Below, piece by piece: positions 1-64,000 of a stretch of DNA of 64,000 nucleotides. A program made the translations under genes and the position numbers. Origin of the DNA: Clostridiales bacterium (lineage in GTDB: Bacteria; Bacillota; Clostridia; Saccharofermentanales; Saccharofermentanaceae); assembly GCA_017513085.1 (NCBI GenBank), contig JAFWDK010000019.1, positions 124,001-188,000 on the forward strand, in the 5' to 3' direction. Below the pieces are notes generated by a model that saw only the letters and a program-made list of their open reading frames with translations, was not told the DNA's origin and did not search any database. Position 1 is the first letter of the stretch. The number at the start of each line of letters is the position of its first letter.

Positions 1-1893
1 CACTCACGCCTTCTTTTAGATGGCGTGTCTTTTTCTGTCGAACGCGGAGATAAGATCGCGCTCATCGGAAATAACGGAACCGGAAAATCCACGTTGTTCA
101 AGATGATCCAGGGCAAAGTGGAACCTGACGAAGGAGAGATCCTCCATCACGGAACTGCAATCGCCGGTTATCTTTCCCAGAACATGGATGAACTGGATCT
201 AAGCGGAAGCCTTCTCATATCCGAAGAGCTCGCCGATATTTCAGACAAGATGCATGATGCGGAGTTCCGGCTTTCCACTTCTGACGCGGCCACTTCCCAA
301 TCCTTGCTTCGCGAATATGAGCAGCTGACCGCCCGTTTCGAAGCATTGGGCGGTTACGATTACGAACCCCGCATGAAAGCCGCATTGGCAGGTCTCGGTC
401 TTTCCAACATCGACTGGACCCGTGACGTAACCAGTTTCTCCGGTGGCGAAAAGATGCGCATTTGTCTTGCCAGACTCATCGTCTCCCGTCCGGACATTCT
501 CCTGCTCGACGAGCCGACCAACCATCTGGACACAGAAGCCATGGAATGGCTGGAATCATTTATCCGTTCATATGGCGGCGCCGTTCTTCTCATTTCGCAC
601 GACCGTTACTTTATCGATCACACGGTCACGAAGATCTTCGAACTGGAAAACTCTCACATTACTGCCTATCGCGGTAATTACACTGACTACAAGGAACAAA
701 AACAGCGTTTTCTTGATGACCAGCGCCAGCTGATCGCAAATCTTGAAAAAGAACTTCACCGTCAGGAAGGTGTGACTCAGACCATGCTTTCCCATAGAAA
801 CATTTCCGGGTATCACGCACGCGAAAAAGTCGTAGCCAAGCTGTCTGATCGTCTTGCCGAAGAACGGGCGAAGATCACCGGCGGTCCTCTTCGCATGAGT
901 TTTAAACTGATGCCGGAAGAACGTTCCGGCGACGAAAACAAGAAACTCCTGGAGGCCAGAAAGATCGGCAAGACTTTCCCTGACGGAAAAGTGCTTTTTA
1001 CAGACGTATCTTTTGAGATCAAAGCTTCCGACAAGTTTTTCCTGGTAGGTCCGAACGGGTGCGGTAAGACCACCATGCTCTCCCTTCTTCTGGGAAAAGT
1101 GGATGACTTCGACGGCGATGTCCTTGTTTCCGGATCATCGCGGATCGGATATATGGGACAGTTCGTCCCGTTTGAAGATGAGTCCCGGACGATCCTGGAC
1201 GAACTCATGACACGAAGTGAACTCAGCGAAAAATCAGCCAGAAACCTTCTGGCCCGATTCGGGTTTCGTGATATCGACGTCTATAAAGAAATCTCCGTCC
1301 TTTCCGGCGGCGAACGTTCCAGACTCTACCTTTGCTGCCTGCTGGAAGAAAAACCGGAACTTCTCTTTCTCGACGAACCGACTAACCATCTGGATATCGA
1401 TTCCCGTGAAGTTCTTGAGGACGCTCTCGCCGAATACAATGGTGCGATCCTGGCCGTCAGCCATGACCGTTATTTCATTGAAAAATGCCGTAGCAAGATC
1501 CTCGGCTTTTTCGGTACCCGCGTAGACCTGATGGATAGTTACGAGCAGTACCGGAAGAAATATGCTGCGTTTACCGCTTCAGAAGATGAAAACCGTGCCA
1601 GAGCCGCTTCCGAACTCCGTGCGGCGGAAAAAGAACGCAAGTCAGCTGAACGTGATGCTGCCAAAGAACGTACACCGGGAGTCAACCGTGCACAGGAGCG
1701 TCGTGAAAACGCCAAGCGCAAAGAACGGATCCGTTTCCTTGAGGGGCGCATCGCCGAACTGGAAGAGGAACAGAAAACGCTGGAGGCTTCCTTCGGTCCG
1801 GATACCTCACCGGAAGACTATGACCGGTATGCCAAAAATGCCGAGGAACTGGAAAACATGTATACCGAATACATGGACCTGGAAGGCTCCTGA
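1..1893 (+). CDS. ABC-F family ATP-binding protein (5' end outside window)
   Basis: Soluble duplicated ABC ATPase without membrane segments; ABC-F proteins act on ribosomes (translation factors or antibiotic-protection proteins). The frame is open from base 1 and the first visible residues (HSRLLLDG) fit the strand before a first Walker A, so the true start lies upstream; the GTG at 25 is internal. Two nucleotide-binding domains are visible: Walker A GNNGTGKST and signature FSGGEK in the first, GPNGCGKTT and LSGGER in the second, both with LLLDEPTNHLD-type Walker B. A charged linker (about residues 225-300) separates them, as expected for the ABC-F P-site tRNA-interacting motif. The C-terminus is a highly charged coiled coil (about 530-620), as in Uup-like members. 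It converges on the TetR gene only 7 bp away. Resistance or housekeeping role cannot be decided here. Confidence 0.93.
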   Translation, partial: HSRLLLDGVSFSVERGDKIALIGNNGTGKSTLFKMIQGKVEPDEGEILHHGTAIAGYLSQNMDELDLSGSLLISEELADISDKMHDAEFRLSTSDAATSQSLLREYEQLTARFEALGGYDYEPRMKAALAGLGLSNIDWTRDVTSFSGGEKMRICLARLIVSRPDILLLDEPTNHLDTEAMEWLESFIRSYGGAVLLISHDRYFIDHTVTKIFELENSHITAYRGNYTDYKEQKQRFLDDQRQLIANLEKELHRQEGVTQTMLSHRNISGYHAREKVVAKLSDRLAEERAKITGGPLRMSFKLMPEERSGDENKKLLEARKIGKTFPDGKVLFTDVSFEIKASDKFFLVGPNGCGKTTMLSLLLGKVDDFDGDVLVSGSSRIGYMGQFVPFEDESRTILDELMTRSELSEKSARNLLARFGFRDIDVYKEISVLSGGERSRLYLCCLLEEKPELLFLDEPTNHLDIDSREVLEDALAEYNGAILAVSHDRYFIEKCRSKILGFFGTRVDLMDSYEQYRKKYAAFTASEDENRARAASELRAAEKERKSAERDAAKERTPGVNRAQERRENAKRKERIRFLEGRIAELEEEQKTLEASFGPDTSPEDYDRYAKNAEELENMYTEYMDLEGS

Positions 1894-1900
1894 CGATGTC

Positions 1901-2449
1901 TTAAAGACCTGAAGACAGTCTTTCAAAAAAATCATGCATCTCTTCGGGAGTTTTCTCCTCGTACTGCGTCAGCCACTGACGCACGAGGAAGTAAGAAGAC
2001 CATCCCATACAGTTGCGTATCATCTCATGCTCGGCCTCATCCTTGATCAGCAGATTCTTTCTTTCTTCAATAAAACCGTCCACAAACCAGGTAAAAAAAT
2101 CTCTGGCTGTATTTTCAACATGGGCATCCGCCTCTGCGCTGAATAGTATCTTCAATTCATCCCGTACGGAATAGATATATATAAGGACTTTTTTCCGCTT
2201 TTCTCCTATAGTCTTATTCGAGTCAGCCAGAAAAATTTCTCTCACTTTCTTTGCATGATCAATTCCGATTTCCAAAAGAATATCTCTCGGTATCACATAG
2301 TGGTTATAAAACGTAGTGCGATTGACCTGTGCCTCCCGGCACAACTCACTTACCGTTATCTTCTCCAGAGGCTTTTTCTTCAGGCAACGGAAAAGCCCCT
2401 CTTTCAACATTCTTTTCGAGATCGTCACTCGCAGATTCTGCTCCTTCAT
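1901..2449 (-). CDS. TetR/AcrR family transcriptional regulator
   Basis: Protein of 182 residues with an N-terminal TetR-type helix-turn-helix: the stretch KITVSELCREAQVNRTTFYN (about residues 31-50) matches the family's recognition-helix signature, followed by H-Y and an aliphatic helix. The C-terminal ligand/dimer domain (60-182) is helical and resembles the C-terminal domains of small clostridial TetR proteins; the effector is unknown. The ATG is preceded by an AGGAGT-type ribosome binding site. The gene is monocistronic and converges with the ABC-F gene. A palindrome at 2478-2500 lies just upstream and may be its own operator (inference). Regulated genes cannot be named, since no divergent partner exists. 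Confidence 0.9.
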   Translation of the reverse strand: MKEQNLRVTISKRMLKEGLFRCLKKKPLEKITVSELCREAQVNRTTFYNHYVIPRDILLEIGIDHAKKVREIFLADSNKTIGEKRKKVLIYIYSVRDELKILFSAEADAHVENTARDFFTWFVDGFIEERKNLLIKDEAEHEMIRNCMGWSSYFLVRQWLTQYEEKTPEEMHDFFERLSSGL

Positions 2450-2477
2450 ACGCTACTCCTGATTCTCACTTTTAAAC

Positions 2478-2500
2478 CGACACTTTTATACAATGTGTCG
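2478..2500. promoter_or_regulatory. Palindrome upstream of TetR gene (possible autoregulatory operator)
   Basis: Perfect 6-bp arms CGACAC and GTGTCG separated by 11 bp. Read on the minus strand, a TATAAA hexamer sits inside the spacer about 30 bp before the TetR start, so a bound dimer would cover a likely -10 element. The -35 is poor. Operator function is inferred from position and symmetry only. Confidence 0.4.
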
Positions 2501-2602
2501 ATTTCACAACACTTGTCCATATAATGCTGATTGTAACTTCAACACCTGTCGATTACAATAATTTTGTGAAATGGAGCAATATCATTTCCCATTTATGCCT
2601 AA

Positions 2603-2647
2603 AAAATGATGCATCACTTGACAAAGGTCCAAGTGATGCATCATTTT
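2603..2647 (-). terminator. Rho-independent terminator of the deacetylase gene
   Basis: Near-perfect 18-bp stem (2603-2620 with 2630-2647) and a 9-nt loop, followed on the minus strand by a run of six T. It lies about 45 bp downstream of the deacetylase stop codon. The A-rich and T-rich flanks allow it to work in either direction. Confidence 0.88.
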
Positions 2648-2689
2648 GTATACAGATTAATACTCTTCGTTACCGATCGTTCGGAATTC

Positions 2690-3742
2690 TTACGAATACA
2701 GCTTCTGCTCAATATAGATCTTGCCGTTACTGTATACATAACGTACACCGATAACTCCGCCTCCTGGTGCCGCTGTAGCTTCTTCAGCTGTATATCCACC
2801 GCTGATCGCCTTGTCTACAGTAAGATCTGTCTGGGCAGCCAGAAGTTCCGATACGGTTACGAATGTGAATCCCTTCTCCTTCAGACCTTTGATCATTGCC
2901 GGAAGAGAATCCACCGTTGACTTATGCACATCGTGTAAAAGGACACAGTCGTTAGCAATTGCATGCTCCACAACATAATTAGCCGTGTACTCCGCGTCGC
3001 CATTCGCCGGCTTCGCCCAGTCACTCGGACAACTGGAGTCATTCCAGTTCACAATAAACTGATGGTTTTCTCTGGCATAGTCGAAAAGACCTTTCTGCTT
3101 CGCACCTGCGCCCGTCGGCGGACGGATGACCGTCGCCTTCTGTCCGATTTTAGCCATCAGGACGTCATCACACTTCTTGAGTTGATTGATCGCTTCGTCA
3201 TATTCCACCTTGGAAAGCGTGGCATGGCTCCATGTATGGTTACCGATCTCGCATCCCTGGTCCACCATTCTCTGGAGAACAGAAGCATCCGTTCCATCCA
3301 CACACTGTCCGATCATAAAGAAGGTCGCGGTGATACCTTCCTCTTTCAGCGTATCCAGAACCTGTGTCGTATACTGGCTCGGACCATCATCGAAAGTCAG
3401 CGCGATAAGCTTCGCGCCCTCAGGATAAGTAGCTCTGCTCACTGGAACCGCCTCGGCAGTCGTCGCACTCGTATCAGGTGTTGTATCTGCTTGAGTCTCG
3501 GACTCGGAAACATCAGTATCGGATGACGGCGCAAGCGTTGCTTCTCCCGTCGTAGTTGTTGGTGAAGACTCATCTTTAGCTGATACCTTGTTGATCGAAG
3601 AGATCAAGAAAACAAAGGCACAAAAGAGGATCATAAACACAGTAAAAAGACATAGAGCCGTGTTCCGCAAAGCATTCAGCTGCTTCGTCAACGTCCGCTT
3701 AGGATTCTGACTCGGTTTACGCGGCATTTGTGAGTAACTCAT
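2690..3742 (-). CDS. Membrane-anchored polysaccharide deacetylase (NodB/CE4)
   Basis: Protein of 350 residues. One N-terminal transmembrane segment (about 30-52) follows a basic cytoplasmic tail; a low-complexity Ser/Thr/Glu linker (55-105) then leads to an extracellular NodB domain (about 110-310). CE4 motifs are visible: LIALTFDDGPS with the catalytic and metal-binding Asp pair, EIGNHTWSH with the two metal His, VIRPPTGA, and CVLLHDVH near the end. This family removes N-acetyl groups from peptidoglycan GlcNAc or MurNAc, or from other surface polysaccharides; the substrate here is not determined. The last 40 residues after the NodB domain are not recognised. The gene stands alone, with an extended -10 promoter upstream and a strong terminator downstream. 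Confidence 0.93.
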   Translation of the reverse strand: MSYSQMPRKPSQNPKRTLTKQLNALRNTALCLFTVFMILFCAFVFLISSINKVSAKDESSPTTTTGEATLAPSSDTDVSESETQADTTPDTSATTAEAVPVSRATYPEGAKLIALTFDDGPSQYTTQVLDTLKEEGITATFFMIGQCVDGTDASVLQRMVDQGCEIGNHTWSHATLSKVEYDEAINQLKKCDDVLMAKIGQKATVIRPPTGAGAKQKGLFDYARENHQFIVNWNDSSCPSDWAKPANGDAEYTANYVVEHAIANDCVLLHDVHKSTVDSLPAMIKGLKEKGFTFVTVSELLAAQTDLTVDKAISGGYTAEEATAAPGGGVIGVRYVYSNGKIYIEQKLYS

Positions 3743-3785
3743 GGAAATGGCCTCCTTGATTCCTAAATCATCATTTTCCAGTCTG

Positions 3786-3794
3786 ATTATAGCA
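3786..3794 (-). promoter_or_regulatory. Extended -10 promoter of the deacetylase gene
   Basis: On the minus strand the sequence TGCTATAAT forms a consensus -10 with a TGn extension, about 45 bp before the start codon. No convincing -35 lies 17 bp upstream (nearest match TGTTGT), which is acceptable for extended -10 promoters. Confidence 0.55.
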
Positions 3795-3864
3795 TACCTT
3801 TATATAGTACAACACCGAAAAAGCACTTCCATCACTATTTTGTCACATAGTTATAATCCTGCTG

Positions 3865-3905
3865 AAAATATATAAGAGGCTGGCTCACTTTCATGAGACA
3901 GCCTC
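3865..3905 (-). terminator. Terminator downstream of fba
   Basis: Stem of GAGGCTG with CAGCCTC plus an inner CTCA/TGAG pairing. On the minus strand it is followed by TTATATATTTT. It lies about 30 bp after the aldolase stop. Confidence 0.75.
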
Positions 3906-3936
3906 GTGATGTTCATGCAATTATGGTCTTCGACGA

Positions 3937-4905
3937 TCAAGCCTTACCATCAGAACCCAGAACGTACTTGATCTTATGAGCAACCATATCCTTAACAGCC
4001 TGACGAGCCGGCTTCAGATATTGACGAGGATCGAAGTGATCCGGATGCTCTGCGAAATACTTACGGATGTTACCTGTCATAGCAAGACGGATGTCAGAGT
4101 CGATGTTGATCTTGCAAACAGCCAGAGTAGCTGCCTTACGGAGCTGTTCCTCCGGAATACCAACTGCATCCGGCATATTTCCGCCATACTGGTTAACCAT
4201 CTTAACGAATTCCTGCGGAACAGAAGAAGAACCATGGAGAACGATCGGGAAGCCCGGGAGCTTCTTCATGCACTCTTCAAGAACGTCGAAGCGGAGCGGC
4301 GGCGGAACGAGGATACCTTCCTCATTTCTTGTGCACTGAGCAGCTGTGAACTTGTAAGCACCATGGGAAGTACCGATAGCAATAGCCAGGGAGTCACAAC
4401 CTGTTCTGCTTACGAACTCTTCAACTTCTTCCGGACGTGTGTAGGACTCATGACCAGCCTCTACAACAACTTCATCCTCGATACCGGCCAGTGTTCCGAG
4501 CTCAGCCTCAACAACAACACCGTGAGCGTGAGCATACTCAACAACCTGCTTGGTCAGAGCGATATTGTCCTCGAAAGACTTGGAGGAAGCATCGATCATG
4601 ACGGAAGTAAAACCACCATCGATGCAGGACTTACAGAGTTCGAAGGAATCACCATGGTCAAGGTGCAGAGCGATCGGGATCTCCGGATTCTCAGCTACAG
4701 CAGCCTCAACGAGTTTTACAAGATAAGTGTGATTAGCATAAGCTCTTGCGCCCTTACTAACCTGAAGGATAACCGGGCTCTTCAGTTCGCCTGCAGCCTC
4801 TGTGATACCCTGAACGATTTCCATGTTGTTTACGTTGAAAGCACCAACAGCATAACCGCCATCATAGGCTTTCTTAAACATTTCAGTAGTAGTTACTAAT
4901 GCCAT
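3937..4905 (-). CDS. fba: Class II fructose-bisphosphate aldolase
   Basis: Cleaves fructose 1,6-bisphosphate to dihydroxyacetone phosphate and glyceraldehyde 3-phosphate in glycolysis, using a divalent metal. The 322 residues have the class IIB layout: ALHLDHGDSFELC with the catalytic Asp and metal His, a second metal site in VEAELGTLAGIEDE, AIAIGTSHGAYKF, a third metal His in IVLHGSSSVP, and KINIDSDIRLA in the phosphate-binding region. Length fits the subfamily of about 285-325 residues. The ATG has a good AGGAGAG site 7 nt upstream, a consensus promoter at 4969-4997 and its own terminator, so it is probably a strongly expressed single gene. Confidence 0.97.
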   Translation of the reverse strand: MALVTTTEMFKKAYDGGYAVGAFNVNNMEIVQGITEAAGELKSPVILQVSKGARAYANHTYLVKLVEAAVAENPEIPIALHLDHGDSFELCKSCIDGGFTSVMIDASSKSFEDNIALTKQVVEYAHAHGVVVEAELGTLAGIEDEVVVEAGHESYTRPEEVEEFVSRTGCDSLAIAIGTSHGAYKFTAAQCTRNEEGILVPPPLRFDVLEECMKKLPGFPIVLHGSSSVPQEFVKMVNQYGGNMPDAVGIPEEQLRKAATLAVCKINIDSDIRLAMTGNIRKYFAEHPDHFDPRQYLKPARQAVKDMVAHKIKYVLGSDGKA

Positions 4906-4968
4906 AATGAATCTCTCCTTTATGATTAATACTTATATATGTATGCAAAATAATTTACACCATAGGTT

Positions 4969-4997
4969 ATTGTAAAGTGAAGAGTGCTTTTCGTCAA
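4969..4997 (-). promoter_or_regulatory. Sigma-A promoter of fba
   Basis: TTGACG, 17-bp spacer, TACAAT on the minus strand; predicted transcription start near 4961, about 55 nt before the fba start codon. Confidence 0.75.
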
Positions 4998-5035
4998 TGA
5001 AAAATCTTTAAACTCTCCGCATTTTCAAGCAAGGA

Positions 5036-5857
5036 TCACTCCTCGTCTTTCTTTGTTTCCTCTTCGATTTCCGCCTTGACTTCTTCTACTGCCTCATCAA
5101 CAGTTTCTTCCGCCTTGGCTGCCTCTTCTTCGAGGATCTTGGCTGCTTCTTCCTCCGCCTGCTCCTGCTTAGCCTTGATCTGAGCAGCCTTTTCTTCTTT
5201 CTGTTCATTCATGGCGCTGTTTACCAGAGAAGTGAAATCCTCTCCGCTTGCGTCTTTGGCCTTTTCGTCGTCGGTCTTGAGGGCATCGTACTTTTCCTTA
5301 GCCTTGTATACGGAAGAAACCAGTTTTGCTTCCTTAAGAAGCGTATCAAAGTCCTCCTGGGTCGCCAGATCCTTGGAAGATGTCTGATAGCAGACTTCTT
5401 CATATACATTGTCCAGAACAAGATAGTCCAGTTTTTTCATGTTTGCGCCCAGCGCGGAATTCTGAAGCATCTGGGTAGCACGGTCTGCAGCACCCTCACG
5501 TGCATCGAAGGAATCATACGGGATCTTGATCTTGGAAAACATATAACGAAGAACAACTTCGTTATTCTTATAGTCCATCGCCACACGATATTTAGCAATC
5601 ACGAAAGTGTGAATAAACACAATAGCGGCAATCAGGAAGATCACGCCGGAAACCGCCCAGATCAGGATACTCGGTGTTTCACCGCCGACCAGGAGATATC
5701 CGACCAGACCGCAGATCAATACCATCACGATCAGTGTAATGATCCTTCTTTTCAGGATCTGGGACTTAGACGCCGGGAAACAGTGAACTGTATTCTTCGG
5801 AAGCTTATCCAGGTCCTCCTGCGGGATCTCGATTATTTTCTCTTCATTTTCACTCAT
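5036..5857 (-). CDS. Two-TM membrane protein of unknown function with charged C-terminal tail
   Basis: Not recognised as a named family. The ATG at 5857 is chosen because GGAGGG lies 7 nt upstream; a TTG further out overlaps that ribosome binding site and is unlikely. The protein (about 273 residues) starts with an acidic stretch, then two adjacent transmembrane segments (about 37-57 and 62-85). A cytoplasmic domain of about 120 residues follows that resembles a PH-like/YcxB-type fold (inference from VAMDYKNNEVVLRYMF and IPYDSFDA). The tail (about 200-273) is an Ala/Glu/Lys-rich coiled coil. It lies directly downstream of valS with a 21-bp gap, so probably co-transcribed. Confidence 0.75.
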   Translation of the reverse strand: MSENEEKIIEIPQEDLDKLPKNTVHCFPASKSQILKRRIITLIVMVLICGLVGYLLVGGETPSILIWAVSGVIFLIAAIVFIHTFVIAKYRVAMDYKNNEVVLRYMFSKIKIPYDSFDAREGAADRATQMLQNSALGANMKKLDYLVLDNVYEEVCYQTSSKDLATQEDFDTLLKEAKLVSSVYKAKEKYDALKTDDEKAKDASGEDFTSLVNSAMNEQKEEKAAQIKAKQEQAEEEAAKILEEEAAKAEETVDEAVEEVKAEIEEETKKDEE

Positions 5858-5878
5858 ACGCAAACCCTCCAAATTGCA

Positions 5879-8533
5879 TTACTTTTTCAAAGCATTGATT
5901 CTCGTCGTAACATTATCAAGCATCTCCTGATACTTCGCCTGCTTTTCACGTTCAGCGGCAATAACTTTCTCCGGAGCTTTCTTGACGAACTCCTCATTGG
6001 CGAGCTTACCGTTTACCCGCTTCATTTCACCTTCAAGTCTTTCCTTCTCTTTACCGAGGCGTTCCAGTTCCTTATCGATATCGATCAGATCCTCAAGCGG
6101 GATATAGATCTCACCTGCGGAACAAACACAAGCAACCGCTGTATCCGGAATACCTTCCTTATCAGCCTTGGTCTCCACTTCGGTAACGTTAGCAAGACGC
6201 TGCAGGAATGCTTTACCGTCAATAAACATGTTGCGGTTCTTCTCTTCGGAAGAAACAAGGATCATGCCGATCTTACGGGACGGAACAACACCCATATCTG
6301 TTCTTACATTACGGATGGAACGGATCGCATCCATAAGGATCTCCATCTGCTTCTCTTCCTCCAGGAATACTTCGTTCTCACGATACTCCGGCCAGTCAGA
6401 GATCATGATCGACTCGTCCTTCTCCTTCAGAACAAGGTAAGTATACACTTCTTCCGTCAGGAACGGCATGAACGGGTGCAGGAGCTGCATGGAACGACCG
6501 AGAACATCGTTAAGGATGTACTGCGCTTCTTTTCTCGTGCTGCATTCCTTATCGAAGAGACGAGACTTCGCAATCTCGATATACCAGTCACAGTATTCTT
6601 CCCAGATGAAGGAGTTGATCTTCGAGAGCGCCACACCGAATTCATAGTTATCGAAGTTATCGGTGACTTCCTTGATGACCTGATTCATACGGGACAAGAT
6701 CCACTTATCTTCAAGGGTATACTTAGAAGGATCCACATCATCAAAAGTAAGATCTTCTTCGCAATTCATAAGAACGAAGCGCATCGCGTTCCAGATCTTA
6801 TTACCGAAGTTTCTTCCGGCTTCGATCTTATCCTGCTGGAAACGCTGATCGTTACCCGGCGCATTACCGGTAACCAGTGCATAACGCAGGGCATCTGCAC
6901 CAAACTGGTCGATGATCTCCAACGGATCGATTCCGTTACCCAAAGACTTACTCATCTTTCTGCCCTGAGAGTCACGAACCAGACCATGGATCAGAACAGT
7001 ATCAAAAGGTGTCTCCTTCATGTGTGCGCAACCTGCCACGATCATACGGGAAACCCAGAAAGTGATGATATCGTATCCGGTAACCAGAGTATTCGTCGGA
7101 TAATAGCGCTTCAGGTCTGCTGTCTCTTCCGGCCAGCCCAATGTAGAGAAAGGCCACAATGCCGATGAGAACCATGTATCAAGAGTATCAGGATCCTGAC
7201 GCATCGGCTTTCCGCACTTCGGACAAACCGCGCTGTCTTCCTTGGTCACAACCAGTTCTCCACAATCATCGCAGTAGAAAGCCGGAATACGGTGACCCCA
7301 CCACAGCTGACGGGAGATACACCAGTCACGGATATCCTCCATCCAGTTGAAATAGTTCTTCTCGAATCTTTCCGGAACGAACTTTGTCTTACCGGAGCGT
7401 ACAGCTTCGATCGCCGGTTCTGCCAGAGTCTTCATCTTTACGAACCACTGCAGGGAAACTCTCGGTTCAACAGTCGTACCGCAACGGTAGCAGGTACCTA
7501 CGTTATGGGCATGCGGCTCTACCTTGATGAGGAAACCGCCCTCTTCGAGATCCTTGACGATCTCTTTTCTCGCTTCATAGCGATCCATGCCGGCATACTT
7601 CGGATAATCATCCGTGATCTTCGCGTCTTCAGTAAGAACCGTGATCACTTCGAGGTTATGGCGAAGTCCTACTTCAAAGTCATTCGGGTCGTGTGCCGGA
7701 GTGATCTTAACGACACCGGTACCGAATTCGATATCCACATAACTGTCTGCAATGACAGGGATCTTCCTTCCAACGAGCGGGAGAACGAGCATCTTGCCGA
7801 CAACATCCTTATAACGCTCATCTTTCGGGTTTACAGCTACCGCAGTATCACCGAGGAGAGTCTCCGGACGGGTAGTAGCAAGTTCCAGATATCCTGAACC
7901 ATCCTCGAAAGGATAACGCAAATGCCAGAAAGAGCCCTGCTGATCTTCGTATTCAACTTCGGCATTAGAGATCGAAGTCAGGCATTTCGGGCACCAGTTG
8001 ATGATGCGCTCGCCACGATAGATCAGGCCTTCGTTATAGTACTTGATAAAAACTTCTTTTACAGCTTTAGAACAGCCTTCGTCCATGGTGAAACGCTCAT
8101 GGGACCAGTCACATGAAGAACCGATCTTCTTAAGCTGTTCAACAATACGTCCGCCATACTGTTTCTTCCATTCCCATGCACGCTCCAGGAACTTATCTCT
8201 TCCCAGATCGTCCTTGGTCAGGCCTTCTTCTTTCATCGTCGCTACGATCCTCGCCTCAGTTGCGATAGATGCGTGGTCTGTTCCCGGAACCCAAAGAGTC
8301 TCGAATCCCTTCATTCTCTTATATCTTACAAGGATATCCTGAAGAGTATTATCCAGCGCATGACCCATATGCAGCTGACCGGTGATATTCGGCGGCGGCA
8401 TGACAATACAAAAAGATTCTTTGCTGGGATCGACGACCGGCTTAAAGTATCCTTTCTCCATCCATGTGGAATAGAGTCTACTCTCCGCTTCCTTCGGATC
8501 AAAAGCCTTGCTGATATTATCTGTACGTGCCAT
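5879..8533 (-). CDS. valS: Valyl-tRNA synthetase
   Basis: Charges tRNA-Val with valine (class Ia). The 884 residues show all landmarks: the HIGH-type motif as HMGH within PPNITGQLHMGHALDNT, an editing (CP1) domain (about 190-350), a zinc ribbon with CDDCGE and CPKCGKP, the KMSKS motif in GRKMSKSLGNG, the anticodon-binding helical domain, and the C-terminal coiled coil typical of ValS (about 815-884). The ATG at 8533 is chosen over upstream in-frame codons because GGAGGG precedes it at good spacing and the protein then begins as expected. No T-box leader is visible in the short upstream gap. Confidence 0.97.
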   Translation of the reverse strand: MARTDNISKAFDPKEAESRLYSTWMEKGYFKPVVDPSKESFCIVMPPPNITGQLHMGHALDNTLQDILVRYKRMKGFETLWVPGTDHASIATEARIVATMKEEGLTKDDLGRDKFLERAWEWKKQYGGRIVEQLKKIGSSCDWSHERFTMDEGCSKAVKEVFIKYYNEGLIYRGERIINWCPKCLTSISNAEVEYEDQQGSFWHLRYPFEDGSGYLELATTRPETLLGDTAVAVNPKDERYKDVVGKMLVLPLVGRKIPVIADSYVDIEFGTGVVKITPAHDPNDFEVGLRHNLEVITVLTEDAKITDDYPKYAGMDRYEARKEIVKDLEEGGFLIKVEPHAHNVGTCYRCGTTVEPRVSLQWFVKMKTLAEPAIEAVRSGKTKFVPERFEKNYFNWMEDIRDWCISRQLWWGHRIPAFYCDDCGELVVTKEDSAVCPKCGKPMRQDPDTLDTWFSSALWPFSTLGWPEETADLKRYYPTNTLVTGYDIITFWVSRMIVAGCAHMKETPFDTVLIHGLVRDSQGRKMSKSLGNGIDPLEIIDQFGADALRYALVTGNAPGNDQRFQQDKIEAGRNFGNKIWNAMRFVLMNCEEDLTFDDVDPSKYTLEDKWILSRMNQVIKEVTDNFDNYEFGVALSKINSFIWEEYCDWYIEIAKSRLFDKECSTRKEAQYILNDVLGRSMQLLHPFMPFLTEEVYTYLVLKEKDESIMISDWPEYRENEVFLEEEKQMEILMDAIRSIRNVRTDMGVVPSRKIGMILVSSEEKNRNMFIDGKAFLQRLANVTEVETKADKEGIPDTAVACVCSAGEIYIPLEDLIDIDKELERLGKEKERLEGEMKRVNGKLANEEFVKKAPEKVIAAEREKQAKYQEMLDNVTTRINALKK

Positions 8534-8549
8534 CTTATCCCTCCAAATC

Positions 8550-8604
8550 TGAAATAGAAAACGCTCCATGCTTGCTTATTTTAAGCGGAAAAGCACGAGC
8601 GTTT
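8550..8604 (-). terminator. Terminator between the acyl-CoA synthetase gene and valS
   Basis: Outer stem AAACGCTC/GAGCGTTT (8559-8566 with 8597-8604) with an inner GCTT/AAGC hairpin. On the minus strand it is followed by TTTTCTATTT. It lies between the synthetase stop and the valS ribosome binding site. Confidence 0.6.
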
Positions 8605-8630
8605 CCAAAAGAATATTTTACTACAAATAC

Positions 8631-10316
8631 TTATTTCTGGCTATCTCTTTTTCTTATTTCTGCGCGCTTGATCTTTCCGCTAGTGGTCTTCGGCAACTCA
8701 TCGACGTATTCCACGACTCGCGGATACTTATAAGGCGCCGTCGTCTTCTTAACATGGTTCTGAAGCGTCTTGGTCAATTCCTCCGACGGGGAATAACCCT
8801 TAGCCAGCACGATAGTAGCCTTTACGGCAAATCCTCTGACCGGATCCGGAACGCCTGTTACCGCGCACTCCAGTACAGCTGGGTGTTCCATCAAGGCACT
8901 CTCGACCTCAAAAGGTCCGATACGGTAACCGGAAGACTTGATTACGTCATCCACACGACCGACATACCAGAGGAAACCGAGCTCATCGCGGTAAGCGGTA
9001 TCACCTGTATGATACAGTCCGTCATGCCAGGATTTCTCCATCGCTTCCGGGTTCTCCTCGTAGCGCAGAAGCAATCCAACCGGACGCCCACCGTACTCTT
9101 CGCTTGTACGGATGCAGATCTCACCTGTCACACCGGTCGGGCACTCGTTGCCATCCGGATCGACTACTGCAACATGGAAGCCGGGTACCGGGTAACCCAT
9201 GGAACCGGTTCTTGGAAGTACCCACGGGAAATATGTTCCGCAAACAACGGATGTCTCGGACTGGCCGAAACCTTCGTAGATCTTGCAACCGGTATTCTTC
9301 AGCCACTGGTTATATACCTCAGGATTCAACGCCTCACCGGCTGTGCAGCAATGCTTGAGATGTGAAAAGTCATATCCCTCGAAGCTCTCTTTGATCATGA
9401 AACGGTACATCGTCGGCGGTGCGCAGAAAGTCGTGATCTTATAATCGCAGATCTTCTTCAGGATATCCGCACCATTAAACTTATCGAAATCATAGATGAA
9501 CAATGTCGCTTCACCGAACCACTGTCCATAGAACTTACCCCACATGCACTTCATCCAGCCTGTATCGGAGATCGTAAAGTGAAGCTTTCCGTCTTCTACA
9601 CGATGCCAGAATACACCCGTAAACAAATGTCCCAGCGGGAGGGTATGGTCATGGAGAACCATCTTCGGGTATCCCGTCGTTCCGGACGAGAAGCACATCA
9701 GCATCGGGTCAGTTACGATCGTTCCCTCTTCGCCTGTTGGTCTTGTCCACTCGTCACTCTGCTTGGCAACTTCCGCATCAAAATCGATCCAGCCGTCTTT
9801 CTTCTTGCCCCATGTTACGCAACGGATGACCTCATGATCGTACTGATCCTGATCTTCGTCAAAACGCTCTGTGCAATCATCATCGCCCGTGATGACCGCC
9901 ATCTTGATATGTGCGCTGTTGATACGGTAAACATAGTCTTTCGCCATCAACTGGTTGGTCGCCATAACCGTTACGGCACCGATTTTATGGAGAGCCAGTA
10001 CGGAAAACCAGAACTGGTATCCTCTCTTCAAAACCAGAAGAACGCGGTCGCCCTTCTTGATGCCCTGGCTCTTAAAGAAGTTCGCTGTCATGTTGGAGTA
10101 TTTTCTGACGTCTCCAAACGTAAAACGCTTTTCTTCGTTATGCTTGCTGACCCAGAGGATCGCCGGCTTATCCGGTGTTCTCTCTGCAATCACATCCATA
10201 ACATCGTACGCAAAGTTAAATGTTTTCGGATAAGTAACCTTGTAGTTCTTCTGTAAATCGTCCAGTGTAACGAAATCGTCTCTGTTTCGTCCTACAAAAT
10301 CTTCATAAATCGCCAC
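8631..10316 (-). CDS. AMP-forming acyl-CoA synthetase (acetyl/medium-chain type)
   Basis: Member of the ANL adenylating superfamily; converts a carboxylic acid, ATP and CoA to acyl-CoA, AMP and pyrophosphate. In 561 residues it has the P-loop MCFSSGTTGYPKM, the A5 motif YEGFGQSET, A7 YHTGDTAYRD, the hinge KSSGYRIGPFEVE, and the C-terminal TTSGKIKRAEIR with the catalytic Lys that is the target of regulatory acetylation in the family. Length is shorter than true acetyl-CoA synthetase (about 650) and fits medium-chain or aromatic acid synthetases, so the substrate is open. The upstream XRE-cupin gene is 3 bp away, and such pairs are common in Clostridia, suggesting that the regulator and enzyme respond to the same acid (inference). 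Confidence 0.92.
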   Translation of the reverse strand: MAIYEDFVGRNRDDFVTLDDLQKNYKVTYPKTFNFAYDVMDVIAERTPDKPAILWVSKHNEEKRFTFGDVRKYSNMTANFFKSQGIKKGDRVLLVLKRGYQFWFSVLALHKIGAVTVMATNQLMAKDYVYRINSAHIKMAVITGDDDCTERFDEDQDQYDHEVIRCVTWGKKKDGWIDFDAEVAKQSDEWTRPTGEEGTIVTDPMLMCFSSGTTGYPKMVLHDHTLPLGHLFTGVFWHRVEDGKLHFTISDTGWMKCMWGKFYGQWFGEATLFIYDFDKFNGADILKKICDYKITTFCAPPTMYRFMIKESFEGYDFSHLKHCCTAGEALNPEVYNQWLKNTGCKIYEGFGQSETSVVCGTYFPWVLPRTGSMGYPVPGFHVAVVDPDGNECPTGVTGEICIRTSEEYGGRPVGLLLRYEENPEAMEKSWHDGLYHTGDTAYRDELGFLWYVGRVDDVIKSSGYRIGPFEVESALMEHPAVLECAVTGVPDPVRGFAVKATIVLAKGYSPSEELTKTLQNHVKKTTAPYKYPRVVEYVDELPKTTSGKIKRAEIRKRDSQK

Positions 10317-10319
10317 GGA

Positions 10320-10883
10320 TCAAATATCTCCCTTCATAACTATCGCCAGGAATTTACACGGCTTGTTGTTATTTGCCTTCATGGCATGCGGATAATCGGA
10401 ATTGAAGTAGACGCTGTCGCCTTCGTTCAGTTCATATACGATATCTCCGATATAGAAAGTCATAGAACCTTCGACCACATAGTCGAATTCCTGTCCCTCG
10501 TGGGCGTGCTGGGTCGGCTTTTCAATATCGTTCGGCTCAACGGTAACCAGGAAAGGATCTGCAATTTTCTTTCTGAAAGTAAATGCCAGATGCTTATAGT
10601 TATACGCTGCACGGCGGTCGATCTCGAATCCTTCTCCCTTTCTTACCACGCAGGCAATGGAGAGCTTCGGTGAGTCGCCTACCATGATGTCGACCATATC
10701 GACACCGAGAATCACCGCGACATTATTAAGAAAAGAGACAGAAAAGTCCTTCTTTCCCTGTTCATAAAGAATGTAATCTTCTTCGGATACTTCACATCTT
10801 GCTGCCATGGTGGCCACATCGATCTCTTCGATTTCACGAAGTGCGGCAATTCGCTCGCCGATCTGACGCAATTGATCTGTCAT
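10320..10883 (-). CDS. XRE-family regulator with C-terminal cupin domain
   Basis: Transcription factor of 187 residues: N-terminal helix-turn-helix (about 6-60, IGERIAALREIEEIDVATMA) and a C-terminal cupin barrel (about 115-180) with HEGQEFDYVVEGSMTF and the DSVYFNSDYPHAMKA segment that supply cupin metal ligands. The family senses small ligands. The ATG at 10883 is chosen because AGGAGGA lies 6 nt upstream; the longer frame adds an unlikely hydrophobic leader. It is the first gene of an operon with the acyl-CoA synthetase and is driven by a consensus promoter. Confidence 0.92.
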   Translation of the reverse strand: MTDQLRQIGERIAALREIEEIDVATMAARCEVSEEDYILYEQGKKDFSVSFLNNVAVILGVDMVDIMVGDSPKLSIACVVRKGEGFEIDRRAAYNYKHLAFTFRKKIADPFLVTVEPNDIEKPTQHAHEGQEFDYVVEGSMTFYIGDIVYELNEGDSVYFNSDYPHAMKANNNKPCKFLAIVMKGDI

Positions 10884-10947
10884 AGCTATTCCTCCTGATA
10901 CATAATAGGCATAATTCCGGATAATTTCCCAGAGTATTAGTCCTATT

Positions 10948-10976
10948 ATAATAGATTTCACCTTTCAAAGTGTCAA
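10948..10976 (-). promoter_or_regulatory. Sigma-A promoter of the cupin regulator/acyl-CoA synthetase operon
   Basis: TTGACA, 17 bp, TATTAT on the minus strand. Its -35 hexamer directly abuts the -35 of the divergent MoxR promoter. Confidence 0.75.
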
Positions 10977-11006
10977 CTGACAAAATCATCAAATGTATTG
11001 TATAAT
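10977..11006 (+). promoter_or_regulatory. Sigma-A promoter of the MoxR operon
   Basis: CTGACA, 18 bp, TATAAT on the plus strand, 41 bp before the MoxR start. Back-to-back with the divergent promoter at 10948-10976. Confidence 0.72.
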
Positions 11007-11046
11007 GAAAAAACAATAAGATTTCGAGCATTTTTCGGAGGTTTTT

Positions 11047-12036
11047 ATGGACAACCAGGCAACCGCAGCAGACACAACCGTATGTTCCAGAATCATTAAC
11101 AATGTTAACCAGGTCATCGTCGGAAAAGACAAGCAGATCGAACTCCTTATGGTCGCTCTTCTTGTCGGAGGCCACGTTCTTCTCGAAGACGTTCCTGGAA
11201 CCGGCAAGACCAAAACTGCGCGTGCGCTGGCACAGTCTTTGAAACTAGATTTTAAGCGTGTACAGTTCACGATCGACCTTTTGCCGTCAGACCTTACCGG
11301 CATTAACTATTACGATCGGAGCGCCGAGAAATTCGTATTCCGTCCGGGTCCGCTATTCACAAATATCCTTCTGGCAGACGAGATCAACCGCGCCACCGCC
11401 AGGACGCAGTCCAGCCTTCTGGAATGCATGGAAGAAAAGCAGGTCACCGTAGATGGGCAGACCCATGTTCTCCCGCCTCCGTTCCTGGTCATCGCTACCC
11501 AGAACCCGATTGAATCCCAGGGTACATTCCCTCTTCCGGAAGCCCAACTCGACCGTTTCCTGATGCAGCTTTCCATGAATTATCCGACACACGAAGAGAG
11601 CATCGCTATCCTTAAGCGTTTCGCGACAGACGACCCGCTGACCACCTTGTCATCCGTGGCTTCACCGGAAGAGCTTCTCGCGATGCAGCAGGAAGCCAAA
11701 CAAGTCTTTGTTGCCGACGCCCTTTACGAATATGCCACAGCAATCGTGGAAGAGACCCGGAATCATCTGCAGGTCCGCGTAGGCGCCAGCCCGCGAGCAC
11801 TTCTCGCATACGTTTCCGCGGCAAAAGCACTTGCTCTTCTCCGTGGCCGTAAGTTCTGCACGCCTGATGATTTCAAGAGACTTTCCGTGCCTGTACTGGC
11901 ACACCGTCTCTCAGTCCACGCTTCCGCTTCATTTTCATCAGAAGGCGCATTTATGAGCCAGCACGATATGGCAGCTTCCGTAATCAAGTCGATCGTGGAT
12001 AAAGTTCCTTGTCCGACGGAGGATTTTTCCCGCTAA
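11047..12036 (+). CDS. MoxR-family AAA+ ATPase
   Basis: Chaperone-like AAA+ ATPase of 329 residues. Walker A is EDVPGTGKTK (about 38-47), Walker B LLADEINRA, sensor 1 IATQNPIE, followed by the C-terminal lid with RVGASPRALLAY. MoxR proteins, with DUF58 (VWA-like) partners, assemble or activate metal or envelope protein complexes. GGAGG precedes the ATG. The stop codon TAA overlaps the start of the DUF58 gene, so this is the first gene of a coupled three-gene operon. Confidence 0.95.
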   Translation: MDNQATAADTTVCSRIINNVNQVIVGKDKQIELLMVALLVGGHVLLEDVPGTGKTKTARALAQSLKLDFKRVQFTIDLLPSDLTGINYYDRSAEKFVFRPGPLFTNILLADEINRATARTQSSLLECMEEKQVTVDGQTHVLPPPFLVIATQNPIESQGTFPLPEAQLDRFLMQLSMNYPTHEESIAILKRFATDDPLTTLSSVASPEELLAMQQEAKQVFVADALYEYATAIVEETRNHLQVRVGASPRALLAYVSAAKALALLRGRKFCTPDDFKRLSVPVLAHRLSVHASASFSSEGAFMSQHDMAASVIKSIVDKVPCPTEDFSR

Positions 12037-13163
12037 TGACGATCGTAGTCTTTCTGATAATTGTGGGGCTGATGGTAGTGGCCGAATTCATTTACTACCG
12101 CAGACACGCCTTTGACGACATTGATCTGGACGTGCAGTTTTCGCGCCCTATCGCCAATCACGGCGAGATCATCGAAGTGATCGAGGTTTCCCAGAACAAC
12201 AAGAGACTACCTCTTCCATTTCTGCTTCTCAAATTCGAATCACCAATGGTTCTGGAGTTTCAGGATATGACCAACACATCGGTCTCTGACTATCTTTACC
12301 GCGAAGATATGCTGACCATGAAGCCCTATTCGAAGCATACCCGGACAATTAAGGCCCGCTGCTCACATCGCGGATATTATGCCTTCGCGCGCGTCAATAT
12401 CACCACGGCCGACCTTCTTCTCATGGCAAAGCTGACGAAAGAATTTCCTTCTAATGCTTCGATCACGATCCTTCCTGAACTGGTCGATCCATCTTCGATA
12501 AAAACATTATTATCTGTTACTTTCAGCGAAGTCGTGCAAAGAAGAACGTTGCTCACCGATCCGTTTACTTTTGCAGGGATCCGAGACTACCAGCCCTGGG
12601 ATCCGATGAAATCCATCAACTGGACTGCCACTGCCAAGGCCGGTGATTTTATGGTCAATACAAATGCTTCCACATCCATGAAGCAGGTTTCCATCTACGT
12701 AAATCTAGAGTATTACAACATGAAGAAGTCCGACTCCTTGCTGGAAAAGTCTATCAGTTTGGCTTATTCGTATATTCTGGAGCTTTCCAAGCTCGGCATT
12801 CCTACAGCTCTTTATACTAACGGAATGGACATCTTAAACGATACTCCCGTTATTTCCCGCACCAATTGCGATCTGTCCAATGTCTCGCAGCGCGGTATCG
12901 AGCTCGCCAGGATCGACCTTGAAAAAGAAGTTCTTCCCTTTCCGCAGCTTTTGGAAGAAAACGCGATGAAACTTAAAGATGAGTTCATTGTCGTGATCTC
13001 GCCCAAATACGATGGCAGTTTTATTCCTGCCCTTCTGAGACTGAAGAGTCACGCTTCGTCTATGCTTTGGGTAATGCCTGCTTACAAGGCGTCACCCAAG
13101 CCCGCAATCGACAGTGCTCTTCAACAGAATTACTTCAGATGGGAGGTTTTAGGCCATGACTGA
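12036..13163 (+). CDS. DUF58 domain-containing membrane protein
   Basis: Starts at the ATG overlapping the moxR stop (TAATG), with GGAGG 13 nt upstream; a TTG 27 bp earlier is less likely. One N-terminal transmembrane helix (about 2-22), then a domain (to about 375) with the DUF58 hallmark FAGIRDYQPWDPMKSINW (about 174-191), a VWA-like fold in the family. DUF58 proteins are near-constant partners of MoxR ATPases. The substrate complex is unknown. The next gene starts 8 bp before this stop. Confidence 0.92.
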   Translation: MTIVVFLIIVGLMVVAEFIYYRRHAFDDIDLDVQFSRPIANHGEIIEVIEVSQNNKRLPLPFLLLKFESPMVLEFQDMTNTSVSDYLYREDMLTMKPYSKHTRTIKARCSHRGYYAFARVNITTADLLLMAKLTKEFPSNASITILPELVDPSSIKTLLSVTFSEVVQRRTLLTDPFTFAGIRDYQPWDPMKSINWTATAKAGDFMVNTNASTSMKQVSIYVNLEYYNMKKSDSLLEKSISLAYSYILELSKLGIPTALYTNGMDILNDTPVISRTNCDLSNVSQRGIELARIDLEKEVLPFPQLLEENAMKLKDEFIVVISPKYDGSFIPALLRLKSHASSMLWVMPAYKASPKPAIDSALQQNYFRWEVLGHD

Positions 13164-14382
13164 TCTGCGCAAAAAAGAACCGATATTTGTCGGTCAAGGG
13201 TTTGGCGTCGACTTCCTGATGTCACTAATGTTTTTCTTCGGCATCTCTTCCTTGGGCATCTTCCTATTATGCTATGTGCATGTTATCCGTGTCCCCTACG
13301 AGGCCCAGTTCAGTGCGCTCATCGTAGTACTGGCTTATGTTTTCATCAGACGGCTTCGCATTGGTCTTGGGGCCATGCTTTTGCTTCACATCTTTGCCAC
13401 GTGCTTTTTCCTTGCGGCCTTCTATTTCGTTTCCGGGCAAACCGATGCCGCGCGCGGTATAGTGATCTATCTGGCCTGTCTTTTGGTTCTTAATATCATA
13501 TACTCGTTCAAGCAGCGTTTAAGCCGCTCTCAAACACGAGTAACGAATGATGGTTTACTGTTTGCTTTGATCATGCATGTGGCACTCTTTGCCGTATTTG
13601 TCGCCACAGGCTATCATTTCCGTCTGAATATGATCACGATGAATGCCGTCATTATGGTGACTTGTTTCTTTGTCGCCAGACAGTTCGATACTTTTGAAGA
13701 TCAGTATTACCACAACATTCATTCCGCCACGCAGCCGGTTCAATCCATAAAAAAGCAAAACCGCCTGCTCGTCATCCTGGTCGTTGCCGGCATCGCCTTT
13801 GCTGTGATCATGTTAAAGGTATTCCCGATCGACGAACTCTCCCGCCAGTTGTCGCGCATTCTCATCGCCATTTTCAGTTGGATAGCTAAGTTTCTGCCTT
13901 CAGGAGGAGAAGAAGGCCCGGCAGCATCCATAGGTATGCCGGACGAGCCTCCGGAGCCGGAAGACACAGAAGGTATGGAGAATTCTCTTCTGGTCAACAT
14001 ACTGGCCGCCATATCCATTATCATTGTAGCGACCTTACTCTTCATCTTCATCGTAACCATGATCAGGGAGATCATTAAGCGATTCAAGAAGATAGATGCC
14101 GTCGAGACGACTGTCGAAAACGACGCGGTTGTTGATATCATTGAGCACATAGATTCTAAGAACAAAAATAAGATTTCCACGCGTCATGACTTTGGTCAAG
14201 GATACGAGAGAGAGATACGAAAGAAGTATTATAAGAGGGTCACTGCTGCCATAAAAGCCGGTCTTCCTATCAAAGCTTCTTCATCGCCACGTCAGATCGA
14301 GCGGATCATAAAAAAATCGGGAGATCCTTCCATTACTGAATTGACCTCCCAATATGAATCTGTCCGATACAACAAGAAATAA
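13156..14382 (+). CDS. Multi-pass membrane protein of the MoxR-DUF58 operon
   Basis: Protein of 408 residues with about six transmembrane segments in the N-terminal 200 residues, a loop rich in Pro/Glu/Gly (about 255-280), another TM (about 285-310), and a basic cytoplasmic tail. The tail segment KKYYKRVTAAIKAG followed by SSSPRQIERIIKK resembles the DUF4129 tail found on transglutaminase-like TgpA proteins of MoxR operons, but no transglutaminase Cys-His-Asp domain is present. It may therefore be a TgpA relative lacking the catalytic domain (inference). Its start overlaps the DUF58 gene. Confidence 0.8.
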   Translation: MTDLRKKEPIFVGQGFGVDFLMSLMFFFGISSLGIFLLCYVHVIRVPYEAQFSALIVVLAYVFIRRLRIGLGAMLLLHIFATCFFLAAFYFVSGQTDAARGIVIYLACLLVLNIIYSFKQRLSRSQTRVTNDGLLFALIMHVALFAVFVATGYHFRLNMITMNAVIMVTCFFVARQFDTFEDQYYHNIHSATQPVQSIKKQNRLLVILVVAGIAFAVIMLKVFPIDELSRQLSRILIAIFSWIAKFLPSGGEEGPAASIGMPDEPPEPEDTEGMENSLLVNILAAISIIIVATLLFIFIVTMIREIIKRFKKIDAVETTVENDAVVDIIEHIDSKNKNKISTRHDFGQGYEREIRKKYYKRVTAAIKAGLPIKASSSPRQIERIIKKSGDPSITELTSQYESVRYNKK

Positions 14383-14395
14383 GACGATCGTTATC

Positions 14396-15361
14396 TTAGA
14401 TCTTCAACATATCATCGATCATGGCCAGAGCACCATATAGGATCGAATCATCTCCAAGCGCGGCATTCTTGATCTCAACAGTATCGCGGATAGACGGCAT
14501 GCTGTAAAGATCCACTTCTTTCAAGATCTTCGGCAGGAAAACATTTCCCATTGCTTCGATTACGCCTCCGCCTAAAATGACGACCTCCGGACTGAAAGTA
14601 TTGATCAGGTTACCTATACCGATCGCCAGATAATGACATGCACGATCGATTGCCTCGACGGCTACCTCATCGCCCTCCTCATAAGCTGCTTTTAACGCCT
14701 TGCTCTTCAAGATACCCTTATCGATCGCTTTCTCCAAGGAAGTCTTTCTTCCTCGTGCTATCTGTGTCTTAGCATAATCGATAATGCCCTGCTTACTGGA
14801 AAAAGCTTCCAGGCATCCCCGCTGACCGCAGTTACACTTCGGGCCTTCCGGATTCAAGATCATATGTCCGCACTCAGCACCCTTGTCATTGAATCCGGTA
14901 TAAAGCTTTCCGTCCAGGATCAATCCGGATCCCATTCCGGTTCCGACAAAAAGACCGACTACCTGTTTCTTCCCCATAGCCGCGCCGTATTTCCATTCAC
15001 CGTATACACCGACATTTACATCGTTACCGATAAAAAACGGTACATGGAACTCATCTTCGATTGCTTTTTTGATAGCATAATTCTTCCAAGGAAGATTAGG
15101 AGAAAAAAGCACGATACCCTTCTCGATATTAATGACTCCCGGTGCTCCGGCCGCGATGGCATACACATCGGAGATCTTGATCTTGAAATCGGAAAGCAAT
15201 TCTTTAACAAGTTTAATGATCGTATTCTCGATATTTGCGGAATCATCTCCGCCGGATTTGGTCTTCTTCTTAACTCGATGAACCAGCTTCCTATGCGAAT
15301 CGAAAATTGCGCCAAGAACTTTGGTACCGCCGATATCCAGGCAAATAAAATACTTCTCCAT
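14396..15361 (-). CDS. glcK: ROK-family sugar kinase (glucokinase)
   Basis: Phosphorylates glucose (or a related hexose) with ATP. In 321 residues the N-terminal phosphate motif is CLDIGGTKVLGAIFD; the sugar-binding segment is GNDVNVGVYGEWKYGAA with FVGTGMGSG. The ROK zinc site CNCGQRGCLEAF and the E-x-G-H motif ECGHM are intact. All catalytic features fit bacterial ROK glucokinases of about 315-325 residues, though substrate specificity in ROK kinases cannot be fixed by sequence alone. It overlaps no neighbour but lies 1 bp downstream of the small membrane protein gene, so probably one transcript. Confidence 0.88.
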   Translation of the reverse strand: MEKYFICLDIGGTKVLGAIFDSHRKLVHRVKKKTKSGGDDSANIENTIIKLVKELLSDFKIKISDVYAIAAGAPGVINIEKGIVLFSPNLPWKNYAIKKAIEDEFHVPFFIGNDVNVGVYGEWKYGAAMGKKQVVGLFVGTGMGSGLILDGKLYTGFNDKGAECGHMILNPEGPKCNCGQRGCLEAFSSKQGIIDYAKTQIARGRKTSLEKAIDKGILKSKALKAAYEEGDEVAVEAIDRACHYLAIGIGNLINTFSPEVVILGGGVIEAMGNVFLPKILKEVDLYSMPSIRDTVEIKNAALGDDSILYGALAMIDDMLKI

Positions 15362-15362
15362 A

Positions 15363-15728
15363 TTACTGCTCCTTTCGCTTGATCAACTCATCGACCAGGT
15401 CATACAACCGCTGCACTCCATTTTCCAGATTGAAATAATGGAAGATGTACGGCACAAGAAGGACCAGGATCAGTCCTTCCAGAATCAGGATATATAACGA
15501 TTGTACCACGACAAAAACACCAAACACAATCAGTGCAGCCAGCGCAAAAAGCACTGTCACGATGAGATGGATCAATCGCTCATGCTGGAAGTAGAGAAGC
15601 CATCTTTCCGTATAAGAAAGCAGGCCGATAAGATCCTGCCTGGCATTCTCTTTTCCGCCTGCTTGCGCATCATAATCCGAAAGAAACTTCTCTACACGTA
15701 AGATCAGTTGTTTCAGTTTTTTCGCCAT
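15363..15728 (-). CDS. Small two-TM membrane protein, unknown function
   Basis: Protein of 121 residues, not recognised as a named family. An amphipathic basic N-terminal half is followed by two strongly hydrophobic segments (about 54-76 and 79-98) and a charged C-terminal helix ending in KRKEQ. It sits between clpX (20 bp gap) and the glucokinase gene (1 bp gap) on the same strand. Confidence 0.7.
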   Translation of the reverse strand: MAKKLKQLILRVEKFLSDYDAQAGGKENARQDLIGLLSYTERWLLYFQHERLIHLIVTVLFALAALIVFGVFVVVQSLYILILEGLILVLLVPYIFHYFNLENGVQRLYDLVDELIKRKEQ

Positions 15729-15748
15729 AAGTCACCCTGCCTTATGAA

Positions 15749-17059
15749 TCATGCACCCTTCTCTTCCGACTTGTCACGGGCGCGCTGTTTCTTCGGTTTG
15801 GAACCCTTGATCAACTCCGGTTTCTTATTCTCCGTAACACATTCCTTGGTTACGATACACTTGACCGCATCCTGTTGGGACGGAACATCGTACATGATAT
15901 CCATCATCAAGTCTTCCAGGATCGCGCGAAGACCTCTCGCGCCGGTCTTTCTCTCAATTGCTTTCTTAGCGATCTCCACCACAGCATCGTCTTCAAATTC
16001 AAGTTCGACGCCATCCATCTTCAGCATCTTCCAATACTGCTTAAGGAGAGCATTCTTCGGTTCACGGAGGATACGGATCAGCGCCTCCTCATTCAAACCG
16101 TCAAGCGTAACATTGATCGGCACACGTCCGATAAACTCCGGAATCAGGCCAAACTTCATCAAGTCCTGCGGCACAAGTTCCGAGAGCCATTCCCCGGCCT
16201 GTTTTTCCGCATTGGAAACGATCTCCGCACCAAAGCCGAAGTTCTTCTTACCTACACGCTGCTCGATGATCTTTTCCAATCCGTCAAAAGCACCGCCGCA
16301 GATAAACAGGATGTTTGTTGTATCGATCTGGATAAACTCCTGATGCGGATGCTTTCTACCACCTTGCGGAGGCACATTCGCAACCGTACTCTCCAGGATC
16401 TTCAGCAATGCCTGCTGAACGCCTTCACCACTAACATCTCTCGTAATCGAAGGATTCTCGGACTTCTTTGTGATCTTATCGATCTCATCGATATAGATGA
16501 TGCCACGCTGCGCAGCTTCCACGTCGTACTCGGCAGCCTGAAGAAGCTTCAAAAGAATATTCTCTACGTCCTCACCGACATAACCGGCCTCAGTCAAAGT
16601 CGTCGCATCCGCAATGGCAAAAGGAACATTCAGCGCTCTGGCCAACGTCTGCGCCAAAAGCGTCTTACCACAACCCGTAGGTCCGATCAGGAGAATATTA
16701 CTCTTTGTAAGCTCGATATCATCCGAAGCGTTAAACTTTGAGAAGACACGCTTATAGTGGTTATATACAGCCACTGACAACGCCTTCTTCGCCTGCTCCT
16801 GTCCGATAACATACTCGTCCAGAGCAGCCTTCAACTCCGCCGGTGTCGGCAGATGGTCTTTCTTCGTACCTTTATTGTACTTGGTATTCTTAAACCCGAC
16901 TTCATCCTCTGCCAGAATGGACTCACAGATCATCACGCATTCATTACAGATATAGATGCCCGGCGGCCCCGCCAGCATACGTGAAACTTCCTGCTCACTT
17001 TTTCCACAGAAAGAGCAATGAATAATGCCATCAAAATCCAGAATGTCGTCTTTACCCAT
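15749..17059 (-). CDS. clpX: ATP-dependent Clp protease ATP-binding subunit ClpX
   Basis: AAA+ unfoldase that feeds substrates to ClpP. In 436 residues: N-terminal zinc-binding domain with CSFCGKS and CNECV (about 17-43), Walker A GPTGCGKT, Walker [11 protein letters not shown], pore loop GYVGEDV, the ClpP-docking IGF-type loop represented around KKNFGFGAE, and [11 protein letters not shown] in the C-terminal domain. Length is typical (about 420-430). AAGGAG precedes the ATG. It follows tig, the usual Bacillota order tig-clpX, but clpP is not between them. Confidence 0.97.
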
Positions 17060-17206
17060 ATTTACTCCTTAAAAAGCACGCGAAGGATAAACCTGCCCGC
17101 GCCTGTTCTCTTATATCATGTTACCCGAAGTATTCATCCGTTTCAATGTTAGAATCATCAAATTATATTACGAATCCTTTTCAATTTACCGCCTACGAAA
17201 AGACAA

Positions 17207-17250
17207 AAGAAAACTGCCCCTTCATGATGTTCGCTCATATCAGGGGCAGT
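17207..17250 (-). terminator. Terminator of tig
   Basis: Stem ACTGCCCCT/AGGGGCAGT (17213-17221 with 17242-17250), then TTTTCTTTTG on the minus strand, 25 bp after the tig stop. It separates tig from clpX. Confidence 0.85.
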
Positions 17251-17274
17251 CTTGTTTCATTTTGCTAAAAGAGC

Positions 17275-18609
17275 TTACTCTTCGGTCTTCTCGTCAGCCT
17301 TTTCTTCGGCCTTCGGCTCTTCCTTAGGTTCTACCTTAACAGCCTTGGCAGCCAGAGCATCTACTGTCTTTCTGCCAACGATGCTCTCACGCAGGAAGGA
17401 ATCATTATCCTTGATACGCTCCAGCAGATCCTCTTTCTTCATACCATACTGTTCAGCAAGCTTTCCGGCTTCCTCATCAATATCCTCATCAGTAGCTTCG
17501 ATGTTCATAGCCTTTGCACAAGCCTCAAGAACGAGAGAGCTCTTCACACGTGTTTCAGCCATTGTCTTCAAGCCTGTACGATACTCATCCATGGACTGAC
17601 CCATGTACTTGAGGTATGTCTCCAGCTCGATGCCCTGTGCACGCATACGATAAGATTGCTCGTCGATCATGTTGCTGATCTCTGTCTCAACCATGCACTC
17701 CGGAATATCAACCTTGGCATTCTCACAAACAGCCTTGACCACTTCATTCTCGAAGCTGTCCTTAGCCACTTTCTCAGCCTGCTCAGTCTGAGACTTCAGA
17801 ATATCAGCCTTGTATTCCTCGATCGTATCAAACTCACTGACATCCTTTGCAAACTCATCATCAAGCTCAGGAAGTTCCTTAACCTTGATGTCATGAAGTT
17901 TGATCTGGAATGTAGCTTCCTTACCCTTGAGCTCCTCAGCGTGATACTCTTCCGGGAAAGTAACGGTGATCGGGAATTCCTCGTCGATGTTGTGACCGAT
18001 CAGCTGCTCTTCAAAACCAGGGATAAAGGACTTGGAACCGATCTTCAGATCATGGCCCTCAGCCTTACCGCCTTCAAAAGCAACGCCGTCTACGAAACCT
18101 TCATAGTCGATCGTAACGGTATCGCCATCTTCAACCGCACGTCCCTCAACCGGAACCATACGACCGCTTCTGTCCTGTACACGCTTGAGTTCTGCTTCAA
18201 CAGTCTCATCTGTCGGAGCGATGTAACGGTATTCCGCCTCGACGCCCTCGTACTGACCAAGCTCAACTTCCGGCTTAACCGTAACAGAGATCGTGTACTT
18301 CATGCCCTTATCTTCGCCGATCTCCTGAATGTCGAGTTCCGGACGGGAAACCACTTTCAGGTCAAATTCCTTGATTGCTTCGGCATACTGGGGATTGACA
18401 CAAAAATCGATTGCATCATCATAGAAGACTCCCTCACCGTAGTATTGCTTAACGAGCTTATAAGGAGCCTTACCCTTACGGAAGCCCGGAATCTGGAAAC
18501 GATTCTTGTTCTTGTTGTAAGACTTCATCATAGCGGCCTTAAAGTCCTCTGCAGAAGCCTCCAGGGAAATCACAACGATATTGTTGTCTTTCTTCTCGAT
18601 CGATGCCAT
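17275..18609 (-). CDS. tig: Trigger factor (ribosome-associated chaperone and prolyl isomerase)
   Basis: Binds the ribosome exit tunnel and folds nascent chains. From the ATG at 18609 (GGAGG 8 nt upstream) the protein has 444 residues. The N-terminal ribosome-binding domain contains the signature FRKGKAP, followed by the FKBP-type PPIase domain (about 150-245, GDTVTIDYEGFVDG, EEQLIG) and a helical C-terminal substrate arm ending in an acidic Lys/Glu tail. Longer in-frame upstream codons would run through the tRNA-Arg gene and its terminator and are rejected. Confidence 0.96.
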   Translation of the reverse strand: MASIEKKDNNIVVISLEASAEDFKAAMMKSYNKNKNRFQIPGFRKGKAPYKLVKQYYGEGVFYDDAIDFCVNPQYAEAIKEFDLKVVSRPELDIQEIGEDKGMKYTISVTVKPEVELGQYEGVEAEYRYIAPTDETVEAELKRVQDRSGRMVPVEGRAVEDGDTVTIDYEGFVDGVAFEGGKAEGHDLKIGSKSFIPGFEEQLIGHNIDEEFPITVTFPEEYHAEELKGKEATFQIKLHDIKVKELPELDDEFAKDVSEFDTIEEYKADILKSQTEQAEKVAKDSFENEVVKAVCENAKVDIPECMVETEISNMIDEQSYRMRAQGIELETYLKYMGQSMDEYRTGLKTMAETRVKSSLVLEACAKAMNIEATDEDIDEEAGKLAEQYGMKKEDLLERIKDNDSFLRESIVGRKTVDALAAKAVKVEPKEEPKAEEKADEKTEE

Positions 18610-18652
18610 ATGTATATCCTCCATAAAATGAATGCTAATTACACGGACAATA

Positions 18653-18681
18653 AGTTTATCACAGTCTTTATCGCATTTCAA
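18653..18681 (-). promoter_or_regulatory. Promoter of tig
   Basis: TTGAAA, 17 bp, TAAACT on the minus strand, just downstream of the tRNA terminator and about 45 bp before the tig start. Confidence 0.55.
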
Positions 18682-18713
18682 TCTTAATTTCCTTACTCTT
18701 ATTAAAAAAGCAA

Positions 18714-18741
18714 GAAAAAAGAGACTGCTTAGCAGTCTCTT
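18714..18741 (-). terminator. Terminator of tRNA-Arg
   Basis: Perfect inverted repeat of AGAGACTGCT with AGCAGTCTCT around one base, followed on the minus strand by TTTTTTC. It lies 5 bp after the encoded CCA of the tRNA. Confidence 0.9.
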
Positions 18742-18745
18742 CAAT

Positions 18746-18822
18746 TGGCGCGCCCGGCAGAGATCGAATCCACAACCTTCTGATCCGTAGTCAGACACTC
18801 TATCCAGTTGAGCTACGGGCGC
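18746..18822 (-). tRNA. tRNA-Arg (anticodon ACG), CCA encoded
   Basis: 77-nt gene on the minus strand. The acceptor arms GCGCCCG and CGGGCGC pair fully; discriminator G is followed by an encoded CCA. The anticodon arm TCTGA/TCAGA encloses loop CTACGGA with anticodon ACG; the T arm carries GGTTGTGGATTCGATCT-like sequence (G-T-T-C replaced by a T-T-C-G-A core). ACG is normally deaminated to ICG and reads CGU, CGC and CGA. It has its own promoter and terminator. Confidence 0.97.
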
Positions 18823-18847
18823 ATATATGCCGTTTCACAGCATGAGT

Positions 18848-18876
18848 ATTTTAGCCCTCAGAAATATAAATGTCAA
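18848..18876 (-). promoter_or_regulatory. Sigma-A promoter of tRNA-Arg
   Basis: TTGACA, 17 bp, TAAAAT on the minus strand, 25 bp before the tRNA 5' end. Confidence 0.8.
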
Positions 18877-18934
18877 TGGTCTTTTTCGAAAATCTTTGCA
18901 AGGCCTTCTCACACCCGGGTTTCTACCGAAAAAA

Positions 18935-19855
18935 TCAAGCTTTTTCAAGTGCTTTTTCCTCATAAAGAGGAATCTCGATCTCGATCTTAAACAACCCGTC
19001 GTCCACGGACGCACGGATATTGCCATGCAGACGTTCCACCAATCCTTTGGCTATCGCAAGACCCAGTCCTGTCGATGTGGATGTTCTGGCCTTGTCACCT
19101 TTATAGAAACGCTCGAAGATCTTATCGACATCGATGATCTCTGTCTCTTTTTTATCGTTATAGCAGCAGAAATACAACTTTCTGTCTCTTTTTTCAAGTT
19201 TCAATCCAAGCCGGTTCTTACCATGTTCCAGCGCATTTTTGACGATGTTCTGGACTACACGGCGAAGCGCAACTTCATTTCCCAGGATCGGCAGGTCTTC
19301 CTCACAGAAAGACACTTCCGGCTCCAGGCCTCTCGTTTCGAAATCCTCGTAGAATGCCAGGACCGTCCCGCACACACACTGTCTGCCATCCATCTTCACG
19401 CAAGAAAGCTCATAATTCTGATCCTGCATCTTAGTATAAGTAAAAAGCTCTTCCAGAAGTTCTTTGAGACTGGAAATGCGTTCCTGTATGATCTTCATGT
19501 AATGCTCTTTTTCTTCGGCAGAATCAGACATTACAAGAAGCTGTACATAGCCGTCCAGAGAAGTCAGCGGAGTACGGATATCGTGAGAAAGATTGGCGAT
19601 CGCTTCCTTGAGATTATTCTCATTTCGTTCAATGAGGATACTCTCATCCTGATATCGGTTACAGATATCGTTCACACGCATGACCAGCTCATTTACTTCT
19701 TTATAAGGTACCTCGGAAGTAAGCCTCTGATTAGAAGAATGCTTCTGCATGACCTCAAGCTGATGACAGTTCTTCTTGATCTGTCTTCGGTATTGGACAA
19801 AAGCAATAAGTATTGCTCCCAACAAAACTGAAACGATGATCACTGCCCAGATCAT
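18935..19855 (-). CDS. Sensor histidine kinase of the ABC exporter cluster
   Basis: Protein of 306 residues with a single N-terminal transmembrane helix (about 2-21) and no extracellular sensor domain. A dimerisation/phosphoacceptor domain has the H box NLSHDIRTPLTSL; the ATPase domain has N box QNIVKNALEHG, then IFERFYKGD (F box) and STGLGLAIAKGLVERLHG (G box). The start ATG overlaps the stop of the upstream permease gene (ATGA), so it is the last gene of the exporter operon. The matching response regulator is the first gene, 6 kb upstream. Kinases this short often sense through partner transporters, as in BceS-like systems (inference; the transporters here are not BceAB). Confidence 0.92.
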   Translation of the reverse strand: MIWAVIIVSVLLGAILIAFVQYRRQIKKNCHQLEVMQKHSSNQRLTSEVPYKEVNELVMRVNDICNRYQDESILIERNENNLKEAIANLSHDIRTPLTSLDGYVQLLVMSDSAEEKEHYMKIIQERISSLKELLEELFTYTKMQDQNYELSCVKMDGRQCVCGTVLAFYEDFETRGLEPEVSFCEEDLPILGNEVALRRVVQNIVKNALEHGKNRLGLKLEKRDRKLYFCCYNDKKETEIIDVDKIFERFYKGDKARTSTSTGLGLAIAKGLVERLHGNIRASVDDGLFKIEIEIPLYEEKALEKA

Positions 19856-20664
19856 TTCTTTTCACCCCATTTCAGGTCTCTATTCGATATCACGATCGAT
19901 GTGATCACAATCACAAAAACACTGACGATCAAACAAAAAAGTATAAAACCAAATGCGTCTGTTCTGTTTCGGATCGTCTGCAATTCTCCTAAATATCTCT
20001 TAAAATCCAGCAAGCTGACAATGGCATGTAAAAATGCAATCGGCTGCGTTACGGTATCTATAATTCCGATCGCGTTAGTCAGCACGACAAGAATAACAGG
20101 AAGAAGAACAGATTGCGAAATCAGATAGATTGAATACATAAGCGTGATCAGCATTGCAATAAAACAGATGTATATCGCAAAGAAGATAATAAACTCCTGC
20201 ATCGGCGGGCACACTACACTTCGCTGAGCCACAACTATATGGATCAGAAGAATGAGAATACTTGCGCCGGCAAAAATACAAGAACTGATAAACAATGTGA
20301 TCAGATTGCTCAAATAAACGCGAACCCTTGTGCGCGAAACCGCGCAGATCCTTTCGAAACCCAACCCTTTCTTTTCCCGACGAAAGTATATTAAGCAGTA
20401 TGCCAAAAAGACAGATACACTTTGAAGTGAAACCAGCTTACGACGAATCTGGTCAAGAAGGTTTACCTCTCTCTCAGAAAACGGAGAATAGAAATCTTGT
20501 ACAGCTCTTCCCAAAGCCTCAAAGCGTCCGGTATAAACAAAGTTCTGATAATATCCCCTTGGCATATTGATCCAAAGCACAAAAAGACTATAGAGAATAA
20601 GAATACTCCACATCGTCCGATCCCGCAGCATTTTATAATTGTTCATCTTCATCAGCTGATACAT
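19852..20664 (-). CDS. ABC exporter permease (third transporter, subunit 2)
   Basis: Integral membrane protein of 270 residues with about six transmembrane segments: one near residue 20-35, a large loop (about 35-85) outside, then five helices in 85-260. Weakly conserved LanG/BcrB-like permease; identity rests on hydrophobic pattern and on the adjacent ATPase and permease genes. GGAGG precedes the ATG at good spacing. The stop overlaps the kinase start. Confidence 0.8.
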   Translation of the reverse strand: MYQLMKMNNYKMLRDRTMWSILILYSLFVLWINMPRGYYQNFVYTGRFEALGRAVQDFYSPFSEREVNLLDQIRRKLVSLQSVSVFLAYCLIYFRREKKGLGFERICAVSRTRVRVYLSNLITLFISSCIFAGASILILLIHIVVAQRSVVCPPMQEFIIFFAIYICFIAMLITLMYSIYLISQSVLLPVILVVLTNAIGIIDTVTQPIAFLHAIVSLLDFKRYLGELQTIRNRTDAFGFILFCLIVSVFVIVITSIVISNRDLKWGEKK

Positions 20665-20673
20665 TCCGACCTC

Positions 20674-21438
20674 CTACGCCACATCCCGACGATGGCGTAC
20701 CGCTACCGTTACACCCGAGAAAAATATCGTCACCACTACAAGTAACGGAACAATAACATGGAAATTGGTATAGTTCATTACCAGCTCTCTCGAATCAGTT
20801 GCTTGCATTCCCTCCCAAATAAAGTACGTCATATGACTGACTATCGGTAATGATGATTGAGATATACCAAGCAAGCAGCACAGATCCACCTCCACACTTA
20901 ACAGGAAGACCTCGAATAAACCCGTACAAGCACCAAAGCCAAAGAGTGCACCTCCAAGACGGCTATGTGTAGCTTCGGTAAAAAAACAAGTAAAAGCTGT
21001 CCGGGCAAAAGAGATCAGACTAAAAGCCAAAAACAATTTTGCCAGGTCGGAAGGACTGCTTTTTTCAACATTTGCCATGGGTAGCGCCATAAGAAGAAGA
21101 CAGAAAGCCACTATCAGAACGTTAAGGAAAGCATTTGCGATCAGAGCACTGATTATTCCGGTGCAAGAGGTTTTCCAGTCATTGACCTGAAAAGGGACCT
21201 CCTTATCAAATCCGGAAGACGGAAACATCCCATACCAACTGGCAGCGGCCAGCGGAAGGATGGTTAAATATCCGAACAAAATGTAATAGGGCAAGTAACC
21301 GGTATTCACAACTTCAAAAGAACCGGAGAAAACAGTTAACGTGCAGAAACCAACCCACAAAAGAATAATCACAGCAAAAAAGCGAAAACTTTTGCTCCGA
21401 ATTGCCGAAAAAATCTTCGCGCGGATCAATGCGATCAT
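20674..21438 (-). CDS. ABC exporter permease (third transporter, subunit 1)
   Basis: Protein of 254 residues with about six transmembrane helices and the N-terminal pattern (short basic cytoplasmic segment, helix, loop) of BcrB/LanE-type permeases. The start ATG overlaps the stop of the ATPase gene (ATGA). Together with the ATPase and the following permease it makes an F-E-G-like three-gene exporter, as in lantibiotic self-immunity. Confidence 0.82.
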   Translation of the reverse strand: MIALIRAKIFSAIRSKSFRFFAVIILLWVGFCTLTVFSGSFEVVNTGYLPYYILFGYLTILPLAAASWYGMFPSSGFDKEVPFQVNDWKTSCTGIISALIANAFLNVLIVAFCLLLMALPMANVEKSSPSDLAKLFLAFSLISFARTAFTCFFTEATHSRLGGALFGFGACTGLFEVFLLSVEVDLCCLLGISQSSLPIVSHMTYFIWEGMQATDSRELVMNYTNFHVIVPLLVVVTIFFSGVTVAVRHRRDVA

Positions 21439-22346
21439 GTTTTCGCGCCTCCGGTGATGGAAAGGAAATAATCCTCCAAAGCCTCGTTCTTAACCGCTAT
21501 ACTTAAAGTCTTGATATTGTTCTTAGCAAGCTCCAGCACGATTTCGCCGCTCTCGGTCAATCGTTCGAATACTTGAATAATACTTTGATCCACAACCTTG
21601 TATTCCGTAATGCCCATTTGTTCCAAAACCGTGCATGCCTTGGTAGGGTCACTCGGACGTATCTCAATACGTTCACTGCATCGCTTCAGCAATTCCTGAT
21701 GCGTGAATTCGTCGATCAGCTGACCATTATGAATAATTCCATAACGTGTCGCTATCTTAGAAAGCTCTTCCAAAATATGACTGGAAATAAGGATCGTGAT
21801 ATTTCTTTCCTTAGATAATCTTCCGATCAGTTCACGGATCTCCACAATACCCTGCGGGTCAAGACCATTGATCGGTTCATCCAGCAGCAGGATATCCGGT
21901 CTGCCGACCAGAGATAATGCGATACCCAGTCTCTGCCGCATACCCATTGAGAGTTTCTTGACCTTCACATTTTCCTTGCCGGACAGTCCGACATCATTAA
22001 GCAACTCATGAAGATACCCGTCATCATTCATACCAAGGGAAAGTGCCTGGATCTTCATATTACTGAACGTAGTCATGGAATTAAAAAGCCCCGGGCTTTC
22101 AATTAATACCCCGACACGGTCGCGAAGCTTCACCGTATTGGAAGCAGGTTCACCAAAAATCGTAAACTGGCCGGCCGTAGGCTTGGATAGTCCGGCCAAC
22201 ATTTTAAAGAAAGTCGTTTTACCGGCACCGTTTCTTCCGATCAAGCCATAGATCTCGCCTCGCTGAACATGGATCGATACATGATCGACAGCATTGATAT
22301 TGCCGTATTTTTTCGTCAGATTATCGGTTTCAAGAATATACTCCAC
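21435..22346 (-). CDS. ABC exporter ATPase (third transporter; BcrA/LanF-like)
   Basis: Protein of 303 residues starting at GTG, with a GGGGG ribosome binding site 8 nt upstream. Walker A GRNGAGKTT, Q-loop region, signature LSMGMRQRLGIA, Walker B LLLDEPINGLDP, switch His in ISSHILEEL. The C-terminal extension (about 220-303) is typical of BcrA-type ATPases. About 50-60% identical by eye to the other two ATPases of this cluster, so the three arose by duplication. Confidence 0.93.
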   Translation of the reverse strand: MEYILETDNLTKKYGNINAVDHVSIHVQRGEIYGLIGRNGAGKTTFFKMLAGLSKPTAGQFTIFGEPASNTVKLRDRVGVLIESPGLFNSMTTFSNMKIQALSLGMNDDGYLHELLNDVGLSGKENVKVKKLSMGMRQRLGIALSLVGRPDILLLDEPINGLDPQGIVEIRELIGRLSKERNITILISSHILEELSKIATRYGIIHNGQLIDEFTHQELLKRCSERIEIRPSDPTKACTVLEQMGITEYKVVDQSIIQVFERLTESGEIVLELAKNNIKTLSIAVKNEALEDYFLSITGGAKT

Positions 22347-22404
22347 GGTTTTTCCCCCTTCATCTCATCTCATTATATTTATGGTGAACTCAATCGTCAA
22401 TTCA

Positions 22405-22446
22405 AAACGAAAATAGAACACATCCGGGGAGTGGACATGTTCTATT
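22405..22446 (-). terminator. Hairpin terminator or attenuator between the second and third exporters
   Basis: AATAGAACA/TGTTCTATT stem (22412-22420 with 22438-22446) with three more inner pairs after two mismatches; followed on the minus strand by TTTTCGTTTTG. It lies in a 143-bp gap, so expression of the third exporter and the kinase may be reduced relative to upstream genes or need a separate promoter, which I could not identify. Confidence 0.6.
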
Positions 22447-22489
22447 CTCTGTTAGAGGGTATTATGCTTAGAAAGATCCTGCAAATTTA

Positions 22490-23281
22490 TTATCGTACAT
22501 CTCTCTTCTGCTGAATGAACATTGACAGTCCAAGAGCAACTACGATGTACACAGCTGCGGTGACAACTACACGAATGAGTGTACCGTTGGAAGCTTCATT
22601 CGAAACGGCACTAAATGCACCTTCAAGGAAGAAATCGGAAGGAAGAAGCTTCGGATTGTTGAAGAGTTTGTTGGCACCCAGATCAAGCAATTTGGAGATC
22701 AGGCTCAGAACTCCTGTTGTGATGAGCAAGGAAGGAACCAGGCCTCCGGCAGAGCTTCTGAACACTGTTGTAAAGAAGAAGAACACTGCGGAGAATGCTG
22801 CATAGAAGAGGTAGACGATCAGCATGATCTTACCATAAGCAAGCATATCGCCAAGAACGAAACTGTTCATAAATACTACGGAAAGCAATGTGAAAGTGCC
22901 GTAAGAGACAGCCATAATTGCCGTTACACCGATCATTGCGGACAACCATCTGCAAAGTGTCTGCTTCCACTTATTCTTGGTAATACCGATAATGTTCTTA
23001 TCGAAACCACACTTCTGTTCCGCATTTGTAAAGATAACGACAAAGATTGCAAGAATGATCAGAAGGTCTGTTCCACGCAGGAAGCCGGTGATGGTCTTCA
23101 TCATGTCCATGCCGCCTTCCATCTGGATAATTTCACCCAATCCCCAATTAAATGGATCATCTACATAGATCTTCATGATTCCAAAATCCAGGATTGCAAT
23201 TGCTACGGCTACGATAGCCAAAACCCAGGTAGATACCGCTTTTCTCATGCGGAACAGATTCATTTTAATTAGATTACGCAT
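22490..23281 (-). CDS. ABC exporter permease (second transporter)
   Basis: Protein of 263 residues, about six transmembrane helices, one large hydrophilic loop (about residues 40-60) after the first helix and the C-terminal signature QQKRDVR close to the end, shared with the first permease (NRKRDLK). Such permeases form BcrB-like dimers. GGAGG 7 nt before the ATG; overlaps the ATPase gene by 8 bp. Confidence 0.85.
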   Translation of the reverse strand: MRNLIKMNLFRMRKAVSTWVLAIVAVAIAILDFGIMKIYVDDPFNWGLGEIIQMEGGMDMMKTITGFLRGTDLLIILAIFVVIFTNAEQKCGFDKNIIGITKNKWKQTLCRWLSAMIGVTAIMAVSYGTFTLLSVVFMNSFVLGDMLAYGKIMLIVYLFYAAFSAVFFFFTTVFRSSAGGLVPSLLITTGVLSLISKLLDLGANKLFNNPKLLPSDFFLEGAFSAVSNEASNGTLIRVVVTAAVYIVVALGLSMFIQQKRDVR

Positions 23282-24185
23282 TCTCTTTTCCTCCTGTCAG
23301 CTGGAAGTAATAGTCTTCCAGAGCTTCACTCTTTAATGCAATTTCATTTGTCTGAATGTTTTCTTTTGCCAAAGCTATTGTGATCGCACCGCCTTCGTTC
23401 AATCTCTCGTAAATATTGATGGTGCCATCCTTCACTTCGAGTTTTGAGAATCCCATTCCGTTCAGGATGTTCATGGTCTTCTCAATATCATTTGTCTTCA
23501 GTTCCAGACGTTCGGTGCATCTGCTGAACAATTCTTCTTTACTTGCTTCTTCAAGAAGCTTGCCCTCGTGGATGATACCGTAGCGTGTCGCTACCTTACT
23601 GAGCTCATCCAGGATGTGGCTGGAAATGAGGATCGTAATATTTCTGTCGTGGCAAAGATGTGTCAAAATAACTCTCATCTCTGCGATACCTTGTGGATCA
23701 AGACCATTGATCGGCTCGTCCAGGATCAGGAGTTCCGGTTTATTTACCAGAGCCATTGCGATTCCCAATCTTTGCTTCATACCCAGAGAAAACTGCTTTG
23801 CCTTTTTCTTTCCGGTATTTGTCAATCCGACTTCTTCAAGAAGTCCCTGTAAGTATTTATCATCTTTAATTCCCAAAGCGATTGCTTTGGTTTTCAGATT
23901 ATCAATCGCTGTCATGTTCGGATAAAGACCCGGATTTTCAATCAGAATGCCGACCTTGGCTTTCATCTTCTCGGTATTCTCGCCATTCTTACCGCGGATC
24001 TCGAAGGAACCGGATGTCGGGCGGGAAAGTCCGCCGATCATTTTCATTAATGTTGTTTTACCTGCGCCGTTTCTACCGATCAAACCGTAGATATCGCCGC
24101 GCTGTACATGGATGGTAACTTCATTGGATGCTTTGTAGTGACCATACTTTTTTGTCAGTGCATTTGTTGTCAAGATGTAATCCAT
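23274..24185 (-). CDS. ABC exporter ATPase (second transporter; BcrA/LanF-like)
   Basis: Protein of 303 residues: Walker A GRNGAGKTT, signature FSLGMKQRLGIA, Walker B LILDEPINGLDP, His switch ISSHILDEL. Same length and layout as the other two ATPases in the cluster. AGGAGGG lies 8 nt before the ATG. A palindromic element and a terminator lie just upstream, so this gene may begin its own transcription unit. Confidence 0.93.
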   Translation of the reverse strand: MDYILTTNALTKKYGHYKASNEVTIHVQRGDIYGLIGRNGAGKTTLMKMIGGLSRPTSGSFEIRGKNGENTEKMKAKVGILIENPGLYPNMTAIDNLKTKAIALGIKDDKYLQGLLEEVGLTNTGKKKAKQFSLGMKQRLGIAMALVNKPELLILDEPINGLDPQGIAEMRVILTHLCHDRNITILISSHILDELSKVATRYGIIHEGKLLEEASKEELFSRCTERLELKTNDIEKTMNILNGMGFSKLEVKDGTINIYERLNEGGAITIALAKENIQTNEIALKSEALEDYYFQLTGGKENA

Positions 24186-24208
24186 TTTCTTGCCCTCCTT
24201 TAGCTTAC

Positions 24209-24231
24209 GAATTCATTCTACCGATGAATTC
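24209..24231. promoter_or_regulatory. Dyad upstream of the second exporter
   Basis: Perfect 8-bp arms GAATTCAT and ATGAATTC separated by 7 bp; with one mismatch the arms extend to TTA and TAA on the outside. On the minus strand a TAGAAT hexamer lies in the spacer, 25-45 bp before the ATPase start. It also contains the direct repeats ATTCGTTAG and ATTCGTAAG. A site for the cluster's own response regulator is possible. Confidence 0.4.
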
Positions 24232-24289
24232 CTAACGAATCGCCAAGGAGTGGTTTATTATTCAAAAAGAAACGTTAAAGAAAAAGTTA

Positions 24290-24341
24290 AGTCCATAAAA
24301 CGCAGTAACGGCAGTCCTTTTCAATTATCAGGGCTGCCGTT
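24290..24341 (-). terminator. Terminator after the first exporter
   Basis: Stem AACGGCAG/CTGCCGTT (24307-24314 with 24334-24341) plus inner CC/GG pairs; TTACTGCGTTTTA follows on the minus strand, so the T tract is imperfect and read-through is likely. It lies 80 bp after the first permease stop. Confidence 0.6.
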
Positions 24342-24422
24342 TGGAGTAAAAATAATATAATTACCCGTTCTGTATACCTTATATATTTATAAACATATAA
24401 CTAAGAAATAGATCCTAAACTA

Positions 24423-25274
24423 TTATTTCAAATCTCTCTTTCTGTTCACGAGAATCGCAAGTCCAAGACCGAATCCGATATAAGCCAGAGCAACAAGGAT
24501 CGATCTGACTGTATCTCCGGATGACATTTCGGCATTATAAGAAAGATATACATTATCCAGACAATAATCGGAAATCTTAAAGTAATTCGCCTCATTCACA
24601 CCCACGACATCCATCAGGATATCCTGTGCATTGGCTCCGCTAAGATTTGCAATCAGTATGTCGATCAGTCTTTCCACCGTCTGAAGAAGACCGGAAGCGA
24701 TGATGATACCGATAACCATACCTCCGGCCGCACTCCTAAAGAGTGACGTGATCAGGAAAGTCATCGTTACAAAAGCAACAAAGCAGATATACGTTACCAG
24801 AAGTACTCTAAAATAGTCTCCCCACTGACTGTTCGAGAAATGCTTCAAAATAATCGCATTGCTGAAAAGAGTCAGGAAAGAATATACAAAGAAGATACCG
24901 GAAACGACAGTGATCAAAGACGTCCACTTCGCCCAGGTGAATTTCCACTTCTCTTCAAACAGATTGTAAGTATTCTTAATAAATCCTTTTGAATAATCCG
25001 AATTTACGAAAATAACCGTAAAAATCGTTATCAGAATATTAAACGCATCACTGGTAGATACATGAAACGTATGAAGAGTGGCCGGGTAAACCGAAGAAGC
25101 CTTATAATTCGACTCTGCAGTAATACCTGCAACACTCATCAGGATCTCATCATTAAAAACAAAGAAAGCCAATGCGGAATTGATAAAGAAAAACACTCCC
25201 AAAAGAATGCCGATCACAAGAGTCGACGTTGCCTTGGATGATCTGTAAATGTGCATTTTATAAAGATTAAGCAT
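24423..25274 (-). CDS. ABC exporter permease (first transporter)
   Basis: Protein of 283 residues with about six transmembrane helices and a large loop after the first (about 37-85). The ATG at 25274 is chosen because GGGAGG lies 8 nt upstream; this also gives an 8-bp overlap with the ATPase gene, the same as in the second transporter. The C-terminus VNRKRDLK matches the second permease. BcrB/LanE-like, function inferred from the ATPase partner. Confidence 0.85.
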   Translation of the reverse strand: MLNLYKMHIYRSSKATSTLVIGILLGVFFFINSALAFFVFNDEILMSVAGITAESNYKASSVYPATLHTFHVSTSDAFNILITIFTVIFVNSDYSKGFIKNTYNLFEEKWKFTWAKWTSLITVVSGIFFVYSFLTLFSNAIILKHFSNSQWGDYFRVLLVTYICFVAFVTMTFLITSLFRSAAGGMVIGIIIASGLLQTVERLIDILIANLSGANAQDILMDVVGVNEANYFKISDYCLDNVYLSYNAEMSSGDTVRSILVALAYIGFGLGLAILVNRKRDLK

Positions 25275-26178
25275 TCGGCTCACCTCCCGTCAGCTGGAAA
25301 TAGTATTCTTCAAGAGATTGGCCTTCTTTTCTCATCTCCAGAGTCTGCACATCCGATTTCGCCAATGCCATGGAGATCGCGCCCATCTCTTCTACTCTTT
25401 CCCTGATTTCAAAATGCTCGCCGGTAAATGTATAGTCCGTGATCCCAAGAGAAGCCAGGATCTGTTTTGTCTTTTCGACATCACTCGTTCTAAATACTGC
25501 ATAAGCCTTACATCTTTGCAGAAGATCCTCATTCGTCGCCTCATCGATCAGTTTTCCATGATGGATGATGCCATAGCGGTCAGCGATCTTCGACAACTCG
25601 TCAAGAATGTGACTGGAAACTATGATCGTGATCTTTCTTTCCGTACACAATCTTCTGATCAAAGTACGGATCTCCGCGATACCCTGCGGATCGAGGCCAT
25701 TGATCGGCTCGTCAAGAAGAAGGAGTTCCGGAGAGTTTACCATCGCCAGAGCAATTCCCAGACGCTGCTTCATACCAAGCGAGAAATTCTTTACCGGCTT
25801 CTTCTCCACTCCGCCAAGTCCGACCAGAACCAGAAGCTGTCTCAAGTAGTTGTCATCTTTCATGCCGAAAGCAAGTGCTTTTGCCTTCAGATTCTGAAAA
25901 GCACTGAGATTCTGATAAATGCCGGGATCTTCGATCAAAACGCCGACACGCGGCATCATAGCCTTTGTTGACTCTCCATTCACACCGGTAATGGTAAAAG
26001 AACCTTCCGTTGGAAAAGAAAGAGTCCCCAGCATCTTAAGCAAAGTAGTCTTTCCTGCACCGTTTCGTCCGATGAGGCCGTAAACTTCGCCACGGGCAAC
26101 ATGGATCGAAACCGCGTCAACGGCGGTAACTTTGCTGAACTTTTTTGTGATCTTATCTGTGGTCAGAATATAATCCAT
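25267..26178 (-). CDS. ABC exporter ATPase (first transporter; BcrA/LanF-like)
   Basis: Protein of 303 residues: Walker A GRNGAGKTT, signature FSLGMKQRLGIA, Walker B LLLDEPINGLDP, His switch VSSHILDEL. Follows the response regulator by 14 bp with an AAGGAG site. This family confers resistance to bacitracin or lantibiotics or exports other hydrophobic peptides; the actual substrate is unknown and no lanthipeptide biosynthesis gene is in the window. Confidence 0.93.
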   Translation of the reverse strand: MDYILTTDKITKKFSKVTAVDAVSIHVARGEVYGLIGRNGAGKTTLLKMLGTLSFPTEGSFTITGVNGESTKAMMPRVGVLIEDPGIYQNLSAFQNLKAKALAFGMKDDNYLRQLLVLVGLGGVEKKPVKNFSLGMKQRLGIALAMVNSPELLLLDEPINGLDPQGIAEIRTLIRRLCTERKITIIVSSHILDELSKIADRYGIIHHGKLIDEATNEDLLQRCKAYAVFRTSDVEKTKQILASLGITDYTFTGEHFEIRERVEEMGAISMALAKSDVQTLEMRKEGQSLEEYYFQLTGGEPNA

Positions 26179-26192
26179 CGTTCACGACTCCT

Positions 26193-26873
26193 TTATTTTG
26201 CTAATTTATAACCAATACCCCAAACTGTCTCGATAAACTCAGTATCTGTAAACTCTTTTAATTTCTTTCTTATATTACTGATATGCACATTGATCGTTTT
26301 ATCTTCTCCGATATAGATCTCGTTCCATGCACAGTCATAGATATCCTGTTTGGTGAATACTCTCTTCGGATGCGCGACAAGAAGCTCCAGGATCTGGAAT
26401 TCACGCTTGGTCAGCTGAACTTCGTTGTTGTTCACCAAAACCGTGAACGATTCTTCGTCAAGCGTCAGTTCCTTGTATTCCAGTTTCGTGCCGTTGGATT
26501 CTCCGCTTTTTTGAGAAGACCGGCGGATCTGAACTGCGACACGTGCCAGAAGTTCAGGGATCTCAAAAGGTTTCGTGATATAGTCTTCTGCACCGGAAGT
26601 CAGCATCTCGACCTTGGTATCCATCTCGTCCTTAGCCGATACAACAATGACAGGAGTATCCTTGATTGCTTTCAGTTTCGGGAAAAGCTCATCACCACAT
26701 AGACCCGGAAGCATCATGTCCATAAGGACAAGATCAAAATTGTCTTTTTCAAAATAGAGTAGCGCCTCTGTTCCGGAGAATGCCTGCTGGCACTCATAGC
26801 CGTTCTTTTTCAAAGCATCGGCCATCAGATGGTTGATTTCCGTATTGTCTTCAACGATCAGTATTTTCTTCAT
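26193..26873 (-). CDS. OmpR/PhoB-family response regulator of the exporter cluster
   Basis: Protein of 226 residues. Receiver domain (1-118) with the acidic pair in VEDN, phosphoacceptor Asp in LVLMDMMLPG, Thr/Ser in VVSAKD and Lys in ITKPF. A winged-helix DNA-binding domain (about 135-226) has LTKREFQILELL and the recognition segment INVHISNIRKKL. The ATG at 26873 fits the family start and has GAGGG upstream. First gene of the exporter cluster and the likely partner of the histidine kinase at its end. Confidence 0.95.
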   Translation of the reverse strand: MKKILIVEDNTEINHLMADALKKNGYECQQAFSGTEALLYFEKDNFDLVLMDMMLPGLCGDELFPKLKAIKDTPVIVVSAKDEMDTKVEMLTSGAEDYITKPFEIPELLARVAVQIRRSSQKSGESNGTKLEYKELTLDEESFTVLVNNNEVQLTKREFQILELLVAHPKRVFTKQDIYDCAWNEIYIGEDKTINVHISNIRKKLKEFTDTEFIETVWGIGYKLAK

Positions 26874-26908
26874 AATTAAAACCCTCTTCTTCCTAGTCAC
26901 TCTAGAAT

Positions 26909-26917
26909 ATCATACCA
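26909..26917 (-). promoter_or_regulatory. Extended -10 promoter of the response regulator gene
   Basis: TGGTATGAT on the minus strand about 35 bp before the start. The -35 region is weak, which would suit a regulated promoter. Confidence 0.45.
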
Positions 26918-26965
26918 CATTTCCACTTTGCCTATATCTTTTTCCTAACCTTACTATCGAAAAAA

Positions 26966-26974
26966 TGTTATACT
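26966..26974 (+). promoter_or_regulatory. Extended -10 promoter of the phosphatase gene
   Basis: TGTTATACT on the plus strand, 33 bp before the start codon; poor -35. Confidence 0.45.
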
Positions 26975-27006
26975 CTAACACATATCGATGAAACGAGGAC
27001 GCACTC

Positions 27007-27744
27007 ATGCAGAAAGATGCTGTTTCCGGAAGATTGCTCCTTCCGAATCTCTATAACGCCCGAGACTTAGGAAACATGCCTTATGGCGATGGCAGAAAAA
27101 CTGCTTCGTGTCGACTGATCCGTTCCGATGCACTGGACCATCTTACCTCCTCCGAAGCCGAGGAGCTCTCCCGATATCCTGTCAAAGCCGTCATCGATCT
27201 TCGCTCGGAAGCGGAAGCAGAAGCCCATCCGGACACGATACGGGACGATCCACGCTTTACGTACTACAACATCCCGCTTTTGGTCATCAACGCTGACGAC
27301 GTCGGTGAATCATTTATTCAGGCTGTCATTTCGTCGTCTTTGGGAGATATGTACGTATGGCTTTTCGAGAACGCCAAAGACCGCATCGCAAAAGTACTGC
27401 GCACTATTCTAAAAGAATACCCCGGAGCAGTGCTTTTTCATTGTGCGCACGGAAAAGACCGAACCGGACTTATTGCTGCGATCTTCTATCTTCTCATGGG
27501 CGTGTCTTACGAAGAAATCATCAAGAATTATGCTGTCTCCTATGAGTATGTCCGAGAACTGGTTGCGCCACTCATGGCCGGCACACCGGATCACGTCCAC
27601 CACATTTACCGAAGCGATGCTTCCAATATGGAGAAACTTCTGGCTCATTTTGACAAGGCTTACGAGGGAAACGTAGAAAAATATCTTCTCTCTTGCGGTC
27701 TAAGTTCACAAGAGCTGGAAAGCTTGAAACAAGTGCTTTTGTAA
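27007..27744 (+). CDS. Tyrosine-protein phosphatase (dual-specificity, IphP-like)
   Basis: Cytoplasmic phosphatase of 245 residues. The Cys-X5-Arg loop is FHCAHGKDRTGL (catalytic Cys, Arg), preceded by the family's NARDLG segment and VIDLRSEAEAE. It fits the IphP/Y_phosphatase3 group of bacterial tyrosine phosphatases that act on phosphotyrosine or phosphoinositides. No signal peptide is seen. It runs divergent from the response regulator and convergent with the lipoprotein gene 10 bp away; no terminator is obvious between them. Confidence 0.9.
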   Translation: MQKDAVSGRLLLPNLYNARDLGNMPYGDGRKTASCRLIRSDALDHLTSSEAEELSRYPVKAVIDLRSEAEAEAHPDTIRDDPRFTYYNIPLLVINADDVGESFIQAVISSSLGDMYVWLFENAKDRIAKVLRTILKEYPGAVLFHCAHGKDRTGLIAAIFYLLMGVSYEEIIKNYAVSYEYVRELVAPLMAGTPDHVHHIYRSDASNMEKLLAHFDKAYEGNVEKYLLSCGLSSQELESLKQVLL

Positions 27745-27754
27745 CAGTGTGAAA

Positions 27755-29116
27755 TCAATTTGAACGGCACCAGGCAAGAAGGATCTCCGATATCGGGAGT
27801 CCGCCTTCGCCGGAATTTTGCTCCGTTTCTTCAGAATTCTCTTCCGGATCCGCTACAAGGATAGAAAGCTCATAGCGCTCATTATCTACTGTAAGGTCCA
27901 AATCGTAGTCGGTCTTATCGGCGAACGGATACCGTTCCAGGATATCCCAGGTCGTGCTGTCGCTTGAAATCGAAGTACCGATCGTAACTTTCGACGTGTC
28001 CCAGATGCGGAAATGCACAAAGTTGCCTTCCCAGTCCGATTCATCGTTATAAATGCCATATATCGTGATAGCAAAGCCTTTGTACCTGACAAGAATATTT
28101 CTGTACGAGACTTCATCGCCATCCCAGCGTTTCTCGGTCTTGATCACCGGGCCGCACGAAATGGAGATCGGAGTCCCCAGAAAAGTCTGGATCTGCGCGG
28201 AGGTCGCATTTTCACCGATTCGGATAGCACGGTGCCCGTTATAGTACAGATACAGATCTGCTGTCTTCAATTCACTTGTAATCGAATCATCAACAGAGAT
28301 CTCATTGGATGAATTATAAGTAAAGTGAACATATCTGGACTTAGTCTGAAGCTGGGTATCAAATACTTCCGGCTGCATAAATACAAGATTCGCCGCATTT
28401 AATGAGCAAAGTTCATAACCGGAAAAGTCCGTCTTCACATTACTGGAATAGAATCGGATCATCTCTTTAGCCTTAGACGTAAGCACTGTATCGGATTCGC
28501 GAAGCGAGTCATCAATACCGGTATTGCGCAACAAAGATACCACATCACCCAGATTGCCATTCTGGTACGCTTCAAAATAGTGCACGGAAAAAGCATAAAT
28601 ATTCATACATCTTCGTGCCCATTGGCGGCTCAAATATACCGTCCCGTTAGCTTTTTGCTGCAGATAAAAATAGATCGGCACGGAAGAAAGGCGCTCGCGG
28701 TTCGTGCCGACTTTGATCGGAATACAGGTGTTGTAGATCGTCACGTACTCTTTCGAGCCGGTTTTCAGCATTTCGGCGATCAAGTCTTCCCGCTCTTTCC
28801 CGTAGGCAATGTCAAATCCATTGATCACTCCGCCTGCCGGGATCATCTTGTTTAAGACAGAGATATACTCGTAGTATTCCGAAAAGCTCATACCATCCCG
28901 CTGACTCTCAGGGATCTGATAAAAATACGTTTCTGATTCAGCAATATCGAGCATGGAACTGACGACCAGTCGCGCCATTTCCGGAATACCGATTTCTTTT
29001 TCGGAAAAGACCTTGGAATGACAAGCCGAGACAGACGCAAGGACAAAGATCGCAAGTAAAAGCATTGCGACTTTTTTTCGGAGAGATCTGCCTCGTTGTC
29101 CGTCCTTCTTCGCCAT
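27755..29116 (-). CDS. Predicted lipoprotein of unknown function
   Basis: Not recognised. Basic N-terminus, hydrophobic core (about 19-31) and lipobox VSAC with the Cys near residue 36, so exported and lipid-anchored. The mature part (about 415 residues) is largely beta-prone; the region about 300-345 (ENATSAQIQTFLGTPISISC) resembles a SmpA/BLIP-like repeat by eye only. An acidic Glu/Asn-rich stretch precedes the C-terminus. The ATG at 29116 has only a weak upstream ribosome site. Lies 58 bp downstream of rlmB on the same strand. Confidence 0.75.
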   Translation of the reverse strand: MAKKDGQRGRSLRKKVAMLLLAIFVLASVSACHSKVFSEKEIGIPEMARLVVSSMLDIAESETYFYQIPESQRDGMSFSEYYEYISVLNKMIPAGGVINGFDIAYGKEREDLIAEMLKTGSKEYVTIYNTCIPIKVGTNRERLSSVPIYFYLQQKANGTVYLSRQWARRCMNIYAFSVHYFEAYQNGNLGDVVSLLRNTGIDDSLRESDTVLTSKAKEMIRFYSSNVKTDFSGYELCSLNAANLVFMQPEVFDTQLQTKSRYVHFTYNSSNEISVDDSITSELKTADLYLYYNGHRAIRIGENATSAQIQTFLGTPISISCGPVIKTEKRWDGDEVSYRNILVRYKGFAITIYGIYNDESDWEGNFVHFRIWDTSKVTIGTSISSDSTTWDILERYPFADKTDYDLDLTVDNERYELSILVADPEENSEETEQNSGEGGLPISEILLAWCRSN

Positions 29117-29174
29117 ACTCAGTCTGTTTTCGTCCTTTCGCTCCAATCTGTGTCGCTAAGATCAGCCAGCCTTA

Positions 29175-30071
29175 TTATACTGCGTTTTTTCCCCGGCGTT
29201 GTTTCACCGCTTCAAAAACTACGATACCTGCAGCAACTGCCGCATTAAGGCTGTTGACCGATCCCGCCATGGGAATGGAAAGAAGGTAATCGCACTTGTC
29301 CTTAATATTCTTACTCATGCCTTCCCCTTCACTTCCGATAACTATGACCATCGGTCCGCTCCAGACATCATCGCTATAGAGATTAGTTCCTTCAGCGTCT
29401 GTACCGGCTACCCAGAAGCCTTTATCCTTCAATTCCAGAAGTGTCCTGGAAAGATTTTTGACTCTGGCAACAGGAACATACTCAATAGCTCCGGCAGATG
29501 CTTTGGCAACCATAGAATCCAGTCCGATCGAACGGTGCTGCGGTATGATTACGCCATGAACACCGGCAGCGTCAGCAATACGCAGGATCGATCCCAGATT
29601 ATAAGCATCCTTCAGTTCATCCAAAGCCAGGAGCAGAGGTGCTTCACCTTTGTCCTGCGCCTTTTGAAGGATCTCATCGATATCGACGTATTCGTGGCTG
29701 GCTACCTGAGCAATCACACCTTGATGGTTTCTTGTCTGGGACATGTTATCCAGATTCTGTCTGGGCACTTCCATGATCGGCACTTTCTTCTCTTTTGCCA
29801 GATTGATGATACGCGCAAGCACCGGATCCGGTCTTGCCCCGTCCTGGAGTTTAAGCACATACAGTTTATTGATTTCACGCCCGCTCCGGATCGCTTCCAA
29901 AACCGGGTTTCTTCCTTCTATACGGTCATCTGTCGGTGTGTTTTCCGATGTTCCCTCAAAGTTATTTCCGACCTTGGGAAGGTCAACAAACAAACCCTTA
30001 GCCTCTCTCGGGCGGCCAATATCATGCCCGTTCCTTCTAGGTGAACGATTACCGAAATTACCAGAACGCAT
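29175..30071 (-). CDS. rlmB: 23S rRNA 2'-O-ribose methyltransferase (RlmB-like, SpoU family)
   Basis: SAM-dependent SPOUT methyltransferase expected to modify G2251 of 23S rRNA. In 298 residues a basic, Asn/Arg-rich N-terminal extension (1-50) precedes the substrate-binding domain (GRNPVLEAIRSG) and the knotted catalytic domain with NLGSILRIADAAG (motif 1), VIGSEGEGMS (motif 2) and IPMAGSVNSLNAAVAAG (motif 3). The N-terminal extension is longer than in E. coli. Part of the conserved cysS-mrnC-rlmB cluster. Confidence 0.93.
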   Translation of the reverse strand: MRSGNFGNRSPRRNGHDIGRPREAKGLFVDLPKVGNNFEGTSENTPTDDRIEGRNPVLEAIRSGREINKLYVLKLQDGARPDPVLARIINLAKEKKVPIMEVPRQNLDNMSQTRNHQGVIAQVASHEYVDIDEILQKAQDKGEAPLLLALDELKDAYNLGSILRIADAAGVHGVIIPQHRSIGLDSMVAKASAGAIEYVPVARVKNLSRTLLELKDKGFWVAGTDAEGTNLYSDDVWSGPMVIVIGSEGEGMSKNIKDKCDYLLSIPMAGSVNSLNAAVAAGIVVFEAVKQRRGKNAV

Positions 30072-30086
30072 ACTGCTCTCCTTGTC

Positions 30087-30503
30087 TTATTTGCTTTCCT
30101 TATTCTCCTGCTCACAAATCAGCATAATGCGGTTTAGCAGAAGATCCAGACGTTCTTCTTTATTGGTCAGATACAAGTATCCGATCAGAGTCTCAAGGCC
30201 GGTTGCATATTTATAATCGGCCGGACTCGCATTCTTAGCCATACTGCCCTGATGTCCGTTCTTGCCTCTCCGGAAAACATTCTGTTCCTCCTCGGTCAGT
30301 TCATCCATCAGCGCGCGTACCGCATTGGCCTGTGCCGGAGCACTTACGTATTTCACGGATTTCTTATGCAGCACTCCCGACTGGCCGCCGATTCGTGCCA
30401 CGATATGCATACGCACATACAATTCATAGACAGCGTCTCCAACATACGCCAGCACAGACGTCGGGACCTCTCGTATATCCTCCGGCGGGATCGGGATCAT
30501 CAT
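30087..30503 (-). CDS. mrnC: Mini-ribonuclease III
   Basis: RNase III catalytic domain without a dsRNA-binding domain, 138 residues; matures 23S rRNA ends in Bacillota. The signature VLAYVGDAVYELYVRMHIV corresponds to the conserved Asp-containing helix of MrnC, and the later segment YKYATGLETLIGYLYL carries the second acidic residues. Its ATG overlaps the cysS stop (ATGA), and rlmB follows 15 bp downstream. Confidence 0.95.
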   Translation of the reverse strand: MMIPIPPEDIREVPTSVLAYVGDAVYELYVRMHIVARIGGQSGVLHKKSVKYVSAPAQANAVRALMDELTEEEQNVFRRGKNGHQGSMAKNASPADYKYATGLETLIGYLYLTNKEERLDLLLNRIMLICEQENKESK

Positions 30504-31927
30504 TTTTTCGTCACCTGCGGACCTTGCGGTGTATCCTTGATCTGATAGCCCATCTCGGAAACCTGATCGCGAAGTGCATCGGCCTTGGCAAAATCCTTAT
30601 TCTTCTTCGCTTCCACTCTCTGCTGAACCAGATCCATGATCTCGGCAGGAATGCCACTGTCTTTGTTCAGGAGTTCGCGGATATCCAGACCCAGCACGCC
30701 CATCAGCTCGCAGATCATGTCGGCCGCAGTTCTGATCGAAGAAGCCGAAACGTCCTTGGCTGTAAGATGTGTATTGAGTACACGAACAAGAGTATAAACA
30801 GAAGTGATCGCATCCGCCGTATTCATATCATCGTCCATATTGGCAATAAAAGATGTCTTTGCCTCCGCAGTCGCATCGGCAAGTTCTCTCTCTGCACCTT
30901 CGTCAGGCGTCAGGCCTGCCTCCGCCTCGTGACTTAACACAAAGTCCGAAGACTCGACTGCCGTCTCGATCCTCTCCAGTCCATTCTGCGCAGATTGCAA
31001 AAGCTCATCACTGAAGTTGATCGGCATTCTGTAGTGACCGGAAAGGATAAAGAAACGAATGACCTCATACGGAAACTTCGCCACGATATCACGGATCGTA
31101 AAGAAATTTCCGAGAGATTTACTCATCTTCTCGTTATTCACATTTACAAATGCATTATGCATCCAGTAATGGGCGAACGGGCATCCGTTTGCCGCTTCAC
31201 TCTGAGCAATCTCATTCTCATGGTGCGGGAAGATAAGATCCTGTCCGCCGCCATGGATATCCACAGTCTTGCCAAGATATTTTCTGTTCATCGCCGAGCA
31301 CTCGATATGCCAGCCCGGACGTCCATCGCCCCACGGAGACGGCCAGAATGGTTCGCCTTCCTTCTTAAACTTCCAAAGCGCAAAGTCAGCCGGATTTCTC
31401 TTTCCCTCGTAGGAAGCACCACGTTCGCCGGCTCCGGCTACCAGGTCCTCGAGATTATAGTGGGAAAGCTTACCATAGTCTTTAAACTTCGGAACATCGT
31501 AATACACGCCGTCGCCCTCGATGATGTAAGCATATCCTTTGTCCATCAGGTCAGAGATCAGATTAATGATTTCATCCATCGTTTCCGTAGCTCTCGGCTG
31601 GTATGTCGGACGCTTGATGCCCAAAGCATCCGCATCCTTATAGTATTCCGCGATATAGCGGTCTGCGATCTCTTTAACCGTAGTACCCTCTTCGTTAGCT
31701 CTCTTGATCATCTTGTCATCGATATCGGTAAAATTCTGGCAGAATGTTACTTCATATCCTCTGTACTCAAGATAACGGCGCAAAGTGTCAAATGTTACAA
31801 ACGGACGGGCATTTCCAAGATGGAAGTAGTTATATACCGTCGGGCCGCAAGCGTAAAGCTTCACCTTGCCCTCTTCCATCGGTACAAATTCTTCCTTCAT
31901 TCTCGACATCGTATTAAAAATTTTCAT
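30500..31927 (-). CDS. cysS: Cysteinyl-tRNA synthetase
   Basis: Class Ia synthetase of 475 residues. HIGH-type motif in YFHLGNARPFVT, zinc ligands in the ACGPTVYN Cys, HIECSAM and HHENEIAQSE segments, and KMSKSLGNFFT. The helical anticodon domain (about 330-475) is complete. GGAGG lies 8 nt before the ATG. Upstream there is 514 bp without a protein gene; I see no T-box element on this strand, although cysS leaders in Bacillota often have one. Confidence 0.97.
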   Translation of the reverse strand: MKIFNTMSRMKEEFVPMEEGKVKLYACGPTVYNYFHLGNARPFVTFDTLRRYLEYRGYEVTFCQNFTDIDDKMIKRANEEGTTVKEIADRYIAEYYKDADALGIKRPTYQPRATETMDEIINLISDLMDKGYAYIIEGDGVYYDVPKFKDYGKLSHYNLEDLVAGAGERGASYEGKRNPADFALWKFKKEGEPFWPSPWGDGRPGWHIECSAMNRKYLGKTVDIHGGGQDLIFPHHENEIAQSEAANGCPFAHYWMHNAFVNVNNEKMSKSLGNFFTIRDIVAKFPYEVIRFFILSGHYRMPINFSDELLQSAQNGLERIETAVESSDFVLSHEAEAGLTPDEGAERELADATAEAKTSFIANMDDDMNTADAITSVYTLVRVLNTHLTAKDVSASSIRTAADMICELMGVLGLDIRELLNKDSGIPAEIMDLVQQRVEAKKNKDFAKADALRDQVSEMGYQIKDTPQGPQVTKK

Positions 31928-32125
31928 TTTCTATTCCTCCAATATTTTCGTTTTTTCCGACAGGAAATGGTTTCCTTATGTGCCCAAGCAAATACTATCG
32001 CTCCGACACGCAAGTACAGACACGGCAACATCGTGCGTGAGCAAATGCATTCGCGCCGATCCTGAACAAAAACGATCTTTTCGGATAGGGATAAAAAGCA
32101 TGAAAATACGGGTAAAGGACAGCAG
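31928..32125. other. Untranslated region between the ncRNA terminator and cysS
   Basis: 198 bp with no coding frame of note. I see only the cysS ribosome binding site and a small GGAAA/TTTCC hairpin; no T-box consensus. The cysS promoter was not identified with confidence. Confidence 0.5.
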
Positions 32126-32153
32126 ATAAAAGCAAGCCTGCCAAGGCAGGCTC
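32126..32153 (-). terminator. Terminator of the structured ncRNA
   Basis: Stem AGCCTGCC/GGCAGGCT with a very short loop, followed on the minus strand by TGCTTTTATCT. Likely 3' end of the RNA starting near 32388. Confidence 0.75.
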
Positions 32154-32388
32154 ACGCTTCGTGACCAGTTTTGAATCTATCCAACGATCCATTCTTCTTC
32201 CCGCTCTTTTTTGCAAATAAAAGCCCAAAACCGCTACCCACTTTTGACACCTAGCTACAGCCAGGTGGGTACCCTGCGGCAGTCTAAGATCTTCCTAAAG
32301 GAAAATACTAGGCCTGATCGTCTCTGCTTCGACGCGGATTCCCGTTTATGTCATGAAGGTTCAAAAACATGAGCATCAGCTTTAGGTT
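32126..32388 (-). ncRNA. Structured non-coding RNA next to comFC (candidate raiA-type RNA)
   Basis: A transcription unit without a protein gene: consensus promoter at 32395-32423 and terminator at 32126-32153 give an RNA of about 260 nt. Long-range pairings are visible. CCUAAAG near the 5' end (32380-32386) pairs with CUUUAGG (32294-32300), and the adjacent CUGAU (32375-32379) with AUCAG (32314-32318), enclosing an 80-nt domain with smaller hairpins. A 3' domain pairs CCGC plus UACCCAC (32265-32279) with GUGGGUA plus GCGG (32231-32241), holding an inner stem. Position between comFC and cysS matches what I recall of raiA-motif RNAs, often found beside comFC or raiA in Clostridia and linked to sporulation. 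I could not compare to the covariance model; 6S RNA is the main alternative. Confidence 0.6.
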
Positions 32389-32394
32389 GACTTT

Positions 32395-32423
32395 ATTATA
32401 TCAATATATACTTCAATTGTGAA
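32395..32423 (-). promoter_or_regulatory. Sigma-A promoter of the structured ncRNA
   Basis: TTCACA, 17 bp, TATAAT on the minus strand: a perfect -10 and five of six -35 bases. Start predicted near 32388. It lies between the comFC stop and the RNA, so the RNA is not just a comFC 3' tail. Confidence 0.8.
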
Positions 32424-32441
32424 GAAAAAGACTGTTACCAA

Positions 32442-33236
32442 TTAGTGACATTTCGTAATTTTTTTGGTGTCTTTTTCGTCGTTTTGACGGGAAGCAACGC
32501 GATGTGAGGCGCATACAACTCCCAGAACTTCGCCGGCGCCGGCTTCAATCAGAGTCTGGGCAGCCTCATGAATTGTCGCTCCCGAAGTAAGGATGTCATC
32601 CACCACAAGGAGCCGCACACCCTCAATATCCCATTCCGGCTCTACGCCAAAAGCACCTTCAATATTCTTCTGGCGGACCAACGGATCATTAAAACGGCTC
32701 TGCTGCTTCGTATGTCTTTTACGATAAAGCACATTTTCAAGAAGCGGGATTTGAAGGATCTGCGCAATCTCCCGAGCAATCACAGCAGCCTGATTATATC
32801 CTCTCTTCTCCAGCCTTTTCGAAGATAGCGGAATCGGAACAATGGCATCCGGAAGATAAGGCAGATCATGAAGAAGTTCTCGTCCCATCAGTTTTCCGAG
32901 TGCCGTCCCGCAGTATTCACCATCATGAAACTTTAACCGTCGGAGCAAAGAAGTAACCGGCATCTCATAATGAAAAAGCACCCAAACCTGAAGGTCCGGT
33001 ATCTTATCTTCGTCATACGGATCGGAAAGGCAGGGATGAACCCTTTCTTTTCCTATGCGGATCGGAAGTTTGGAAAGACAGGTCTTGCAAAGACCCATCT
33101 GTAAAAGTCCAGGGGTACAGTTCTGTCCTTCAGTCAGAACTCGTCCACAGACGATACAGATCGGAGGAAAGAAATAACGGACGACCGACTTCCAGAATGC
33201 TCTATCCGGAAAAGCAAAGAAATGGTCCGGACTCAT
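32442..33236 (-). CDS. comFC: ComF-family phosphoribosyltransferase-like protein
   Basis: Competence-type protein of 264 residues. An N-terminal zinc finger has CIVCG and CKTCLS; the C-terminal PRTase domain has the PRPP motif LLVVDDILTSGAT and the segment KRGYNQAAVIAREIA typical of ComF. In competent bacteria ComFC aids uptake or processing of transforming DNA with ComFA; no comFA is next to it here. It overlaps the upstream RecD-like helicase gene by 4 bp, suggesting a shared transcript for DNA handling. Confidence 0.92.
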   Translation of the reverse strand: MSPDHFFAFPDRAFWKSVVRYFFPPICIVCGRVLTEGQNCTPGLLQMGLCKTCLSKLPIRIGKERVHPCLSDPYDEDKIPDLQVWVLFHYEMPVTSLLRRLKFHDGEYCGTALGKLMGRELLHDLPYLPDAIVPIPLSSKRLEKRGYNQAAVIAREIAQILQIPLLENVLYRKRHTKQQSRFNDPLVRQKNIEGAFGVEPEWDIEGVRLLVVDDILTSGATIHEAAQTLIEAGAGEVLGVVCASHRVASRQNDEKDTKKITKCH

Positions 33237-35026
33237 GATTTTTCCTCTTTTTTCTCTTCCGAGTCTTCCTCTTTTCGGTCAGTCAGAAATACTTTTAAAG
33301 CAGTCTTCCTTTCATCCGAATATGGTCTGGCGACCATGCGTTCCACCGTTCGGGTATCGCCGAGTATCCAAAGTTCCTGTTTTGCTCTTGTCACTGCAGT
33401 ATAAAGGAGATTCCGGTTGAAGATCGGACCATATTCATCCGGTAGCACCAGAAGCACATACTTCCACTCTGCCCCTTGAGCTTTATGCACTGTCAGAGCA
33501 TAAGCCAGTTCCAGATCCTGAACATTCTTAAGCGGATAAGTAGTATACCTTCCATCGTCAAAACTCACATCCACGCCAAGATCGGAATACCGGTATATCT
33601 TGCGGATAAAACCGATATCCCCGTTAAAAACGCCATCGTTGGAACTCCCGTCCGCGTTGTAACAAGGCAGGCGGTAGTTGTTTTTTACCTGGATCACCCG
33701 ATCGTTCATAGCGAAAAATTTCTTCACATTCTCACTCGGAGAAAGCGCGACTCTTGCACCGTTTCGTCCCGAGTACTGCCGCTGAAGAAAATCATTGATG
33801 CTCTCCGTGCTGAGAGCTCCGTTCTTCTTCGGGCAAAGAATGGCCATATCGCGCCAGACATCCATATGAAGATCCGGATTCAATGATTTCACCCATTGAC
33901 TGATATGAAACATTACTTCATCTTTTTTGCACGGGATCAGATGGCAATCTGTTCCTTCCTCTTCCGTAAAGTCTAAAGGCATTCCATGAAGGATCAGCGA
34001 AGCGTTCTTCACGATCTTACTGTTCTGAAGCTGACGGAAATTCTCCACCAGGGTACACACCGTAACCAATTTAGAAGCAATCAGATCCGCTAAGATCCGT
34101 CCTGCTCCGACAGAAGGCAACTGGTGGGAATCTCCCACCATGATCACGATTGCTTTGTCGGAAATACCGGAAAGAAAAGCAGAAAAAACCGTGGCGTCGA
34201 TCATGCTGGCTTCATCGAGAATAAAAACTTTTCCCGGATGTTTATTATCCTCGTTGAAAAAGAACGTCGTTTCATCAGACTCCTCGTCATATTCCGCACC
34301 CAAAAGCCGATGGAGAGTCTGCGCATAAGAATGCGTCACCTCGGACAGACGCTTAGCTGCTTTGCCCGTAGGCGCCGCACAAAAGACATCATCCGGGAAC
34401 TGGTTGACATAGTACTGGTAAATGACTCGCAAAATCGTAGTCTTTCCGGTACCCGGACCGCCATCCACCACAACAAAACGTTGTTTGAGAACACGTCGGA
34501 CTACCTCTTCCTGTTCAGGTGAAAGGTGGAATGTCTCGTTGATCTGCGACCACTTCAAAGCACGTTCCAGAAGATCTTCATCGATCTTTCTTTCTCTCAG
34601 GTTCCAGTTCAGGATCCGATGCGCAATATCCGCTTCCGCGCAAACCGCCGTATAATCAGCTACCCACACGTCTTCCTTTGACTTCGCGGCTCTTTCAAGC
34701 GAAGAAAAAATATGAAGCCGTGATTTTTCCTTATTCCAGTAGCAAAGCGCCAGCAGCTTCTGATCGATCTGCTGAGCGATCCAGGCCGGCACGATGCTTT
34801 GAACAAAATTCTTCTTATACTCCCCGCACTCTGCAGTACCCTTAAATGAGCAAAAAGTGCAAGGCAAAGAAAAATCACACTGATTCAATGCCCGCCGCAG
34901 GATGGAAGATATTTCATTCTTCCAATCCTGAAGCCGCATGAATGTGTGACCGTTCTTATCAAGGACTCCTTGAAATGAGCGGAGCAATGAATCATTTACA
35001 AAATTTTCCAGGCATAACCCTTCCAT
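33233..35026 (-). CDS. RecD-like superfamily 1 DNA helicase
   Basis: About 597 residues from the ATG at 35026 (GAGGG upstream). SF1B motifs are clear: Walker A DGGPGTGKTT (about 190), Walker B FILDEASMID, motif III GDSHQLPSVGAG, and C-terminal ALTVHKAQGAEWK and YTAVTRAKQEL. It is shorter than RecD2 (about 740-850) and has no visible HhH repeats. The N-terminus instead carries four cysteines, C50, C56, C59 and C67 (spacing 5, 2, 7), a possible metal or Fe-S site. No recB/recC or addAB is near. Ends in an acidic/basic charged tail. Confidence 0.9.
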   Translation of the reverse strand: MEGLCLENFVNDSLLRSFQGVLDKNGHTFMRLQDWKNEISSILRRALNQCDFSLPCTFCSFKGTAECGEYKKNFVQSIVPAWIAQQIDQKLLALCYWNKEKSRLHIFSSLERAAKSKEDVWVADYTAVCAEADIAHRILNWNLRERKIDEDLLERALKWSQINETFHLSPEQEEVVRRVLKQRFVVVDGGPGTGKTTILRVIYQYYVNQFPDDVFCAAPTGKAAKRLSEVTHSYAQTLHRLLGAEYDEESDETTFFFNEDNKHPGKVFILDEASMIDATVFSAFLSGISDKAIVIMVGDSHQLPSVGAGRILADLIASKLVTVCTLVENFRQLQNSKIVKNASLILHGMPLDFTEEEGTDCHLIPCKKDEVMFHISQWVKSLNPDLHMDVWRDMAILCPKKNGALSTESINDFLQRQYSGRNGARVALSPSENVKKFFAMNDRVIQVKNNYRLPCYNADGSSNDGVFNGDIGFIRKIYRYSDLGVDVSFDDGRYTTYPLKNVQDLELAYALTVHKAQGAEWKYVLLVLPDEYGPIFNRNLLYTAVTRAKQELWILGDTRTVERMVARPYSDERKTALKVFLTDRKEEDSEEKKEEKS

Positions 35027-35091
35027 CGTTCCCTCACCATTCAAGAAACCTATGAGTCCGGCAAAAACCGGCTATTCTGCAGTTGTACTTC

Positions 35092-36285
35092 TCAGATTCC
35101 TGCCTTCTGACGGAGGATCTCCGCCTTGTCGGTCTTCTCCCACGGGAAGCCGGCATCGTCACGGCCAAAGTGACCATAAGCAGCTGTCGCTTTATAAATC
35201 GGTCGACGGAGGTCGAGATCACGGATAATGGCAGCCGGACGAAGATCAAAAGTCTCATTTACCAGCTCAGTAATCTTTTCGTCAGAAATCTTTCCTGTTC
35301 CAAACGTATCCACCATGATCGATACCGGACGGGCAACACCGATCGCATAGGCAAACTGGATCTCGCACTCTTCCGCAATACCGGAAGCCACGATATTCTT
35401 CGCAATGTAACGGGCTGCATATGCAGCGGAACGATCCACCTTCGTCGGATCTTTTCCTGAAAAAGCACCGCCGCCGTGACGGGCGTATCCACCATATGTA
35501 TCTACGATGATCTTTCTTCCGGTAAGACCACTGTCACCCTGCGGGCCGCCTACAACAAAACGTCCTGTCGGATTGATGTATATCTTTGTGTTCTCATCCA
35601 CATACTCTTTCGGGAGGATCGGGAAGATAACATGCTCCTTGATCTTCTCGGCCAGTTCTTCCTGGCTGACTGTATCAGAATGCTGGGAAGAGATGACAAC
35701 TGCTTCAATACGCTTCGGCACACGACCGTCATACTCAATGGTGACCTGGCTCTTTCCGTCCGGACGGAGGAAAGGAAGTGTGCCGTCTTTTCTGACCTGA
35801 GTCAGACGACGTGTCAGTTTATGTGCCAGCGAGATCGGCAACGGCATAAACTCAGGTGTATCGTTATTTGCATATCCGAACATCATGCCCTGGTCACCGG
35901 CACCGGTATCCAGTTCACTGTCATCAATATGTTCTCTTGCTTCCAAAGACTTATTTACGCCCTGAGCAATATCCGGAGACTGTTCATCGATTGAAGTCAG
36001 GATCGCGCATGTCTTATAGTCAAATCCCAGATCGCTGCCGTCATATCCGATTTCTTTTACTGTATCACGGACGATCGACGGAATATCGACATAGGATGTA
36101 GTGGAGATCTCACCCATGACAAATACCATACCTGTCGTACAGGTCGTCTCACAAGCCACGCGTGCCATCGGATCATCCGCGATGATCGCATCAAGCACTG
36201 CATCCGAGATCTGATCGCAGATCTTATCCGGATGTCCTTCTGTCACCGACTCAGATGTAAATAACCATTTTCCTGTTCTGTTCAT
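35092..36285 (-). CDS. metK: S-adenosylmethionine synthetase
   Basis: Makes SAM from methionine and ATP. The 397 residues contain [20 protein letters not shown], the signature [12 protein letters not shown], and [19 protein letters not shown]. Length is typical. A SAM-I riboswitch and a consensus promoter lie directly upstream, so the gene is repressed when SAM is plentiful. Confidence 0.98.
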
Positions 36286-36310
36286 AAAAACCTCCTGATT
36301 CTATAGAAAC

Positions 36311-36470
36311 AAAAAACCTCTCCTGATAAATCAGAGGAAAGGCTTACACATGTCATATAATCAAATCCTCATCTTTCAGGCTATACCTGCTGGACTTGGC
36401 ACCGCTGCTCGCCGCGGTTGCCGGACTTCATAGGGCCAGATCCCTCCGTCACTCTTGATAAGAGATGAAT
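36311..36470 (-). ncRNA. SAM-I (S-box) riboswitch controlling metK
   Basis: The minus strand carries the S-box core: P1 5' strand CUUAUC (36457-36462), AAGAGUGACGGAGGGAUCUG, then GGCCC, AUGAAGUCCGGCAACC, a P3 hairpin CCGC/GCGG, GGUGCCAAGUCC, and P1 3' strand GAUGAG (36368-36373). The expression platform is a hairpin (36316-36342) followed by TTTTTTG. This is the transcription-termination layout known for S-box leaders. Confidence 0.95.
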
Positions 36471-36493
36471 TTCATTTCAAATTTTTCGCTCTG

Positions 36494-36522
36494 ATGATAC
36501 CACTCATCAGGATGTATTGCAA
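36494..36522 (-). promoter_or_regulatory. Sigma-A promoter of metK leader
   Basis: TTGCAA, 17 bp, TATCAT with a TGG extension on the minus strand, directly upstream of the riboswitch. A short dyad (CTGATGA/TCATCAG) covers the -10. Confidence 0.7.
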
Positions 36523-36586
36523 CATAAAAATTTTTGTATCGCAGTTTCAGGGAGTTCCGGATAAAAAGTAGTAATCTTCGTTCTTT

Positions 36587-36603
36587 TGTCGAGATTTGTC
36601 GAA
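36587..36603 (+). promoter_or_regulatory. Two tandem Spo0A-box-like sites before the Tad pilus operon
   Basis: TGTCGAG (36587-36593) and the perfect box TGTCGAA (36597-36603) are in direct repeat exactly 10 bp apart, the arrangement of tandem 0A boxes, about 60 bp before the first Tad gene. A TTAAAT at 36625-36630 could be the -10. Binding by Spo0A is inferred from consensus only. Confidence 0.45.
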
Positions 36604-36663
36604 ATCATTTTTGTTCGTTCGTGCTTAAATAGACCCACATCGATTTTGGAGGTGACTTCACAC

Positions 36664-37608
36664 ATGGGCATAACGAAAACCATTTGCATCCTTGACTCTG
36701 ATCCTTGTTTTTCTTCGTTACTTATTTCCAGGATCAAGCGTCAACTACCTCAGCATCTGGCCTTTCGCCTGAATAAAGACATTCTTCTGTCCAGATCAGA
36801 TCTGCTTCTGGACAACGACTATATTCTTTATAACCAGCATGAGATCAGCGAAAAGGAATTGCTTTCACACTGCAATCCGGCCAAATCCCCTCACTTGATC
36901 CCTCTCCTGGCCGAGGAAAAACCATATCCTCCTAAAGATGTTCTCATGCTGGTTCACGAAATCGAATCCCGGCTTGGGCTGGGTATGATCCCCCTTCCGT
37001 TGGAAAGCAATATCCAAACAGCATTAGTGCTTTCCTTCGTTCCCCCGGAAGAACGGGAGATCCATGTTCAAAAACAGATCTCCCGTTCTCTTTCCGATTT
37101 CGCCCACGTAGTACGCCTGGACATCATGCCGGGTATCATTATGCCCTGTGATCCGGAATATCCGGATGCACCTGTTTACCAGCAGGTATCCGGTATCTCT
37201 TCACTTTTGGAACGTCTGTCCAAACGAGGTTTCTCATATAAGGATATACCTATGTTTCTGGAACCGGATCCATACGGCGATCTCCGTTTCGGAAAACCTG
37301 TGCATTCAGATGACGTGATTTCTGCACACACGCGCACACTTCATCTTCTGATCCGTAAGACCGTGGAGTATCTTCGTACATTGGAAGATTCCTCTCTTCT
37401 GATCGCAGTTGCAGACGGCATCAGTTTCAGGCGCATGCAGTCACTCAGTAAAAGTCTTTCACATCTGGAGATTCTGACTCCACTTCACATCGAGAAAGAC
37501 TATATGCTGTGCAACGAAATCGACACGATCGTCAAGCAGCACACCGGAACATCACACATTGATTTTCCCTATCGTATCCAGCTGAAAAAAGAAAGGATAG
37601 CAGTATGA
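36664..37608 (+). CDS. TadZ/CpaE-like pilus assembly protein without Walker A
   Basis: About 314 residues from the ATG at 36664 (perfect GGAGGTGA, 9 nt upstream). The N-terminus (CILDSDPCFSSLL) resembles an atypical receiver domain, followed by a ParA/MinD-like region in which LVLSFVPPEEREIHVQ stands where the deviant Walker A should be, so ATP binding is probably lost. The rest fits degenerate TadZ proteins that place the Tad machine at the membrane. Identity rests mainly on position before tadA. Its stop overlaps the tadA start (ATGA). Confidence 0.65.
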   Translation: MGITKTICILDSDPCFSSLLISRIKRQLPQHLAFRLNKDILLSRSDLLLDNDYILYNQHEISEKELLSHCNPAKSPHLIPLLAEEKPYPPKDVLMLVHEIESRLGLGMIPLPLESNIQTALVLSFVPPEEREIHVQKQISRSLSDFAHVVRLDIMPGIIMPCDPEYPDAPVYQQVSGISSLLERLSKRGFSYKDIPMFLEPDPYGDLRFGKPVHSDDVISAHTRTLHLLIRKTVEYLRTLEDSSLLIAVADGISFRRMQSLSKSLSHLEILTPLHIEKDYMLCNEIDTIVKQHTGTSHIDFPYRIQLKKERIAV

Positions 37609-38813
37609 AAACAGAAGAAAAAACTGTCGTGGACATGAGTGAACTGACCACCATGATCCTTCAGGCGATGCATCAGTATGAAGAAGTAGATGACATGACG
37701 TTTAAAGAGATCATTGCCGATATCATCAATCAATCTTCCAAGTATGGAAAGATGCCCCTTGAAGAAAAACGGCAACTGGCTGTCCGTCTGTTTAACAGAA
37801 TGCGCAGGCTGGACATTCTCCAACCTCTCATGGATGACGAGAGCGTAACAGAAATCATGGTGAACGGACCATCTCACATCTTCTATGAGAAGGGAGGTCG
37901 TCTGTTTCCATCCGATCTTAAGTTTGATGACAGCTCGACGTTAGAGCAGTTGATCATGCATTTCTTCTCTACCGCCAATCGTCCACTGAACGAAGCTTTT
38001 CCTATTGCAGATCTACGTCTTCCTGATGGTTCGCGTGCCAACGCCGTTCTCTCTCCTGTTGCACCGGACGGTCCGATCTTTACCATCAGAAAATTCACCG
38101 GTATTCATCAGGATATTCAGACTTTGGTCCGTAGTGGGTTTTTAAGCAAAGATGCAGCTCTTTATCTATCGCATGCCGTCATATCTAAGAAAACGATTTT
38201 TTTGTGTGGTGGTACGGGCTCCGGCAAGACAACATTTCTAAATGTTTTGTCTTCGTTTATTCCGAAAAACGAGAGAGTCGTAACGATCGAAGACTCCGCA
38301 GAACTATCCCTTCAGGGCATCTCCAATCTGGTACGTCTGGAGTCGAGATTACCAGGACCGGATGGCCACGGAAATATAGACATTGGTCTCCTGATACGGA
38401 CGGCCTTACGTATGCGACCGGACCGGATCGTTGTCGGAGAAGTTAGAGGCAGTGAAGCTGCTGATATGCTTCATGCATTGCATACCGGACACCCGGGTTC
38501 ACTTTGTACCGGTCACGCCAACTCATGTTTTGAAATGCTAGAACGATTAGTAACTATGGTCATGGCCGGATCCACTCTGCCATATGATGCCGTGATCCGA
38601 CAAATTGCCATGGGTGTGGATATTCTTATTCACATTACCAGAGGACGGAATGGTCAGCGTTATATTGACGAAATCGTAGAAGTCTGCCCTATCGTCGACA
38701 ATCATTTCCAAACTAAAACTATTTTCAAATACAAGGAGGGACATGGTCTTGAAAAGCTTTACGTTCAAACACCTGCATCCGAAGCTGTCAAATCTGATGA
38801 GCAAAGAAGATGA
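37605..38813 (+). CDS. tadA: Tad pilus assembly ATPase TadA/CpaF
   Basis: Secretion ATPase of 402 residues that powers Flp pilin assembly. N-terminal part with VTEIMVNGPSHIFYEKGGRL, Asp box region VVTIEDSAEL, Walker A CGGTGSGKTT (about 200), Walker B RPDRIVVGEVRG and His box TGHPGSLCTGHANS. All catalytic motifs intact. It overlaps the downstream tadBC gene by about 70 bp and the upstream gene by 4 bp. Confidence 0.95.
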   Translation: MKTEEKTVVDMSELTTMILQAMHQYEEVDDMTFKEIIADIINQSSKYGKMPLEEKRQLAVRLFNRMRRLDILQPLMDDESVTEIMVNGPSHIFYEKGGRLFPSDLKFDDSSTLEQLIMHFFSTANRPLNEAFPIADLRLPDGSRANAVLSPVAPDGPIFTIRKFTGIHQDIQTLVRSGFLSKDAALYLSHAVISKKTIFLCGGTGSGKTTFLNVLSSFIPKNERVVTIEDSAELSLQGISNLVRLESRLPGPDGHGNIDIGLLIRTALRMRPDRIVVGEVRGSEAADMLHALHTGHPGSLCTGHANSCFEMLERLVTMVMAGSTLPYDAVIRQIAMGVDILIHITRGRNGQRYIDEIVEVCPIVDNHFQTKTIFKYKEGHGLEKLYVQTPASEAVKSDEQRR

Positions 38814-40335
38814 AACCGAAATACGAAAACTCAGCCGTAAGACATACCTTGCTTTTATGAGCAAATGTCTACCGATTTATCCGCTTTGCGCCTTTTTGGT
38901 TTTTCTCTTATCAAGTGCTTTTCTGCCACAAGCAAAACTTCGTCTCCTTCTGTCGATTCCACTCGGTATTTTTCCGTTTGTTTCATGTGTACGTGTACTG
39001 TATGGCAAACGAACATCAACATTGCGTGCGCAGAATAAAGTTCTGATGCAATCCCTTTGCACATCCGTCTCAGACGGATACTCGATCGAGCGGGCATTTC
39101 TTTGTGCACGTGTCGATATTGAGAAAGCATTTGGCAAGAGAGCGGCCTTTGCGCATGCGTTGAAAGACATGGAGCATCAAATCAATGCACACGAACCTTT
39201 GGACCGGTGTGTGACCCGCTTCTGCCATAAACTCGATTACTATGAAACACTTCCAGTTCTTCATGCACTCTCATTACAAAAAACCGTCGGGAATCAGATC
39301 ATATCCATACTTCGCAGCAGCTGTCAGATGCTGTCGGAGCTTCATGCAGTCGCATCAGAAGTCGAAGCAAATAATTCAGGCAAAAATACCGAAGCATTGC
39401 TTCTGTCTATGATGCCTTTCGGTATCACTTACATGCTTTCCGTAACCAGTGCTGACTATCTTTCGCAGTCACAGAACACAGGCATAGGAAAATTATTGAT
39501 GATCGCCTCTTTTGTAATAGCTGTTTTTTCCTGTACCTACCTGTTTTCCTTGATTGGTGAACGTCCATCCAAAAACTATTTTTCTTTCTCGAAAACAAAG
39601 AAGCAAGTTCCGCGATTTATTAGGAAATGTACCACTTTTCTGATCCGGAATCTTCCTTCCATGTATACCACGAGGATCTATGAATGGTGCACAGAGATCT
39701 CTTTTTCAACTCATGATGCATTCGAAGCTTTTTTGAATAAGGTCTTGTCGACCATTCTCCTTTGTACACCACTGTTTACACTCATGTGTATTCTTCTTTC
39801 CTTACCCTTGTTTCTGGTTCCGATATCGCTGATCGTAATACTGATCTTATTGCACGTGGACCAGCAGTCGCAAGTCAACAAAAGACGATTGATACTTATG
39901 GAAGATCTTCCACTTTTTATCTCCATGCTCTCCACTCTTTTAGATTCCGGAATTCTTCTTCCTAAAGCTCTACAAACATGCGGATATGCATTCGCCAACC
40001 AAAGCTGTCTGAGCCAGGAATTACAGAACATCGTCATGTCTGTAGAAGGCGGTGTCAGCGCTGCAGATGCGTTAGAAAAATTTTCTCACAGGATCAGTAT
40101 CCCCGAAGCGCAATCAGCTTTACTGCTTGCCGCTCGGTATGAGCGTTCAGGAGGTTCGGAAGTTCTCGGATTGCTTCGCCTGCAAGCCTCCTCATGTTGG
40201 GCACTTTGTCGGAATGCTTCGCGAAAGAAGCGCGAACGTGAAGCATTCACCATGATATTACCAATGATGCTTGATTTCGTATCTGTACTCCTGGTAGCCG
40301 TTGCTCCAGCACTGAACACGTTTCAAACGATATAG
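38743..40335 (+). CDS. Fused TadB-TadC inner membrane platform protein
   Basis: 530 residues with two T2SSF-type (GspF) units in one chain: unit 1 (about 95-275) with NKVLMQSLCTSVSDGYSIERAF-like start and flanking TM helices, unit 2 (about 385-525) with MEDLPLFISMLSTLLDSG. Hydrophobic segments lie about 43-85, 225-275, 335-370 and 505-525. Usual Tad loci have separate tadB and tadC genes of about 300 codons. The start is uncertain: ATG 38743 lies only 2 nt after GGAGGG, whereas TTG 38749 has ideal spacing. Confidence 0.8.
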   Translation: MVLKSFTFKHLHPKLSNLMSKEDETEIRKLSRKTYLAFMSKCLPIYPLCAFLVFLLSSAFLPQAKLRLLLSIPLGIFPFVSCVRVLYGKRTSTLRAQNKVLMQSLCTSVSDGYSIERAFLCARVDIEKAFGKRAAFAHALKDMEHQINAHEPLDRCVTRFCHKLDYYETLPVLHALSLQKTVGNQIISILRSSCQMLSELHAVASEVEANNSGKNTEALLLSMMPFGITYMLSVTSADYLSQSQNTGIGKLLMIASFVIAVFSCTYLFSLIGERPSKNYFSFSKTKKQVPRFIRKCTTFLIRNLPSMYTTRIYEWCTEISFSTHDAFEAFLNKVLSTILLCTPLFTLMCILLSLPLFLVPISLIVILILLHVDQQSQVNKRRLILMEDLPLFISMLSTLLDSGILLPKALQTCGYAFANQSCLSQELQNIVMSVEGGVSAADALEKFSHRISIPEAQSALLLAARYERSGGSEVLGLLRLQASSCWALCRNASRKKREREAFTMILPMMLDFVSVLLVAVAPALNTFQTI

Positions 40336-40344
40336 GAGGTACCA

Positions 40345-40527
40345 ATGAAGAAACTGAACAAACATTCATTCATTAATGCAAAAAAAGGTATGGGAACAGT
40401 AGAAGTCGTAATCATTATCGCTATCTTGGTTGCTCTGGCACTGACTTTCAGGAGTGCGCTGACCAAGTATGCAAGCGCCGTTATGGGGCATGTCTTTGAC
40501 GAGGAAAAAGTAATCGGCCAGATCTGA
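40345..40527 (+). CDS. Flp-type (type IVb) prepilin
   Basis: 60 residues. Basic leader of about 15 residues, processing site KKG before MGTVE with Glu at mature position 5, and a hydrophobic alpha-1 helix VVIIIAILVALALTF. The short length and position after tadBC fit Flp pilins. GGAGG lies 7 nt before the ATG. Prepilin peptidase is not in the window. A 10-bp inverted repeat overlaps its stop codon. Confidence 0.85.
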   Translation: MKKLNKHSFINAKKGMGTVEVVIIIAILVALALTFRSALTKYASAVMGHVFDEEKVIGQI

Positions 40528-40547
40528 TCGATAAAAAGATCAGATCT
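40520..40547 (+). repeat. Intercistronic hairpin between pilin and FHA genes
   Basis: Perfect inverted repeat AGATCTGATC/GATCAGATCT with an 8-nt loop, starting at the end of the pilin reading frame. No T run follows, so it is more likely to stabilise the pilin mRNA or limit read-through than to terminate. Confidence 0.6.
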
Positions 40548-40567
40548 AATCTTTGAAGGAGCAGCAA

Positions 40568-41782
40568 ATGAGTACAGAGAATAATCACTATGAAAAAGGT
40601 CCATTTGGACAACATTATATTATCCATCTGCAAAGCAATGATGAGATCTGTCTGCACGCGCTTTCCATTTTGCAGGCAGACCTCGTCTCCTGCTACCTTC
40701 CCGTATATAAAAACTTCGATGAACAATCCTTATCCGTGAATATCAACGGATGTATTCCGCTCAGAGAACTCAAAGGGAAAGATAAAGCATACGTATATCG
40801 TCATTACCGATCTCTTCTGACGTCGTTTTTCAGTGAGATCGTCCGTTCTTTGAAGTATGCTCTCCCATTAAGCGGAATATGTTGTCTGGAAGAGCACCTG
40901 TATTTCAATCAATTCAGCCAGAGGTTTATGTGTATCTATTTGCCCGTAAAATCCAAGCTGCAAAATCAGAAACCTCTTCTTTCTGCTTTTGATGAGAACG
41001 CCCTGGAAGAATTATTGCGTGTTCCATACGATAAAAAATGGATCACTCCACGAGCCACGGAAGAATTATATCGTCTATTCCGTTCGGATGACGAATGTAC
41101 AGTCTCAGCATTTCTCCAGAAAAGATTCTGGGACTACTGCCGAAAAATACCTGATACACTAATGAAACTCCTTACTCTATGGGGACTGATACTCTTCTCA
41201 TTTATTATATTCTCCGGAAGGATCGAACGTGTACTACATAATCCGATCCTGTCTACATTGCCAAATCTTCTCTTCCTAATCTCCACAGCCATAACAGTCT
41301 ATAGACTCATTCTTTTCAGTCGGCAAAATAACAAACTGAAAAATGCCATAACAGAGAGTAAACAGCAACGAAGAAAAACACGAAATGCACAGATGCTATT
41401 CCCGGCAGAAAACGAATTAGAGCGCGAAGCGAGTCCGGATTCCGATCTTCTACCGGACCCGATTCTTTTTCAAGAGATCACAGCTGCCGGTACTTCTGCA
41501 TATGCCATACATCAATTTACGATCTGGACGGAAGAATTCGTAGTAGGAGAAGATTCGGATTGCTGTGATTATTCGATCGGTCATCATCATCTTTCTCTGA
41601 AACATGCCATGTTCGTGAAAGATCCGACGGGTATCTATGTCCGGGATCTGGATTCCCAAAGCGGAACTTTTGTGAATCGTAGAAGGCTACTCAAAAACGA
41701 GAAAGTTTATCTGGAGGATGGTGATATTCTTGGGCTGGGAGACATGGAATTCCGTACATGCTATGTTCACGGGATCCTCTGA
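40568..41782 (+). CDS. Membrane protein with C-terminal FHA domain (DUF6382-like)
   Basis: 404 residues from the ATG at 40568 (GAAGGAG 6 nt upstream). N-terminal domain (about 1-190) resembles the DUF6382 domain found with FHA in clostridial Tad loci; two TM segments (about 205-225 and 235-255) follow; a basic linker; then an FHA domain (about 310-395) with VVGEDSDCCDYSIG, HHHLSLKHAMF and SQSGTFVNRRRL, the phosphothreonine-binding core Arg replaced by Glu-Asp at the first loop. The likely role is phosphorylation-dependent control of pilus assembly (inference). Last gene of the Tad operon. Confidence 0.82.
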   Translation: MSTENNHYEKGPFGQHYIIHLQSNDEICLHALSILQADLVSCYLPVYKNFDEQSLSVNINGCIPLRELKGKDKAYVYRHYRSLLTSFFSEIVRSLKYALPLSGICCLEEHLYFNQFSQRFMCIYLPVKSKLQNQKPLLSAFDENALEELLRVPYDKKWITPRATEELYRLFRSDDECTVSAFLQKRFWDYCRKIPDTLMKLLTLWGLILFSFIIFSGRIERVLHNPILSTLPNLLFLISTAITVYRLILFSRQNNKLKNAITESKQQRRKTRNAQMLFPAENELEREASPDSDLLPDPILFQEITAAGTSAYAIHQFTIWTEEFVVGEDSDCCDYSIGHHHLSLKHAMFVKDPTGIYVRDLDSQSGTFVNRRRLLKNEKVYLEDGDILGLGDMEFRTCYVHGIL

Positions 41783-41827
41783 ACAGATCGTCTGATGAAG
41801 ACCAGATAAAAATCCTTGAACATAAAA

Positions 41828-41875
41828 GAGGTTGTCTCTTTTACGGTGTGGAAAAAGCCGTTAAGAGACAACCTC
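41828..41875. terminator. Bidirectional terminator between Tad and secreted-protein operons
   Basis: 13-bp perfect stem GAGGTTGTCTCTT/AAGAGACAACCTC around a 22-nt loop, between two convergent operons. T tracts are short on both sides. Confidence 0.7.
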
Positions 41876-41909
41876 CCTATTATGGAGACGGAATCCTTTT
41901 ATCTATCAA

Positions 41910-44900
41910 CTAATCTGCTGTCACGATCGTTGGTGTCTCCTTATAGTTGATCTTCAATCCATACTTCTTGAAATAGTACTCGCTGTGGTTATCATTTGAA
42001 GGTCTTTGTGCTATTACTCCAGTAGATTCATATTTTGCTGTTTTTGCCTTAATGATCGTAAGTCCCGACAGATTAAAATTCTTCGTGCATCGAAGCGGGA
42101 ATTTATACATGCTCGGATCATTAAAGTACTTATCATCAATCGGGATGTACTTTTCATTAGCATCCTTTCTTTTCGGCATAACGGGAGAATATAATGGAAC
42201 ATTGTCCCGTAAGAATACACCATCTTTATCCTTTTGGGCATCGATCGTCAGATTTGAAATATTTATATTTTCCGGAAGCATACTATAGTATGTCATACCA
42301 TCCTCCTTGATCGTGTCATACATATACTGGTAGAGAGGATCATAGCTGGCGTAAATCAATACAGCAGAATAGTACGTTCCAATATCCCATTTCGTATTGG
42401 TGATCGTTATATCTCCGAACCATGCACTTCCAAAATCATTACGGAGTTTCACCAGATACTCTTTGGAGCGGATAAATGAATTATCGATACGCAATTCTCC
42501 GAATCCGACAGCCGCGACGCCCCATGCACCAATTGTTGAATCCTTAACAGTCATGTTATACGTTCCTTGATGCGCATCGATCCTGCTGATGGAACTATGA
42601 TTCTGAACTGTGAGTTCCTTGCAATAATTCGTTCCCGTCGTACCCCATCGGGATTTATCCATGATACCCGTTTCATCAGCAGGTCCCGTCAAATCGTCCT
42701 CAGTCGGCGCGCAGTGGCAATTGTCGATGACCAGATCTACACAATACTCTGCATAGAAATCGTACGGAGCGGTAGAATTTGTATCGTCACCATTGTTATA
42801 TACACGAAGATGATTTGAGAAAACACAATTTTGCAGAGTAACATGTGCGCAGTGATTCAACCGGAAGAATCCCTGATACGGCGCACCGGTTCTCGGGTAG
42901 TAGATCACCGTCTTCTTCTCTCCGGAGACCGGATCGGCCTTCGGTGTAGTATATACAGCTTTTCCTCCTTCATTCAGTTGTCCGTCCTGGCCATATTCTC
43001 CTGCAAGATAATGCTCTACGCCCTTAAGGAGAACATTAGATCTTTGAATGTTGAGTCCACGCGTGACATATGTACGCGTATTCACAATATTCACATTCGT
43101 AATAAACTTTCCGCCTGTGATCTGAAGCAAGGTTTCATCGATTGGACATTTGTCTATGATATAGATTTTATCCCAATCCCACTGGAAAGGACTCATACTG
43201 TCAATACGGCTCTTGCCTGGGTGGTTTTTCGCATCCGTCGAATCGTATTTATTTACGATGACAACCTCCTGCTGTTCCTTGCCTATTGCATCAGACGACA
43301 CCGCTGAGCCGTTTCTCGACCATCTTCTCACAGACTGCGTCTTCAGATAATAAAGTGCTGTTTCCTGGAATTCTCCTTCGAGCAAAGTCGTATCTTTAGA
43401 GAATGTCTTATTTTTGAAGTCTCTCGCTGCTGTAGCACTGGTGCTGGCAGAAAGTCTTGGATCCAATCCGAGATAAACCCCTCCGCTTGGATTCAAATAT
43501 ACATGTTCAAGTGGTTTGCTCGGCTCGACAGTAAACAGATAGCAATGTCCATCATCCATGACAACGACATCCACTTCTATGTATGTATCGTCTTTCTGCT
43601 TCACTTTTTGCTTTTCATAATGCCAATTGATCTTTTTATCATCGATAAAGAATGTCGCTCCGGTCCAGTCCGTGTCCGTCTTGATCAAAGCTCCATTTGG
43701 ATTTTTCGGATCCATATGTCCAATGTAGTAGGTCGCACCCGGATCCGCCTTTACACGAAGATTGTTCTTATTCGCATATTCATGTGTTGCAACGATTGCA
43801 TCATAGTCATCCGTCACGCCATCGCCCTTCGCGCCGCACTCCCGGTATGTGACATATCCGTCTGTATGAATGGCAGTCGGAACCGGTGTTACCGTCACTT
43901 TATTCGTAGGAGTATTTGTCGGTTTCTTTGTCGGAGTCGGAGTATCGGTAGCTTTTTTCGTCGGAGTAGGCGTAGAACCGGATGCACTTCCACTAAAGAA
44001 AGCCTTCGATGAATTACTAAGCGCCAAAGAGTACCTCAGAAGTGCTTTTAATTCATTGGAAGCGCTGGCATACAGATCCTTCATGCAGCTTTCCACACTT
44101 GTTGTATAGGTTCCGCTGATTGAGCCGGAACCACTCTTTACCACAACAGTAAGTGGTGTCTTCAGATCAGCGGGAGCAATTCCGGTAATCGATGCAACAT
44201 AGTATTTCGAGCTGCTATCGTATCGAAAAGCACTTTGTGGAATCGTGATCTTTCTGTTCTGACCGTCTACGGATTTATACGTGACCTCTACCACAGTATT
44301 GGCCGCCGGGGTTCTCGTAAATTTCATGTACGCTTCCACGCGCGCATCGTAACTATTTCCCAAAGCAAAGAAGTCGATCGTACAAGACGCGCCGTTCAGT
44401 GCCCGTACCGAGTTACAGGATGAAAAAGAAGATGGAAGTGCCGAAGCATACCCTTTCTGAGTCGCAGTAAGCTTGGCGTTAGGAAGATTAGAAGTGTTCA
44501 CTCCAAAGAATGTCTGTGCCGCAGCACCATAGTTTAACAGATCCACACACAAAGTACGGATCTTCTTGTCCTTATCAGACGATCCATTCTGATGCGTCGT
44601 GATCAGATCCGTCAGGTACTGCTTCACGGAAAACTCGTCGACCTCACTGATGCATTTTGTTGATCCTTGGTCCGCATATACAGTCGCACGCAGAAGATTG
44701 TTCATCTCCACGGCACTCACTCCACTGAAACAGAAAATGTAGCTGTTGTCCTTGATCATATAATCTGTCAGATCAAAAGATTGCCAGGTAAACGATGTGG
44801 ATGCACCTGAAAAAACCTGCTTCTCAACATGCAACCGGACATTTGAAAAAGAATCGTTCGTATTCATCTTCACACTGTAATACACATCGACTTCACTGGT

Positions 44901-45089
44901 CAGCGAGCACGAATGTGTGATCGAAGCCGCCAGATGGTCTGCCGCATGAAGTGTTCGGACCGGATAATTGATAAAAGGTAAAAGCAGCATCACAAGGGTC
45001 AGTGCCACACATCTTGTCGTTCTTGAAAATCTTTTTCCCAAGGTTCTCTCCTCCATACTATTGTATTCTCTCTTCTTCTCTATACTCAT
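41910..45089 (-). CDS. Large secreted protein: duplicated N-terminal module, PT linker, pectate-lyase-like beta-helix
   Basis: 1059 residues from the ATG at 45089, which overlaps the preceding stop (TGATG); a second ATG at 45056 is possible. Signal peptide about 1-48. Two copies of a roughly 140-residue module follow (about 50-205 and 240-375; the first ends in DLLNYGAAAQTFF), shared with the next-door protein. A Thr/Pro linker (TPTPTKKPT) leads to a parallel beta-helix domain beginning RECGAKGDGVTDDYDAI (about 418), the start signature of pectate-lyase superfamily proteins. Probably acts on, or binds, plant or cell-surface polysaccharide; catalytic residues cannot be assigned. No cell-wall anchor seen. 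Confidence 0.85.
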   Translation of the reverse strand: MSIEKKREYNSMEERTLGKRFSRTTRCVALTLVMLLLPFINYPVRTLHAADHLAASITHSCSLTSEVDVYYSVKMNTNDSFSNVRLHVEKQVFSGASTSFTWQSFDLTDYMIKDNSYIFCFSGVSAVEMNNLLRATVYADQGSTKCISEVDEFSVKQYLTDLITTHQNGSSDKDKKIRTLCVDLLNYGAAAQTFFGVNTSNLPNAKLTATQKGYASALPSSFSSCNSVRALNGASCTIDFFALGNSYDARVEAYMKFTRTPAANTVVEVTYKSVDGQNRKITIPQSAFRYDSSSKYYVASITGIAPADLKTPLTVVVKSGSGSISGTYTTSVESCMKDLYASASNELKALLRYSLALSNSSKAFFSGSASGSTPTPTKKATDTPTPTKKPTNTPTNKVTVTPVPTAIHTDGYVTYRECGAKGDGVTDDYDAIVATHEYANKNNLRVKADPGATYYIGHMDPKNPNGALIKTDTDWTGATFFIDDKKINWHYEKQKVKQKDDTYIEVDVVVMDDGHCYLFTVEPSKPLEHVYLNPSGGVYLGLDPRLSASTSATAARDFKNKTFSKDTTLLEGEFQETALYYLKTQSVRRWSRNGSAVSSDAIGKEQQEVVIVNKYDSTDAKNHPGKSRIDSMSPFQWDWDKIYIIDKCPIDETLLQITGGKFITNVNIVNTRTYVTRGLNIQRSNVLLKGVEHYLAGEYGQDGQLNEGGKAVYTTPKADPVSGEKKTVIYYPRTGAPYQGFFRLNHCAHVTLQNCVFSNHLRVYNNGDDTNSTAPYDFYAEYCVDLVIDNCHCAPTEDDLTGPADETGIMDKSRWGTTGTNYCKELTVQNHSSISRIDAHQGTYNMTVKDSTIGAWGVAAVGFGELRIDNSFIRSKEYLVKLRNDFGSAWFGDITITNTKWDIGTYYSAVLIYASYDPLYQYMYDTIKEDGMTYYSMLPENINISNLTIDAQKDKDGVFLRDNVPLYSPVMPKRKDANEKYIPIDDKYFNDPSMYKFPLRCTKNFNLSGLTIIKAKTAKYESTGVIAQRPSNDNHSEYYFKKYGLKINYKETPTIVTAD

Positions 45090-48000
45090 CAAGTCACAGG
45101 CCACTCTCCCGGATTCTTTGCCATGATCGCATCGGAATCCGGCGGCGTATTACGGAAGATCAGACTGAAAACTTTCGTCCCGAATTTATTTACAATATCC
45201 GAATACAGTTTTCTGTTCTCTGCAATATAAGTAGATGATTTGGAAAACTCCTCCACCTTCAAGCAGGATTTCACGATACGCCAGCTCAAGAGAGTTCTCT
45301 CGGTCGTGTATTGGTGTCTGGCCGTGTCTTTGGAGACGGCGCTCATCGCAAGTTTTGAAAGCTGCTCGCATCTAGCTATATCCGTATCTGTCATACGGTT
45401 ATGGGCATCCATATACTCTGTTGCGGAAACAGCCTGTTCCACGCCATTGATCACGAGATAGGAAACTCCAAAATCGTTGCAGAACGTCTGCATCGGCTTT
45501 GCGTCATAACCCATTATTTTGTCTCTGAAAAGATACGGATTATACTTACAATTCGGACCGCAACCGTGCCTCTTGGCCTGGTTACACAGAATCTGCATAT
45601 ATTCCTTCATATATGGCGCGCTGGCACCATAGAACTGATTCATAAAGAAATCGATTTCTGCATCAACATCTGCATTCGGATTCTTCAAAAGCACATTACC
45701 AAGATAGTTTCTCAAATCACCGAACTCTGTATTGCAATCACCATGACGGTCATTGCTCTGCAGGTATACACCGGTCACTCCGATGGATTTATAGTAAGCA
45801 ATATCATGCGTCAGTGCATCGAAATTCGGATATGGTGCAATAGTCGAAAACCAGTTGGCATTGTAATCCCAGATCCAGAAATTTGCTCCGCCTTCTCGGC
45901 AAAGTCTTGCCCATTCATTCATGAACGTAACGACTTCTTTGTTCTTCACGCATGAAGTGTCATTACAGCGATGAGCATAACAGCGCGAGATCGGCGCAAA
46001 CTGAACGATGACGTGATCGTCGACCGCTACATCCTTGGGTGGTCTATAATTCCACGTATAGGCCATCAATTCAATATATACGTTCTTGTAGCCCGCTTTT
46101 TTCACAGCCTTGGAAACATAATTGCAAAGTTCCAGGTAATGCGCAGATTCGAACATACCACAAGGGTCACCATTGATATCCGGCACGGTGTGGGCCAGAT
46201 TATAGTTATAACAATCTGAGCACTGGCAATAGACTTCGTTATCATCCTGTCCAAGACAGAGGATCTGCATAGGCGCATTCTTATCATACATAGACCCCTT
46301 TAGGATCTTCATAACATGTTCCAGAATATGTTCTTTCACTTCCGGATTACTGAGACACAATTGTTTATACTGTCGTGTGCCTTTCCACTTACTGAACCAC
46401 TCCGGATGCTGTTTCAGATCCGACTCGTAGAAATACTCATTCAGCAAAGTATGTGCCTGGCCTGGACGAAGTCCTGTCGGATAGTGTGCCGTTTCCGGAT
46501 CATAAAGATACCAGTTCTGACTCCCTGCCTGATTCTGCGTCACAAGATTGGCAAAGAATCCATTCAAACCACCGGATATGGTAAACATACGGTTTTCACC
46601 GGATGCAAATTTACCGAAATATACATCAATATCCGAGAATATGAACGGCCGGTTATAATCAATGCTGATATTTGTTTCATACTTAAAATGTGTCTGATTC
46701 GTGATATATCCGTCCTCAAAAGACAACCAGAAATATCCGCCACATGCTGAGAGAAAAGCTGCAGCACCATCGATCGTACCACGCGCGCCAACTCCGAGAA
46801 TAGAGATACCATTCGTGTACGACTTGATAGAATAAGATCCCTCTGTCTTATAAGCCGCGGTACCATGCGGACGATTGGTTCTTCCGACAGAGATCTCGAA
46901 GCCTTTTGATCCCTGACTTGTTGCATCAGTGATAATGCTCGGAGTATAACCATCTTCTCTCGAAATATAAAGTTGCAGCATGTTAGCCGCATATTTCTCT
47001 TCGTCCGTAGCAGCGGAAGGGATCACGATCACGGCGTTAGGCATATTTTTCGTAAACTTACTGTTCTTATAAGTGGACAGCGATGACACGTTCGTCGGAA
47101 CAGGTGTATTCGTGACCGTAGGCGTAGATGTATTTGTCGGCGTGACTGTCGCTTTCTTGGTAGGAGTCGTTGTATTGACGCTCCCTCCGATTCCGAAATA
47201 CACCTTAGCAGATGACGCATATGCCATGAGATTTGTGATAAAATTCCATGCCTCCTCACTACCACCGGATGTGGCGGAAGCGATCAATTGATGAACATAA
47301 CTCTCTACACTGTACGTGTACTTTCCACTGATCTGTGTACTTCCCCTCTTCACTACAAGGCTCAGTTTCGTATAAAACTCCGGTGCCTTGATCTCAGGGA
47401 TCGATACTTTGTAAAGGCGGGTCGACGTATTGTATGAAAAGTCCGAGAAGTTCTTCTTGATGGTCTTCTTCGTACCTGTTACGGAAGTGTAGCTGACCTC
47501 CAGGTAAGTCGAGCTGTCCGGATTCGATGTAAAACGCAACAAAGCATTCAGGCAAAGGCTCGGCACATTGTCCATCTCAAAATGATCGATCGAACATATA
47601 CTTCCGGAAAACGGCGTATACGCATATACATTCGAAAAAGCAGACGGAAGCTTCGAACCAAGTGCTTTTTGCGCAGAAGTTAGTCCGGCATTGGCTAGAC
47701 TCTGCTCGTTGATATGAAAATACTTCTGCGATGCCGCACCGTAATTCAAAAGATCGACTACAAGTGTACAAAGTGCTCTGTCTTTCGTCGCAGTACTTTG
47801 TGAATACTTTTTCAAAAGCGCTTGGAAATAGGTACGCAGAGACATCTCGTCAGTTTCCGATATCAGCGATACATTCCCGCTTTGCGCATATAACGTCGCA
47901 CGGATAAGATTGGGCATCTCCGTAGAGCGAAGTCCATAGTAACGGAAAACATATTCGCCATTTTCCACTGTATAGTTTTTCAAGTCGATCGTTTCCCATG

Positions 48001-48253
48001 TATAGGAACTGCCTGAGCCGGAAAATTTCTGGCGCTGCAAACGAAGATACATATTCGAATAGGATCCGGAGGAATTGAGCTTCACGTTATATTTCAGCCC
48101 GAGATCTCCGTACAGCTCGACACTATGACTGATCGTAGCATCCAGATGATTATCCGCACGTGCAGAAGGCGTGTACGACGGCGCAATAAGAACCATGTTC
48201 AACATGAGTAGCATCGCTAAAACTGTCAGTAAAGATTTTGTTAGGCGCTGCAT
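45089..48253 (-). CDS. Large secreted protein: duplicated N-terminal module, PT linker, DUF4838 glycosidase-like region
   Basis: 1054 residues from the ATG at 48253 (TGATG overlap with the preceding stop). Signal peptide with cleavage likely after SARA (33). Module copies about 36-180 (ends VVDLLNYGAASQKYF) and 226-354 (ends NLMAYASSAKVYF), then a Thr/Pro linker (360-392). The remaining 660 residues match DUF4838-type proteins: DEEKYAANMLQLYISRE, DGAAAFLSACGGYFWL and a Cys-rich segment DDNEVYCQCSDCYNY, resembling alpha-glucuronidase/GH20-like layouts. Enzyme activity on uronic-acid or amino-sugar glycans is inferred from the family only. Confidence 0.85.
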   Translation of the reverse strand: MQRLTKSLLTVLAMLLMLNMVLIAPSYTPSARADNHLDATISHSVELYGDLGLKYNVKLNSSGSYSNMYLRLQRQKFSGSGSSYTWETIDLKNYTVENGEYVFRYYGLRSTEMPNLIRATLYAQSGNVSLISETDEMSLRTYFQALLKKYSQSTATKDRALCTLVVDLLNYGAASQKYFHINEQSLANAGLTSAQKALGSKLPSAFSNVYAYTPFSGSICSIDHFEMDNVPSLCLNALLRFTSNPDSSTYLEVSYTSVTGTKKTIKKNFSDFSYNTSTRLYKVSIPEIKAPEFYTKLSLVVKRGSTQISGKYTYSVESYVHQLIASATSGGSEEAWNFITNLMAYASSAKVYFGIGGSVNTTTPTKKATVTPTNTSTPTVTNTPVPTNVSSLSTYKNSKFTKNMPNAVIVIPSAATDEEKYAANMLQLYISREDGYTPSIITDATSQGSKGFEISVGRTNRPHGTAAYKTEGSYSIKSYTNGISILGVGARGTIDGAAAFLSACGGYFWLSFEDGYITNQTHFKYETNISIDYNRPFIFSDIDVYFGKFASGENRMFTISGGLNGFFANLVTQNQAGSQNWYLYDPETAHYPTGLRPGQAHTLLNEYFYESDLKQHPEWFSKWKGTRQYKQLCLSNPEVKEHILEHVMKILKGSMYDKNAPMQILCLGQDDNEVYCQCSDCYNYNLAHTVPDINGDPCGMFESAHYLELCNYVSKAVKKAGYKNVYIELMAYTWNYRPPKDVAVDDHVIVQFAPISRCYAHRCNDTSCVKNKEVVTFMNEWARLCREGGANFWIWDYNANWFSTIAPYPNFDALTHDIAYYKSIGVTGVYLQSNDRHGDCNTEFGDLRNYLGNVLLKNPNADVDAEIDFFMNQFYGASAPYMKEYMQILCNQAKRHGCGPNCKYNPYLFRDKIMGYDAKPMQTFCNDFGVSYLVINGVEQAVSATEYMDAHNRMTDTDIARCEQLSKLAMSAVSKDTARHQYTTERTLLSWRIVKSCLKVEEFSKSSTYIAENRKLYSDIVNKFGTKVFSLIFRNTPPDSDAIMAKNPGEWPVT

Positions 48254-50286
48254 CAATTATTACCCTCTTCTTTCGGTTCGATCTCACCACGCTCGATACC
48301 ACATGATTTGCAAAGCTTCTCGAATTCTTCCGAAGAAGCGAAGCCCTTCATGACATTCTCCCTCGTCTCGCCCGCAGCAAGTCTTCCTGCCCAGTACTTA
48401 AGTCCTCCTTCATCTGCTTCTCTATCCATAAAAGTCAGATAGAGTCGCTCGATGAATTCTTTATCAGTGGTCTTAAGATTTACAAACTCATCACCGGTAA
48501 AGAACAGCTTCGCAGCGTCATATCCGGTCTGTTCCAGATTTGTAAGTGCCATCGACCAGTACTTCAATCCATCCTCTTCCGGTTCTCTTCCGAGGCAGCA
48601 TGTGTAAAGGCGTGTCGCAAATTCAATCGCCTTCCTCGAAGCAAATTCCGCTTTATGGTAGATTGCTCCGGAACGCACGCTGTATGTCGCGCAAACATTA
48701 CACCATTCTGTAGATTCGATGAAGTCGTTGACCACGGTTTCGCGTGTCGCATCAGTCTTTAACCGTCCAAGCCAGTAAGACATACCGGCAGCATCCGGAT
48801 CACGGTCATAGAACGTATGGTAAAGCACTGTCAGGAATCGTGTGTCGTCGAGTTTACGGTTCATGAATTCCGGTGCTTCCAACAGGAAGAATCTTGCACA
48901 ATCCGCACCGTTATACTCACCGTTTTCTACCTTCTCGACCCAGAAAGCTTTTCCTTCCGGTTCCGAAGCACGATCCAGAGCGACTACATACAATCTTTCC
49001 ACAAAATCTTCGAATGAAGGTTCATTCGGATCAGGTGTAGGAGTCGGAGTACCTGTAACTCCAGGCTTTGGTGCTTGTGTCGGAGTCTTGGTAGGCGTTC
49101 CGGTCGGAGCAACTGTAGGAGACACAACAGGAGATCCGGTAGGCGCTACAGTCGGAGCACTTGTCGGCGCAGCAGTCGGTTCTGCACCGGACTTGGCGAC
49201 ATAAAGTGTCACGGAAATCGAAGTGTCGGTCAGGAAAAGATGTGTGTTCGCTTTCGGATCCTGGTCCTCAACACAGAAATTCTTCGAAGCATCTTCGCAT
49301 GCTACCCACACGATCTCCACTTTAACTGTTTTAAAGCCACCATCTTTTAGTTCTCTGGTAACCAGACTCTTCGCATCGTGATAATTCATACCATGTACAT
49401 CCGGCATGGCAACGAAAGGCACAGACGGAGTCGGTGTCGGAGCACTCGTCGGCTTCTGAGTAGGCACAGGAGTATTCGTCGGCGTTGGCGTCGATGTCGG
49501 TGTAGGCGTCGGCGTAGTTGTGATCGTCGGGAAAGGCGTCAAAGTCGGCACCTTCGTCGGAGACGGGAACGTAGACGGTCTTGGGGTCACCGGAATATCC
49601 GGACCCTTCGTCGGTGTCGGTTTCTTTGTCACAGTCGGCTTCGGTGTTACGACCGTCGGTTTGGGTGTGACTACCGTCGGCTTCGGCGTAACGGTAACCG
49701 GTACCGGGGTCGTCGCAGACGTCTTAGCAAATGTCTTGGTTATACGAACTGCACCACCGGACAGAGTCGTCAACCGCATACTTTCACCATTCAGCGAAGC
49801 AGTGGTTTTGGAATCGAATTTGTAACCGCTCTTAGGTGTGATGTCGATGGTCACCGTATAGATCGTCGATGCTCTGGCAGTCGTATCTGACGGAGACCAT
49901 GTCACCTTATAGGTCGCACCTGTGGATGCGGAGAAAGATATGCTCTTATCGAGCGCCTGTCCTGTAACGGGAGCGGAAAGATCCTTGATCGTTAAAAAGC
50001 GGATCAGGCCGCAATCGTCACAGATCGGATCCGCCGCGGATGAATACTTGTGAACAAGCACAACGTTACCAGTGTCCGGTGGAAGCATAAACTCACCATC
50101 TCCACTTAAATCCTGCAACTGAACCTGACCATCTCTTAAGTCAGAAATTTGATGCTCCTCTACGATCAGCTCCTGGTCATGAAGAGTAAAAAAAAGCGAT
50201 GTTCCCAAAACAACCAAGACGCTCAGGACCATCGTCAGAAAATAAAAAAACGGTCCACAATCGGAACCGGGTCTGCATTTTTTCAT
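48253..50286 (-). CDS. Membrane-anchored surface protein with PT linkers, PASTA domain and four DUF4214 repeats
   Basis: 677 residues, first gene of the operon. Basic N-terminus with a single TM helix (about 12-34) and no clear cleavage, so probably anchored. A beta-rich domain (105-187), a Thr/Pro linker (190-290) with three near-identical VVTPKPT units, a PASTA domain (291-365, beginning PDVHGMNYHDAKSLV), a second linker (365-420), then four repeats with the DUF4214 pattern LY...DR...G..YW (425-475, 482-530, 555-605, 611-660). DUF4214 domains occur in surface and S-layer proteins and glycan-linked enzymes. It may hold the two following secreted proteins at the cell surface (inference). Weak ribosome binding site. 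Confidence 0.85.
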   Translation of the reverse strand: MKKCRPGSDCGPFFYFLTMVLSVLVVLGTSLFFTLHDQELIVEEHQISDLRDGQVQLQDLSGDGEFMLPPDTGNVVLVHKYSSAADPICDDCGLIRFLTIKDLSAPVTGQALDKSISFSASTGATYKVTWSPSDTTARASTIYTVTIDITPKSGYKFDSKTTASLNGESMRLTTLSGGAVRITKTFAKTSATTPVPVTVTPKPTVVTPKPTVVTPKPTVTKKPTPTKGPDIPVTPRPSTFPSPTKVPTLTPFPTITTTPTPTPTSTPTPTNTPVPTQKPTSAPTPTPSVPFVAMPDVHGMNYHDAKSLVTRELKDGGFKTVKVEIVWVACEDASKNFCVEDQDPKANTHLFLTDTSISVTLYVAKSGAEPTAAPTSAPTVAPTGSPVVSPTVAPTGTPTKTPTQAPKPGVTGTPTPTPDPNEPSFEDFVERLYVVALDRASEPEGKAFWVEKVENGEYNGADCARFFLLEAPEFMNRKLDDTRFLTVLYHTFYDRDPDAAGMSYWLGRLKTDATRETVVNDFIESTEWCNVCATYSVRSGAIYHKAEFASRKAIEFATRLYTCCLGREPEEDGLKYWSMALTNLEQTGYDAAKLFFTGDEFVNLKTTDKEFIERLYLTFMDREADEGGLKYWAGRLAAGETRENVMKGFASSEEFEKLCKSCGIERGEIEPKEEGNN
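49627..49704 (-). repeat. In-frame coding repeats in the PT linker
   Basis: Three tandem near-identical 21-bp units encode T-P-K-P-T-V-V. They are part of the linker of the surface protein and may vary in number between strains through slippage. Confidence 0.7.
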
Positions 50287-50357
50287 AAATGAAACCTAGA
50301 ATATCCCTTCGTCAAATTCCCCCCGAATTCTGAATTGTGAACAAACTCAACACCAAC

Positions 50358-50387
50358 AACATAGCACAGGTTCAAAATGATTGTAAA
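50358..50387 (-). promoter_or_regulatory. Promoter of the secreted-protein operon
   Basis: TTTACA, 18 bp, TATGTT with a TGC extension on the minus strand, about 70 bp before the first start codon. The -35 overlaps the terminator of the ATP synthase operon. Confidence 0.5.
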
Positions 50388-50416
50388 TAGTCTTTGGAAA
50401 ATATCAAAGACTATTT
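50385..50416 (-). terminator. Terminator of the ATP synthase operon
   Basis: Perfect 12-bp stem AAATAGTCTTTG/CAAAGACTATTT with an 8-nt loop, 33 bp after the atpC stop. The following minus-strand sequence is only moderately T-rich. Confidence 0.7.
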
Positions 50417-50448
50417 TTCTGATTTCGAAACAAGGTTTCGAAACCGGT

Positions 50449-50901
50449 TTACTCCATGAAACGTTTTTTCTTATCTTTGGATGATTCCGCAGCCAGTTTC
50501 AATCTGGCTTTTGCTCTTCGCATAGCATGACGTGCATAAAGCTTCTGTTCATCGTTGTTGACCGGATCGTGAAGTTTTGCTTCCGCGCGCTCGAGCGCAG
50601 ATTTTGCCCGGTTCTCATCGATCTCCTCCGACCATTCCGCCGCGTTACAGACAATGATGACCGCTTGATGTGCAATCTCGGCAAATCCCTCCGAGACAAC
50701 AAACTTCTTTTGTTCTCCTTTTGTTTCAATACTGGCAATGCCAGGTGTCACAGCGACGACCAAAGGAGAATGTCCGGGCATAACACCCAGCTGTCCATCC
50801 TGCGCTGGAAGAACGATCTTCTCGATACGTCCTTCAAAAAAGATCTCGTACGGTGTCACAACTTCCAGCATTATTGTTTTGGGAGAAACCGAATCTGCCA
50901 T
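50449..50901 (-). CDS. atpC: ATP synthase epsilon subunit
   Basis: 150 residues: N-terminal beta sandwich with TPYEIFFEG, QDGQLGVMPGHSPLV (family signature), then the two-helix C-terminal domain rich in Ala/Arg/Lys (about 95-150) that can inhibit rotation. Last gene of the operon, 6 bp after atpD. Confidence 0.95.
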   Translation of the reverse strand: MADSVSPKTIMLEVVTPYEIFFEGRIEKIVLPAQDGQLGVMPGHSPLVVAVTPGIASIETKGEQKKFVVSEGFAEIAHQAVIIVCNAAEWSEEIDENRAKSALERAEAKLHDPVNNDEQKLYARHAMRRAKARLKLAAESSKDKKKRFME

Positions 50902-50907
50902 GTCTGA

Positions 50908-53245
<2,338 letters not shown>

Positions 53246-53251
53246 CTTCCA

Positions 53252-55159
53252 TTACGCCTCGCGCGACTGATACTCCTTATGTTCTGCTACAAACAACGCA
53301 TGGTACTCGGCTTCGATCTCATCGATCTCTTTCTTCGTATCATCATCCAAAACACGTGTATTGATGATCTTCTTCATGATGTCCGGATGCAGCACCGTCA
53401 TTCTCTGCAGGAATTCCTGGACATATTCTTTCGCATCTTCCTTGTCGAGGAAAGTCAGCTTCTCGTTAGTAGCCAGATACAGCATGACCACCTGCTCATC
53501 CATCTGAAGCGGCGAGAACTGCTCCTGCTTTAAGATCTCATTGAGGATCACACCTCGCTTCAACTGCTTCTGGGTATTCGGATCCAGGTCAGAGCCGAAC
53601 TGGGCAAAAGCAGCCATTTCACGAGCCTGTGCCAGGCTGATACGGAGCGGTCCGGCCACTTTCTTCATCGCCTTGGTCTGTGCAGCACCACCTACACGGG
53701 AGACCGAAAGACCGGCATTGATAGCAGGACGCTGTCCCGCGAAGAACAACTCGGATTCCAGATAGATCTGACCGTCTGTGATGGAAATCACATTGGTCGG
53801 AATATAAGCGGAAATATCTCCGCTCAATGTCTCAATGATCGGAAGCGCCGTCATGGAACCACCGCCAAGATCGTCACTGAGCTTGGCTGCACGTTCAAGC
53901 AAACGGGAGTGCAGATAGAATACATCGCCCGGATATGCTTCACGTCCCGGCGGACGACGCAAAAGCAACGAAATGGCACGATATGCCTGCGCATGTTTGG
54001 AAAGATCATCATAGACGATCAGAACATCCGCATGATCCTCATACATAAACTCCTCAGCGATCGCGCAACCGGCGTATGGAGCAATATACTGCAGCGACGC
54101 AGGCTGAGAAGCACTCGAAGCAACGATGACCGTATACTCCAGAGCATTGTGCTGCTCCAGTGCTTTTGCCACGGAAACGATGTTGGCCATCTTCTGTCCG
54201 ATCGCTACATAGATGCAGATCACGTTCTTTCCACGCTGATTGATAATAGTATCCAGCGCAATGGCTGTCTTTCCTGTCTGACGGTCACCGATGATCAACT
54301 CACGCTGACCACGGCCGATCGGCGTCATCGCGTCGATCGCAGTAATACCGGTCTGCAACGGTTCGCAGATCGGAGAACGGGCAACAATGCTAGGAGCCGG
54401 ATACTCGATGGGACGCCGGCTGGTGGAACGGATAATACCCTTTCCATCGATCGGATTACCAAGCGGATCCACGACTCGTCCGAGAAGGCCGCCGCCAACC
54501 GGTACCGAAACCGCACGGCCGGTACGATGGCACAAAACACCTTCCACGACATCCCGGCATTCACCGAGAAGGACTACGCCCACTTTGTCGGATTCAAGAT
54601 TCATGGCAATTCCGTAGGATGTCTCGGAAAACATGATCAACTCGCTGGCTACACAGTTTTCCAGACCACTGACCATTGCCACGCCGTCGCCTACTGAGAG
54701 GACTTTACCCACCTGCTCCACTTCGGACGCTTTGGCAAAGTCCGTAAGAAGCTGCTCACGCTTCTTTTCCTGGGATTCTTCTTCACCTTCCCACAGTTCA
54801 TCGTCCTCAAAAAGCATCGCCGGGCTTTCCGGAAAATCGGCCAAAGCTTCGGCAAGAGAACTATGGATCAGTGCGGCATCGTCTTTCTTATCCGATACCT
54901 CGATATCGGAACCGCGATCCGTCTTTAAGTGCCGGCCAATACGCGATAACTGGCCGGAAACGCTATAATCGTATTTCGTACCTTGGGCAAAGATCACATA
55001 GCCACCGATCAGACTCTTGTCTGTCTCCTGCTCGATCGTATACCCGGAAATATGCAGATACTCGGCGAAGCGGCGCGCAATGAGAGCAACCTTCTCCGGT
55101 GGCATATCTTCGGAAGCCGTTACGATACGGATGACTTCAAAACCACTTCCATTATTCAC
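53252..55159 (-). CDS. atpA: ATP synthase alpha subunit with N-terminal delta-like (AtpH C-terminal) domain
   Basis: 635 residues against about 505 usual. GTG start with AGAGGTG about 8 nt upstream; overlaps atpF by 8 bp. Residues 8-75 resemble the C-terminal domain of the delta/OSCP subunit: [16 protein letters not shown], then the signature [14 protein letters not shown], and YSVSGQL. An acidic linker (about 85-135) follows. From about residue 135 the chain is an ordinary alpha subunit: [14 protein letters not shown], Walker A GDRQTGKT (291-298, about 122 later than E. coli), and [11 protein letters not shown]. The N-terminal helix that normally binds delta is missing, and no other delta gene is in the operon. 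The fusion is read directly; its functional meaning is inferred. Confidence 0.93.
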
Positions 55160-55754
55160 CGGTCTTCACCTCTGTTGACTGAAGCTCTGCATTAACTTTA
55201 TCACGAAGTTCACTTTCCTTCTTCTCATCACCGACTGTGCCCAGCACGTGACCTGCGATGGAAACTGCGAGATCGGCAACTTCGTCTTTCATCTCTTCCA
55301 GCATCGCTTTGCGGGTACGCTTCGCGTCTTCCTCCGCACGGTCGCGGATCTCCTGTGCTTCTTTCTTGGCGGTCTCGATAATGGTCTGAGACTGCTTTTC
55401 CGCCTGGGATCTTGCATCTGCGATGATCTGGATCGCTTCTTCATGAGAAGCGTCTATACGCTTGGAAGCTTCATCAAGCTTTTCACTAGCTTCTTTTTCC
55501 TGTTTCTCTGCATTTTCAACTTGCGCGGCAATACTCTCCTTACGCTTGTTGATGACCTTGATCAAAGGCTTGAAGAGGACCAGTTTCAATATAAAGTACG
55601 CGATCAGGACATTGACGATCGTAACTATTGCGGTGACGGCATAGTGCGCCATCTGATCCGGTGAAAGGATCGAACTTTCCTTCTCACCCTCCGCTACGAC
55701 ATCCAGTGCTACGATCGCAATCTTATTTATGGTTGCAATAGAGAGCAGATTCAT
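55152..55754 (-). CDS. atpF: ATP synthase b subunit
   Basis: 200 residues from the ATG at 55754 (GAGGTGAT upstream). Hydrophilic N-terminal stretch (1-34), one TM helix (about 36-58, [20 protein letters not shown]), and a long charged coiled coil. In most operons the next gene would be atpH; here it is the delta-alpha fusion. The C-terminal region (about 160-195) would be the contact to the delta-like domain. Confidence 0.93.
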
Positions 55755-55772
55755 TATCAATCACCTCGGGAA

Positions 55773-56039
55773 TCAGAAAGTAAAGATCAGCAACAAGCTG
55801 ACGACCAGTGCATAGATGGCGATGGACTCCATGAATACGATCGAGATAAGAAGCAATGTCTGCAGTTTACTGTACATTTCCGGCTGACGGGATGAGCCTT
55901 CGAGTGCTCTTCCGGCAGCAAGACCGATACCGATACAGGTACCCAGACCGGCAAGACCGATAGCAAGACCTGCGCCGAATCCGGCCAAACCCTTAGGATC
56001 CATAGCAGCAACATCCAGTAAAACACGTGTAAAATTCAT
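55773..56039 (-). CDS. atpE: ATP synthase c subunit
   Basis: 88-residue double-TM proteolipid with the loop SSRQPE and the ion-binding Glu in FMESIAIYALV of helix 2. The Gln that Na+-dependent c subunits have in helix 1 (GVGQGYAAG) is Ile here (CIGIGLAAG), which favours H+ coupling; Ser next to the Glu is kept, so this is only a prediction. Confidence 0.95.
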   Translation of the reverse strand: MNFTRVLLDVAAMDPKGLAGFGAGLAIGLAGLGTCIGIGLAAGRALEGSSRQPEMYSKLQTLLLISIVFMESIAIYALVVSLLLIFTF

Positions 56040-56068
56040 TTTTATATCCTCCTAATATTTCCTTCTCA

Positions 56069-56935
56069 TCAGGCAACATTTGCTTCAGTCTTTGCAGCCT
56101 GTTTTTCTTCTATTTCTTTGCGTTTTTCTTCTTTTCTCTCCGCAACGGCATGTGCGCTCTCTACAACCTCACCGATATACGAAGTTGTAAGGTAGCAGAA
56201 TACGACCGCCTGGAGTATACCATCCATCAGGTCAAACCACAGACTGAACACACCCGGTACGATGAACGGGACGATCAGACTTAAGAATTCCATCAGGATA
56301 AAAGCACCGAATACATTACCGAAAAGACGTAATGACAGTGAGATCGGTTTAACAAAGAAATCGATGATCTTAAACGGAAGCATGAATGGTTTCGGATCGA
56401 CAAAGGAACTGCAGAAACCCTTCAGGCCCACAAAACGGATCGACATAAAGATCACGTAAGCGATGGCAAAAAGCGCGAGCGAAAACGTAAACGCTATATT
56501 TTTAGCCGGTGGTGGGAGTTTAAAGATCGAACAGACATTACACGATATCAGAACTATGCCTATCGTACCGACCATAGGCACCACTTTTTCCGCCTGGCTA
56601 TCGTTAAGGCCATAATCTTTGCAGACGCCGAAAAGAAGACCAATGATCGTTTCCATAACAGACTGCTTAGCATCCGGGAATGTCTTGCGGCTTTTACCAA
56701 GCCACCAGAAAAGAAGGATCCCCAGTCCGACAGCGATCCACATCACAATGATCGCATCCGTGATCGGAAGCTTGTCATCGCCTAACTGCAGATAACCCTT
56801 CCACTGCATGATACCATGCCGGATCTCATCTCCGATGTTTTTTCCACCGGTAAAGACACCGAAAAGGTCTTTCAGCTCATCTATGAAAGCATCCCAGAAT
56901 TCTGTCCACCAAGAGGCGGCAAGTAAGAATCTCAT
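56069..56935 (-). CDS. atpB: ATP synthase a subunit
   Basis: 288 residues, five to six TM helices. The essential Arg lies in ISLSLRLFGNVFGAF. The N-terminus is amphipathic. Poor ribosome binding site. First gene of the operon; no atpI precedes it. The 104-bp gap upstream holds the upp terminator and a GC-rich, partly self-complementary leader but no promoter I can name. Confidence 0.95.
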   Translation of the reverse strand: MRFLLAASWWTEFWDAFIDELKDLFGVFTGGKNIGDEIRHGIMQWKGYLQLGDDKLPITDAIIVMWIAVGLGILLFWWLGKSRKTFPDAKQSVMETIIGLLFGVCKDYGLNDSQAEKVVPMVGTIGIVLISCNVCSIFKLPPPAKNIAFTFSLALFAIAYVIFMSIRFVGLKGFCSSFVDPKPFMLPFKIIDFFVKPISLSLRLFGNVFGAFILMEFLSLIVPFIVPGVFSLWFDLMDGILQAVVFCYLTTSYIGEVVESAHAVAERKEEKRKEIEEKQAAKTEANVA

Positions 56936-57001
56936 AATGAATTACACTTTCTGAGGCCGTCGTCCTGCATTGATCCGCAACAGGCCGGGGCTTCCTCTAC
57001 T

Positions 57002-57032
57002 CAAAAATTCTCACACCGCTTTTACGCGGTGT
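57002..57032 (-). terminator. Terminator of upp
   Basis: Stem ACACCGC/GCGGTGT with a 6-nt loop; GAGAATTTTTG follows on the minus strand. Lies just after the upp stop and before atpB. Confidence 0.8.
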
Positions 57033-57039
57033 ATCCGGA

Positions 57040-57684
<645 letters not shown>

Positions 57685-57705
57685 TCACTTTCAAATCAGA
57701 TTATT

Positions 57706-58158
57706 TTATTTGAACAGTTCTTTCTCTTGTTCCTTCATATCGTTTACACGAACCTGGTGACGTCCACCGTCAAAAGGCTCATTCATATAGGCATCGACGA
57801 TTCCCAATGCCAAAGAACTTCCGACTACGCGTGCGCCCATCGAAAGAACATTGGCATCGTTGTGCTGACGCGACATTCTGGCCATATATTCATTGGTACA
57901 AAGCGCGCAACGGATACCGGGAAACTTGTTTGCCACCATGGAAATACCGATACCGGTTCCACAGATCACAATACCTCTTTCTGCCTTCTCATCGATCACG
58001 TCCTTAGCCACTTTCTGGCCGGCCAGCACATAGCTGTACGGTACATCCGATGCGGTCGCGCCGCCCTCAAGGATCGTGTGACCCTGCTTGGTGAGATGTT
58101 CCACTACGATCTTCCGAAGTGCAAATCCTGCGTGATCCGATGCAATTGAAATAACCAT
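57706..58158 (-). CDS. rpiB: Ribose-5-phosphate isomerase B
   Basis: Interconverts ribulose and ribose 5-phosphate. About 150 residues: SDHAGFALR, active-site Cys in GIRCALC, GTGIGISMVANK, and NDANVLSMGARVVG. The second of two close ATGs (58158) is chosen because GAGGG lies 7 nt upstream; the first is only 1 nt from it. Confidence 0.93.
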   Translation of the reverse strand: MVISIASDHAGFALRKIVVEHLTKQGHTILEGGATASDVPYSYVLAGQKVAKDVIDEKAERGIVICGTGIGISMVANKFPGIRCALCTNEYMARMSRQHNDANVLSMGARVVGSSLALGIVDAYMNEPFDGGRHQVRVNDMKEQEKELFK

Positions 58159-58173
58159 TTTCATACCCTCGCT

Positions 58174-59454
58174 TTATTTGATGTGTTTATGTGTAAATGT
58201 TCTCTTTCCGGAAGCATAATCGGCAACAATATTACCGTTGCCTACGATCTTATACTTATAGGTGACCAGACCTTCCAGACCAACCGGTCCTCTGGCATGA
58301 AGTTTACTTGTACTGATTCCGACTTCGGCGCCAAACCCGTAGCGCAAGCCGTCCGAGAAACGTGTCGAGCAATTCCAGAATGTATTTCCGGAGTCAACCC
58401 TGTTCATGAAAGTTTCTGCAGCTTCTTTATTCTTCGTTACGATAGACTCCGTGTGGCCGGAACCGTTCGTATTGATATGATCGATCGCTTCTTCCAGACC
58501 GGAAACGACCTTGATCGAAACTTCATAGTCGAGATACTCGTGATGCCATTCTTCTACAGGCAGCACATCAGGCAGGATCGCCTTCGTCTTCTCACAACCA
58601 TGAAGGATAACATTCTTTTCTTTCAGGACATCCGCAAGCTTCGGCAGGAATTCCTTCGCGATCGACTCATCGACCAGGATCGTCTCGCAGGCATTGCATA
58701 CCGACACATACTGTGTCTTACTGTCGACAGCCAGCTTTAACGCCATGTCGAAGTCCGCATCCTCGTGAATATACAGATGACATACGCCATCCGCGTGTCC
58801 CATTACCGGGATCGTACTGTGCTGCATGATATACTGGACAAAAGAATTGGATCCGCGCGGTATGATCAGATCGATATATTTATCAAGCTGGAGCATCTCC
58901 GCCACATCGTTTCTGGTCTCCATCAACGTGATCCAGCCCTTCGGGATACCGGCTTCCTCAGAAGCCTTCGCGATCACTTCGAAAAGGATACGATTTGAGT
59001 TGATGGCTTCGCTTCCTCCCTTCAGGCAACAGGAATTACCTGACTTCAAGGCCAAAGAAGCAATCTGTACCAGAGCATCCGGACGGGATTCGAAAATAAT
59101 ACCGAGAACACCGATTGGGCAGGACACGCGTGTCATTACCAAATCATCGTCAAGTTCTGTCTTGAGAAGTTCCCGGCCGACCGGATCCTCAAGCTTCGTC
59201 AGGCTGCGAAGTCCCTCGGTAACATCCGCAAGCTTATGGTCATTAAACACAAGTCTCTTCTGAAGCGGCATGGGGAGATCTGATTCCTGCGCATTCTTCA
59301 CATCGATACTGTTCGCGGCAAAGATGGCATCCTTATTCTCATTCAATGCCTCTGCGATCTTCAGCAACGCCGCATCTTTTACTTCCGTCGGAAGCACGGC
59401 CATGGCATACGACGCCTGCTTGGCTTCCTTCGCGCGAGATTCAAAATCTGTCAT
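58174..59454 (-). CDS. proA: Gamma-glutamyl phosphate reductase
   Basis: Second step of proline synthesis: reduces gamma-glutamyl phosphate to glutamate semialdehyde with NADPH. 426 residues from the ATG at 59454. Catalytic Cys in SVCNACETILVD; PRGSNSFVQYI and GFGAEVGISTSKLHARGPVG are family signatures. proB is not adjacent. Confidence 0.96.
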   Translation of the reverse strand: MTDFESRAKEAKQASYAMAVLPTEVKDAALLKIAEALNENKDAIFAANSIDVKNAQESDLPMPLQKRLVFNDHKLADVTEGLRSLTKLEDPVGRELLKTELDDDLVMTRVSCPIGVLGIIFESRPDALVQIASLALKSGNSCCLKGGSEAINSNRILFEVIAKASEEAGIPKGWITLMETRNDVAEMLQLDKYIDLIIPRGSNSFVQYIMQHSTIPVMGHADGVCHLYIHEDADFDMALKLAVDSKTQYVSVCNACETILVDESIAKEFLPKLADVLKEKNVILHGCEKTKAILPDVLPVEEWHHEYLDYEVSIKVVSGLEEAIDHINTNGSGHTESIVTKNKEAAETFMNRVDSGNTFWNCSTRFSDGLRYGFGAEVGISTSKLHARGPVGLEGLVTYKYKIVGNGNIVADYASGKRTFTHKHIK

Positions 59455-59570
59455 ACTCAAACCTTCTTTTACATAGATTCAATATATTATATCAGATTCC
59501 CGCATAGATGACTTTAGAAAACGCAAGATTTTCATAATGAAAAGAATTGAAAGCGAATGATTCTTCCACT

Positions 59571-59599
59571 CTTTGCAAAAGTTTTCCACTTTTGCAAAG
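59571..59599. repeat. Perfect inverted repeat in the proA-rlmL spacer
   Basis: 11-bp arms CTTTGCAAAAG and CTTTTGCAAAG around a 7-nt loop containing TTTTCCA; with a 2-nt bulge, TCCA and TGGA extend the stem. No T run follows on either strand. Confidence 0.75.
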
Positions 59600-59617
59600 T
59601 GGATAGAGAAAAAAACC

Positions 59618-59647
59618 TGTGGAAAATGTGGAAAAGTCTGTGGATAA
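59618..59647. promoter_or_regulatory. Tandem DnaA-box-like sites
   Basis: Three same-direction 9-mers: TGTGGAAAA at 59618 and 59627 (complement TTTTCCACA) and TGTGGATAA at 59639 (complement TTATCCACA, exact consensus). Further weaker matches are AGTGGATAG at 59598 and TTTTCCACT at 59582. No dnaA gene is in the window. Confidence 0.55.
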
Positions 59648-59842
59648 CTCAAAAACAAGGGTTTCTAAAAATCGCCCCCTCTGAAGCCCGAAATTTAGCC
59701 CCCTTTATTTTGTCAAGTACTTTTCGCAAAAACGTCTGAAATACTTTTTTATCTGCAATAGCCTGATATTACTGGCTTTTTACGAAACCGAAACCCAATT
59801 TGATATTTTCCGTGTCCACCGCTCACGGACATCTGTACCATA

Positions 59843-61048
59843 CTAATTCTTCGGTGGCAAACGATAATAGTTTGTCAATTGACATCGAATCGATCCGTTA
59901 TACAATTTTCTTCTTTTATCTGCTTTTCGAATAACCTGGTTTTCAAAAGAATCATCCGGAGTGATGACCGACAAACGTATCCCTTTCCGGCAGAATCCGT
60001 TTTTGTCGAGATACGCGCGAGCGATTCCCCGATAGATGTCCGCCGCCGCTTCCGGAGTCAGCAAACGCCCGCCATAAGGCGGATTGCAGAGGATCAGCTG
60101 CCTGTTCATGCGAGTCCAGGAAGAGAGCTCCTCCGGAGTCTGATTCTTAAAATCTGCGACTTTAAATCGCGTAAAATCAGAAACCCCTGCCGCCATGGCA
60201 TTGCGTCTTGCCGTTTCCACTGCTTTCGGATCGATATCCGATCCATAGAAGTATATGTCATCCATAGGAGAAAGATCCGCCATATCCCGTGCTTCCTCTC
60301 TGGCCCGATCGAAGGGCATTTTCCCAAAATACGGCAGTTTTTCGGCTGCAAAATCACGTTTCAGACCAGGCGCGATATTTAAGGCCATCATGGCTGCCTC
60401 GATCACGATCGTTCCGGAACCACAGAACGGGTCGACCAACGCTTCCTCGCCGAAGAATCGGTATTGTGCCGCACTGACCATACCGGCCGCCAGAGTCTCC
60501 TTGATCGGAGCCTCGTGCATAAGAGGACGGTATCCTCGTTTATGCAGTCCATCGCCGGTAAGATCGATCATTACACGGACGTGGTCTTTGACTATTCCAA
60601 AAGAAATCTTCACAATACCCAGTTTCTCGTCCTCCAGGACATGCGCACCCTCCACAAGATGACGCGCCGAAAGAAGTGCTTTTACCATAGCCTTTTTCGC
60701 CAGACTCTGGCAGGCCGGAATACCGAAAAGTTTGGAATCTCTGGAGTAGCCATTCACATGGAATGCCCAGTCATGCGGGATCCAGTCCTCCCAGCGGATC
60801 TTCTCGAAGCCATCGAAAAACTCTTCAAAAGTCACGGCATCGAACTCCCCGATCGAAATAAGAACACGCTCTCCTCTTCTCACCCACATCAGGATCCTTG
60901 CGCTATCCTCGCGCATTGTTTCAGGCTTGGTGTCAACAAGCAAAAGTCCGTCCGTAACTTCGATCCGGCTCTTATCAAAGCCGATATTCAGAAGGTCCTC
61001 TGCGCAATAATGTTCCAGGCCGAAAAGGCAGGTGATCACGATTTTCAT
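59843..61048 (-). CDS. THUMP-domain rRNA guanine-N2 methyltransferase (RlmL/YpsC-like)
   Basis: 401 residues from the ATG at 61048 (AGGAG upstream). N-terminal ferredoxin-like/THUMP region (1-160), then a Rossmann methyltransferase with DPFCGSGTIVIEAA (motif I) and the NPPY motif in LILCNPPYGGRL. Matches single-domain YpsC proteins that modify 23S rRNA (m2G2445-type). It lacks the second (RlmK) domain of the E. coli fusion. Confidence 0.92.
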   Translation of the reverse strand: MKIVITCLFGLEHYCAEDLLNIGFDKSRIEVTDGLLLVDTKPETMREDSARILMWVRRGERVLISIGEFDAVTFEEFFDGFEKIRWEDWIPHDWAFHVNGYSRDSKLFGIPACQSLAKKAMVKALLSARHLVEGAHVLEDEKLGIVKISFGIVKDHVRVMIDLTGDGLHKRGYRPLMHEAPIKETLAAGMVSAAQYRFFGEEALVDPFCGSGTIVIEAAMMALNIAPGLKRDFAAEKLPYFGKMPFDRAREEARDMADLSPMDDIYFYGSDIDPKAVETARRNAMAAGVSDFTRFKVADFKNQTPEELSSWTRMNRQLILCNPPYGGRLLTPEAAADIYRGIARAYLDKNGFCRKGIRLSVITPDDSFENQVIRKADKRRKLYNGSIRCQLTNYYRLPPKN

Positions 61049-61059
61049 CTTAATTCTCC

Positions 61060-62190
61060 TCACACATTTGAAATCACATCCAGAAGCGGCATCAGGATCA
61101 TCTGTGCCAGAAGGATGTGCAGAACGATAAACGGAATGCCCTGAAGGCATCTCGGGATTTTGCTGAACATAAGCCGGCGGTCAAGTACGTGCAGATAAAA
61201 CAGAACGATGGTAAAAGAAAACCAGACTCCGACGACCAGCGCCACCCACCATACAAAAAACGTTGAAACCGCCATTTCGCTACCGGTCGAAAAGCGGCGG
61301 AGGTAGAACACCAGGGGAAGTGCTACTTTCACGATCGTGATCAAGGGCAGGAACGGACTTTCGTCTATCACATCTTCCAGGTTGAACACACGGATCGCCA
61401 GAGTAAACAATGCAAAAGTCAGAAGTGTCGCATAGAGTACGACATGTCCCGGCTGACGAAGGATCTCCGGTGCATAAAGCACATATCCGATACTGATGCC
61501 GCCGCAGATCACATCCGTAACAAGCATGCACAAGATCAGGAGGAAGAATCCCTTTTCTCCTTTAATGGTAGGCGCCTGATATTTCTTGGTTTCATTACGG
61601 TTCCATCCAAGTACCCAGTTCTTCTCTGTTTCGTTTCTTTTCAACACCAGAAGGAACAGAAGACTGACGATCACCAGAAGCGTGGCGCCGGAAGAGTGAC
61701 TCAGGATCTGGACATTATGTGTCTTAAAGATACCAAGTTTAATTCCGAAGAAAGAATCGAATCCCAAAACTTCACGTATCATGGCAATGACCAGGCCATT
61801 GACCAGGTAGAATGCTCCGCCCTGAAGATATCCCGAATCGGTTCCGGACTCGCCTTCCAGAAGAAGATAATAGAAAAGCGGAGCGGAAAGGAACAGGAAT
61901 GTCGATTCCGGCAAAAGGAAAAACGCGGGCATAGGGACCGGAAGTGCGCAGAATTGGGCAAGAAGCGTTGCGATCTCACCGATCACGGCCGCTCCTAAAG
62001 CAAATACACCCCAGCAGATCCGCCGGTTCTTGATAAAGTGTACCGTAGCGATATTGATCAGATAGAAGAGCACGAACTGTACGACCGAGCTGAGGAAGAT
62101 CTTCAGCGAACCGGTCGTGCACAGCATCATCAAGGCAACGGAAACCATGATGTAGAACTGTTTTTTTGTAATGTACGCTACATCCTGCAT
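61060..62190 (-). CDS. RnfE-RnfA-like fused membrane protein
   Basis: About 376 residues from the ATG at 62190, one base after the rnfG stop, with a GGTGGG site. About ten TM segments. The first half contains AMIREVLGFDSFFG, like the RnfE/NqrD signature IREILG.GTLFG; the second half ends with DRRLMFSKIPRCLQGIP, resembling the RnfA/NqrE ending (VPK.LRG.PI). These paralogues are usually two separate proteins of about 190-200 residues and coordinate the membrane Fe-S centre. The fusion reading rests on these motifs and length. Confidence 0.7.
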   Translation of the reverse strand: MQDVAYITKKQFYIMVSVALMMLCTTGSLKIFLSSVVQFVLFYLINIATVHFIKNRRICWGVFALGAAVIGEIATLLAQFCALPVPMPAFFLLPESTFLFLSAPLFYYLLLEGESGTDSGYLQGGAFYLVNGLVIAMIREVLGFDSFFGIKLGIFKTHNVQILSHSSGATLLVIVSLLFLLVLKRNETEKNWVLGWNRNETKKYQAPTIKGEKGFFLLILCMLVTDVICGGISIGYVLYAPEILRQPGHVVLYATLLTFALFTLAIRVFNLEDVIDESPFLPLITIVKVALPLVFYLRRFSTGSEMAVSTFFVWWVALVVGVWFSFTIVLFYLHVLDRRLMFSKIPRCLQGIPFIVLHILLAQMILMPLLDVISNV

Positions 62191-62191
62191 T

Positions 62192-63427
62192 TCAACCCAC
62201 CCAGTTAAGATACTCACGCATAAATTTATAAGCCACATTGATCGTACTCAGCGTAGCCGAGCACTGGGACTTCATTTCCGGAAGTCCCTGAATATATGTA
62301 CGGATCTCCGAGAGCGGAATGCCATCCACACTCTCCGAGAGGATATTACCGGAATCACCCGTGACCACACCATCTTCACCTCCGACAACACCGATCTGAG
62401 ACGGCGCCGAAGTCGGTGTCGGAGCCGGCGTAGCCGTAGCAGTCAGCGTACCGGGAGCAGTCGGATCGGACGTTGTTTCCGTCTGAGTCGTCGTTTCCAC
62501 CGTCTCGGAAGAATTCTCACCCGAATCTTCCCCATCCGGATTCTCTTTCTGTTTCAGATACATCTCTTTCGTCAACGATGCACGTGAATTATCGATACAG
62601 ATATTGACCAGATTGATAAAATCCGAGATATTCATGGTGACCCCGTCAATGATCTGCGTGGTTCCGTCGGACTTCATCGCCAGTTTCATCGGATCCTGAA
62701 CCAGGATCAACCGGTTCTGTACACGGTAAGCCTGTTCCGCCCAGATCTTGCCGCTGATGTTATACTCGCCATCGATTGAATCCCGGGAACGAAGACGTCC
62801 GTTCTTATTCACCGCGTCCCACTCGACACGGACGATACGACCGCCACGCACCTCGATCTCCACGTGATCCTGATAACCATCCTTGGCCGGTCCTTTTGCC
62901 TCCGCATAATAGACACCATCATGAAGACCCAGCAGCGGATCATACTCCACCTGGTACTGCACATCAGCCACGATCTGCTGATCCACAGTCACCGGAATAC
63001 GCGCGCCGCAAAGCTGACTCTTCAATTCCTCCAGTTCTTCCTCACCCAGAGAGATCGCATCCTCTTCTTCGCTCAGAATACGGAAATCCATCAGGTTTTC
63101 ACCGTTATCACTGATACTGAGCTGGGTATGGATCGAACCCTCAGGAAGCTCCATCGCCACATCCAGAATATAACCGATCAGCTTTCCATCCTGGTCATGC
63201 GCGCTAAACACATAGCGAATATCCTGATAGTTGTCCAGAATATCCGTCTTCAGCGGCCGGTACTCTGTCGCCATCAGCAAAGAACCGAACTCCTCCTGAT
63301 ACTGCTGCTGCTCATTCTTCCTCGAACGGCTCGTCGTCTGGTAATAACACGTAAACAGGAAAGCCAACGACAAGATCACAACGATCAGCGCGCGGATCGT
63401 AAAACCTTTATAAAACGAACGGCTCAT
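62192..63427 (-). CDS. RnfG-like FMN-binding protein with PT-rich extension
   Basis: 411 residues. One TM helix (about 10-30), extracytoplasmic FMN-binding-type domain with GLHDGVYYAEAKG and, later, DGVTMNIS, where Thr would carry covalent FMN as in RnfG (SGAT-type motif, here degenerate). Unusual: an acidic and Thr/Pro-rich linker (about 300-345) and an extra C-terminal segment to 411. ATGA overlap with rnfD and GGAGGTGG site. Confidence 0.75.
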   Translation of the reverse strand: MSRSFYKGFTIRALIVVILSLAFLFTCYYQTTSRSRKNEQQQYQEEFGSLLMATEYRPLKTDILDNYQDIRYVFSAHDQDGKLIGYILDVAMELPEGSIHTQLSISDNGENLMDFRILSEEEDAISLGEEELEELKSQLCGARIPVTVDQQIVADVQYQVEYDPLLGLHDGVYYAEAKGPAKDGYQDHVEIEVRGGRIVRVEWDAVNKNGRLRSRDSIDGEYNISGKIWAEQAYRVQNRLILVQDPMKLAMKSDGTTQIIDGVTMNISDFINLVNICIDNSRASLTKEMYLKQKENPDGEDSGENSSETVETTTQTETTSDPTAPGTLTATATPAPTPTSAPSQIGVVGGEDGVVTGDSGNILSESVDGIPLSEIRTYIQGLPEMKSQCSATLSTINVAYKFMREYLNWVG

Positions 63428-64000
63428 TCTTCCACCTCCCTGTACCAGGAAGATTTTGAAAAAGCTCTTGGCCGGAAATAGTAGTCAAAAACCGGTGTCA
63501 GTGCATTCATCATCAGGACCGGATAGACCATGGCATAAGAAGCATTGCCGAAGCGGTACAAGATCAATGTCAAAAGCCCCGCGCCGCCGCCAAAGAGGCA
63601 CTGCGCTCTCTTATCCATCGGGACCGTCGTACAATCATGAAGGGTGAAAACGCCGACAAACAGGATTCCTCCGCGAATGAACCACAGGAAGAAATCCATA
63701 ACGTTCACGCCGGACCAGTTAAAAGGAATATATCCCAGAAGGATCACCGCAAAATAAGAGAACGGTGCATATACCGAAAAGAGTTTCCGTTCAAAAAGTA
63801 TCAGCGCACCGATCACGATCAGTACCAGCGAAGTCGTACCGACCATGCCGCAGATCCTGCCGGAAATCACATCGAGAGTGCCGACCCCGGATGCGGAAAA
63901 AGCACTGGAAGGAACTGCGTTTCCTGTCAGAAGTGAGCCGATTTTCCAGAAGTTTTCCATCGGCTGTTCCGAGGCCACCATCTGTGTCGGGAACGCGATC
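63424..64000 (-). CDS. RnfD/NqrB-like membrane protein (5' end outside window)
   Basis: The frame remains open to the window edge; residues before the first internal Met read IAFPTQM, matching the RnfD segment SFP..MT, so the true start lies beyond base 64000. The visible 192 residues hold the C-terminal TM helices. Segment SASGVGTLDVISG may hold the flavin-linked Thr (inference). It begins the visible part of a D-G-E/A gene order; rnfC and rnfB would be outside the window. Confidence 0.8.
   Translation of the reverse strand, partial: IAFPTQMVASEQPMENFWKIGSLLTGNAVPSSAFSASGVGTLDVISGRICGMVGTTSLVLIVIGALILFERKLFSVYAPFSYFAVILLGYIPFNWSGVNVMDFFLWFIRGGILFVGVFTLHDCTTVPMDKRAQCLFGGGAGLLTLILYRFGNASYAMVYPVLMMNALTPVFDYYFRPRAFSKSSWYREVEE

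Follow-up and report, generated by a model that had tools for sequence, protein, structure and literature searches.

A minus-strand gene for a structured RNA was located between comFC and cysS in the window, a 64,000-nucleotide stretch from a Clostridiales bacterium, and we assign it to 6S RNA with a probability of roughly 0.96. The identity rests on a full-length match to the Rfam model RF00013, on covariation, on a promoter of its own and on a position conserved across the order. The 6S RNA itself is ordinary; less usual is its position directly before cysE/cysS, as if it were an mRNA leader. A first-pass annotation of the DNA had proposed a structured RNA gene beside comFC as a candidate raiA-type RNA. 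Conservation, the covariation of the 6S fold and the promoter bore out the gene, while the family name had to be changed. The features of the locus are compiled in Table 1.

Table 1. Features of the comFC-cysS region, in positions of the window
Feature	Position	Strand	Basis or remark
comFC (264 aa), upstream neighbour	33236-32442	minus	syntenic in relatives
6S promoter: TTCACA, 17-nt spacer, TATAAT; TG before the -10 element	32395-32423	minus	11/12 consensus matches
6S RNA (RF00013), model positions 1-187	32391-32218	minus	Rfam match and orthologue alignment
Closing helix: CCUAAAGCUG (32386-32377) with CGGUUUUGGG (32233-32224), then U-rich CUUUUAUUU	32224-32386	minus	covariation
Helix P2: UUUUGA (32366-32361) with UCAAAA (32247-32242), flanking the central bubble	32242-32366	minus	covariation
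Apical arm: GGG (32343-32341) to CCC (32269-32267), several covarying helices	32267-32343	minus	
Hairpin on the 3' side of the central bubble, CACCUGGC/GCUAGGUG	32248-32267	minus	cf. PMC8876501
65-aa ATG frame that remains of cysE after an internal deletion	31995-32192	minus	comparison with cysE of relatives
Hairpin and short T tract inside the cysE-derived frame, formerly read as a terminator	32132-32155	minus	1 found vs 0.6 expected in shuffles
Conserved Cys-rich C-terminal 25 codons, FLFRIGANA..RCC..C.CVS (RCCxxCxCVS)	31998-32072	minus	candidate cysS leader peptide
Predicted hairpin overlapping the frame end, GUGUCGGAGC/GCUUGGGCAC	31980-32009	minus	fold prediction
cysS (475 aa), downstream neighbour	31927-30500	minus	syntenic in relatives

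Family assignment

The locus was scanned with all 4227 Rfam models at E<=10, which yielded a single match, 6S RNA, over the complete model (187 of 187 positions, 44.0 bits, E 1.2e-7). Unlike a typical RF00013 member, the copy in the window scores just under the curated gathering cut-off, by 2.4 bits (44.0 vs 46.4). Orthologues at the same locus passed this threshold, among them two of the three closest copies (G018 with 46.6 and G020 with 47.2 bits) and members of the order with up to 69 bits. RF00013 was matched in 73 of 98 relatives, in 28 of them above the cut-off. Of 41 related genomes, the one of the window among them, 33 carried the element in a search at the DNA level, including all 22 genus relatives. 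Under stricter filters many genomes of the same family gave no RF00013 match, e.g., those of genus g2 (G023, G043, G050); these probably carry divergent 6S copies. The 3.06-Mb genome holds one credible 6S gene; the best candidate for a second copy reached merely 11.5 bits and was dismissed as a chance match.

The raiA-motif RNA (RF03072) acts in trans and is connected with sporulation and aggregation; its frequent location downstream of comFC has been reported (PMC11477304). This linkage, named in the first-pass annotation, is thus real and is shared by the locus studied here, but it is not diagnostic, as the neighbour of comFC in the window is a 6S RNA. Sequence and structure of raiA RNA were unmatched: RF03072 gave no hit at E<=10 in the locus or in the whole genome, where the 6S model matched in full length. 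Downstream of the RNA neither raiA/hpf nor transporter genes were present; the cysE remnant and cysS were found instead. A raiA RNA is therefore extremely improbable, and the annotation had itself foreseen that a 6S match would keep the RNA and change its name. The comFC matches found were mainly from Blautia and other Lachnospiraceae. Neither raiA nor 6S RNA reached the gathering level next to comFC at 18 loci of Lachnospiraceae, Blautia and others. Elsewhere in the window an ordinary SAM riboswitch (RF00162, 78.6 bits, 36366-36464, minus strand) was observed upstream of metK (36285-35092).

Fold and covariation

Folding of the single sequence was modestly better than that of shuffled sequences, with MFE z-scores of -2.3 for 179 nt and -1.8 for 275 nt, so that the case rests on the comparison with relatives. 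An alignment of 60 distinct orthologues was folded with RNAalifold and gave a 6S-like fold with two-sided changes in 24 of 32 pairs. Helix P2 was added by hand, after which 38 pairs were counted. In these, 94.2% of the alignment cells were paired vs 83.8% in shuffled alignments, two-sided changes occurred in 26 of the 38 pairs vs 17.5, and the cells with such changes numbered 270 vs 72. The covariation score was 0.413 vs 0.214 for the shuffles and at most 0.104 for slid versions of the fold; the shuffles ignore the relatedness of the genomes, whereas the slid controls retain it and agree. Compensatory changes thus back the rod shape of closing arm, central bubble and apical arm. Both P2 and the hairpin on the 3' side of the central bubble, which are of the Firmicutes 6S-1 type, are present; such a hairpin has been described for B. 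subtilis 6S-1 (PMC8876501).

The search for compensatory changes favoured the 6S fold and not the long-range helices drawn from the letters. CCUAAAG/CUUUAGG and CUGAU/AUCAG were paired in 58.0% of cells vs 58.1% after shuffling, and the helix CCGC..UACCCAC/GUGGGUA..GCGG in 45% vs 43.5%, without a clear covariation excess. The modest single-sequence fold would suit a leader or 3' UTR that is structured by chance and has no function of its own. Strong covariation across 60 orthologues and an RNA that stays near-identical within the genus while its flanks diverge make such an origin highly implausible.

In its full-length match, closing arm, bubble with P2 and 3' hairpin, apical arm, own promoter and length of about 175 nt, the RNA resembles 6S/SsrS RNA of the B. 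subtilis 6S-1 type. By mimicking an open promoter, 6S RNA ties up the housekeeping RNA polymerase, from which pRNA synthesis frees it. As a member of this family, the RNA of the window would likewise present itself as an open promoter and capture the housekeeping holoenzyme upon nutrient depletion, and the copying of a short pRNA from the central bubble would lead to its release. The CC that would template the conserved GG of the pRNA was invariant in the 60-orthologue alignment. Published hallmarks of the pRNA are a conserved GG, an upstream A and AA at positions 9/10 (PMC8414754). Agreement of the predicted pRNA with them is approximate: GG at 5/6 with the upstream A places AA at 10/11, not at 9/10.

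Promoter and boundaries of the RNA

The consensus promoter of the first-pass annotation was confirmed. It is a near-consensus, extended -10 promoter of the sigma-70 type, the sole promoter-like site in the region (shuffles: 0.9), and the -10 element was retained in the relatives examined. The RNA gene is thus equipped with a housekeeping-sigma promoter of its own, from which transcription is inferred to start near 32388. In the genus alignment, conservation was high from CAACCUAAAG to GGCUUUUA, a variable apical loop excepted, and dropped beyond. RNA-type conservation ended at about 32218, just past the closing helix and CUUUUAUUU. Most of the order shares this succession of a closing helix and a U-rich tract, and CUUUUAUUU is therefore the likely 3' end of the 6S RNA, which would extend from about 32388 to 32218, roughly 175 nt.

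The earlier estimate of about 260 nt, with an extent down to 32126, was too long, and the added stretch is coding in origin, derived from cysE. The statement that the RNA contains no reading frame fails for the 3' third of the former extent, from 32192 downward, which is overlapped by the 65-aa frame of the cysE remnant. The hairpin taken as a strong terminator does exist, but it lies within this frame, some 60 nt beyond the 3' end of the RNA. In 22 of 23 genus loci (including L011-L025) a terminator-like hairpin was found at the matching codons of cysE, whether the gene is intact or decayed; the registers differ, so that conservation of a terminator was not established.

The cysE remnant

Most other members of the genus carry an intact cysE that begins in the stretch 3' of the 6S RNA. 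In all eight species of the clade (the window and its seven relatives, L004-L010), an internally deleted cysE with a frame of 62-65 aa lies instead between 6S RNA and cysS. Deleted or broken cysE copies between 6S RNA and cysS were observed in several separate lineages (L015, L017, L020, L108 and the clade of the window), and usually the first 40 or so codons remain.

Selection acts unevenly on the frame in this clade. The N-terminal part was without amino-acid constraint (pooled pN/pS 1.03), whereas the last 25 codons were under strong purifying selection (pN/pS 0.16); across three separate species pairs, Fisher tests gave p 2.8e-7 for the C-terminal and p 0.52 for the N-terminal part. When the C-terminal peptide was sought in 41 related genomes, strong matches came solely from the eight 6S-cysS loci. 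A Pfam search of the small frame returned nothing. Similarity to a TOMM-type peptide (NCBIfam BorA, E 0.008, 16.1 bits vs a cut-off of 60) reflects the richness in cysteine only; this reading was rejected because the genome contains no YcaO gene.

A cysteine leader peptide that controls cysS is a reasonable candidate function for the C-terminal part of the frame; a small functional Cys protein is a possible alternative. A leader with Cys codons upstream of cysS is known from the uORFC-8-2 motif of Rhodobacterales (PMC8632094). As there, a short frame with Cys codons precedes cysS and is followed by a predicted hairpin. The frame of the window differs in being derived from cysE, in following a 6S gene and in having no U-tract terminator, none having been found after the hairpin at its end; homology is not claimed.

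Gene neighbourhood across the order

The gene order comFC-6S-(cysE)-cysS was found in most loci examined. In most genomes the 3' end of the 6S RNA lies 14-60 nt ahead of the start codon of cysE or cysS, in a minority 100-250 nt. Several families have the 6S RNA directly before cysS, with 14-31 nt to the start codon (L026, L027, L074, L076, L082, L085, L087, L121 and others); elsewhere in the order cysE intervenes. Neither cysS, cysE nor comFC was present within about 1.5 kb at 30 of 30 6S loci outside the order, which were the best-scoring ones and not a random sample, and at which comFC is possibly too divergent to be seen. In lactic acid bacteria, 6S RNA adjoins rarA and uspA (PMC8414754), unlike the comFC and cys(E)S neighbours here. 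The literature searched, which was of incomplete coverage, contained no description of 6S RNA arranged together with cysS or cysteinyl-tRNA synthetase, and the order-conserved comFC-6S-cys(E)S arrangement is apparently undescribed.

The arrangement suggests that cys(E)S is transcribed with 6S RNA as its leader. From the short spacing between 6S RNA and the start codon we infer read-through: most transcripts would stop at the U-rich tract that follows the closing helix, and the smaller share would continue and supply cys(E)S mRNA. A comparable order is known from E. coli ssrS-ygfA, in which the 6S gene stands directly before a protein gene and one promoter serves both (PMC7641849). The position immediately before a protein gene is common to both systems; the downstream genes here are cysE/cysS, and the shared transcript is a prediction. 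Alternatively, 6S RNA may be transcribed independently, with cysE/cysS expressed from a promoter inside or after 6S RNA or read from comFC, their closeness reflecting gene packing. The own promoter and terminator-like 3' end of the 6S RNA would agree with this, as would the several relatives with 100-170 nt to the next start codon, but the spacing of 14-60 nt in most genomes leaves too little room for a separate promoter clear of 6S RNA, and the gene order has been maintained across several families. Such independence is a serious possibility, though we do not consider it probable. For the leader reading we advance a more far-reaching and tentative proposal, rather unlikely to hold in all its parts: throughout the order the cysE-cysS operon would necessarily begin with 6S RNA as its 5' leader, and read-through would tie the supply of Cys-tRNA synthetase to a global regulator of the polymerase. 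In the clade of the window, the decayed cysE would in addition have taken on a new role as a Cys-rich leader peptide, through which cysS would also sense cysteine.

Implications

The assignment gives a name to an RNA just under the Rfam cut-off, which hence may be unannotated in the order, and it demonstrates that linkage to comFC does not identify raiA RNA. The order-wide position of 6S RNA before cysE/cysS, together with the selected Cys-rich end of a cysE remnant in one clade, provides a testable connection between a global regulator of transcription and the supply of cysteine and tRNA-Cys.
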